Shown in pieces: positions 1-37,710 of a DNA stretch of 37,710 nucleotides. Position 1 is the stretch's first letter, and every line of letters begins with the position of its first letter. The stretch covers positions 1 through 37,710 of the forward strand of contig JABSPG010000008.1 of the NCBI GenBank assembly GCA_013214445.1. The letters run 5' to 3'. The notes below the pieces were generated by a model. That model ran no database searches. It was given only the letters and a program-made list of their open reading frames with translations, and was not told the DNA's origin. The stretch is from Ekhidna sp. (lineage in GTDB: Bacteria > Bacteroidota > Bacteroidia > Cytophagales > Cyclobacteriaceae). Made by a program: the position numbers and the translations under genes.

Positions 1-57
1 AAGGGTAAGAGATAACGGAGCTTAACCGCCCCTATTTTAATTAATAAATGAAAACAC

Positions 58-909
58 ATGAGCAATCTTCAAAAGCTGCCACTAGCGCAGCTCATCAAAA
101 CAGGCGCAATCAAGGACAGGTTTGCGCAACTTTTAGGCCATCGGTCAAACATCTTCGCAACCTCCATCATTAACGCGACAAAGGATAATCCTCAATTACA
201 GAAAGCAGAGCCTTTAAGCATCATTCAATGCGCGTTGGTAGCTGCATCTTTGAATCTGGAAGTTGATAAGAATCTGGGACAAGCTTGGATTGTGCCTTAT
301 GGCCAAAAAGCACAATTCCAGATTGGTTGGAAAGGTTGGGTTCAACTAGCTCTGAGATCAGGCCAATTCTCAAAAATCAACGTTCAGAACGTGTACGAAG
401 GCCAACTTAAAGAGTTTAATCCTTTTACAGAAGAGATTGAGCTTGATCACACAGCCAAAACATCTGATGAGGTGGTAGGATACTTCGCCTATTTTAAGCT
501 GGTGAACGGATATACTAAAAGCCTTTACTGGTCAAAGGAGGAAGTAGAAAAGCACGGGGCACGATTCTCTAAGACATTCGGATCTAAGTATGGAGTATGG
601 AAGACTGACTTCGACGCCATGGCGCGGAAGACGGTGCTTAAAAACATCCTGTCAAATTGGGCGCCTTTAGATGTCAACATGCAACACGCCGCGAAGTCTG
701 ATAGCCGTGTAATCAATGACGCTCAATCTATGGACGTTGATACATCGGATGAGATCTTTGATGATGCTGTGGAGGTGGAGGACACAGCGGTCATAGCCCC
801 AAATATCGAAGAAAAGATCGATTCAAACTTTGACCTTCCAAGCGAAACGGCTAAAAAGGCGAAGGCTACAAAGCAACCAAACACCGATCCTTTAGGAGCT
901 GAAGACTAA
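58..909 (+). CDS. recT: RecT-family ssDNA annealing protein
   Basis: Protein has RecT-like sequence (KNLGQAWIVPYGQKAQFQIGWKGWVQLALRSGQF; WKTDFDAMARKTVLKNILSNWAPL) and sits directly before a YqaJ-like exonuclease. Confidence 0.93.
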   Translation: MSNLQKLPLAQLIKTGAIKDRFAQLLGHRSNIFATSIINATKDNPQLQKAEPLSIIQCALVAASLNLEVDKNLGQAWIVPYGQKAQFQIGWKGWVQLALRSGQFSKINVQNVYEGQLKEFNPFTEEIELDHTAKTSDEVVGYFAYFKLVNGYTKSLYWSKEEVEKHGARFSKTFGSKYGVWKTDFDAMARKTVLKNILSNWAPLDVNMQHAAKSDSRVINDAQSMDVDTSDEIFDDAVEVEDTAVIAPNIEEKIDSNFDLPSETAKKAKATKQPNTDPLGAED

Positions 910-914
910 AGCAC

Positions 915-1655
915 ATGGAACAAGGGACTACAGAATGGTTGGAAGCTAGGCGCGGACTAGTTTCCTGTTCTAAGCTTTATAAGCTTATGACAGCGAAAGG
1001 AATAGAGGGAAAAGAAGCTAAGGAGTATATCAGATCTTTAGCATGGCAGCGGTTCACTGAAAGGGTATCTAGTTCACCTGTTACAAAAGAAATGGAACGT
1101 GGCCGCGAATTGGAACCCGAAGCAAAAGCGGTGTTTCAAAAGTCATTCCTATCTAAGGCTATAAATGATGTTAGCCTTTTAGAAGACGGAGGACAAGCTT
1201 TGAAAGGTTTATGGGCATCTCCTGATGGGCTTATATATGATGATATCAATTACTCTTTTGAGAGCGGCCTTGAAATCAAGTGTACAGGTACCTTGGTATT
1301 TGATCAGATACGGGGCAAATACACGGCCACGACGGACAAGCACCTATATTTTATTGATAAAATACACGATCAAGAAAGTTTTAGACAGGCTTTGAGAGAT
1401 AAAAATTCTTATTCGTGGTACTGGCAGATTCAAGGAAACATGTATGTGTACCGGGTCGAGGATTGGTACTTCGTATCCTATCATCCAGACGCTCTTTTTG
1501 AATTGAAAAGCGGTAAATCAATAGACGCTAGGTTGTTTGTCTTTAAAGTCAAGTTTGACAACGAAGCTAATGAACTTATTGAAAAGCGGGTCGAACAAGC
1601 TGAAATTGAGATTCAAAACCACGTATCTAAATTGAGAAAACGATTTAATATCTAG
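915..1655 (+). CDS. YqaJ / lambda-exonuclease-like recombinase
   Basis: EQGTTEWLEARRGLVSCSKL N-terminus, GLEIKCTG core (E-x-K) and YYWQIQGNMYV-like segment; adjacent to recT. Confidence 0.88.
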   Translation: MEQGTTEWLEARRGLVSCSKLYKLMTAKGIEGKEAKEYIRSLAWQRFTERVSSSPVTKEMERGRELEPEAKAVFQKSFLSKAINDVSLLEDGGQALKGLWASPDGLIYDDINYSFESGLEIKCTGTLVFDQIRGKYTATTDKHLYFIDKIHDQESFRQALRDKNSYSWYWQIQGNMYVYRVEDWYFVSYHPDALFELKSGKSIDARLFVFKVKFDNEANELIEKRVEQAEIEIQNHVSKLRKRFNI

Positions 1656-1658
1656 CTA

Positions 1659-1895
1659 TTGACAACGATTGAGCGCGACTTATGGGAGCTTGCGAAGGAA
1701 CGAAAAAAACGTAAGTTCCCGTATTATCCGTTAAATCGGTTCTATTCAAGGTACGATCCTGATCAGCAAAAAGAAGCGCAAAAGCTAGTTAGGCAACTGT
1801 TAACAAAAGGACTAATCAGACAGCGAGAAGGGATTAATTCAAACCTGATCGAGTTCAAAGAATCTTACTTTGAATTTTACGAAAAGAATAGATAA
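1659..1895 (+). CDS. small hypothetical protein (TTG start; possible winged-helix fold)
   Basis: ORF between exonuclease and helicase genes; start codon TTG, 3 nt after the preceding stop. Confidence 0.5.
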   Translation: MTTIERDLWELAKERKKRKFPYYPLNRFYSRYDPDQQKEAQKLVRQLLTKGLIRQREGINSNLIEFKESYFEFYEKNR

Positions 1896-1909
1896 TACGT
1901 ATTTATTCT

Positions 1910-1917
1910 TATATTTA
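1910..1917 (+). promoter_or_regulatory. candidate -7 box TATATTTA upstream of helicase-methylase gene
   Basis: TTCTTATATTTACA block, identical 14-mer recurs at 37201-37214 upstream of another AAACACATG gene. Confidence 0.45.
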
Positions 1918-1937
1918 CAGCGAATTAAAACAAACAC

Positions 1938-4523
1938 ATGGACTATAAAAAGCTGTTAGAGTCAAAAATCAAACTAGCTGAAAAAGCTGGTTTTGAAATT
2001 CAAAAAAATGACATAAATCCGATTTGTAAACCTCACCAAGCCGACATTATTAAATGGGCGGTACATGGAGGTCGAAGGGCTGTTTTTGCCAGTTTCGGAC
2101 TAGGTAAAACGGTTATTCAAATTGAGATCGTTCGGATTATATCACAACTCAAAAGTGGTAATGCTTTGATCGTGTGCCCTTTAGGAGTAAAGCAAGAGTT
2201 TATAAGAGATGGCCGTATGCTAGGTATTGAGCAAATCCAATACATCACGCATAGCGATCAGGTAAGAGATAATTGTAAGTACTATATCTCTAATTATGAG
2301 CGCGTCCGTAAAGGTGATATTGATCCTTCAAAGTTCATTGTGGTAACCATGGATGAAGCCAGTATTTTACGCGGGTTAGATACTCAAACCGTGGACATGC
2401 TCATGCACACTTTTAAGCAGATCCCTTACAGATTTGTCTGCACGGCTACACCTTCTCCAAATCGCTTTTTAGAGCTTACCCATTATGCAGACTTTTTGGG
2501 AATTATGGATAGAGGTCAGATCTTGACGCGCTTTTTTCAACGCGATAGCACAACGGCTGGAAACCTGACATTATTTCCAAAAAGGGAAAAAGAGTTCTGG
2601 CACTGGATGGCTAGCTGGGCTTGCTTCATTACCAAACCTTCCGACCTTAGACACGATGATACGGGCTACGACTTACCTGATGCTGACTTTCAAAGACATC
2701 GGATTACATTCGATAGAGATCCGATCATTGATAAAAGAAGTAATCAGGTTGAAATATATGCTAGTGCGTCAAAGTCATTAGGAGATGCGGCAAAGGAGAA
2801 GCGCGACAGCTTGCCTCACAGACTTTCTAAAGTGGCTGAGATCATCGAAAATGATCCAGATAGTCATTATGTGATCTGGCACAACCTAGAATCCGAACGT
2901 ATAGAGCTTGAAAAGCTTTTGAACGGTAAAAATTGGGTATCTGTTTACGGTTCCCAAACCTTGGATAAAAAGGAAGGTGGTCTGATTTCATTTTCAGAGG
3001 GTGAAAGTCAATACCTGATAACAAAGCCTACTATTGCAGGATCAGGATGCAACTTTCAACATCATTGCCATAAAGCCATATTTATGGGTATTGATTACAA
3101 GTTCAACGACTTCATTCAAGCAGTTCACCGTATCTACAGATTCATGCAACTACATCAAGTTGAGGTGCATATTATTCATACCGATGCTGAGGATGACATC
3201 ATGAAAGCTTTGGATCGCAAATGGGGTGACCACAAAAAGCTTCAATCAGAAATGACTAATATCATCCAAACTCACGGTCTTAATTCAGAACTATACAACA
3301 CAGAACTAAAAAGAGACATGTTTTCAGGACGCCAAATCAAAGTCGGTAAAGATTGGACAGCGATCAATAATGATAATGTTCAAGAGATTGTGAATATTGG
3401 GAGCGATTCAATAGGTATGGGTGTAACTTCAATACCTTTTGGTAATCACTACGAATACTCAGAGAATTACAACTGTTTTGGCCATAATGAAACAAATGTA
3501 GATTTTTGGAAGCAAATGGAGTTTCTGACACCTGAGCTTTACCGTGTGCTTATGCCAGGTAGAATCTTTGCAATACATGTTAAAGATCGAATCAGATACA
3601 GCTATCAGAACGGTGCAGGGTTCACGGATATTGATGATTTCACAGCGGACACTTCTAACCACTTAACAAGAAAGCATCTGCTTGAAAAGATCGACGCTTT
3701 CAAAGTGTTGAATGAAAAACTGAAATCAGATGAGATTGCAAAAGAAATTGAAGCAATGCAAGCTGATTATGACAGTTGGCATTTTCATTTATTAGGTAAG
3801 ATTACAGTAACTACGGACGTAGTACAGGAAAACAACCAGACATACAGGCTCGGTTGGTCGGAAAAATGTAAAGACGGGTCAAAGATGGGTGTAGGCTTAC
3901 CCGAATATGTGTTATTATTCCGAAAGGTTCCTACTGACACATCTAATGCGTATGCTGATGATAAGGTCGAAAAAAGCAAAGATGAATACTCCCGTTCAAA
4001 CTGGCAGCTTGATGCTCATTCTTATTGGAAGTCAGGCGGTGAAAGGTTAATGGATAGCTCACAGCTTGCTAGGATGGGACTTGATAATGTCCTAAAGCTT
4101 TGGAAGAAAGTAGAATCGAGCGGTGAGTATGATTTTCAAAAGCATAAAATTATCTGTGAAAAGCTGGATGAATTAGGTAAGCTTCCGACTACATACATGG
4201 CCGTTCCTCCTATTAGCCAGAATGAAGGAGTATGGACTGATATTGTAAGAATGAAAACATTGAATTCTGATCAGAAAAGAAAGAACCTAACAAAGCACAT
4301 TTGCCCTCTCCAGCTCGATCTGATCGAAAGACTGATTAACAGATACAGCAACAAAGGCGAAACAATATTAGACCCATTCGGCGGTATTATGTCGGTTCCT
4401 TACCAAGCTGTCAAGATGGGGCGTAAGGGTATAGGTATTGAGCTAAACAGCGAATATTGGAATGATGGAACTAAGCATCTTAAATCATTAGAGCAAAAAG
4501 CGGCTACACTATCACTTTTTTAA
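1938..4523 (+). CDS. SNF2/DEAD-type helicase fused to DNA methyltransferase
   Basis: N-terminal ATPase motifs (SFGLGKTVIQIE, VVTMDEAS, CTATPSPN), C-terminal MTase motifs (TSIPFGNHYEYS as motif IV-like; LDPFGGIMSVPYQAVKMGRKGIGIELN as motif I-like). Confidence 0.85.
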   Translation: MDYKKLLESKIKLAEKAGFEIQKNDINPICKPHQADIIKWAVHGGRRAVFASFGLGKTVIQIEIVRIISQLKSGNALIVCPLGVKQEFIRDGRMLGIEQIQYITHSDQVRDNCKYYISNYERVRKGDIDPSKFIVVTMDEASILRGLDTQTVDMLMHTFKQIPYRFVCTATPSPNRFLELTHYADFLGIMDRGQILTRFFQRDSTTAGNLTLFPKREKEFWHWMASWACFITKPSDLRHDDTGYDLPDADFQRHRITFDRDPIIDKRSNQVEIYASASKSLGDAAKEKRDSLPHRLSKVAEIIENDPDSHYVIWHNLESERIELEKLLNGKNWVSVYGSQTLDKKEGGLISFSEGESQYLITKPTIAGSGCNFQHHCHKAIFMGIDYKFNDFIQAVHRIYRFMQLHQVEVHIIHTDAEDDIMKALDRKWGDHKKLQSEMTNIIQTHGLNSELYNTELKRDMFSGRQIKVGKDWTAINNDNVQEIVNIGSDSIGMGVTSIPFGNHYEYSENYNCFGHNETNVDFWKQMEFLTPELYRVLMPGRIFAIHVKDRIRYSYQNGAGFTDIDDFTADTSNHLTRKHLLEKIDAFKVLNEKLKSDEIAKEIEAMQADYDSWHFHLLGKITVTTDVVQENNQTYRLGWSEKCKDGSKMGVGLPEYVLLFRKVPTDTSNAYADDKVEKSKDEYSRSNWQLDAHSYWKSGGERLMDSSQLARMGLDNVLKLWKKVESSGEYDFQKHKIICEKLDELGKLPTTYMAVPPISQNEGVWTDIVRMKTLNSDQKRKNLTKHICPLQLDLIERLINRYSNKGETILDPFGGIMSVPYQAVKMGRKGIGIELNSEYWNDGTKHLKSLEQKAATLSLF

Positions 4524-4536
4524 ACAAAAAAAACAC

Positions 4537-4794
4537 ATGCAAACACAGTCAGCAAGAGTACTAGAGGCTATAGAACTCTATAACAAAAAACACGGTGGAA
4601 AGATTATGAACCAAGTACAGCTTGCCATGAAAGTATGGCCTGAAAAGGAATACGAACAGGCAGGTCAAAGGATGCATCATTTGCTTTTTAAAGGGCGACC
4701 GTGGAACCTAGATTGGCTTAGGTCAATCGCAAAAATTTTGGAAGTGGACTATAATTTTTTACTAGACTTAGAAGCACATGAACAAACTAATTGA
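4537..4794 (+). CDS. small HTH-like protein
   Basis: MNQVQLAMKVWPEKEYEQAGQRMHHLLFKGRPWNLDWLRSIAKILEVDYNFLL resembles an XRE-like HTH. Confidence 0.5.
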   Translation: MQTQSARVLEAIELYNKKHGGKIMNQVQLAMKVWPEKEYEQAGQRMHHLLFKGRPWNLDWLRSIAKILEVDYNFLLDLEAHEQTN

Positions 4795-5281
4795 GGCAAA
4801 TTATCAGAGCATTGTAGATCGGGGGTTGATTACTGCCGATACTAAATACAGGGATTTCTTTAAAAAGCTCACAGAAGAGTATAACGAAGTCAGGATTGCG
4901 AAGACAAAGAAAAACAAGGATGAGGAGTGGTGTGATGTCATTCTAGTGGCTCTTAACTACTTTAGGCATCATGATAAACCCGTTGAGAAGCTTCTCTGGG
5001 AAAAGGTCAAAAAGAATCAATACAGATCAAAACGTAAGAATATGGAATTACAAGTAGGTCAAAGTATCACCACGGCCACTATTGAAGAGGCTATTATTTT
5101 GGGCGAAAAGGAAAGCAAAGGTAGCCTCCTTTACATCTGCTTGGACAAGGCGCGGCTGATCCTTGTATCAGTCAGGCCAAAGAATGTTGTACACGCTATG
5201 CCATCGACCAAAGACGTTTCGGGCTACTTCAACAAATACGGCTCACAGCTGCGTAGGCTGGGTATTTACGTTCCTGAATAG
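4778..5281 (+). CDS. MazG-like NTP pyrophosphohydrolase-related N-terminus with unknown C-terminal region
   Basis: KKLTEEYNEVRIAKTKKNKDEEWCDVILVALNYFRH resembles MazG helices (EExxE...DxxxD). Confidence 0.5.
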   Translation: MNKLIEANYQSIVDRGLITADTKYRDFFKKLTEEYNEVRIAKTKKNKDEEWCDVILVALNYFRHHDKPVEKLLWEKVKKNQYRSKRKNMELQVGQSITTATIEEAIILGEKESKGSLLYICLDKARLILVSVRPKNVVHAMPSTKDVSGYFNKYGSQLRRLGIYVPE

Positions 5282-5311
5282 AAGTTCGGTATTTCCGAAT
5301 GATTGATTTTT

Positions 5312-5335
5312 AAAGAGGTGTAAGCCTCTTTTTTT
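5312..5335 (+). terminator. rho-independent terminator
   Basis: AAAGAGG-TGTAAG-CCTCTTT followed by T-run. Confidence 0.8.
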
Positions 5336-5337
5336 GC

Positions 5338-5345
5338 TATCTTAG
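5338..5345 (+). promoter_or_regulatory. weak candidate -7 box TATCTTAG
   Basis: One mismatch to TAnnTTTG; 7 nt before the first hairpin of the structured RNA; no clear -33 box. Confidence 0.35.
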
Positions 5346-5446
5346 TACTGTATAACAAAAGCAGGGTCGGAGCTACTTTTGTTATTCCTGAATCTTTTGA
5401 TTCATTGCCCCTTTGCCACTCCGACGGCTTAGGGGCTTTTTTATTT
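5346..5446 (+). ncRNA. candidate structured RNA with kissing loop and terminator
   Basis: Hairpin 1 ATAACAAAAG(5352-5361)/CTTTTGTTAT(5376-5385); hairpin 2 TGAATC TTTT GATTCA (5389-5404); hairpin 3 GCCCCT(5407-5412)/AGGGGC(5431-5436) plus inner GCC/GGC; loop 1 GTCGGAG 5366-5372 is exact reverse complement of loop 3 CTCCGAC 5419-5425; then T-run. Confidence 0.6.
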
Positions 5447-5449
5447 ATT

Positions 5450-5677
5450 ATGAAAAAGACTTTTTTAAGTTTTTACCGTAGAATCTTCAATCAGGATCAG
5501 ATAATAAGTGTAGATGTAGTAGACGATTCATGCAATGGGTTTGTGGCTATTCATGACGGATTGGAAGACGAGGAAAGCCCTTTATTTGTAATTAACGACC
5601 CCAAAACCGCAAGGCTTTTATCTGAATCTCTTGATCAGGCTGCCAGATATTTAGAATCAAAACAAAAGGGAGATTAA
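5450..5677 (+). CDS. small hypothetical protein (start re-called from 5405)
   Basis: ORF track start at 5405 lies inside the terminator hairpin; ATG at 5450 (MKKTFLSFYRRIFNQDQ) follows the T-run. Confidence 0.6.
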   Translation: MKKTFLSFYRRIFNQDQIISVDVVDDSCNGFVAIHDGLEDEESPLFVINDPKTARLLSESLDQAARYLESKQKGD

Positions 5678-5678
5678 T

Positions 5679-6512
5679 ATGAGTCAAGATAATGCATATT
5701 CAATCACGCCTTACACGGTGTTATCAGATAATAGATTAACCTTCGCATCCAAGTGCCTATACGGTGTTATACACAGCCTAAGCAATGGCAGAAAATGTAC
5801 CGCAACAAACAAGTATTTAGCAGATGTTTTGGGTACGAATATCAAGACAATTCAAAGATCTTTAGACCAATTATTAGACCTAAAATTGATTAATAGAGAG
5901 GTCAAAAACGCATGCAAAAGAGAGTTGATTTGTACTGTAAGATCCGAAAATACCCACCCCGAAAATGTACCTACCCCCAAAATAGGGGTACCCCCAAAAT
6001 GTACTAAGGGGGTAGGACAAAATGTACTAACCCCCCACCCCGAAAATGTACCAACCCCCCTAGGACAAAATGTACCAACAGATAATATATTAGATACTAA
6101 AGTTGATACTATAATTGATAAAAAAAGTAAGAAGCGCACAAAGTTTATCAAACCTACTAAAGATCAGATCAGGGAGTACTTCACTGAGCTAGGATTGAAC
6201 GGGCAATCTGAAAGTTTAAGCGAACGATTCTACGACTACTACGAATCCAACGGATGGAAGGTTGGACGCAATAGCATGAAGGACTGGAAAGCGACTTGTA
6301 GAAACTGGAAGAAAAACCAAAACCAAACGCAACAAAAAAATGAAACCAATAAGCGAAATAACCGAGAATCTCACCAATACCGCACGGGAGACTTTGACGC
6401 AGAACTCAACGCACGCGCCGCCGAATGGATCAACGCAGGAAAGCCCATCGAAGAACTTCAGGAAATCGTTAACCGAGAATATGAAGAGCGCCAAAAAAAA
6501 GCAGTATCGTAA
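5679..6512 (+). CDS. replication initiator-like protein with N-terminal winged helix
   Basis: ASKCLYGVIHSLSNGRKCTATNKYLADVLGTNIKTIQRSLDQLLDLKLI wHTH; central (E/Q)NVPT repeats encoded by iterons; followed by DnaC-like gene. Confidence 0.75.
   Translation: MSQDNAYSITPYTVLSDNRLTFASKCLYGVIHSLSNGRKCTATNKYLADVLGTNIKTIQRSLDQLLDLKLINREVKNACKRELICTVRSENTHPENVPTPKIGVPPKCTKGVGQNVLTPHPENVPTPLGQNVPTDNILDTKVDTIIDKKSKKRTKFIKPTKDQIREYFTELGLNGQSESLSERFYDYYESNGWKVGRNSMKDWKATCRNWKKNQNQTQQKNETNKRNNRESHQYRTGDFDAELNARAAEWINAGKPIEELQEIVNREYEERQKKAVS
5962..6075 (+). repeat. iteron-like direct repeats AAAATGTAC (candidate replication origin)
   Basis: Exact AAAATGTAC at 5962, 5996, 6019, 6043 and 6067 (last four spaced 23, 24, 24 nt), interleaved with C/G runs; one outlying copy at 5792. 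Confidence 0.7.
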
Positions 6513-7095
6513 ATTCAGGATAGCGATAGGCAACGAGCTGATAAGGCTCTCAGGCAAAAAGCCTGTGGATATGATCTGGTTTGATGAGTACAATCTGGTT
6601 TTCAACAAACTTTGGGAAATGCAATTTGGAGACGAAGAAAAAAAAGGCTTTCTCTTAGCTGGTGAAAAAGGAACGGGTAAAACACTATTCATCGAGGCTC
6701 TGAGAAAAACACGGTACATCAGAGCGCGGCGCGTAAGCTGTAAGGAGATCGAACTACAAGTCAAAAGGGACGGCCAAAAAGCGATCTACCAATACGCAAC
6801 TGCGCACACCTCCAACGGACGCCCTAACGTGTGGATATTCGACGACATTGGAACCGAAAGAAAGGTCTTGGATTATGGCAATGAGTATGAAATCATCGAA
6901 GATCTTATACACGCTCGCTATGAAGCGTTCGACTTCCAAAATATACCAACATACGGCACAACGAATTTGAGCGCAATAACAACGCCCGAAAGCGGCAAAA
7001 CAACGCTCACAACAAGATACGATGACCGTGTATTCGATCGGATGCGAAAAATGATGCATTTTATCACGTTTCAAAACACTAAATCACTGCGCTAA
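6481..7095 (+). CDS. DnaC-like helicase loader / P-loop ATPase (start re-called from 6340)
   Basis: GEKGTGKTLFIEAL Walker A, VWIFDDIGTE Walker B, YGTTNLS sensor; ATG 6481 (MKSAKKKQYRKF) reduces overlap with upstream gene to 32 nt. Confidence 0.8.
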   Translation: MKSAKKKQYRKFRIAIGNELIRLSGKKPVDMIWFDEYNLVFNKLWEMQFGDEEKKGFLLAGEKGTGKTLFIEALRKTRYIRARRVSCKEIELQVKRDGQKAIYQYATAHTSNGRPNVWIFDDIGTERKVLDYGNEYEIIEDLIHARYEAFDFQNIPTYGTTNLSAITTPESGKTTLTTRYDDRVFDRMRKMMHFITFQNTKSLR

Positions 7096-7096
7096 T

Positions 7097-7399
7097 ATGA
7101 CCTCGCACTACATCGTCAAAAAATCAAAGCATTGGGACAATAAGCAGGATATAATCAGGCTAATTATCTACGATAACGGCGGTACTATTACCCTGAATGA
7201 ATTGATACAGATTCTACAGCCATGGTACAACGACACACGACGTAAAAGCACGTGTGCAAAAGTCTTCCGACACATCAATAAGATGATGAAAAAAGGACTA
7301 CTAGAAAGGATTGATAAGGGGGTTTACAGGTTGTTATACGATGATAGTTTGAAGGAAAGCTATTTACCACCTGAATCAAAACAAGTAACTATTTTTTAA
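7097..7399 (+). CDS. hypothetical wHTH-like protein
   Basis: GGTITLNELIQILQPWYNDTRRKSTCAKVFRHINKMMKKGLLERIDKGVYRL. Confidence 0.5.
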   Translation: MTSHYIVKKSKHWDNKQDIIRLIIYDNGGTITLNELIQILQPWYNDTRRKSTCAKVFRHINKMMKKGLLERIDKGVYRLLYDDSLKESYLPPESKQVTIF

Positions 7400-7443
7400 C
7401 AAGTTTAGCGGAATTTCCGCTGAAAGACTTAAATACGCTAATT

Positions 7444-7713
7444 ATGAGGAGATACTTTGAAATTCAAGATTTAAGGAGATGGATTGAAAGGTGTAAAGGA
7501 TCAATTACACTAGAATACATAATCCCTAGTTCTTTAAAGATTGAAAATACAGATTCAAACGAGGTGAAGGAGATCAAAAGAAAGGGTTATGGACATCTTA
7601 TTAGGGTCAAGACTAAGGATGGATTTAATCAGGTTGTTATTAATGCGGATCAGCATCAAGCGGTTATGGAAATAGATCATCGATTATCCTCATTTTGGGG
7701 ATTACCATTTTAA
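7444..7713 (+). CDS. hypothetical protein
   Basis: Intact ORF in operon order. Confidence 0.5.
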   Translation: MRRYFEIQDLRRWIERCKGSITLEYIIPSSLKIENTDSNEVKEIKRKGYGHLIRVKTKDGFNQVVINADQHQAVMEIDHRLSSFWGLPF

Positions 7714-7726
7714 ATAAAAACACATT

Positions 7727-7873
7727 ATGAAATTCTATTTAAACGCCCTGTATAGGCTTTATTTTTTTAAATCAGGTACAGACATGCCAAGATGGATGGA
7801 GCTAACTTATAGCTGCTTGGCTTGGGTACAGATAGTAGCAATTACGTACGTCATTTTAAAACAAACACTATGA
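7727..7873 (+). CDS. small putative membrane protein, 48 aa (not in ORF track)
   Basis: AAAACACATTATG start; MKFYLNALYRLYFFKSGTDMPRWMELTYSCLAWVQIVAITYVILKQTL; stop overlaps next ATG as ATGA (7870-7873). Confidence 0.65.
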   Translation: MKFYLNALYRLYFFKSGTDMPRWMELTYSCLAWVQIVAITYVILKQTL

Positions 7874-8205
7874 ACGACTGGATTAAAATTGAAGATGAGC
7901 TGCCTCACGTACTACAAATAGTCTATGTAGTATGTGTGGCTGAAAATTCACAGCGAAGATATAACTATGAAACGATGGCCGTGTACATACCGTACATGAC
8001 GGTTAAGGCGGATGACTTTATGATAGAAGAGTATTCTTATGAATCAGACTACAACGAAGAAGAAGACGAATTCTACACCCGTGAGGGCTTCTATGAATGG
8101 CAAAGCGTAGCTGACATCCATTGGATGATAACTGATAAAGTAACACACTGGAGACCAAGGATTAAACTACCAAAATTGAATGAGGTAAAAAATGAAAACA
8201 ACTGA
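7870..8205 (+). CDS. DUF551-like protein (start re-called from 7822)
   Basis: MNDWIKIEDELPHVLQIVYVV... and VTHWRPRIKLP C-terminus are DUF551-like; start ATG within ATGA overlap. Confidence 0.65.
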   Translation: MNDWIKIEDELPHVLQIVYVVCVAENSQRRYNYETMAVYIPYMTVKADDFMIEEYSYESDYNEEEDEFYTREGFYEWQSVADIHWMITDKVTHWRPRIKLPKLNEVKNENN

Positions 8206-8545
8206 TAAGGTTTATTCAGCTAAGGTTTTACATGTCCTTTCCACTTTAAGCACTGATTTAAAACGGGAAATGGGCAATCAATATCACAATAAGAATGAGG
8301 TGTCTACTGGTATAGCGTCTCGTTCATCAGATATTTTATTTTGGATTTTTAATGCAAAAAACCATCCTCACAAACGACCGTCTGCCGTTGGTAATCTGTA
8401 CGGTTATTTGGTGGAAAAGAAAAATAATGATAGATATTTGCAGAATACAACTCAATCCACCATATTTACACCGAACTATTTCAAAGGGGCAGCTGAGTTT
8501 ACAGAGCGCTACCTAGAACTTTTGGACGAAATCATTGAATTTTAA
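8192..8545 (+). CDS. hypothetical protein
   Basis: Intact ORF overlapping the upstream gene by 14 nt. Confidence 0.5.
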   Translation: MKTTDKVYSAKVLHVLSTLSTDLKREMGNQYHNKNEVSTGIASRSSDILFWIFNAKNHPHKRPSAVGNLYGYLVEKKNNDRYLQNTTQSTIFTPNYFKGAAEFTERYLELLDEIIEF

Positions 8546-8550
8546 AACAC

Positions 8551-9915
8551 ATGGACACAAACAATCAGATTACAAATGAATTGCAAACCGTTGAACCTTC
8601 CAAGGCTGACGAGATTAGGGCAATCTTTGCGCCAATGGCCGACACGGTTCAAGATTTTGAAACCAGATTCAAACCTTTCAAAGATCTCAAAGACGAAGAG
8701 ATTACACCCGAACAAAGCACGGCTGCCAGCGTGCTAAGGAAGGAAATGAAGAAGGTAAGGAGCAACGTTGAAAACGAGCGTAAACGCTTAAAAGAGCCTT
8801 TTTTACGAACAGGGAAGGCAATTGATGGAATAGCGAACATTTATAAAGCAGCCATGGGTGACATGGAGACACGGCTTGAACATGTCATAAAGATCACCGA
8901 AGTATTAGAGCAAAAGCGCATCGACCGCCTACAGATTGACCGTGGTATAACCATGGCTAAGTACATGGAAGAGGTACCGGACAACCTTGGAACTATGGAA
9001 GAGGACGTTTTTATGGCTTACTACGAGGCCAAAAAGAAAGCATTTGAGGACGCCGAAGCCGCGCGAATTGAGGCCGAAAGAAAAGCGGAAGAGCAGAAAG
9101 TAATTCAAGAACTACACGAAGACCGCAAGAACACCCTTCTCGATGTGTGGGCTTTTCTATCGGAGGACGATAAGCAGATCAACTTTGGCCTGATCGACGA
9201 TGCCCGTTTTGGCAAAATCTGGAAAGAGGCCAAAGAAGCCAAGAACAAAAAGGATAACGAGCTTGCAGAATATCAAGCTAAGCAAAAGCGATTGAGGGAA
9301 TTGAGAATTGAAAGGATAAACCAGTATAACCCATACCTAGGATTCTACGCTGCGGAATTTAAAGGCGAAATCGAGGATCTATCACAAACTGAGTTCGATG
9401 AAATGATTCAAGATGCAGCTGCTAATGTAGCAATTGATCAGACTAGAACGACTGAGATTGAAGAGCTTCATGATTTCTTCGTTCATGAAAATTTTGGAAT
9501 CTGGCACTACTGGCAATACCCAAGCGCGGAATGGGATGTGTGCATTAAAGATGCTCAAGAGCTCAAAGAGATTTATCGTCAGAGGGTTGAAGATCTTGAA
9601 TCTAATGGCTTTATGGATACGGGAAGCCCTATCGTACTAGCTCAAATGCTCGAAAAACAATACAGCGAAATGCTATCCAAGATGATAGAAAAGCGCGAAA
9701 AGGAGCAAGCCGAAAAGGAAAGGATTGATAAGTTAGAACGCGAAGAGGTCGCGAGAATAGAGGAGGAGAAAAAGAAAAGGGAGGCGATGAAAGCTAGTGA
9801 TTCAAAGAAATGGGCAATGCTCAAAGAAGAGGTTCTAAAGGTTATTGATTCATACGGCTTTAAGTCTGAGAAGTATCAATCTTTTCAACTTGAACTGAAA
9901 GAAATAGTAGATTAA
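8551..9915 (+). CDS. large coiled-coil phage protein of unknown function
   Basis: Long K/E-rich helical ORF with AAAACACATG start context. Confidence 0.6.
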   Translation: MDTNNQITNELQTVEPSKADEIRAIFAPMADTVQDFETRFKPFKDLKDEEITPEQSTAASVLRKEMKKVRSNVENERKRLKEPFLRTGKAIDGIANIYKAAMGDMETRLEHVIKITEVLEQKRIDRLQIDRGITMAKYMEEVPDNLGTMEEDVFMAYYEAKKKAFEDAEAARIEAERKAEEQKVIQELHEDRKNTLLDVWAFLSEDDKQINFGLIDDARFGKIWKEAKEAKNKKDNELAEYQAKQKRLRELRIERINQYNPYLGFYAAEFKGEIEDLSQTEFDEMIQDAAANVAIDQTRTTEIEELHDFFVHENFGIWHYWQYPSAEWDVCIKDAQELKEIYRQRVEDLESNGFMDTGSPIVLAQMLEKQYSEMLSKMIEKREKEQAEKERIDKLEREEVARIEEEKKKREAMKASDSKKWAMLKEEVLKVIDSYGFKSEKYQSFQLELKEIVD

Positions 9916-9917
9916 CC

Positions 9918-9936
9918 AAAGCCCGAAAGGGCTTTT
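9918..9936 (+). terminator. terminator-like hairpin AAAGCCC-GAAA-GGGCTTT
   Basis: 7-bp stem, GAAA loop, short T-run merging into -7 box. Confidence 0.65.
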
Positions 9937-9943
9937 ATCTTTG
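9936..9943 (+). promoter_or_regulatory. candidate -7 box TATCTTTG for the endolysin gene
   Basis: Exact TAnnTTTG ending 5 nt before ATG 9949. Confidence 0.5.
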
Positions 9944-9948
9944 AAATT

Positions 9949-10689
9949 ATGAGCAAAAAAGCAATACCTGCAAGCGAATTTGAAGCAATAGCTGCCAAAT
10001 TCAAGGCTATGAAGCCTGTCAAGAATTTCTCAGTCTGGGAAGCTATTAACAGCAAGACAGCGCACGCGCACGGGGTTAGGGAGCAATTCAACCCTGAAAA
10101 ATCAATCATTGAGAGAATTGAAGGGTCTTTGAAGATCTTACAGGTAATTAGAGAGGCTATAGGTGTACCGATTCATATTAGCTCTGGCTATCGTTCGCCC
10201 GTATTGAATAAGTTGGTAGGGGGCGCACGTCGTTCTGATCATCAGGCATTGGGTAACACCATAGCTTTTGATCTGCAAACTAACCGTAAAGGGCTAAAAG
10301 CATTCAGCACCCCTAATCAAAAGTTGTTCGAGTGCATTATAGATCTAACTATGCAAGGTGATATACCACCTTTCAAGCAGCTTATCCACGAATTCGGGAC
10401 GCCCAATGAGCCAAAATGGGTGCATATTAGTTGGGATATTGAGAACCCCAAAAAGCAGATTCTTACTATCAAGCCTGATCTATTTCAAAGCTACGATGAC
10501 ATCACAGATGATTACTTTGATGATCAAGATCAGTACATCAGTGCTATAAATATCAAAGGAATCACTACGGGCGAATCTGAAATTGTGAACGCAAAAGGAG
10601 AAACGATAGAGACTTTAGCTAAGTCAAAGCGATTCACGATAATTGACATCGTGGAGATCAACGGCAAACCACACTTCAAAATCAAATGA
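9949..10689 (+). CDS. M15-family peptidase (endolysin-type)
   Basis: PIHISSGYRSPVLNKLVGGARRSDHQALGNTIAFDLQ ... KWVHISW matches M15 metallopeptidase zinc-site pattern. Confidence 0.8.
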   Translation: MSKKAIPASEFEAIAAKFKAMKPVKNFSVWEAINSKTAHAHGVREQFNPEKSIIERIEGSLKILQVIREAIGVPIHISSGYRSPVLNKLVGGARRSDHQALGNTIAFDLQTNRKGLKAFSTPNQKLFECIIDLTMQGDIPPFKQLIHEFGTPNEPKWVHISWDIENPKKQILTIKPDLFQSYDDITDDYFDDQDQYISAINIKGITTGESEIVNAKGETIETLAKSKRFTIIDIVEINGKPHFKIK

Positions 10690-10898
10690 TCAAAATCTAT
10701 AATCGCATGAAAAATCAAAGTCCAAACGGGGGCGCAGGATTAGGAGTATTTGTAGGGATACTTTTGACAGCGTTCGGATTCGCTTACCTCGTTCATTCTT
10801 ACGAAAGCTGGGAGGTGATATTTTCAATCGTATCAATAAGTTGGGGCGTGTATCTAGTGAATCACAACACTAGAATTTTTACGCGCAAGAAAAAATAA
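10686..10898 (+). CDS. small membrane protein (holin candidate by position only)
   Basis: Two hydrophobic segments (GLGVFVGILLTAFGFAYLV; WEVIFSIVSISWGVYLV), adjacent to endolysin. Confidence 0.5.
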   Translation: MIKIYNRMKNQSPNGGAGLGVFVGILLTAFGFAYLVHSYESWEVIFSIVSISWGVYLVNHNTRIFTRKKK

Positions 10899-10931
10899 GT
10901 GCTATATTTGCGTAAATCAAAAGCAAAACAC

Positions 10932-11012
10932 ATGGAAAATTTAAACGATCATCAAAGGTTTGCGCTCATAGTTGTATGGGTCATTTTTTCAATCTTAATT
11001 CATCCAATATGA
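10932..11012 (+). CDS. 26-aa hydrophobic peptide (not in ORF track)
   Basis: AAAACACATG start; MENLNDHQRFALIVVWVIFSILIHPI; stop overlaps next ATG as ATGA (11009-11012); candidate -7 box TATATTTG just upstream near 10904. Confidence 0.55.
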   Translation: MENLNDHQRFALIVVWVIFSILIHPI

Positions 11013-11215
11013 GCGAAGTAAAGCAAGTAAACAGGTTTGTCACCGTTGTCATAAAGGAAGGTGAACCTGATAACGTGAACGCATTTCCGAGCCTTACCAA
11101 GGCATGCAAGTACACAGGTGTAAGCTATTCGACGGCTTCAAAGCAGGGGATGGAATCAGTACACGGCTATCCTTTTACTTTGAATGGGTATAGGTTCTAC
11201 AAATGCAGGATATAA
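11009..11215 (+). CDS. hypothetical protein (start re-called from 10976)
   Basis: ATG 11009 (MSEVKQVNRF) in ATGA overlap with 26-aa ORF. Confidence 0.6.
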   Translation: MSEVKQVNRFVTVVIKEGEPDNVNAFPSLTKACKYTGVSYSTASKQGMESVHGYPFTLNGYRFYKCRI

Positions 11216-11216
11216 A

Positions 11217-11543
11217 ATGGCTTATCGTCGTTTAAAAAAATCAGACATCCCGTGGTTACTAAAAACTACGGGACTTTTTTTTGAAAAGGAGGTGCTAGGC
11301 ATCCCTGATCGTAAGTTTAGATTTGATTTCGCTTGCAAAGATTACAAAATAGCAATTGAATACGACGGTATTATATCGGCAAAGTCAAGGCATACAAGCG
11401 TAAAGGGTTTTACTACGGACTGTGAAAAAACCAACCTAGCACAAGTACACGGATGGATAGTATTGCGTTATACGGCTTTAAACCTATCTTCGATCATCGA
11501 ACAGATCGAACTAGCCAAAAAATTGAGAGATGAAATTAACTGA
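11217..11543 (+). CDS. PD-(D/E)XK-like endonuclease (start re-called from 11184)
   Basis: RFDFACKDYKIAIEYDG ... HGWIVLRYTALNL resembles VRR-NUC/DUF559-type nuclease core. Confidence 0.55.
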   Translation: MAYRRLKKSDIPWLLKTTGLFFEKEVLGIPDRKFRFDFACKDYKIAIEYDGIISAKSRHTSVKGFTTDCEKTNLAQVHGWIVLRYTALNLSSIIEQIELAKKLRDEIN

Positions 11544-11880
11544 GATTATTATTACACTGTTGTCGGGGGGAGGTATAGCGGCTATATTACCGCGATTGCT
11601 TCCTAAGTATTTTGATTTCCTAATCAAGAAAAAAAAGCAGGATTACGACACATTTAATGCTCAATTAAAGCTGGTACAAAACGCACATCAAAACGTACAG
11701 AATGCTAATGCAGACGTCATTCAAAGGCTTCAATTATCTATAGATCAGCTATCCAAGCGCCAAATAGATGATCGGAAAATCATTGATGAGTTGCGAAAAG
11801 AGAACGCCGAATTGAAAGCTGAGGTGTTAACCTTGGAAGCTGAATTAAAAGCGCTCAAGAAAGAGAACAATAAGAGCTAA
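11530..11880 (+). CDS. N-terminal TM plus coiled-coil protein (lysis-region)
   Basis: Hydrophobic IIITLLSGGGIAAILPRLLP then heptad-like helix. Confidence 0.5.
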   Translation: MKLTEIIITLLSGGGIAAILPRLLPKYFDFLIKKKKQDYDTFNAQLKLVQNAHQNVQNANADVIQRLQLSIDQLSKRQIDDRKIIDELRKENAELKAEVLTLEAELKALKKENNKS

Positions 11881-11909
11881 TCTTTTCTATATTTGAAGAA
11901 AAAAGGCAC

Positions 11910-12335
11910 ATGAAAGGCAGTTGGTTCCTCAAAACATTCTTTTCAAAAGAAGCCCTCGTAAGGTTTCTCCCGATTGATTTCTTGGTTGATTACGTTTTGG
12001 ATCAACTTAGAGGCAAGATCTCAGAGATTAAAGATGAATCTATCCGTAAAATCTTAGCTAATCAGTTGCCTAATCTGAGAACGGCGGCAATGATCCCGAT
12101 GGACGGCAACCCGAACGACTCAGAACAATTAGAGGAGCTAGGAAAGCACATGGCATACAGCCTCTATGTAGATTCTACCGATTACCTAGATGCTCTTATC
12201 AGGGAAACTTTAGGGATTGAAGAAAAGGCTACCATTACCAATAAAGACAGACAAAAAGCCCTCCCAATGATCTACAACGCAATCCAAGCAAGCGGTGCTA
12301 GATTAGAACGAATGGGTATCAGGGTTCAACGATAG
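11910..12335 (+). CDS. hypothetical protein
   Basis: Intact ORF with GGCACATG start and upstream TATATTTG near 11888. Confidence 0.5.
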   Translation: MKGSWFLKTFFSKEALVRFLPIDFLVDYVLDQLRGKISEIKDESIRKILANQLPNLRTAAMIPMDGNPNDSEQLEELGKHMAYSLYVDSTDYLDALIRETLGIEEKATITNKDRQKALPMIYNAIQASGARLERMGIRVQR

Positions 12336-12372
12336 CAGTTTTTTATTTTCTTGTAGTTTAGGGGAATTTAAA

Positions 12373-12399
12373 GCCTTGGTATTTTACCAAGGTTTTTTT
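12373..12399 (+). terminator. rho-independent terminator
   Basis: CCTTGGTA-TTT-TACCAAGG followed by T7. Confidence 0.85.
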
Positions 12400-12464
12400 G
12401 TGCGTTGTGACTAGCTTTGCGAAGCGGTTTCATTTTCCAGTGTGTAGTCGCATCATGTGTTTGG

Positions 12465-12496
12465 CCTCCGATCTAGTCCATCGGAGGTTTTTTTTT
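12465..12496 (+). terminator. rho-independent terminator
   Basis: CCTCCGAT-CTAGTCC-ATCGGAGG followed by T9. Confidence 0.85.
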
Positions 12497-12502
12497 GTTC
12501 TT

Positions 12503-12510
12503 TATCTTTA
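12503..12510 (+). promoter_or_regulatory. candidate -7 box TATCTTTA before small terminase gene
   Basis: Close to TAnnTTTG, immediately after terminator. Confidence 0.4.
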
Positions 12511-12525
12511 CCCAAAACCAAAACC

Positions 12526-13035
12526 ATGAGCGAAAAGAAAAAAAAATCATATAATGATAGCGGTAAAAATTACAGCTACCCTAACCGCGACCCGAACGAT
12601 AAGACTTTTAAAAAGCAAATTAACTGGTCTAAGGTAGAATTTGCTCTGACTAGATATTGCACGATTGCCGAAGTAGCAACTTCGCTAGGAATAGGGCGTG
12701 CTACTTTGGTTAATCGGTTTGAGTTCGAGAAGCCCTTTGATACCGATGAGAGGCAGTTCAAGACAATAGGAGATTTCAAGGCATATTGCCGCGAAGGGGG
12801 AAACTCTATTATAAGGCTGGCGCAATGGGAGTCTATAGAACGCGCCGAACCTTCCGAAACTATGCTGATATGGCTTGGAAAGCAATATCTAAAGCAAGTC
12901 TCAGAACCAGCTATCAAAATCGAGCAAAACTCAGACGAAGGTATACAACGCGTATTTATCGGTGACTCATCGCAAGCCGTGGACATATTCGAGGATAAGG
13001 TAAAAACAGAAGATAAACCAGATGCCGAAAATTGA
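12526..13035 (+). CDS. terminase small subunit-like (start re-called from 12457)
   Basis: HTH-like TIAEVATSLGIGRATLVNRF, directly upstream of large terminase; ORF-track start lies before the terminator. Confidence 0.65.
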   Translation: MSEKKKKSYNDSGKNYSYPNRDPNDKTFKKQINWSKVEFALTRYCTIAEVATSLGIGRATLVNRFEFEKPFDTDERQFKTIGDFKAYCREGGNSIIRLAQWESIERAEPSETMLIWLGKQYLKQVSEPAIKIEQNSDEGIQRVFIGDSSQAVDIFEDKVKTEDKPDAEN

Positions 13036-14311
13036 GGTAACATCTAATTTTTTACACAACTCGAAAGCCTTCCAGAATCGCAAAAGGTATTCAGGCGTTA
13101 CGACTATATCAGGGCGTTACAATGTGATAGCTCATGAAGGAAGTTCGAGATCTGGTAAGTCTTGGGCTATAGCTCAATTCATAGTAGAATACATCATGCG
13201 CTATACAGGTAAGACTATAACTATAGCACGCGATTCTAAAGCAGCTTTGAAGGATACGACCTATCATACTCTAAGAAAAGTCTTTGGTTCTTATGGTCTT
13301 AGCCCCGAATACTTTAATAAGTCCGCTACTGATATTCACATACGGGGCAACATTATCAGGTTTGTAGGTTGTAATGAAGACCCTTTGAGAGCGCACGGAT
13401 TGGAGCAGGATCTATTGTGGATTAATGAAGCCATAGCGGTGCCTAAGCTGACTTACGATCAGATGGTGCAACGTACTAATGAGTTTGTTTTCGTTGACTT
13501 CAATCCTAGCGAGGTTGAATCCTATCTCTATGACTTAGAGATGCAAGACAATGTCTATTATGTCAATTCAACCTTCGTAGATAATCCAGCAGCGCCACGT
13601 GCTGAAATTGACAAGATCCTTTCATACGCTCACCCGAAAGCAGAAGAACCAGAGGGTTATTGGAAAAAGGTGCGGTTTTATCATCCTGAGTTCAAATCGC
13701 ATGAAGATTGGGAGCGGTTCAAGGCGAAGAACCTAGAACAGAACAGCGCGGATCTTTGGATGTGGCGTGTCTATGGATTGGGTGAACGTACCGTTGGGGA
13801 TGATAGGGTAATCAAAAAGTATGAGATCTTCTACGATTATCCAGAGGTCTATGATTCAAAAATGTACGGGGGTGATTTCGGATTTTCACCAGCTCCAGCT
13901 GCTGGTATTGAACGAATATTGAACGGCAACAAAGTGTATTTAACTGAGTTAATGTATGAGCATTACACGCAGAACGAAGACATAGCCGAACATCTTAAAC
14001 CGTACTTAGAGGAGATCTGGGTATGGGACGAAGCAGGCAAAAAGGATATAGCGCGGTTACGTCAACTAGGCATGAATGCTTACCCGTGCGATAAAAGGGG
14101 CGGTGTCGAATCTGGTATCAGGAAAATGCAAAGCCGTGAGATATTCATACATTACAAATCTGAAAATCTGTTAAATGAGGTTAGGAATTATCGCTGGAAA
14201 AAGACGAAATCAGGTGATTATGTGATCAATTCTAAAGGTCACAGATCAGTAGTTAAGACCGATGACCACCTTTTAGATGCGTGGAGGTACGTGGAAACCC
14301 TTTATATTTAG
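13022..14311 (+). CDS. terL: terminase large subunit
   Basis: AHEGSSRSGKSWAIAQFIVEY Walker A, DLLWINEA Walker B, VDFNPSEV, MYGGDFGFSPAPAA nuclease motif. Confidence 0.93.
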   Translation: MPKIEVTSNFLHNSKAFQNRKRYSGVTTISGRYNVIAHEGSSRSGKSWAIAQFIVEYIMRYTGKTITIARDSKAALKDTTYHTLRKVFGSYGLSPEYFNKSATDIHIRGNIIRFVGCNEDPLRAHGLEQDLLWINEAIAVPKLTYDQMVQRTNEFVFVDFNPSEVESYLYDLEMQDNVYYVNSTFVDNPAAPRAEIDKILSYAHPKAEEPEGYWKKVRFYHPEFKSHEDWERFKAKNLEQNSADLWMWRVYGLGERTVGDDRVIKKYEIFYDYPEVYDSKMYGGDFGFSPAPAAGIERILNGNKVYLTELMYEHYTQNEDIAEHLKPYLEEIWVWDEAGKKDIARLRQLGMNAYPCDKRGGVESGIRKMQSREIFIHYKSENLLNEVRNYRWKKTKSGDYVINSKGHRSVVKTDDHLLDAWRYVETLYI

Positions 14312-14315
14312 GCTT

Positions 14316-15593
14316 ATGAAACTATTCGGAGGCAATAAGAAGCAAGATATTATATCAAAAAGCGATAGCGTATCGCCTGTATTACCCGAAGGCGTGGAGC
14401 TATTAGGTAAAGATGTATGGTATTCTAAGAACGTTGATTTAGTTTCAGATTCATTCAGCTATGAATACGGATCTCCCTCAATGCTTTTGGATTTAGCTTT
14501 TGGGAAAAATTCATACGTCTATTCAGTCGTAGATGACATATCCAAAACAGCTTCTTTACTCCCTCGAAAGCTAGTTGACGAATCTGGCGAAGAGGTCGGA
14601 ATTTCCGACCAGTTCATAAATAGGGTTCTCAAAAAACCTAATTCAAAACAGACTTTTAACACGTTCTATAAAAAAATTCTGGCAAACCTTCTGGTATGTG
14701 GCAACGTGTACATCAGGCGTATTCAGGTCGAAGGATTTCCGCGTCCTTTCTTTGTCGTGCTTCATACGCCATGCGTGAAGATTGAAACCCTGAACGGGCG
14801 TATTGACGGGGTTGTATCACACTATCAATACGATCAAGCTACTAGGATAGAGGCACAAGACGTGCTACATATTCAATTTGATAACATTGTACGAAGCACT
14901 AACTACGGCATGTCCCCTTTGGCGGCTGGAAGATTAGTCTATGAAGGGGCAAATGATGCTTTCGAGGCAAAAGCCTACATGCACAAGAACAGGGGCGCAG
15001 CTGGTTTACTTTCCCCTAAAGAAGCTGGAATGCCTTTACAGCCTAAAGAGGAAAATAAGCTTTCAAGTTGGCTTAGGCACATAATAGGAGGTGCGAAAAA
15101 TGCAAACTCAATCAAGGTAGCTAGTACAGCTATGGATTACGTGCAGTTTGGTATGAGTCCAACTGATTTGAAGTCTTTGGAGGCGCTGGTAAGTGATCTA
15201 CGATCTATCTGTAGTGTCTATGGTGTAGATTCGGCGCGTTACAACGATCCTGCAAACAGCACATACAACAATAGGCAGGAGGCAAAAGAGCAATTCTACA
15301 GGGATGTGGTTCTGCCGTTGTCAAAATGGGTAGATCAGGAACTAAGCGAGTTTATTTTTTTAGACACATTCGGGATTGATGCTCAATTCGAGGTTGACAA
15401 ATCAGAGATTCAGATACTCAATAGACCTGATTTAGACCGCTCAAGAATGATCATTGAGCAAAAAAAGGCTGGTATTATACCTGTATCCTTCGCTCAGGAA
15501 CTACTTTATCCTAGTGTGGATTTTTCGGAATATGAAGATCCCGTCGACGATCAACCAATTCAGCCTATTGTAGGAAATGAAAACGAAGACTAA
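14316..15593 (+). CDS. portal protein (HK97-type; start re-called from 14277)
   Basis: Downstream of terL; NVYIRRIQ, YGMSPLAAGRLVYEGANDAFEAKAYMHKNRGAAGLLSP typical of phage portal. Confidence 0.9.
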   Translation: MKLFGGNKKQDIISKSDSVSPVLPEGVELLGKDVWYSKNVDLVSDSFSYEYGSPSMLLDLAFGKNSYVYSVVDDISKTASLLPRKLVDESGEEVGISDQFINRVLKKPNSKQTFNTFYKKILANLLVCGNVYIRRIQVEGFPRPFFVVLHTPCVKIETLNGRIDGVVSHYQYDQATRIEAQDVLHIQFDNIVRSTNYGMSPLAAGRLVYEGANDAFEAKAYMHKNRGAAGLLSPKEAGMPLQPKEENKLSSWLRHIIGGAKNANSIKVASTAMDYVQFGMSPTDLKSLEALVSDLRSICSVYGVDSARYNDPANSTYNNRQEAKEQFYRDVVLPLSKWVDQELSEFIFLDTFGIDAQFEVDKSEIQILNRPDLDRSRMIIEQKKAGIIPVSFAQELLYPSVDFSEYEDPVDDQPIQPIVGNENED

Positions 15594-15604
15594 AATGAAT
15601 AGCT

Positions 15605-15742
15605 ATGAAGTGTAAATGCGGTCGTGAATTAGAAACAAATATCAGCGAAAATTCGCTATGTGATTGTATCAAAGAGAAGATCCAGCGTAAAAAGATCTCG
15701 AAAGGAAAGTTGTTAAAGGATCAAACTGTGATAAAGAAATGA
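15605..15742 (+). CDS. 45-aa Cys-rich mini protein (not in ORF track)
   Basis: MKCKCGRELETNISENSLCDCIKEKIQRKKISKGKLLKDQTVIKK; CxC-x14-CxC, stop overlaps protease ATG as ATGA (15739-15742). Confidence 0.6.
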   Translation: MKCKCGRELETNISENSLCDCIKEKIQRKKISKGKLLKDQTVIKK

Positions 15743-16530
15743 TCTTAAAAGAATATCAATCAATTGGAAATCATCAAGACAGATTGAATTTTGCGCTCGA
15801 AAATAAGCGCGAATTGATAGCGGCTAAGCGTGATTTTGATCATACATCAAAGGCTTTTACTACGTCTCCACAGCTTTTAAAGCACTTGGAAACGGCTATT
15901 AAAGCCGAACCTGATCAAGACGGGGTGTACAAGATCGTAGGAAATGCAATCGGCTTTTTAGATGGGCATGATGATGTATCAATGAAGGGATCTTTTACCA
16001 AGACTGTGAAGGAAACAGGAAAGCGCGTTAAGATCCTGCGTGACCATGGGCGCGGTATTGATTCAATTATAGCGGTCAACAAGGGGCTATTTATCGAGGA
16101 TGTTGATATTGAAACCCTTGGATTTCAGGTAATGGGTAAAACCGAGGTAGTCGGCGCTCGAATCCTTCCAAAGTATGATCCTAAAATTGCGGAAATGTAC
16201 GCCGACGGGGTGATAGATCAACATTCTGTAGGTATTCAGTACGTTAAGCTTGATTTGGCTGTAAATGATCCTTATCAGGAAGAAGAGTACAAGATTTGGC
16301 AGGCCACTATAGATCAGGTTATCAATAGAGAGGAAGCGATAGAACGCGGTTTTTATTTTCCTATCTTTGAGCAGAAATTAAAAGAGATTAGCGCGGTAGT
16401 ATTCGGGTCGAACCCTTATACGCCGACTATGGATAATAAGTCACTCGCAAGCGATGAGCCGTCCAACGACACTCAACCAAAAGACGAGCCGACCGAACCG
16501 AAGTCTCACATACACCGAAAATTGATTTGA
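15739..16530 (+). CDS. prohead protease (HK97/U35-like)
   Basis: GNAIGFLDGHDDVSMKGSFTKTVKE..KILRDHGRGIDSIIAV between portal and capsid. Confidence 0.85.
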   Translation: MILKEYQSIGNHQDRLNFALENKRELIAAKRDFDHTSKAFTTSPQLLKHLETAIKAEPDQDGVYKIVGNAIGFLDGHDDVSMKGSFTKTVKETGKRVKILRDHGRGIDSIIAVNKGLFIEDVDIETLGFQVMGKTEVVGARILPKYDPKIAEMYADGVIDQHSVGIQYVKLDLAVNDPYQEEEYKIWQATIDQVINREEAIERGFYFPIFEQKLKEISAVVFGSNPYTPTMDNKSLASDEPSNDTQPKDEPTEPKSHIHRKLI

Positions 16531-17888
16531 AAATGAAGGAATTTAAAAGAACGGCGGCAGATGTCGCTAAGATGCTAGAAGCTGACAAGCTCAAGGCGTT
16601 GATTCCAGTCGAAAGCTGGTTAAAAGAAAATGGCTATGACGTAAAGTCATTCGCAGAAATCGAGGAAGAGGCGGAAGCTATCGAGGCTCAAAAGACATAC
16701 TTTGAGTATTCAGCTGCATATATCAATGCCATGGCTGAGAAGGGCGAAGCTTCAAAAGCGGAAGCTGAAAAGACTATCAAAGGTCTTGAATTGAAAATGT
16801 CTCAAATGATGTCCGCTACTGAGAAGCTTGCAGAAAGCGCAGCTAAATTTAGCGAACAGGGCAACGGAAGCCAAAAAGATGATTCTGAAAAGTGGTATTC
16901 TGAAAAGACCCTTAAAGGTGTTGTCGAGGTCATGAAAGGAAGGGATAATGAGGTATTCGTTCCTAAGTATGGCGTGAAAATAGACGCAAACAAGGCTAAT
17001 ACCTTGACTACTTCCGTTACTGATAGCCCTTTAGCTTTGGTGTTACCTGAAATTGGAAGGGTCGGAACCGTTAAACCTACAGTGTACGACATCTTGCCTA
17101 AATTTCCCGTTCCTGCAAATAGCGGTGGTCAGGTTGGGTACTTTGACATGAAGACAGACGGCACGCTCGTAAGGGGTTCTGCTATGATGGCAGAAGCAGC
17201 GGCAACGCCTGAATCTGCAATCGAATGGCAGTACTACACGCAACCTTTGAAGAACGTCGGCGACATGATTCCATGGAGTAAGCAATTTGAGCACGACTTC
17301 GCATTGTTGACTCAGGAGTTAAGCATCTTTTTGGAAGTGAGCCAAGGCTTGGTAAAAGGAAATCAGATCGTGAACGGTGACGGTACTGGCAACAACCTAG
17401 CTGGTATGATTACTCAGATCGGCGCCTATACTCCTGTGGCCTCTGGTATCACTGATGCAAGTATCTATGACTTGGTAATCAAGTTGCGCGAGACCATAGA
17501 AAGCCCTCAGAATAGCAAATTCCGTTGTGATTTTGCCGTAATGAACATATCCGACATCAACAAGTACAAGTTGAAGAAAGATGCGAACAATAACTATATC
17601 ATGCCTCCATTCGTGACCGATAGCGGCGCGGTTATCGATGGCGTGACTGTTATTGAGGATAACAACGTTGTGGCTAAAACGATGTACATCGGTGATCGCA
17701 GGTTTGCACGTATCTATCAAGAGCCTGGGATTGGATTTGAGCGTGGATACATCAATGATGACTTCAGCAAGAATCTTGAAAGATTGAAGATCTTTGAAAG
17801 GCTATTGTTCTTGATTCGTAACATTGACAGAGCTGGCTTCCTTCGTGTCACTGACATAGACGCGGCTCTTACTACGCTTGCATCTTAA
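16527..17888 (+). CDS. major capsid protein (HK97 fold)
   Basis: Scaffold-like N-terminus; ELSIFLEVSQGLVKGNQIVNGDGTGNNLAGM ... IYDLVIKLRETIES...VIEDNNVVAKTMYIGDRRFARIYQEPGIGFERG. Confidence 0.9.
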   Translation: MKMKEFKRTAADVAKMLEADKLKALIPVESWLKENGYDVKSFAEIEEEAEAIEAQKTYFEYSAAYINAMAEKGEASKAEAEKTIKGLELKMSQMMSATEKLAESAAKFSEQGNGSQKDDSEKWYSEKTLKGVVEVMKGRDNEVFVPKYGVKIDANKANTLTTSVTDSPLALVLPEIGRVGTVKPTVYDILPKFPVPANSGGQVGYFDMKTDGTLVRGSAMMAEAAATPESAIEWQYYTQPLKNVGDMIPWSKQFEHDFALLTQELSIFLEVSQGLVKGNQIVNGDGTGNNLAGMITQIGAYTPVASGITDASIYDLVIKLRETIESPQNSKFRCDFAVMNISDINKYKLKKDANNNYIMPPFVTDSGAVIDGVTVIEDNNVVAKTMYIGDRRFARIYQEPGIGFERGYINDDFSKNLERLKIFERLLFLIRNIDRAGFLRVTDIDAALTTLAS

Positions 17889-17898
17889 TCTTAGGGAT

Positions 17899-18075
17899 AT
17901 GAAGATCAAGCTAGTAAAAGATTTTGAGCAACATAAAAAGGGGACGGTCTTTGAGACTGTCCCTAACGGCAGATTATCGCTCGATGTGGCAAAAAGCCTT
18001 ATCAAGCGTAACCTTGCCGAGGTTGTGACGGATCAAAAACCGAAGCCGAAAAGGCAAAAAAAAGAAAGCGAATAG
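17899..18075 (+). CDS. small head-completion-region protein (start re-called from 17878)
   Basis: MKIKLVKDFEQHKKGTVFETVPNGRLSLDVAKSLIKRNLAEVV directly after capsid. Confidence 0.55.
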   Translation: MKIKLVKDFEQHKKGTVFETVPNGRLSLDVAKSLIKRNLAEVVTDQKPKPKRQKKESE

Positions 18076-18081
18076 ATGAAA

Positions 18082-18109
18082 CCTTCCCAATTTTGGGAGG
18101 GTTTTTTTA
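18082..18109 (+). terminator. rho-independent terminator
   Basis: CCTTCCC-AATTTT-GGGAGGG followed by T7. Confidence 0.8.
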
Positions 18110-18130
18110 TACATTACATCAAAAAAAATT

Positions 18131-19117
18131 ATGGCAACAATAACAGTTACAGCAGAAACAAACGGGTTTTCAGTCAATATTGACAATGAGATGTATTCTT
18201 ATAATAAGGGTCAATTAGTGGCTTCATCGAAGAATATGACAGGCGACCTAGTACACCTTGCACTACCTACAGGTAAATACTTACATCATTTTAATATTGC
18301 ATCAGATACGCTAGATATTGGGGGTGTCACGTCCTTCGCGAATGCAGCTGCTTTGATAGCGCAGCTTGACAAGGTTATAGCTGCCGCCCCCGGAGCATCG
18401 AATGTGATAGGAAAGGTAGATAAGTTCGGATTCAATAAGAATGTACAACCCGGTTCTTATGTCCTGATCAGTTCGTATGGCGGGACGTTCGATGAGACTA
18501 ACATCATGACGACCGAACAGACCTATACTATTGCATACAACAACACAACAGACGGGGCGACGGCCACAGGCGCGCGTATCCTTCAGTTTACACACATAAA
18601 AGACGTTGACGGAGTTATTACGGAAGTGGATGAAATACATATTCTAGGATCGTCTGGTTCCGATGTAACAACATTTTCAGGATTAGGAATTAACAGGGTC
18701 ATTGTAGTTGATTTTGGTGGGGATGCTAAGAATGGAGATGACATTACAATAACAGCTACCACAGACGGGACTACACAAGCCCAAATTGAAGTTGGAACTA
18801 GTGTCACTGAACAGCTTCTATATCATACTCCTGAGAACGTCAACTTCAATATGACTAGGTTTTATCTGACTTTCAGGAAGACGTCTGGGGGAGGCGTTCC
18901 TAAATTGGATATACGCTTAAACTCTTATTCAAGAATTACGGGTGGTATCTATAATGTCAGGGAGTTGTCAGGAGACACACAGCGCGGTAATGAATTAGAC
19001 CCGAGTAACTTTAATGCTGACTTTGGAGGGCGTGAGGTGATCTTTGTTGATGTACAGACAGATACTGCCAACACGGCAATAAATGGATCATTTGGCGGTG
19101 AACTTACCGTTGCGTAG
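18131..19117 (+). CDS. beta-rich structural protein (head decoration or fibre candidate)
   Basis: Position after capsid, T/G/D-rich beta composition; flanked both sides by terminators. Confidence 0.5.
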   Translation: MATITVTAETNGFSVNIDNEMYSYNKGQLVASSKNMTGDLVHLALPTGKYLHHFNIASDTLDIGGVTSFANAAALIAQLDKVIAAAPGASNVIGKVDKFGFNKNVQPGSYVLISSYGGTFDETNIMTTEQTYTIAYNNTTDGATATGARILQFTHIKDVDGVITEVDEIHILGSSGSDVTTFSGLGINRVIVVDFGGDAKNGDDITITATTDGTTQAQIEVGTSVTEQLLYHTPENVNFNMTRFYLTFRKTSGGGVPKLDIRLNSYSRITGGIYNVRELSGDTQRGNELDPSNFNADFGGREVIFVDVQTDTANTAINGSFGGELTVA

Positions 19118-19157
19118 ATTTGAGAGTTTCATTTGGGAGAAGTTTTGAAAGCACTTA

Positions 19158-19189
19158 AAAGCTCTGGTATTTTATCAGGGCTTTTTTTA
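19158..19189 (+). terminator. rho-independent terminator
   Basis: AAAGCTCTGGT-ATTTT-ATCAGGGCTTT with T-run. Confidence 0.75.
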
Positions 19190-19195
19190 TATTTG
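19188..19195 (+). promoter_or_regulatory. candidate -7 box TATATTTG
   Basis: Exact TAnnTTTG, overlapping terminator T-tract. Confidence 0.45.
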
Positions 19196-19240
19196 TTGCA
19201 AGAGCTTTAAACCCTCTTTAGGATCGCACCTAAAACATTC

Positions 19241-19282
19241 GTCCTTATCAGTGTTTGCCGCACTGATAAGGACTTTTCTTTT
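19241..19282 (+). terminator. strong rho-independent terminator
   Basis: GTCCTTATCAGTG-TTTGCCG-CACTGATAAGGAC, perfect 13-bp stem, T-rich tail. Confidence 0.85.
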
Positions 19283-19298
19283 TAACCCGTCTGGTTAT

Positions 19299-19306
19299 TA
19301 TCTTTG
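19299..19306 (+). promoter_or_regulatory. candidate -7 box TATCTTTG
   Basis: Exact TAnnTTTG in noncoding region. Confidence 0.45.
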
Positions 19307-19362
19307 AATCACTCATAACACACAGGGGTAATACCTCTTTTCTTCATCATTTGGGATTTGAT

Positions 19363-19397
19363 AAACCCGTTGGGCTATTCTAACGGGTTTTTTATTT
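19363..19397 (+). terminator. rho-independent terminator
   Basis: AAACCCGTT-GGGCTATTCT-AACGGGTTT then TTTATTT. Confidence 0.8.
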
Positions 19398-19420
19398 ACT
19401 TTGAAAAAAAAGAACGAAAC

Positions 19421-20116
19421 ATGCCCCTACCTACGATCAATCAGGAGGATTTCAAAGGAGATATTAACATATCACAAGCTGGCACTATCAATACTGATTT
19501 TGACGCCTACATTGAAACCTACATACAAAAGGGTATCAGAGACACATTAGGGGATGCCGCATTTGTCCAGATCAGGGATAATACAAGACAGAAATGGCAG
19601 GATCTTTTCAACGGGGTGGACTATACGGACAAGAACGGGGACGTAGTATATCAACACGGTATGACTAATGCTCTAAGATATTTTATCTACTTCTTTTGGT
19701 GTCGTGATTCATTCATGAACAGCCCTAACGGGAATGTTTCGGCGACATTTGAAAATGCAGAATTACTCAATGCTGGAGGTCAATTTGGAGTAGTTCGAGA
19801 ACGATATAATAGGTTTGTCGATATTATGAACTGTGAGGTATTCCCTTTTATTTCTGAGTTCAAAGAATCGAGCGAAGCGATAACAGGGTACACAGATAAC
19901 GGCGGAGGATCTATTACGATTGAGTTCGCGTCTACGAAATACCTACAGTCAGGCGATCTATTGAACGTAAACGGGACGGATTATACGGTTAGTGCGGTTG
20001 ATACAGATGTTTCTGCCACTATTTCGGGCGCTGGCTCCTTGATCCCTACAGGGGACGTAAAATGGGAGCCGTTCGGAATGATTAAGAATACTTACACGGA
20101 AAGGTTGGTAATATGA
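19421..20116 (+). CDS. head-tail connector-region protein (start re-called from 19358)
   Basis: ATG 19421 (MPLPTINQEDF) follows the terminator; FDAYIETYIQKGIRDTLGDAAFVQI; late module order. Confidence 0.6.
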   Translation: MPLPTINQEDFKGDINISQAGTINTDFDAYIETYIQKGIRDTLGDAAFVQIRDNTRQKWQDLFNGVDYTDKNGDVVYQHGMTNALRYFIYFFWCRDSFMNSPNGNVSATFENAELLNAGGQFGVVRERYNRFVDIMNCEVFPFISEFKESSEAITGYTDNGGGSITIEFASTKYLQSGDLLNVNGTDYTVSAVDTDVSATISGAGSLIPTGDVKWEPFGMIKNTYTERLVI

Positions 20117-21078
20117 GTAAAAAGCCCGTATTGATAGAACAATTTCCTGTTGTACCCGATGTTATAGAGGGGTTCATTAACTCAATTGAGTGGGTGGATG
20201 ATTACACATTAGATCCGTTGAACTTTGTACACGGAACACCCCTAATGACCACTACCCAATTTTCAAGGATAGATGATAGTAAGTTGCGTTTTCCCCTTTG
20301 TTATCTGCCCGAATTCTTTACGGGGCGAAAGTATAACAGGTATTCACCTATTCAAGCTGAGGTCAATCTCAGGTTGTTCTTTTTGGTCAACGTCAAATCA
20401 GAGGATCTAACAACGGATGATCATTACGCTAATCCTTTAGATCTGATGCGTAGGTATGTCGAGATATTCACATCTCACATGGCCTATTATGAAGCCTTCC
20501 AGATCAGACCTACAGACGCACCTTACCCTTTTATATTTCATGCGAACGCTGGCAGATACGCAGATCGGAGGGGTTACGACGCTCGAATATTTCAGGAATC
20601 CACATCAGGGATTGAGATAAACTTTACAGCGTTGAACCTTATAAAATGCGATAAAACACGACGCTATGAGCCAAATCCAAACCCTGACACGGGAGAGGAT
20701 GGATCACAGGGAGGTGGTCAATTCAACGCATGGACGGTTAATGAGTCTAACGTGGTTATTTCCACGCCTAACACGGGGTCTAGTGATGCTCCAGCTATCA
20801 ATGTAATTAACAAATCCTCCCAGCCTTGGGAAGTCGTAAAGGATGTTCAACCCATCTATGATTTAGATGTCGCCTACTTTGATACGTTGGGCGTACTAGA
20901 TCCTAGCGTGGGTACATCCGTTACAGTATCGGGCGTGGATGGATTAACGGCTAATGTATCGGGTGAGCTAGACTTTTCATCTGTTGAAACCGACATCTAC
21001 CAGCTCACTATTTCGATCTTTTCCGAACGCGAAAACATCCAAATCAAGCAACAAGTGAAAGTGAGAAACTCTATTTAG
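20113..21078 (+). CDS. neck/tail-completion-region protein with C-terminal Ig-like segment
   Basis: Late-module position; C-terminal beta region VGTSVTVSGVDGLTANVSGELDFSSV. Confidence 0.5.
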   Translation: MSKKPVLIEQFPVVPDVIEGFINSIEWVDDYTLDPLNFVHGTPLMTTTQFSRIDDSKLRFPLCYLPEFFTGRKYNRYSPIQAEVNLRLFFLVNVKSEDLTTDDHYANPLDLMRRYVEIFTSHMAYYEAFQIRPTDAPYPFIFHANAGRYADRRGYDARIFQESTSGIEINFTALNLIKCDKTRRYEPNPNPDTGEDGSQGGGQFNAWTVNESNVVISTPNTGSSDAPAINVINKSSQPWEVVKDVQPIYDLDVAYFDTLGVLDPSVGTSVTVSGVDGLTANVSGELDFSSVETDIYQLTISIFSERENIQIKQQVKVRNSI

Positions 21079-21080
21079 TT

Positions 21081-21088
21081 TATTTTTG
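21081..21088 (+). promoter_or_regulatory. candidate -7 box TATTTTTG upstream of tail tube-like gene
   Basis: Matches TAnnTTTG in 40-nt intergenic gap. Confidence 0.45.
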
Positions 21089-21118
21089 TAATATTGATCA
21101 AATTAAAATTTAACTATT

Positions 21119-22045
21119 ATGCCTCAAGCGTGCGAATGTTCAGTCGGACTTGGTAACCTTGGCGACAAGTTCGCCGCCGACAACATAATGAGAGTGCCCC
21201 GAATGCTGATCTTTGTCAATCAGTACTCAATTGCAGGGGGACGGAATGGAATTGATTTATCGGTTGAATTGACCGATGCGAGCGTTCAAGCTTTGATTGA
21301 TCAAAGTAATAAGTCCCTTAGGTGGCACTTCCTTGACGAATTGGAAGACGTCGAAAACCTTAGAGCTGATCCTGTATTTCAAGAGCTGGCATCAGGAAGA
21401 CGCCAATACATCAGACAGGGCGTTAAGACCTTTACGGCGGCTATCTATCGCAGGAATCCGCAATTTCTGAAGCAAATCGAGCGTATGCAATGCCCTACAT
21501 TAGGCGTTTACATGATAGATAATTGCGGCGATTTGTACGGGATGATCTCAAGCGATGGGGCTACGTTGTATCCGATGCGTGTTGGAACTGGTTCATTCTC
21601 TTCAAACTTGGTTGAAATGACCTATAGCGAAGAACAAAAAGTAATGATCAGCTTTGATTTTGACAGAATCGAAAAGGACAGCGATGTTCGCAGACTTCCT
21701 AAAAGCGAAATGAACGCCGACCTCGATCTATTATCCAAAGATGGCCTTTACAACATCGCTCCCGTAGTAGTAACCGCTAGTGTAACAGCTACGAGTGTAC
21801 GAGTAGAGATGAACTACGACAGCGGAACAGCGATCACTCCGAATAGATTAGAAGGATTGGTAGCTGGTGACTTTGCATTGTACAACGTGACCGATGATGC
21901 ATCCGTAACTGTTGACTCTGCTAATGAAGTAAGCCCGGGAATCTATGATCTAACGATCCTTACTCAGGATGGAGATGCTGGAACCGTAACGGCTACGAAG
22001 TCAGGCTATGACATTAGTACTACTTCGTTTACTTTCGGATCTTAA
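21119..22045 (+). CDS. tail tube-like protein with C-terminal Ig-like extension
   Basis: Position two genes before tape measure cluster; C-terminal VVVTASVTATSVRVEMNYDSGTAITPNRLEGLVAGDF... Confidence 0.5.
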   Translation: MPQACECSVGLGNLGDKFAADNIMRVPRMLIFVNQYSIAGGRNGIDLSVELTDASVQALIDQSNKSLRWHFLDELEDVENLRADPVFQELASGRRQYIRQGVKTFTAAIYRRNPQFLKQIERMQCPTLGVYMIDNCGDLYGMISSDGATLYPMRVGTGSFSSNLVEMTYSEEQKVMISFDFDRIEKDSDVRRLPKSEMNADLDLLSKDGLYNIAPVVVTASVTATSVRVEMNYDSGTAITPNRLEGLVAGDFALYNVTDDASVTVDSANEVSPGIYDLTILTQDGDAGTVTATKSGYDISTTSFTFGS

Positions 22046-22065
22046 CCATTTTCCTGGTATTAAGA

Positions 22066-22097
22066 AAAAGCCCTCTGAGAAATTGGAGGGCTTTTTT
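22066..22097. terminator. bidirectional terminator between convergent genes
   Basis: AAAGCCCTC-TGAGAAATTG-GAGGGCTTT with T-run on + and A-run upstream. Confidence 0.8.
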
Positions 22098-22102
22098 TAT
22101 GG

Positions 22103-22414
22103 TTAAAAACAAATTCCCCCTTCGTACAACAACTCATTAATCCACTCCTCATACTTCGCTTTGTCCTTTGGCTTGACTTCGCCTTCGATCACTTCCCATT
22201 CCAAGGTATGAACCGTACCTTTCGCCCAATCTCTCATAAGATCCCATGAATGAAACGGTACATTGTAAAGACCTCCGATTACATCCAGAACATCGGAAGT
22301 TGCAATTTGCTGTGTTTCGCTCAACTTATTGCGTGAATTCTCAACGAATGAAAGTAGATTGATTCTCGTTTAACATCTTGCAGCGGATTCAAATAGGTTG
22401 TGTTTCATGATCAT
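22103..22414 (-). pseudogene. minus-strand gene interrupted by one in-frame TAA
   Basis: AAACACATG start (ATG 22414-22412) gives MIMKHNLFESAARC, TAA at 22372-22370, then same frame TRINLLSFVENSRNKLSETQQ... to stop at 22103. Confidence 0.55.
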
Positions 22415-22420
22415 GTGTTT

Positions 22421-22457
22421 AAACAGGGGTCTTACATCGTAGTGAATACCCCTGTTT
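22421..22457. repeat. perfect 10-bp inverted repeat between the two minus-strand genes
   Basis: AAACAGGGGT (22421-22430) / ACCCCTGTTT (22448-22457), 17-nt loop. Confidence 0.8.
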
Positions 22458-22485
22458 GTTAATTGTTAATTGTTAATTGTTAATG
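22458..22485. repeat. heptanucleotide tandem repeat (GTTAATT)x~4
   Basis: gttaattgttaattgttaattgttaatg; overlaps stop codon of the minus-strand gene. Confidence 0.9.
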
Positions 22486-22925
22486 TACCATTCAAGTACT
22501 TTGTCAAAAAGTACTTGAGTGTAATCAAGTGACTGCCTCATTTCATTGACTACCTTAACGTAATTTTTAACCGAATCAGGACTGCAATACTCAGGGTATA
22601 ATTCATTTTGGACATCAGTTAAATCTACAAAACGCTTTCCTTTTTGCAGGGTAGGACAATAATCCACAAAGAATCCTGAGTACGTCCAATCGCCATCTTT
22701 TGACCCGTGGTGGCTATTTGGGTAAACGGTTATCCGAATCTTTGATCCCATAACATCGAAGCTATCATCCCGCCCTAATAAGATCTTATTAACTACCAAA
22801 CCTTTGTTGGCTTGATATTCTTGCATTCTTCGGGCGATTTCCATCTGTAGATCCACCATCCAAATAGATAGAGTTTGCCACTCTTGTACCATTTCTTCCC
22901 ACTCTTGCCTTGTTGTGTTTTTCAT
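22473..22925 (-). CDS. minus-strand accessory protein of unknown function
   Basis: 150-aa ORF with own promoter; leader AACACAAGGAAATGAAA also found upstream of 35789 gene. Confidence 0.65.
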   Translation of the reverse strand: MKNTTRQEWEEMVQEWQTLSIWMVDLQMEIARRMQEYQANKGLVVNKILLGRDDSFDVMGSKIRITVYPNSHHGSKDGDWTYSGFFVDYCPTLQKGKRFVDLTDVQNELYPEYCSPDSVKNYVKVVNEMRQSLDYTQVLFDKVLEWYINN

Positions 22926-22953
22926 TTCCTTGTGTTTTTTGCATTTGCTTATG

Positions 22954-22961
22954 CAAATATA
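22954..22961 (-). promoter_or_regulatory. promoter of minus-strand cassette (CTTG-N19-TATATTTG)
   Basis: Exact -7 box on minus strand with upstream CTTG; inverted repeat ATTTGC-TTAT-GCAAAT at 22943-22958 overlaps it. Confidence 0.55.
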
Positions 22962-23017
22962 ATATATATTTATTCCCGCGCAAGCATAAACAGAAAAATA
23001 ATTAAATATTTTTTCAA

Positions 23018-23485
23018 ATGGCTTTAAGTTTAGGGAAACTCGATAAGGTAGTACAGCTCTTCATAAGAGGCTTAGACGTCAATCAAATGCTTTCTGAGAT
23101 CTGGCAAAAAAGAGAAATTCAGGATTACATCATTGCTTTAAATCAGGATGCACAACTATTTGATCAGGGTATAACCTCGGACGGATCAAGTTTAGGTACC
23201 TATTCACCTTTTACAATTGCTAAAAAAGAAAGCGAAGGGAAGTTTGTGCCAGCCGACTTTCACATTACGCTATTCGATGAGGGCGATTTTTACGATTCCT
23301 TCAATATTCGCGTGACTTCAAACGGCTTTCTAATCGTGGCCGATGCTATCAAAGAAGACGGTACAGACTTAGTTCAGGAATACGGTCGTATCTTAGGGCT
23401 TACGGACGAATCAATACAGGAACTAGGAGACGTGATACAAGATGAGGTTAAGCAGTACATTGAGCAGAAATTACAGGAGCTTTGA
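23018..23485 (+). CDS. tail-assembly-region protein
   Basis: Late-module position before tape measure. Confidence 0.5.
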   Translation: MALSLGKLDKVVQLFIRGLDVNQMLSEIWQKREIQDYIIALNQDAQLFDQGITSDGSSLGTYSPFTIAKKESEGKFVPADFHITLFDEGDFYDSFNIRVTSNGFLIVADAIKEDGTDLVQEYGRILGLTDESIQELGDVIQDEVKQYIEQKLQEL

Positions 23486-23939
23486 GACCATACCAGCGGA
23501 CATCTACTTTAAGATCCTAGAAAGCCGCGACCCTTCGCCTTATCTAGGTAAGGGTTTGAAAGCTCAAAAAAGGTGGGATGTTATCTATAATGACTTTCTA
23601 AAATTCTATGGAATCTCAAAGGAGTATAGGACGTATCTTGAGAAGATGCGAAAGGCTATCAAGCTCTATGATCAGGCCTATAATAAAGGCCAGATTCACA
23701 AAAAACTAATCGCTGACCTCACATTCAAAGAGGCTCAATCGTATCTTACAACAGCTACACGTGAAGATATAGCCGTTGTAGTGGCGTCTGTATCTATGCG
23801 TGTAGGTTTTCCGTTGAAGTTGGAAGACATCACAGCAAAAGAATTTTACGCATATTTGAAAGCGTTGAGAGACAAAGACCAAGCAGAAAAGGAAAATCAA
23901 GCAAAACAAACCTTGAAAAATGGCAGAGGCAGCAATTAG
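23442..23939 (+). CDS. tail assembly protein candidate preceding tape measure
   Basis: Overlaps both neighbours; exact start uncertain. Confidence 0.5.
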   Translation: MRLSSTLSRNYRSFETIPADIYFKILESRDPSPYLGKGLKAQKRWDVIYNDFLKFYGISKEYRTYLEKMRKAIKLYDQAYNKGQIHKKLIADLTFKEAQSYLTTATREDIAVVVASVSMRVGFPLKLEDITAKEFYAYLKALRDKDQAEKENQAKQTLKNGRGSN

Positions 23940-26826
23940 GAATGATCAGATATTAGAGCCTACCTTATTCGAGGTTCAGACCCAAAACGCTTTAGAGTTT
24001 GAAAAGGCTCTTAAAGGTGTAAAAGACGGCTTTACTTCAATAATTTCTGAATCTGCAAAAGCAAGTCAGGGCAACACTTTCGAGACCGTTGAGGATCTCC
24101 GTAACATGGAGCAAGCTATTAACAATGTTAAGAAGTCAGCGGACAACCTCAACAAAGTCAGGAATGAAGAGCTAAAGCTTCAAGAGCGGTTAAAGAAACT
24201 ACAAGCTGGCGAACTTGACGAAAAGCTGAAACTGCAAGAACAGATCAGGCGTGAGACTAAAGCGCGTCGAGACGAAATAAAGGCGAAGGCAGACGAAGGG
24301 AACGCCTATAAGAAGCTAACAAAAGAAGTCAACGCGCTAAGCGATGAATATAAGAGACTAGCAGCCGAACAGGGAACGAACAGCGAAGCAGCACAAAAAG
24401 CCTTAGCAGCCTTCACAAAGGCGAATGATAAGCTCGAAGAGATCAATAAAAGCGCGAAGGATGGGCGTAGGAACGTGGGGCGCTATCGTGAAAGTTTGGA
24501 GGGGTTATCTGTCGGAGGCTTTAATGTAGCTGCTAGTTTTGGCGCAGCTTCAACTGCTGCAAAAGCTTTCCTAGCTAATCCTGTAGTGGCCGCGGTGGCA
24601 GCTATTTCGGCTGGTCTTTTGATCTTAGGGCGTGCTTTTCAGAAATCAGAAACGGGGGCAAAGCTTTTAAACAAAGCGGCTGCGATTACGGAAGGGCTTT
24701 TCGCTGGCGTGGTTCGTATCGTCGATAGCGCTACTCAATCCTTGATATCTTTTACACAAGATCCCGTTGAGGGTCTTAAAAACCTAGCTTTTAACATCTT
24801 TGATCTCCTGATACTAGCTAGGTTGGAAGCGATCCTGAATTACTTTGTGATTATTAAAGATGCTGTACAGGGCCTTATTGAGCAAGATTGGGAGAAGTTG
24901 GGAGGCTTAGCTGAAAGATCGGTCAACAACTTCGTGCAACTTACCACGGGCGTAAGGGATGCTACTAAGGCATTCTCAGACTTTACAAGCGAAGTATCAA
25001 AGGGCGCGGTTGAATTCGACGCGCTAAATACGCTTACAATCAATACAAGAAAAGAAAATAGGCTTTTGGCCGTTCAATTGGCAAGAACCACAGCGGAATA
25101 TGAAAAGCTTACAGCTGCGGCGGATTCAGACGGTATCGCACTAAAAGAACGTATTGCATTGACACAAGCGGCGGCAGAAGTTCAAAAAGAGGCCGCGGAT
25201 CAGGAATTACAGATCGCCCGTAATAACCTAAACCTGATTAACGCCGAGGTTCAAGCAAGAAGGGGGCAAATGATACCCGAATTACTCGACGAACAAGTAC
25301 AGGCTCGTGTTGCATTCATAGAGGCTCAAAAGAACGCTACCAATGCGCTCTTTGAGATTCAAGAACTAGAGATCAGAAACCGATTAGACTACTTTGACCA
25401 GACTGAGGACGATTTGGTTGATTTTAGAGACCGTCAAAAAAGTATTAATGAGGATATTGTAGGGGATGAAACCGCCACTTTAGAAGCGCGTCAAGCTGCT
25501 TATCAGGAGAATCTAGTACAAGGCCGTAGGCAACTAACTGCATCCGTACAGCTAATCGAGGACACGGCTAACGAATTGCGCCGAATTAGAGGCCAAGAGG
25601 GCGAGATTCAAATCAATTTTGAAGACCTGATAGACCTTGATCCTATTGAATTAAATAGGGCGTTGGATGATCTTCAATTAGTAGAACGTCAACGGAAGAG
25701 GATACTAGAACTACTCAAAGAAGAACAGCAATTTAGGCGCGATAATATCAACACACAGAAAGAGCTTAATCAGGTTGAACAGGAAACTAAAAGGATAACG
25801 GATGATATTATTTCGCAAAGGATTGCACTTGCTAAAGCATCGTTTGAGTTCGCAGACGCGGAAAAAATCAGGGAACAACTCGCAAAACAACGCCGTCAAA
25901 ACGAGGTCGATGCGTTACGCGCGGAGATCCAACAATTTGAGGAAGGATCGCAAAAACGAATCGAATTAGAACGGCAATTGAATGACATTCTCCTAGATAT
26001 TCAGCTTGAAAAGCTTGATAAAGAGAAGGAGGAACGCGACAAAGCAAGGAAGGAAGAAGAAGAAAGTACTAAAGAATCGATTGCTAAGCGTACGGAGCTT
26101 GAAAGAGCCGCAATAGAGCAAGTGTCTAATCTGATTAAGCAAAATTCAGAAGAAAGGCTCACGGCTTTAGATGAGCAAATAAACGCTTCTTTATCGCGTC
26201 AAGAACAACTAGCGGAAGCCGCGGAGCAAAGAGGCTTGGAAGCTAGTGAGTCTTTGGCCTTAGAACAACAAAGACAACGTGAATTAGAGCTTCAAAGGCA
26301 ACGTCAATTAAAAGAGCAACAGCAATTTGAGCTTGCCTTAGCAGCGATCCAGACTTACCAACAAAAAGTGAGATCTGGCGACAAGAACGCGCTTACATCT
26401 ACGGCGGTTGAGATGCTTGCTCTAGAATCATTCACAAAAACCTTAGTAGGCTTTTTCGAGGGTACGGAAGACACGGGCAAGGCTGGTGTGCTATCAGATA
26501 AGCATGGCAAGATCACAGGATACACGCATGAAAATGAGCGTGTAGTTCCTAAGAAGTGGAACGCTATGATCCCATCGAACATGAGCAACTTTGAGCTTGC
26601 ACGTGTTGCTCAGGATTACGCCGCTACAGGTGGGCAAACAGTGGATACTAGCGAAGTATTCGAGCAAATGAACATGCAATTGAAAGGTGTGAATGATAAA
26701 TTACACGCTATAGAATACCGTAGAGAGCTTACTATAGATGACGTATTAGGCGTTGTTAAGGAGTCCTTTAAAAAAGGAACCGTGACCAAAACCAGAATTT
26801 CCAGAATACCTAAATATCGCAAATAA
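23920..26826 (+). CDS. tail tape measure protein
   Basis: 968 aa, long coiled-coil helices, central hydrophobic segment (FLANPVVAAVAAISAGLLILGRAF), position. Confidence 0.85.
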   Translation: MAEAAIRNDQILEPTLFEVQTQNALEFEKALKGVKDGFTSIISESAKASQGNTFETVEDLRNMEQAINNVKKSADNLNKVRNEELKLQERLKKLQAGELDEKLKLQEQIRRETKARRDEIKAKADEGNAYKKLTKEVNALSDEYKRLAAEQGTNSEAAQKALAAFTKANDKLEEINKSAKDGRRNVGRYRESLEGLSVGGFNVAASFGAASTAAKAFLANPVVAAVAAISAGLLILGRAFQKSETGAKLLNKAAAITEGLFAGVVRIVDSATQSLISFTQDPVEGLKNLAFNIFDLLILARLEAILNYFVIIKDAVQGLIEQDWEKLGGLAERSVNNFVQLTTGVRDATKAFSDFTSEVSKGAVEFDALNTLTINTRKENRLLAVQLARTTAEYEKLTAAADSDGIALKERIALTQAAAEVQKEAADQELQIARNNLNLINAEVQARRGQMIPELLDEQVQARVAFIEAQKNATNALFEIQELEIRNRLDYFDQTEDDLVDFRDRQKSINEDIVGDETATLEARQAAYQENLVQGRRQLTASVQLIEDTANELRRIRGQEGEIQINFEDLIDLDPIELNRALDDLQLVERQRKRILELLKEEQQFRRDNINTQKELNQVEQETKRITDDIISQRIALAKASFEFADAEKIREQLAKQRRQNEVDALRAEIQQFEEGSQKRIELERQLNDILLDIQLEKLDKEKEERDKARKEEEESTKESIAKRTELERAAIEQVSNLIKQNSEERLTALDEQINASLSRQEQLAEAAEQRGLEASESLALEQQRQRELELQRQRQLKEQQQFELALAAIQTYQQKVRSGDKNALTSTAVEMLALESFTKTLVGFFEGTEDTGKAGVLSDKHGKITGYTHENERVVPKKWNAMIPSNMSNFELARVAQDYAATGGQTVDTSEVFEQMNMQLKGVNDKLHAIEYRRELTIDDVLGVVKESFKKGTVTKTRISRIPKYRK

Positions 26827-28652
26827 TGGCCGTAACATCACAGAATGCAGAGTTTAGGATATTATTAGCAGGCGAAGAAGTCGCGCCCGGGTTGAATTGG
26901 GAAGGCACAAAGATCCTCGCAAACTTTGATGATGAAAATCAAAACGCTGGCATTGAGACCGAAAGCTTTGATTTTGTTGGCCGTGGATACCAGATCTTAA
27001 AGGAGCGTGTTGACCGTGGCTTATCGGGCGGTTTGGGGATCTTTCACGGAGTTGATTTTAAAATTGAGGTATTCAATGAGAATAATGTCATAGAATCCTT
27101 TACGGGCTACGTGGACTTGACGGAGGGCGCAGTATGGGATGATGAAAACTCACAGGTTAGCGCGCGTATAGTGCGCGATGCTGATCAGTCAAAGCTTGAT
27201 GCAATAGCCGCTAGTGTATCGGTTCAAGAGTTGTACCAAAAGGGACATATCCGATTTGATCAAGTTAACTCTGTAACCTTTATAGTTGAGAAAAAGACAG
27301 ATCCTTTGGCTACTGCTATGGTTTCGGTTATGACTTTCTTAGTTATTAAGGAAATCACATCAGCAATTGAAGAGCAGAATAAAAACTTTAGCAGGATTTC
27401 AAGTATTGGCGATGTGCTTAAAGCGGCTAAATTCTACCTGTTAAGATTAGTGTATTACGCAGCAATAGGATCTGCCATATTAGAATTGCTAAACGTAGTA
27501 TTAGAGCTGTTTGGAGTTTATCAAGACTATCATTACTGTATGCCAGTTCAGCGAATCATAAAAGGGTTTGCATCCTCTTTAGGATTGGGGGTTAAGTCAG
27601 AGATAAGGATACCGGGCACATTGTGTTATCTGCCTTCCAATAACAACTTCAATACTCAGGAGGGGTTCTTAGTTAATCGTAAAAGAATAATAGACCCAAT
27701 TCCAAGGCCGAATGATTATGGGTACTTAGTAAGTGAGGTATTGCAGCTCGTAAAAGATCTCTATAACGTCAAAATAAAAGTGGATGGTGAAAATCTTTTA
27801 ATCTACGATTACCAAGGCAACCCGACATACTTTGAGAACATCCGCGACGATTACGATGAAATTAAAGCAGACTATCAAGGCTTGGGCGAAAGTGAATACA
27901 TTATACCAGATGTACTCGATAAGCCTTATAGGTTCAACACTGACGAAGTATCAGGCAACCTTTTAATGTCATTTGATACCGACACATTTGACGAATACAC
28001 CATAGACGAATATCAAGGCACGGCTTTAGAGGTTCGGACTACAGCGAAAAGCGAAGCAAGCGCAACACGGAACCTATTAAAGGGTAATCGAGAGATTGAT
28101 TTTGGTTTAGCATTGGGCAAAAAATACGGCGGTGTTTCTGGTTTCAGAAACCTGTTAAACAACCTCTTTTCATTACTGACGATTTGGAAAGGTATTTTTG
28201 GGGTTCGACTAGGATTCACCGAGGTTCAGATACTACGCGAATCACTTGTATTTTCAAGCCACAACTACTCAAAGCCTAAACTCATAATAGGTCAAAGCAT
28301 AGACCAATCTACAACCCTAAGAAGCGGTGGTGACAACCCTATTATTATCAATGACCAATTCCAAACCTATCTTACTGCCAAATACATCTATGAGACATTT
28401 CACAAAAATGATATTTCATTCGCTGCTCCCTATCGAGGACAAAAAAGGATCTATGAGAATGTAAAGATTCCGTTCGGAATGTCCGATTTTGTGAAAATAT
28501 CGAATAACAACATAGCGAATCTGGAAGCTGGAGGTAAAGCGGTTATCAGGCGTTTAGAGTGGGATTATCAATCCGACTTTGCTTTGATTACCTTTGAGAT
28601 ACGGGAACCGTACACATTCAATATTGAAGAAGAAATATTTGAGCCATCATGA
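26826..28652 (+). CDS. distal tail / baseplate-hub-like protein
   Basis: 608 aa directly after tape measure; ATG overlaps region of upstream stop. Confidence 0.6.
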   Translation: MAVTSQNAEFRILLAGEEVAPGLNWEGTKILANFDDENQNAGIETESFDFVGRGYQILKERVDRGLSGGLGIFHGVDFKIEVFNENNVIESFTGYVDLTEGAVWDDENSQVSARIVRDADQSKLDAIAASVSVQELYQKGHIRFDQVNSVTFIVEKKTDPLATAMVSVMTFLVIKEITSAIEEQNKNFSRISSIGDVLKAAKFYLLRLVYYAAIGSAILELLNVVLELFGVYQDYHYCMPVQRIIKGFASSLGLGVKSEIRIPGTLCYLPSNNNFNTQEGFLVNRKRIIDPIPRPNDYGYLVSEVLQLVKDLYNVKIKVDGENLLIYDYQGNPTYFENIRDDYDEIKADYQGLGESEYIIPDVLDKPYRFNTDEVSGNLLMSFDTDTFDEYTIDEYQGTALEVRTTAKSEASATRNLLKGNREIDFGLALGKKYGGVSGFRNLLNNLFSLLTIWKGIFGVRLGFTEVQILRESLVFSSHNYSKPKLIIGQSIDQSTTLRSGGDNPIIINDQFQTYLTAKYIYETFHKNDISFAAPYRGQKRIYENVKIPFGMSDFVKISNNNIANLEAGGKAVIRRLEWDYQSDFALITFEIREPYTFNIEEEIFEPS

Positions 28653-28861
28653 TGATCAACGATACAGCACATAAAGCCTTTAAGGAGCTTGCTAAAGCAG
28701 CTCAACAAGCAAAAGAGGAATTCAAAGAAGCAATCGGAAAGGTGGGAGAATGCCCAGAAAAAGCGCAATTGCTAACGATGTTTCAAGAAATCGAGAGCGG
28801 TCAAACCGACCTAACGAAAATGGAAGAGCGTATCCGTAAAATGATTAACAATGCCTCTTAA
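28649..28861 (+). CDS. small hypothetical protein
   Basis: ATGA overlap with upstream gene, helical 70 aa. Confidence 0.5.
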   Translation: MMINDTAHKAFKELAKAAQQAKEEFKEAIGKVGECPEKAQLLTMFQEIESGQTDLTKMEERIRKMINNAS

Positions 28862-31190
28862 TTATCGAGTATACGACTATAAGTTCTTTAATGAGCAGAC
28901 TAACGGTTCCGACTTTAGCCTGAATCCTACAGATTTCACCGAAAATCTAGTAGGCAACGTAGGTACTAAAATCAAAGTGGAGTTCTTGGTTTACTTTGAA
29001 TGGTTCACAGACGCCTCGAACGGTCAAGATACGCTCTATTCAGAACCAGCTTTGAATCAAATAAGTAGGCAGATAGGCAACTTTCATGATGACGGTTGGA
29101 AGGTAGGACACGTCTTTGAATGGCGTAATAACTTTAATACAGGATCAGAAAGCGCGATTCCTTTTTATGCTGAAATCACATACATAAGCCCTAACGGGCG
29201 TACACTAGAATACGCGTCAAGCCTTGGAACGGCTCCTGTATCTGGTAGTTATACAGATGTTGGATTGAGGGCTTATGCTTCGGCTTCGGACGAGTTCGGA
29301 TCTCACATGTTTGGTCTGATCTACAATTACGGGATCATTGAGAACGACGAAAACGCAGGGAACTATAACAACTACGCAACAGAAGAGGAGCAAGTGTACT
29401 ACTTCTCAGGAATTGGAGCTTTTGACGGGGGCAACAGGATTACAAGCGCTATACAGGGCGAAAACTTAGGCATAGTTAAAGGCTGGCAAACGGGGTCTAT
29501 AGAATGTAATTATCAGAATAACACGATCTACAGGCAACAATTTAAGGTATCACATGAGTTTATCCTTCCTTACTATCGAGAAGATGAGCTTCAAAACCTG
29601 ATTAATAACCAGCCTTTCGACTCCTTAGAGGGGACTAAGACATGGAAGTATGTCCCTAGATTCAGGTTTCGAGAAGCGATCTCAAACCCTAATGATGAGA
29701 TTGATTTTGCTTTTGATGAAAACTTAGGTTCGGTTGGCTTCTTTGATGAGAATTACAACGGATTCAATAATGAATATTCAATAGTATCGGTATCTTATCA
29801 GGACTTCGCATCAGGCGACACGGTAACGGGCTTACAGATCTTTGCAGATACGCGCGTGAACATCACAGTAGCAAAAGCAAGCGGCGAATTCGCAACCGAT
29901 CAGATATATTTACTTACTCATTCATACTTACCGCCTGATACGGAAATAAAAGGCCAACCTACAGATTGGCAGGCTAACACATTATACGATTCTCTACGCT
30001 GTGTTACGGGAATAGCCAACAATGGAGCAAATGAAATATCCTTTTCGAGTGCTGAAATTATAGACGGTAATCTGGTTATTCAGATGATCGTAGGCTACGC
30101 TTTAGAGGATCGGTTAAAACTGTCTTCTATCAAGCGATTCGCCTTAGCTGTTCAGGTTGGGGATGATATGCTACAAACTAAGGATGATAATCGCGCTAAC
30201 TTATTAGTCGATGTTGGGCAATATGTCTATGGTGGTGATGTCTCAGAACTGATCAATCAAACATCATGGGGGATCCTCGAATGGGGCGACGAATTAGGGG
30301 TTACTGAGTTCAAATCTGACCTTTTTTGCTGGAATGAAGACGATACAATACATCAAGTTGGTTTCACGATTGATCTAAGCAAGAACGCGGTAATTAACAA
30401 CGCGGCGGCATGTCTGGTAGCTCGAAAGGATGACGGGGCATTCTTTATAATTGATCAAGTACAGATTGATATAAGCAATTCAATAACCGATTCAAACGGA
30501 GTTCAACAAATTAATACTGAATCTCAACGGGCATATTCATTCGTTGACGGTTCACAGTATAGGATATTGAACTTCACGACGGGTTCACTCATAGGTGAAC
30601 AACAAGCCTATCAAGTACAGTTTGCGCAAAAAATACAGTGGAAAGAATGGGTTCGTAATGTGAATGCAGATACTGTATTCTACAACGCGTCAGAGCCTAA
30701 TGATGGATTGAATAACAAGTCCTCTAATTATTCAGGTCTGAATGATTACGAGGTTAGGGCTGGCTTGTTGGTCGGTCTTTCTGGCACGGATCAATTAGGC
30801 GAAGAAATTAACGGCGTTGCACTTCTCATATCGGGTATATTGACCGTAAATGATTACGATCAGGACAAAGCGAACGACCCAAACATCTGGAGTAGTGCTA
30901 TTGAGATGCGTGAACCTGATCAAACCGTTAATATTGGTAACGTGTACTTTACAGATAGAGCGTCTCAGATCGTATCCATTCACACCAATTCAGGCGGCGC
31001 GGTTACGGACTTAACGGGAATAGTAGTACTACATCGCTATGAACCAGAGAACACCGCGAGCGATGAGATTGTAATTCAATCGGCTTCGTTAACTTTGGAA
31101 GGCGGCAACGTGGTGGCTAAGTCATTATTAGACCCCTCACTTTTAAATAGAAATCAGAAATACAAAATATCAAGTCGGATCTATGGATAA
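28851..31190 (+). CDS. large tail structural protein
   Basis: 779-aa beta-rich ORF in tail module. Confidence 0.6.
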   Translation: MPLNYRVYDYKFFNEQTNGSDFSLNPTDFTENLVGNVGTKIKVEFLVYFEWFTDASNGQDTLYSEPALNQISRQIGNFHDDGWKVGHVFEWRNNFNTGSESAIPFYAEITYISPNGRTLEYASSLGTAPVSGSYTDVGLRAYASASDEFGSHMFGLIYNYGIIENDENAGNYNNYATEEEQVYYFSGIGAFDGGNRITSAIQGENLGIVKGWQTGSIECNYQNNTIYRQQFKVSHEFILPYYREDELQNLINNQPFDSLEGTKTWKYVPRFRFREAISNPNDEIDFAFDENLGSVGFFDENYNGFNNEYSIVSVSYQDFASGDTVTGLQIFADTRVNITVAKASGEFATDQIYLLTHSYLPPDTEIKGQPTDWQANTLYDSLRCVTGIANNGANEISFSSAEIIDGNLVIQMIVGYALEDRLKLSSIKRFALAVQVGDDMLQTKDDNRANLLVDVGQYVYGGDVSELINQTSWGILEWGDELGVTEFKSDLFCWNEDDTIHQVGFTIDLSKNAVINNAAACLVARKDDGAFFIIDQVQIDISNSITDSNGVQQINTESQRAYSFVDGSQYRILNFTTGSLIGEQQAYQVQFAQKIQWKEWVRNVNADTVFYNASEPNDGLNNKSSNYSGLNDYEVRAGLLVGLSGTDQLGEEINGVALLISGILTVNDYDQDKANDPNIWSSAIEMREPDQTVNIGNVYFTDRASQIVSIHTNSGGAVTDLTGIVVLHRYEPENTASDEIVIQSASLTLEGGNVVAKSLLDPSLLNRNQKYKISSRIYG

Positions 31191-31554
31191 TCTACTCACT
31201 AAAGAACAACAGGATTTAATGTCTCAGATCCTAGTTTCCAATACAGCGCTTGAAAACGATTACACTGAATTGGATCGTTTGGCTGGTATGGATTTATCTC
31301 TACCATGGCAATTTGAATTAAGACCTCACCAGTTGCCAGGTCAAGATAATTTCGACCCGTCCGTAATTTCTTTGGTTCTTTTCTTTAAGAACACGGACAA
31401 CGGATCGGAATTTACTTTCAAATTCTACACAGCTGGGCTTATCGGGTTTGGTGAAACAAACCAAAGCGGTATTGAGGTGGCTTATAGCAAGCTTGATGCT
31501 AGAAAGCAATCAGAGATCATTGATAAGTTAGCAGAACTTAAAGCTCTAATCTAA
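31183..31554 (+). CDS. hypothetical tail-region protein
   Basis: Intact ORF with overlapping start and stop with neighbours. Confidence 0.5.
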   Translation: MDNLLTKEQQDLMSQILVSNTALENDYTELDRLAGMDLSLPWQFELRPHQLPGQDNFDPSVISLVLFFKNTDNGSEFTFKFYTAGLIGFGETNQSGIEVAYSKLDARKQSEIIDKLAELKALI

Positions 31555-32957
31555 TGCCATTAAGTACCAATTGGAGGCAGTCAGGCGACTTTTATCTATC
31601 ATCAAGAGATGGTGATGATCTTAATTCAGGAACGGCTCAGAATGCACCAAAACAAACTTTGGCTGAAACTTTTGCATTATGGTCAAACGTTGACGCGGCG
31701 AATATTATAGTAAGATCAGGTTATTATACATACGACAATTCAATTGTAAGTGGTTCGCATAACCTTATATCCGATGGCTTAACCGTCTTAGATGGGTCGG
31801 GTATTTTTCCCGTCATCAACTTTGGAGATGATGACGTAGGGAAGCACTTTGAGGGCTGGTATATTATCAATTGCGACACGATAAAGGGAGACGGCCAAAT
31901 CCGTTCAAGATGTGTGACCTTTTCAAAATGCGTAGTTAAAGATTCAATTAATCTTGATTTACGGGCAAATCCTACACATCAGATAACATTGAATATGTTT
32001 ATTAATTGCTCAGTCGCTTTTAAAGTAATATACGCATCTAACAACCACTTTAGAAATACCTTTATTAACACCTCAATCGAGGTTGATTATGCTATTTCAG
32101 AGAATCAAAATTTTGGGAATAGTTACTTTTCCGAAGATTCATCTTTAACGGTCATAGGATCATCTAACACGGTTGTTTTTAATAATTGCGGATTTGGTCA
32201 AGATGTATCAGGCTTTACAATCGGGGGTACACAGATAGGTAGTATTACTTTAAACGGTGACTCAAATCCTATAAGTACCGAATACTCAGACGGTCAGGTA
32301 TTCTCAGGGACTTATGTTGATGGGAGTGGGAACGCTTTTATTTTCAATAATTCATTCTACGTAGCTGATCCTCTTTTTACGGACTCAACAAATGAACTAT
32401 TCTACCTACAAAACACACCTACTCAGAGCAGGCTATACAATAGTAATAACATAGTAGGGCGATACGGATTAGGTGAATTATTAAACTGTAATCATCCTCA
32501 CTTCGATGCTGGAAATGGGGCAAACTATGCAAATGTAAGTTGCAATGTAGGGACGGGGCACTTTGAATTAACTACCAATCCCGCGATTCTTCAAGGATTT
32601 GTCGAGGGCGCGGTTGATGTGCAATACGCGGTCGATTTGGGCGCGGTGGTGACCATTACGGATGAGATACTATTTAGCTTATTAGGCTTCAACTTCTTCA
32701 ATGGTGAATGGGTGGATGATGCTAACTATCAAGCTGGTGTGAACGACGAAGTAAGGCTAACTTTTCAGCTCCAAATCTGGAATGAAAATACGGCGAGTTG
32801 GGGAGCTATTCAATTTTTTGAAATAAACCAAGCTCCGACGGTGGACGGATCAGGGCGCGGTAATGGCAACGTAGATGTTGACTTTGCCAACGAATCTGCT
32901 ATTTCAGGGCGTTATTTAAGATTTGCACGTATTTCTTTACGAAAAGACGGGGTTTAA
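31554..32957 (+). CDS. tail fibre-like protein, right-handed beta-helix candidate (paralogue A)
   Basis: STNWRQSGDFYLSSRDGDDLNSGTAQNAPKQT start and conserved C-terminus shared with next ORF. Confidence 0.6.
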   Translation: MPLSTNWRQSGDFYLSSRDGDDLNSGTAQNAPKQTLAETFALWSNVDAANIIVRSGYYTYDNSIVSGSHNLISDGLTVLDGSGIFPVINFGDDDVGKHFEGWYIINCDTIKGDGQIRSRCVTFSKCVVKDSINLDLRANPTHQITLNMFINCSVAFKVIYASNNHFRNTFINTSIEVDYAISENQNFGNSYFSEDSSLTVIGSSNTVVFNNCGFGQDVSGFTIGGTQIGSITLNGDSNPISTEYSDGQVFSGTYVDGSGNAFIFNNSFYVADPLFTDSTNELFYLQNTPTQSRLYNSNNIVGRYGLGELLNCNHPHFDAGNGANYANVSCNVGTGHFELTTNPAILQGFVEGAVDVQYAVDLGAVVTITDEILFSLLGFNFFNGEWVDDANYQAGVNDEVRLTFQLQIWNENTASWGAIQFFEINQAPTVDGSGRGNGNVDVDFANESAISGRYLRFARISLRKDGV

Positions 32958-32971
32958 AAATTCTGTGAATT

Positions 32972-34423
32972 ATGGCTTTAAGTACAAATTGGAGGGTGTT
33001 GTCTGGTATATCGGGGAGTATTGATAGGTATGCTTCCCAAAAAGACGGGGACGACTTGAACGCTGGCACAGCTCAAGCTACTCCAAAAGAAAATATTACC
33101 GATTTTTTATCCATTAGTGTTGGCTTACGAATAGTAATTAGATCTAGTTATTATAATCAAGGAGATTTTGTTCACCAACAAAAAACTAAAGAAATTATAG
33201 CAGATGGCAATACCGTATTAGACGGTGGCGGCGGTTTGATTAATGGATTTATATCTAGTTCAGGAAACTTAGATATTAGAACAATTTTAAGAAATATATA
33301 CATTTTAGATTATAGTAATTTTTCAAACGGATCGAGAGCAATACTTGAAAAGTGTACCATAAAAAATTGCAATTTTTCAAAAGCGGATAGTGACAGTACA
33401 GATTTAACTATTGATTATCTATCAATAATTAAATCTGTATTTATAAACAGCTCTGTTTCAGTTAGAGGAATAGATACAAGTTTTTTATTTACTGGTTATA
33501 GCAGGGTATATAATAGGTGCATTTTCATAAACTCATCATTTATAATTCATAAATTATATTTTGGCGGGGTGGTTAATATTACTAATAGCTTTTTTGATAA
33601 AGACTCGAATATTTCAGAGGGTACAAACCCTACTAAGACATGGGCTAACTTGAATCTGACTAACTGCGCTTTTAACTTAGAGGGATTAAACGGTACAACT
33701 ATACTAAGCGATGCAATATTTGATATTACCTTGGATGGTGACGCAACAACGATCACGGCAGAATACCCAGAGAATGAATTATTTTCAGGAACCGTTACAC
33801 TAGATGGTATTGTCGTAACCTTCACAAATTGCATGTGGGTAACTGATCCGTTGTTCGTTGATCAGGCTAACGAGCTATTTTATTTACAAGCCACAAGCCC
33901 ACTATTTAATAATAGAAACATAATTGGCAAATATGGTCAAGGCCAACTAATTGACGCCACACATCCGCAATTCAATCCTTTGAATGTTGGCGTAGTGTTG
34001 ACTGATATTAATGTGGTAGGTGGAAACTTTGAACTAGATACTACAGGAGGAAATCAAGTAGGGTCAATAGTAGGTAGCACGGATGTAACACATGCTATTG
34101 ATTTAGGTGGACTGACTACGATTAATGAAGAGGTGCTTTTTTCGATGGCTGGTTTTAACTTCTTCAATGGTGAATGGGTTGATAGGTTGAATTATCTATC
34201 AGGTTCTAATGATGAGGTTCGATTAACGTATCAGATTCAACTGTACGATGAAGTTCTCAATGATTGGGGTGGTACGTATGAGTTTGAGATAAATCATAAT
34301 ATGACCGTGGACGGTTCGGCACGTGGTAACGGGAATGTGGACATTGACTTTGCCAACGAGGCTCCAATTCAGGTAAGACGCTTTAGATTTGCGAACATAA
34401 CATTAAGATCTAACGGGGTGTAA
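32972..34423 (+). CDS. tail fibre-like protein, right-handed beta-helix candidate (paralogue B)
   Basis: Shares STNWR...QKDGDDLNAGTAQATPKEN and FNFFNGEWVD...NDEVRLTYQ...TVDGSARGNGNVDIDFANEAP with paralogue A. Confidence 0.6.
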   Translation: MALSTNWRVLSGISGSIDRYASQKDGDDLNAGTAQATPKENITDFLSISVGLRIVIRSSYYNQGDFVHQQKTKEIIADGNTVLDGGGGLINGFISSSGNLDIRTILRNIYILDYSNFSNGSRAILEKCTIKNCNFSKADSDSTDLTIDYLSIIKSVFINSSVSVRGIDTSFLFTGYSRVYNRCIFINSSFIIHKLYFGGVVNITNSFFDKDSNISEGTNPTKTWANLNLTNCAFNLEGLNGTTILSDAIFDITLDGDATTITAEYPENELFSGTVTLDGIVVTFTNCMWVTDPLFVDQANELFYLQATSPLFNNRNIIGKYGQGQLIDATHPQFNPLNVGVVLTDINVVGGNFELDTTGGNQVGSIVGSTDVTHAIDLGGLTTINEEVLFSMAGFNFFNGEWVDRLNYLSGSNDEVRLTYQIQLYDEVLNDWGGTYEFEINHNMTVDGSARGNGNVDIDFANEAPIQVRRFRFANITLRSNGV

Positions 34424-34424
34424 T

Positions 34425-35690
34425 ATGAGTACAACACTAAATGGAATAGTTACACCTGTAAAGGCTAAGATAGCAGGGACACCAAAAAGCCTGAATGGTA
34501 TTGTATTGCCACAAAAAGGATCGATTGTAGGAACGCCCAAAAGCCTAAATGGCATTGTTATAGGTATTACCTATTGGTGCTTTCGAGTCGAAGATCAGCT
34601 AGGTAATCCGATAGAGGGTGCTAGTATTAGAATCGTAGGTGATAGTACTTCCGTGTACACTACAGACGCAAACGGTCGTGTACAGATTCCCGTAATGGTG
34701 GGAACGATGTCTGTTAGTAAGTCAGGCTTTAGAACGCAGAGCGTACCGTTTGACTTTACAGCACAAGACCCTTCCGATTGTTCCCTATTCACTGTTACTT
34801 TAGTGGCCTTTACGGGAATGGCTACAAAAATTTTGATCGAACCCTTAACCCCAATTCCGACAGAGCGCGAAATTGATTTTTGCTTTTGTGATTTTGAATG
34901 CAAGCTGGAAGAGTTAGCACTATTTGATAATACCGATTCAACCGATACATACATTAATGATTATTCATCATTTTTATACCGTAAGACTATCGAGGCTGAC
35001 ACAATCACAATTAAGCTATTCAAAGATGATCAAGAACTAGCAACGATCACAGATAACACGCTTGGAACGTTCTACCCTACATTTACTAATTCGCCTTTAT
35101 TCGTTGCTTTTGTGGCCAATTGGCGACTTATTCACAACATCTACGGGGATGGATTGTATCAAGTCAGAGCTGAAAAAAACATCTTGGGATCTGATACAAC
35201 GGACGAATCAAGGTACTTTAGGGTGTTGCCATATTCCGCAGAATTAGCAAACGAAACCATAGTATTAGAGACCTTCCAAACGGGTAACATTGTCGGAGGT
35301 ATCGACTATTCTAAGTTTGACATTGTAGGTGGTTTTCCACGTCGCTTTAGAATACACGGTGAATTTGTGCGCACGCTTCCCGAAACGGTTATAAGTGAGA
35401 CTAAGACAGCCTCGCGCGAATGGCAACAAATACAAGACAAGATTATCAATAAGTATGAATTGCGCACCGATCTAATACCTTCGGATCTATACCGATTAAT
35501 CACAAACGACGCGATTCTATCCAACGCTATCAATGTGTATTCTTACAATGTCTTCCAAGAGATCTTTGATAGAAAGCAGCTTAGATTCATGTCAATCAAG
35601 AACTTAGAACAGTTCCAAGGGCGAAGGGGCTACACGGTACAGATTGAGTTCAAAGACATCGTTGACGATCTGATAAAGCGTAATTTCTAG
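34425..35690 (+). CDS. tail-module protein with N-terminal repeats and carboxypeptidase-regulatory-like domain
   Basis: Two 18-aa repeats LNGIV...GTPKS plus partial third; FRVEDQLGNPIEGASIRIVGDSTSVYTTDANGRVQIPVMVGTMSVSKSGF is CarboxypepD_reg-like. Confidence 0.6.
   Translation: MSTTLNGIVTPVKAKIAGTPKSLNGIVLPQKGSIVGTPKSLNGIVIGITYWCFRVEDQLGNPIEGASIRIVGDSTSVYTTDANGRVQIPVMVGTMSVSKSGFRTQSVPFDFTAQDPSDCSLFTVTLVAFTGMATKILIEPLTPIPTEREIDFCFCDFECKLEELALFDNTDSTDTYINDYSSFLYRKTIEADTITIKLFKDDQELATITDNTLGTFYPTFTNSPLFVAFVANWRLIHNIYGDGLYQVRAEKNILGSDTTDESRYFRVLPYSAELANETIVLETFQTGNIVGGIDYSKFDIVGGFPRRFRIHGEFVRTLPETVISETKTASREWQQIQDKIINKYELRTDLIPSDLYRLITNDAILSNAINVYSYNVFQEIFDRKQLRFMSIKNLEQFQGRRGYTVQIEFKDIVDDLIKRNF
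34437..34559 (+). repeat. 54-nt coding tandem repeat (2.3 units)
   Basis: Units at 34437-34490, 34491-34544, partial 34545-34559. Confidence 0.8.
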
Positions 35691-35727
35691 GAATCGGAAA
35701 AATAATTTGAGAAATTTTCTTGTGTTG

Positions 35728-35760
35728 TTTGTAGTGTAAAGAATAGATATACTATATTTG
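35728..35760 (+). promoter_or_regulatory. Bacteroidetes-type promoter TTTG-N21-TATATTTG
   Basis: TTTG 35728-35731 and TATATTTG 35753-35760 upstream of 35789 ORF. Confidence 0.6.
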
Positions 35761-35788
35761 TTCCATACAAAAACAAACACACAAGGAA

Positions 35789-36049
35789 ATGAAATTTGAC
35801 AGAGATCAATTAGCGAGCTTAATTATTAATTTGAATAATAATTTTGTGGGCCATGTGCCTGAAATAGTTAGAGAGATAGATGCTAAAATTCAGTGGTCTT
35901 GGGATAATTGGGATGAAGATTTGATTTCTAATTATTACGAATTAGAAAAGCCAAAAAACCCGACAGAAAGATTTATTTATGAATGGATCGCAAAAGAACC
36001 TTTTGAACATGGTAGTTATGATATAGAATATTTAAGCCGATTGTTTTAA
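35789..36049 (+). CDS. small accessory protein
   Basis: Own promoter; leader AACACACAAGGAAATGAAA. Confidence 0.6.
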   Translation: MKFDRDQLASLIINLNNNFVGHVPEIVREIDAKIQWSWDNWDEDLISNYYELEKPKNPTERFIYEWIAKEPFEHGSYDIEYLSRLF

Positions 36050-36075
36050 TAATTAAACTTTTGCACTAATCCAAC

Positions 36076-36089
36076 GGGGCGCAAGCCCC
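36076..36089 (+). promoter_or_regulatory. leader hairpin GGGGC-GCAA-GCCCC
   Basis: 5-bp GC stem with GNRA loop, 14 nt before ATG 36104. Confidence 0.5.
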
Positions 36090-36103
36090 TAACTCCCAAA
36101 CAC

Positions 36104-36535
36104 ATGAACAACTTAAAAACCATCTCAGAAGAGATTCAACTAGATCAGGAAGCTGTTTTAGTTAATTCAGAAACAAGAGATCAGCCAGCCGAATATGAAA
36201 ACGTAGAAGAGTGCGGAAAGGCTGAGTTTAAGGGATCTCTTATTGAGGTCTATACTACAGATGATCAGTGGATTACTTTACTAGACGCTATGGACTTTGT
36301 AGCCAATATCAGCTACCGCTTAGAATGTAATTCTGACTACTTCACATTAGGTTGTGTCTTGCTAAAATTTGATAGCCGTAAGCTATCCGATCTATCATCG
36401 ATCATTGAGATTGACTGGAAAACCACGCTTGAAAAAGCTTTAGAAACGGAAGCATCCGACAGCGGTCATGATGGATCCGTTCAATTATCACTTGACTTTA
36501 GAGAGAAATATTATTATCCAAATTTTAATGTTTAA
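36104..36535 (+). CDS. hypothetical accessory protein
   Basis: Intact ORF with AAACACATG start. Confidence 0.55.
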   Translation: MNNLKTISEEIQLDQEAVLVNSETRDQPAEYENVEECGKAEFKGSLIEVYTTDDQWITLLDAMDFVANISYRLECNSDYFTLGCVLLKFDSRKLSDLSSIIEIDWKTTLEKALETEASDSGHDGSVQLSLDFREKYYYPNFNV

Positions 36536-36539
36536 ACAC

Positions 36540-37181
36540 ATGAACAAGCGAAATCAAACTAGATTAATCGTCTTTCTTTTAAGGGCTGCATTAACAGCCC
36601 TTGTATTCTCTTTTTCATCGTGCAAGCTGTCTGGCTTGTACATCACAAAACAGGGCGACCACATTGCAAGACAGGAGGGATTCAAGGCGGTTCAATTAGC
36701 ATCAAAGCATAACTTAGATTCTGTTTTGGAATGCATAATCAAACTGAATGAGAGCGTCTTGTACACCTCCCGTAATCCCATCAATCAAAGAGATTGGAAT
36801 AAGCTTTTTGGGGTTGTGATTGAGCAAAAAAAGAAGAAACCAATAGACGCGGTTCTGATCGGTGGCAGGTGCAACATTGAAAAAAGGCGTATGGAGTATT
36901 CCCCCTACTTCAATTTCAAAGGTGAGATGTTCTATTATGAGAATGACTCAACCAATGATGTCCTTTGGACGGTTCCATTTTCACAAATTGATACAACCGT
37001 GCATATTAGAATGCACGTCAAAGAACGATGGATTGAGTTCAACGGTCAGCGTGTAACCTTCCCATATTGGTATGAATCTGGGAGCGGTCGCGTGGTTATT
37101 AATTGGTTTGGAGGTTCGGAAACATGGCCTCAACCTTACAGTCAGGTTATCAAGATTGAAGTAAAAAATCACAGAAAATAG
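36540..37181 (+). CDS. putative phage-encoded lipoprotein (start re-called from 36468)
   Basis: AAACACATG start; MNKRNQTRLIVFLLRAALTALVFSFSSC-KLSGLY signal with lipobox-like FSSC. Confidence 0.6.
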   Translation: MNKRNQTRLIVFLLRAALTALVFSFSSCKLSGLYITKQGDHIARQEGFKAVQLASKHNLDSVLECIIKLNESVLYTSRNPINQRDWNKLFGVVIEQKKKKPIDAVLIGGRCNIEKRRMEYSPYFNFKGEMFYYENDSTNDVLWTVPFSQIDTTVHIRMHVKERWIEFNGQRVTFPYWYESGSGRVVINWFGGSETWPQPYSQVIKIEVKNHRK

Positions 37182-37204
37182 AAAGGATATATTATATCTT
37201 TTCT

Positions 37205-37212
37205 TATATTTA
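37205..37212 (+). promoter_or_regulatory. candidate -7 box TATATTTA
   Basis: Same TTCTTATATTTACA block as at 1906-1919. Confidence 0.45.
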
Positions 37213-37233
37213 CATCACACTAAATAAAAACAC

Positions 37234-37617
37234 ATGAACATCAATGATTTGACAATTGGACAAGTAAAAGAGATTCAAGCTTTGTTAGGCCAATCTCAAG
37301 CGCCTGAATCAGATTTTTTCAGCAAGTGGATAGGTAAGTATGTTATTGCTCGATCATACAATGAAGGCGTGCTTTTCGGAAAGGTGCTTTCATGCAATGA
37401 GTCAGGATATGAAATGGAAAGTGCGAGGCGCTTGTATTATCATAAGCCTTTAGATACTTCTCTAAGTTGGTATGAAGGTGTAGCTCAAAGTGGACTTGCT
37501 CATGGATGCCGTGTTTCGAGCGAGCAGCATAAAGTGGTAATTGAAAGGTATTCATTCACTGAATGCTCACAAGCTGCTATTGATAACATTTCTAATTACG
37601 AGACTCATGGACAATAA
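37234..37617 (+). CDS. small conserved-looking phage protein (possibly DUF6948-like; not verified)
   Basis: MNINDLTIGQVKEIQALLG ... IGKYVIARSYNEGVLFGKVLSCNESGYEMESARRLYYHKP...ERYSFTECSQAAIDNI. Confidence 0.55.
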   Translation: MNINDLTIGQVKEIQALLGQSQAPESDFFSKWIGKYVIARSYNEGVLFGKVLSCNESGYEMESARRLYYHKPLDTSLSWYEGVAQSGLAHGCRVSSEQHKVVIERYSFTECSQAAIDNISNYETHGQ

Positions 37618-37710
37618 AGGGTATAAATACGGCAACGGCAACGGCGACGGCTACGGCTACGGCAACGGCAACGGCAACAGCCACGGCAACGGCTACGGCT
37701 ACGGCAACGG
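37607..37710 (+). CDS. Gly-rich low-complexity protein, truncated by window end
   Basis: ATG 37607 overlaps previous gene by 11 nt: MDNKGYKYGNGNGDGYGYGNGNGNSHGNGYGYGN...; no stop before window end. Confidence 0.6.
   Translation, partial: MDNKGYKYGNGNGDGYGYGNGNGNSHGNGYGYGN
37628..37710 (+). repeat. (NAC GGC)n hexanucleotide tandem array
   Basis: About 14 units; only the first base of NAC varies (T A A G T T A A A C A T T A), one GGC->AGC. Confidence 0.9.

Follow-up and report, generated by a model that had tools for sequence, protein, structure and literature searches.

What is the string of hairpins that precedes the replication genes on a contig from Ekhidna sp., and does it have counterparts elsewhere? 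The window analysed here, the whole stretch of 37,710 nucleotides, is an entire contig of the genome assembly and carries a single copy of the element, at positions 5346–5446 of the forward strand. A preliminary description had placed three hairpins between 5352 and 5436 with a T-run after them, and the sequence and its computed fold put all of them there. The minimum-energy fold of the 101-nt stretch is −34.7 kcal/mol (z = −4.2; 0 of 200 shuffles equally stable), and the hairpins H1, H2 and H3 folded singly each give z between −3.9 and −4.7. H1 (5352–5385) has a stem of 10 bp (5352–5361/5376–5385) and an inner AG/CT pair (5363–5364/5373–5374) that narrows the apical loop to 8 nt, GGUCGGAG (5365–5372). 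H2 (5389–5404; stem 5389–5394/5399–5404) is a small linker hairpin. H3 and its T-run (5407–5442) comprise stems at 5407–5412/5431–5436 and 5415–5417/5426–5428, an 8-nt loop ACUCCGAC (5418–5425) and TTTTTT at 5437–5442; with a G+C-rich stem (5407–5436) and a T-run immediately 3′ of it, H3 has the anatomy of an intrinsic terminator, a call to be weighed with the frequency of T-runs in AT-rich phages in mind.

The loops of H1 and H3 match each other. GUCGGAG in the first (5366–5372), a strand that covaries in relatives, is the exact 7-nt complement of CUCCGAC in the second (5419–5425), as had been pointed out before. Because a loose kissing-loop scan gave many chance matches, we adopted a strict scanner with a measured false-positive rate, which demands an 8-nt NGTNNNNN loop and, further along, a hairpin that has a T-run and carries the 7-nt complement. 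On Markov sequence it returned two matches in 4.1 Mb, a rate at which the window, with both strands counted, would hold about 0.04 by chance. Both the window's hairpins and the perfect match of their loops are genuine features that chance does not explain.

The flanking sequence suggests how the element is transcribed. Just upstream, an intrinsic terminator (5312–5335, forward strand; 8-bp stem at 5312–5331, then a T-run) closes the preceding transcription unit, in agreement with the preliminary description. The −7-like box reported at 5338–5345 is present as TATCTTAG, a degenerate form of the Bacteroidota −7 box; the motif listing of the window has no exact TAnnTTTG at this position, where most relatives have the exact motif. 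From this box, transcription by the host RNA polymerase is predicted to start at about 5350, just before H1. The T-run of H3 ends almost at the ATG (5450) of a 75-aa ORF (5450–5677), 14 nt past the H3 stem, which has no Pfam or PHROG match. Behind it on the same strand follow a replication initiator-like protein (5679–6512; HTH_36; PHROG replication initiation/DnaD-like loader) and a DnaC-like helicase loader (6340–7095; Pfam/PHROG searches), and RecT, a YqaJ-type exonuclease and a helicase-methylase are also encoded around the element. Its earlier placement ahead of the replication genes thus stands, with the degenerate promoter box directly before it. Since the 5312–5335 terminator is just upstream and H3 lies ahead, transcription from the 5338 box must pass H3 to get to the replication genes; as the sequence reads, these genes and the 75-aa ORF are reachable from that box in no other way.

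Some further features of the neighbourhood deserve mention in their own right. Inside the initiator-like gene, positions 5953–6079 hold iteron-like direct repeats with cores ACCCC(G/C)AAAATGTAC and TAGGACAAAATGTAC, possibly a phage origin within the initiator gene; the origin of lambda is similarly located within its O gene. Upstream, a 167-aa ORF (4778–5281) has no Pfam or PHROG match and contains an EEYNEV...DEEWCDVILV stretch that, judged by eye, resembles MazG.

Is the element confined to this contig? At the DNA level, phages and related genomes gave nothing beyond short, weak matches, and searches of viral contigs with each of two neighbouring proteins gave no match. With the helicase-methylase as query, relatives came to light in viral contigs and in Flavobacterium phages. 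In L020, L026 and Flavobacterium columnare phages the element follows the helicase-methylase gene and precedes a replication-type gene or a small ORF. In L026 and L020 the parts behind the helicase-methylase come in the same order as in the window, with loops AGUCGAAG/ACUUCGAC and AGUGGUAG/ACUACCAC, respectively. Near the corresponding place, phage FCOV-S1 pairs loop AGUAGAGA with UCUCUAC, and in its second copy AGUAGUGC with GCACUAC; the T-run of H3 is broken in copy a of this phage, as are some other H3 T-runs. Over the upstream flank FCL-2 and FCOV-S1 share 95% identity, yet at the site of the FCOV-S1 element FCL-2 has a wholly different H1 and H3, with a 7-nt match of CAUCCAC to GUGGAUG. 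The loop differences among these four relatives are the compensatory changes that a functional loop–loop helix predicts.

On this basis we defined a family by a promoter box, H1, a 6–9 nt loop–loop complement, a terminator-like H3 and a nearby start codon. Pattern and covariance-model searches yielded 37 elements, each checked by hand, which among them carry 27 distinct loop sequences; the pattern GTAGAGTNNNNNCTACAATTAA was found in 37 viral contigs and in five genome contigs besides. Nearly all members have their own promoter box and a terminator-like hairpin, and the run after H3 is T-rich in every one of the 37 checked elements (5 to 8 T per window of 8). H2 is optional, being present in L020, L026 and FCL-2 and missing from most other members; in most of the family the linker is about 20 unpaired nucleotides of nearly constant length. 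With Rfam (release 15) the window had no match at gathering score and only weak, chance-level matches in a permissive search, and no relevant match was obtained across the eight loci searched. Pattern searches of 396 Bacteroidota genomes and of a species-genome collection gave no convincing bacterial member; model R2 had no match in 148 genomes, a negative that was flagged as uninformative. A full-text literature search, partial in coverage and thus weak as evidence, turned up no description of the element. By these comparisons, the element belongs to a family of short leader RNAs that had not been catalogued before and that stand where early genes of Bacteroidetes phages begin.

The element in the window has the parts that define the family, except for an exact −7 box, and is syntenic with L020, L026 and the Ficleduovirus phages. 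Covariance model R2, which is built without the kissing pairs, gives it 19.2 bits (E = 0.5). Because this score is at chance level, membership rests on anatomy and part order, synteny and the exact kissing match, by which we assign the window element to the family as a member that has diverged and whose −7 box is degenerate. Two other places in the window with similar R2 scores, 11210–11285 and 19185–19285, were rejected as they contain no meaningful loop match. In the region 19170–19300, a TATATTTG box stands at most about 100 nt ahead of a strong terminator hairpin, GTCCTTATCAG..CTGATAAGGAC, with no loop complementarity; this is possibly a separate small transcription unit. Weak R2 matches in Riemerella RAP44, Flavobacterium 6H and others were likewise not accepted as members. 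Near a promoter-like box, L205 and L207 (Riemerella phage RAP44) have long inverted repeats, GTTAATCCAAGTG and GTTAAACCATCG, around a further hairpin.

Several comparisons bear on whether the loop–loop contact itself is maintained. When matches were picked on H1 alone, all 30 with an upstream TAnnTTT box had an exact loop partner whereas none of the 12 without the box did. A wider pattern gave at least 53 unique elements with a loop partner, all of them with TAnnTTTG although the pattern does not require the TA; among the matches listed, 10 unique ones had no loop partner, and the TAnnTTTG box was found in 0 of these 10. Homologous loci that keep the hairpins and lose the complementarity had been named at the outset as the observation that would speak against a kissing RNA, and no member with promoter and hairpin but without complementarity was seen among the pattern matches listed.

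An alignment of 45 elements bears out the conservation and covariation of the kissing pair that the preliminary description had proposed to look for. Every one of the 315 cells of the kissing helix holds a Watson–Crick pair, an outcome that is partly by construction as exact complementarity was an inclusion rule, and the large set also required the H1 GTAG/CTAC motif, so that uniformity is inflated, and includes many contigs that are close relatives. In kissing pairs 3 to 7, both partners are altered in 18, 2, 15, 18 and 3 sequences, respectively, with no one-sided changes; an earlier set of 14 elements gave the same picture, and the terminator stem and inner H3 stem covary too. Given the inclusion rule, independent support comes from three other sources: the pattern test of box against loop partner, the new members found with model R1, which leaves the loops unpaired, and the comparison of own with mismatched loops, in which an element's own loops match over at least 7 nt for 26 of the 27 distinct loop sequences as against 1.7% of pairings between mismatched elements. 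These data argue that the loop–loop contact itself is under selection, its letters varying in matched pairs between phages.

Phages may carry more than one copy. Of the three copies in snusmum6-1, one precedes a helicase operon, another a NUMOD4/HNH endonuclease and the third a helicase/primase operon; the L149 contig has four by model score, and the L118 contig three. Loops from one genome matched each other over no more than 5 nt among those compared, and each copy has its private loop pair. Single copies are present in phage 11b, with an 8-nt loop match, and in Cellulophaga phi19:1 (GUACGAC/GUCGUAC, read by eye), and Croceibacter P2559S has a weaker one with a 6-nt match. L040 has copies at 6879–6956 and 9856–9932, in both of which a further small hairpin flanks the kissing strand of H3; the first has its start codon further off, and the second follows a sigma-70-like sequence (TTGACA/TATAAT), from which the design may reach beyond Bacteroidetes. 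Downstream genes, several of them named by sequence appearance, include NUMOD4/HNH and GIY-YIG endonucleases and primase-like, helicase-like and initiator-like proteins. Since many copies precede homing endonuclease genes, we dropped the reading of the element as a replication-primer RNA. The leader very often lies directly 5′ of free-standing NUMOD4/HNH and GIY-YIG genes (L118, L123, L133, L138, L145 and many of L214–L281), which suggests that it moves with, or is adopted by, mobile homing-type endonuclease genes.

What might such an RNA do? The preliminary description had offered two options, a discrete small RNA or an attenuator/antiterminator leader, and the spacing to the downstream gene favours the latter. 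Among the matches listed, the next ATG lies 24–36 nt past the kissing strand in 48 of 51, whatever the gene, a near-fixed distance that a small RNA gene would not maintain. In the annotated phages FCOV-S1, FCL-2 and 11b and for one snusmum6-1 copy, the element occupies an intergenic gap; the two others of that phage, at 9705 and 14681, overlap annotated ORFs. On balance we lean towards a cis-acting attenuator or antiterminator leader that gates read-through into early genes, with the kissing contact formed within one RNA. In such a scheme, positions 5335–5449 would constitute a phage leader module composed of promoter box, H1, linker, H3 and start codon. Host RNA polymerase would initiate just upstream of H1, to judge from the box; H1 would form first and its 8-nt loop would pair with that of H3 as the latter emerges, so that the RNA would close into a compact kissing-loop fold within one molecule, with an intrinsic terminator as its second half. 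With the gene start within a few nucleotides of this terminator, expression from the module's own promoter would need read-through, and the module could set or switch the frequency with which polymerase enters the early replication genes. We infer regulated termination at H3 from this arrangement. As covariation indicates that pairing is needed and variation that the letters are not, a structural role is likelier than recognition of a loop sequence. A bolder and more tentative idea, which we regard as possible though doubtful, is that of a protein-free RNA switch, in which the pairing of an upstream loop with the loop of the terminator itself decides whether host polymerase continues, and which would have spread through Bacteroidetes phages and at least one phage with sigma-70-like promoters, borne by homing endonuclease genes as well as replication operons and with a private pairing code for each copy.

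The same sequence could also be a small RNA gene in its own right, of about 90 nt, in which H3 ends the transcript, the stable kissing fold has phage or host targets in trans, and the downstream gene is expressed by leakage. The promoter box and terminator of nearly all members, the stable fold and the presence of several copies per phage are all consistent with this. We nevertheless think it unlikely: the short spacing to an unrelated downstream start codon is near-constant, with the interval from T-run to ATG too short to hold a second promoter; the loops, which are the parts most exposed, differ freely between members and are paired to one another, so that they offer no conserved seed; and copies within one phage have no common loop pair. 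Much the same degree of doubt attaches to a 5′ leader that protects the mRNA or controls translation, where H3 would hinder ribosome or nuclease and the T-run would be only an AU-rich initiation region. H1 does begin at about the predicted 5′ end and H3 does end near the start codon, but a G+C-richer base of H3 that runs straight into a T-run is how intrinsic terminators are built, and this build is kept in L040, whose second copy has sigma-70-like promoter sequence before it and whose first has a more distant start codon.

The complementary loops might also act between molecules, joining RNA copies into dimers or rings, as the kissing loops of phi29 pRNA do. Covariation cannot separate contacts within a molecule from those between molecules, and in the window a folded H2 leaves only a short linker from H1 to H3. 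GOLLD and ROOL, phage-associated RNAs of several hundred nucleotides that assemble into large homo-oligomers, likewise have covarying kissing loops, which proved to be intermolecular (PMC12286853). The kissing leader, at about 90 nt, with only two main hairpins and directly before protein genes, is far simpler than these, and most linkers, at about 20 unpaired nucleotides of near-constant length, are long enough for contact within the molecule. The private loop pairs of multi-copy phages also favour a within-molecule contact, and we consider the intermolecular alternative highly improbable.

The contact invites comparison with other leader RNAs. Purine-riboswitch-type leaders have two hairpins joined by loop–loop pairing upstream of an expression platform. 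The likeness extends to the position in a 5′ leader; the kissing leader differs in having neither a three-way junction nor a conserved ligand core, in its free kissing letters and in the absence of an Rfam match. The pT181 attenuator is located before a replication gene. In attenuators of this type, a leader RNA makes loop–loop contact with an antisense RNA supplied in trans, and this contact is coupled to an intrinsic terminator (PMC3753616). Both systems tie such contact to an intrinsic terminator in a leader RNA; there the partner is an antisense RNA whose binding causes the terminator to form, whereas here it would be in cis, the terminator's own loop. HK022 put RNA, to which the element had been likened at the outset, has two stem-loops that act on later terminators via the zinc-binding domain of the polymerase beta′ subunit (PMC9378689). 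Position and copy number uphold that likeness: both are phage RNAs downstream of early promoters (early here as judged from gene content), with two main stem-loops in about 70 nt for put and about 90 nt here, and both occur in multiple copies, two (putL and putR) per HK022 genome against up to four in the phages studied here. It fails on anatomy, as put is not described as a terminator whereas the second hairpin of the kissing leader is itself terminator-like, with a T-rich run in all checked members, and the loops kiss. By analogy, the comparison is one of "works like" only; we do not claim membership, and the description of put sets the two apart.

To our knowledge, early-gene control in Bacteroidetes phages is little studied, and a literature search on it found no paper with the terms tried. 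The element described here is compact, frequent and easily testable, has very strong comparative support, and is present in cultured phages, among them the Flavobacterium columnare phages, snusmum6-1 and its relatives, and phage 11b. If the kissing leader does gate termination, it would represent a new link between RNA tertiary structure and an intrinsic terminator, and its naturally matched, mutually non-matching loop pairs would provide both a ready series of compensatory mutants and a set of orthogonal parts.

Follow-up and report, generated by a model that had tools for sequence, protein, structure and literature searches.

Glycine alternates with tyrosine or serine in the low-complexity (GX)n repeats of silk fibroin and in the [G/S]Y domains of FUS-like proteins. 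Glycine-rich repeats of another kind, GGFGGQ, are functionally important in the Hfq protein of A. baumannii (PMC11617691). For DUF6948 (PF22253), the Pfam entry covers the domain alone. The searchable literature, which leaves subscription papers outside its reach, contains no mention of DUF6948, nor of GDGSGYG-like strings in a phage protein. The initial annotation of the locus described here knew of no characterised system of this type, and in keeping with that no description of a DUF6948/Gly-X pair was found in the same literature; the pair is apparently undescribed.

The window (the whole stretch of DNA that was analysed, 37,710 nucleotides) is the entire contig C776 of an Ekhidna sp. assembly. 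The features of concern are:

37234 to 37617, + strand: DUF6948 (PF22253) gene, 127 aa, with a predicted Sm/LSm-like beta-barrel and helical insertion (Pfam, AF2, Foldseek against the PDB)
37607 to 37710, + strand: 5′ part of a (Gly-X)n ORF, whose ATG overlaps the DUF6948 stop by 11 nt and which runs off the contig (sequence, overlap geometry, arrangement in relatives)
37629 to 37710, + strand: NACGGC hexamer array, 13.7 copies (Tandem Repeats Finder, pattern against shuffles)
1 to 15, + strand: probable 3′ end of the (Gly-X)n ORF, K-G-K-R-stop, in the event of a circular contig (sequence, with a putative junction)
58 to 909, + strand: RecT single-strand annealing protein, the next gene downstream if the contig is circular (Pfam RecT, E 1.3e-45)
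915 to 1655, + strand: YqaJ-type exonuclease, in one recombination module with RecT (Pfam YqaJ, E 3.3e-11)

The hexamer array and the contig ends

The 6-bp units of the array show 88% matches. The pattern GGCNACGGCNACGGC, with at most one mismatch allowed, occurs 11 times in the window and all 11 occurrences are inside the array, where shuffles give an expectation of 0.01. The ATG at 37607 opens MDNKGYKYGNGNGDGYGYGNGNGNSHGNGYGYGN, and the frame is unclosed at the window edge. A single unit deviates, with AGC replacing GGC to give N-S-H; the 14 variable bases had been listed correctly in the initial annotation. Its view that this is not ordinary codon choice also holds. Array codons 8–34, 27 in succession, all end in C, which has a probability of ~10^-11.9 under the codon use elsewhere in the window; in the other window genes GGC makes up only 25% of Gly codons, and AAC, TAC and GAC account for 46%, 49% and 36% of theirs. 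The array is present once in the 4.9-Mb, 925-contig assembly, with no other occurrence.

The window has other repeats and a composite ORF as well. A 7-bp unit, TTGTTAA, is repeated four times without error at 22456–22484, at the end of the sole minus-strand gene-like ORF (22473–22925), and imperfect 17–24 bp repeats resembling CCCCCAAAATGTACCAA are found at 5944–6079 within the gene at 5679–6512, where they encode a PENVPTP-type repeat. One ORF at 1938–4523 combines an SNF2/helicase-like N-terminus with an N6_N4 DNA methylase C-terminus (Pfam).

The first 15 bases of the window, AAG GGT AAG AGA TAA, encode K-G-K-R-stop and are a plausible end for the Gly-X ORF; RecT and then the YqaJ exonuclease follow. 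From this terminal peptide we infer that the contig probably represents a phage genome of 38 kb, circular in form, which the assembler would have opened within the array, upstream of RecT/YqaJ. An early stop just beyond the window, or an assembly artefact, had been raised as possible objections to the array, and these are answered in part: complete relatives carry arrays of 53–97 residues, and a second draft contig (from genome G1056, locus L037) likewise breaks off inside its own array.

A two-gene module in unrelated phages

The product of the 37234–37617 gene is a member of DUF6948 (Pfam E 1.9e-10; 41.2 bits against a curated cut-off of 27). The association was followed in phage, plasmid and genome records, with a second N. 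gonorrhoeae record among the search results left out. A Gly-X array directly adjoins DUF6948 in 16 of 16 phage records that match the family, i.e. Iodobacter phiPLPE (two records), Vibrio IKEMa6-1, seven Pectobacterium phages, Dickeya phage Setonix, Chlorobiaceae CV-1-33, two Manatee Spring phages and two gut contigs. The same arrangement is found in all three copies on one Neisseria gonorrhoeae chromosome, and in Monoglobus, Ningiella, a Desulfovibrionaceae MAG, G395, G1055 and G1056; the Neisseria, Monoglobus, Ningiella and Desulfovibrionaceae loci are prophage-like. The sole DUF6948 located without an array (G1101, L038) is a truncated gene that spans 58 of 85 positions. Over 13 loci totalling 100,763 bp, the Gly-X runs (21/21) lie at most 370 nt from a DUF6948 gene and none is found elsewhere. 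DUF6948 is rare (2 of 398, 1 of 369 and 4 of 349 genomes), and therefore the linkage is not background. Beside a GGCTAC repeat in one further genome (G067, L007), nothing DUF6948-like was seen on brief reading.

Absence of a Gly-rich ORF downstream of homologues of the 37234 gene was among the findings that the initial annotation would have taken as a refutation; the opposite was observed, as such an ORF accompanies every intact homologue examined. It is near certain that DUF6948 and (Gly-X)n constitute a conserved two-gene module across unrelated phages and several bacterial phyla. The record that carries the three Neisseria copies (NZ_CP119142.1, L026) is listed in PLSDB as a ‘plasmid’ of 2.17 Mb, but is evidently the N. 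gonorrhoeae chromosome with three prophage-like copies of the module.

The order of the two genes is reversed at L011, where the array comes before DUF6948, and thus strict gene order is not required. In gut relatives, the array constitutes the N-terminus of a larger protein with a C-terminal domain. This uncharacterised domain (...FAHGETLREA...LTGSC.MGR..F...) is C-terminal to the Gly-X array in gut phages and in Monoglobus, and the same FAHGETLREA-type domain is found behind a leucine-rich stretch instead of a Gly-X array in Riemerella phage CRP6 (coordinates L021:2276–2797, L023:2267–2836, L027:4276–5037 and L028:3809–4417). Its low-complexity or repeat N-termini are interchangeable.

Wherever the usual order holds, the start of the array and the stop of DUF6948 overlap by 4–23 nt, in all lineages, and most array starts have an AGG/GAGG Shine-Dalgarno-like site 5–12 nt upstream. 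Since the overlaps occur in either relative frame, re-initiation is a better explanation than frameshift. A frameshift fusion of DUF6948 and the array is disfavoured on these grounds and by the range of overlap lengths. The overlap would couple translation such that both proteins are made together, and co-expression with the upstream protein, as proposed earlier, finds support in the overlapping and apparently coupled ORFs of all lineages.

The start overlap and the Shine-Dalgarno-like sites also fix the Gly-X reading frame. Forward (Thr-Ala)n and reverse (Val-Ala)n frames were taken seriously because all variation in the window array would be synonymous in them. Both were rejected, on account of the fixed Gly-X frame and because neither is conserved in relatives, where the second base of the X codon (X2) and the synonymous positions of Gly change; the forward (Thr-Ala)n frame in addition has no start codon there. 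Two deposited annotations (L020:2286–2531 and L011:1505–2077) use the wrong array frame, with MAMALA-type ORFs that mask the Gly-X protein.

Most genes next to the module are recombination genes or early genes. RecE is found in Iodobacter and Ningiella, an exonuclease VIII-like gene in Vibrio, an exonuclease with Erf at L011, a RecT-like gene beside an exonuclease at L030, Gam in Neisseria and Monoglobus, and SSB and RusA in Monoglobus; the Neisseria module adjoins a repressor and a replication-initiator gene. The Pectobacterium copies adjoin an annotated tail-fibre gene. This last position, together with a strict Gly alternation like that of silk fibroin (GX)n, is what might be expected if the Gly-X protein were a silk-like or collagen-like structural or adhesive component of the virion. 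Such a role is improbable, however, given that the module of most lineages, that of Neisseria included, is in a recombination/replication region. Of the adhesive or condensate-like peptide that the initial annotation envisaged as a possible role, a virion adhesin is likewise disfavoured by this position.

Conservation and turnover of the array

Glycine is every second residue in all arrays, and array length is usually 50–100 residues. Over 15 lineages, X is polar or aromatic in 427 of 439 units (97%); Ser (133), Tyr (114), Asp (90), Asn (53) and Phe (14) are found, and His, Glu and Lys also occur. The hexamers that encode this peptide are GGC-NNC in Iodobacter, Vibrio and Pectobacterium, GGC-NNT in L011, Chlorobiaceae and Ningiella, and GGG/GGA-NNC in L022, with mixed codons in Monoglobus. 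As different codons yield one peptide in different lineages, the sequences point to selection that acts on the protein: it is residue type, not DNA sequence, that is kept.

Non-modal bases at hexamer positions 1–6 number 0, 0, 48, 155, 153 and 31, i.e. positions 3 and 6, the synonymous ones, show much less variation than positions 4 and 5, and most of it is in two lineages. Near-fixed synonymous sites next to a varying X are expected if unit copying outpaces point mutation and X is selected. The recent expansion with nucleotide-level homogenisation that was initially suggested is thus supported, since synonymous sites are nearly fixed in most arrays. The companion suggestion of a repeat that matters in its DNA or RNA form needs correction, in that conservation is not at the DNA level only. 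Were the peptide incidental and the repeat a recombination hot spot, a binding array for annealing proteins or exonucleases, or an mRNA structure, the strong homogeneity of the hexamers with their fixed third bases and the location beside RecT/RecE/Erf would be readily understood. The lineage-specific hexamers for the same peptide, the narrow choice of X, and the retention of reading frame, start codon and Shine-Dalgarno-like site all speak against this, and it can be given little credence.

Ymer and Amona, two Pectobacterium phages, do not differ at all in the 1182 bp before the array ORF and the 607 bp after it, yet the arrays themselves are 73 and 67 residues long and differ in order, and others span 53–89 residues; these genomes were obtained from Illumina reads with metaSPAdes (PMC11445585), and the array differences could therefore partly be assembly error. 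A comparison of near-identical phages, as had been advised, thus does reveal differences in array length and order. On the single Neisseria chromosome one of the three array copies differs from the others (97 vs 95 aa). Turnover is far quicker in the array than in its flanks. To judge by the differences, units have apparently been gained, lost and shuffled, with selection on X in addition.

Rapid changes in length between near-identical phages are also what a dispensable repeat would display, one that expands neutrally and hitch-hikes behind DUF6948. Yet the same composition and the coupled start recur beside DUF6948 in several phyla, and array loss was seen in none of the intact loci examined; this explanation is very improbable. 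The ‘targeted variation’ of the initial annotation is correct with respect to rapid variation, but not with respect to a targeted mutator. A diversity-generating retroelement that would turn AAC codons in the array into NNC was considered, as only the first two bases of the NNC/NNT codons vary, and the variable repeats of such elements likewise vary there. RVT_1 is absent from five complete phage genomes and from contig C776, and the two reverse-transcriptase matches of the window's assembly sit on other contigs (C414 and C246). Nor is there a second repeat copy that could act as template in six complete phages with pattern-detected arrays or in the window's assembly, and the residues that random NNC codons would bring (Ile, Val, Leu, Ala, Pro, Arg) are nearly missing from X. 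Only a trans-acting element outside the phage would still allow for a retroelement, the probability of which is close to nil.

A putative Sm-like protein and its partner

An AF2 model of the window DUF6948 protein based on a 3-sequence alignment has a mean pLDDT of 71.4, with the five models spanning 44–71; the single-sequence prediction has a pLDDT of 38. The best 50 Foldseek matches of the 3-sequence model in the PDB all come from Sm/LSm-containing complexes, with E values of 0.02–0.1, query TM scores of at most 0.42 and probabilities mostly >0.8, and its best viral structure matches are other DUF6948 proteins. With hmmsearch, the DUF6948 profile retrieves no Sm proteins from the PDB by sequence, and an hhalign comparison with E. 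coli Hfq is not significant (P 0.73). No function was returned by the profile against PDB, NCBIfam and PHROGs. An Sm/LSm-like fold is thus suggested by the models and serves as a lead.

The reading we prefer, with a probability of roughly 0.45, is that DUF6948 is Sm-like and binds nucleic acid, that it is produced along with a disordered Gly-X partner, that the two act in early phage DNA metabolism, and that the array turns over by slippage or recombination. DUF6948, if it folds as modelled, would have RNA or single-stranded DNA as its ligand and would probably be oligomeric. The Gly-X chain may be a disordered sticker-and-spacer partner in trans, with Tyr/Phe as stickers and Gly/Ser/Asp/Asn as spacers. 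By analogy with the cis-attached Gly-rich tails of some Hfq proteins, it could make the assembly of DUF6948 multivalent and tunable while early DNA metabolism of the phage is under way. Slippage or unequal recombination would expand, contract and shuffle the array, and selection would retain Gly at alternate positions and a polar or aromatic X. A more specific proposal, that the co-translated pair forms a tunable assembly that organises early recombination/replication, with unit turnover as the tuning, is tentative and somewhat doubtful.

The small overlapping bicistron in an early region, and the hypervariable array in an otherwise identical context, can also be looked at as signs of an arms race, where the Gly-X protein is a decoy or inhibitor directed against the host or its defences, or forms, with DUF6948, a pair of the toxin-antitoxin type. 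The substitution of a leucine-rich stretch for the array before the same C-terminal domain in the Riemerella phage would be in line with this. All lineages share one narrow array composition, however, unlike typical arms-race proteins, and no defence-related genes were recognised among the neighbours (without a PADLOC scan); a role of this type is unlikely.

Present across phages of several phyla, the pair is a direct handle on DUF6948 and on the role of simple Gly-rich disordered proteins in phages. The fast evolution of the array under a strict amino-acid grammar provides a natural experiment on selection upon low-complexity sequence. The array also accounts for contig breaks and for wrong gene calls, the alternative-frame MAMALA-type ORFs, in phage assemblies.

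Retroelement variable repeats come with a reverse transcriptase and a template repeat; the module has neither, and its residue set is restricted. The nonapeptide periodicity of RTX proteins (GGxGxDxUx) is not seen on reading the arrays. Collagen-like phage proteins have Gly at every third residue (Gly-X-Y), whereas the array has Gly at every second. Compared with silk fibroin and FUS-like domains, the array is Asp/Asn-rich, short, phage-encoded and without Ala. A. baumannii Hfq (PMC11617691) combines an Sm-like core with a Gly-rich low-complexity repeat, as is proposed for the module on the basis of the models, although the Sm fold of DUF6948 is predicted only and the sequence comparison is not significant. 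In Hfq the repeat is attached in cis; the module, carried by phages, encodes it in a gene of its own that overlaps DUF6948, and here it is strictly (Gly-X)n and hypervariable.
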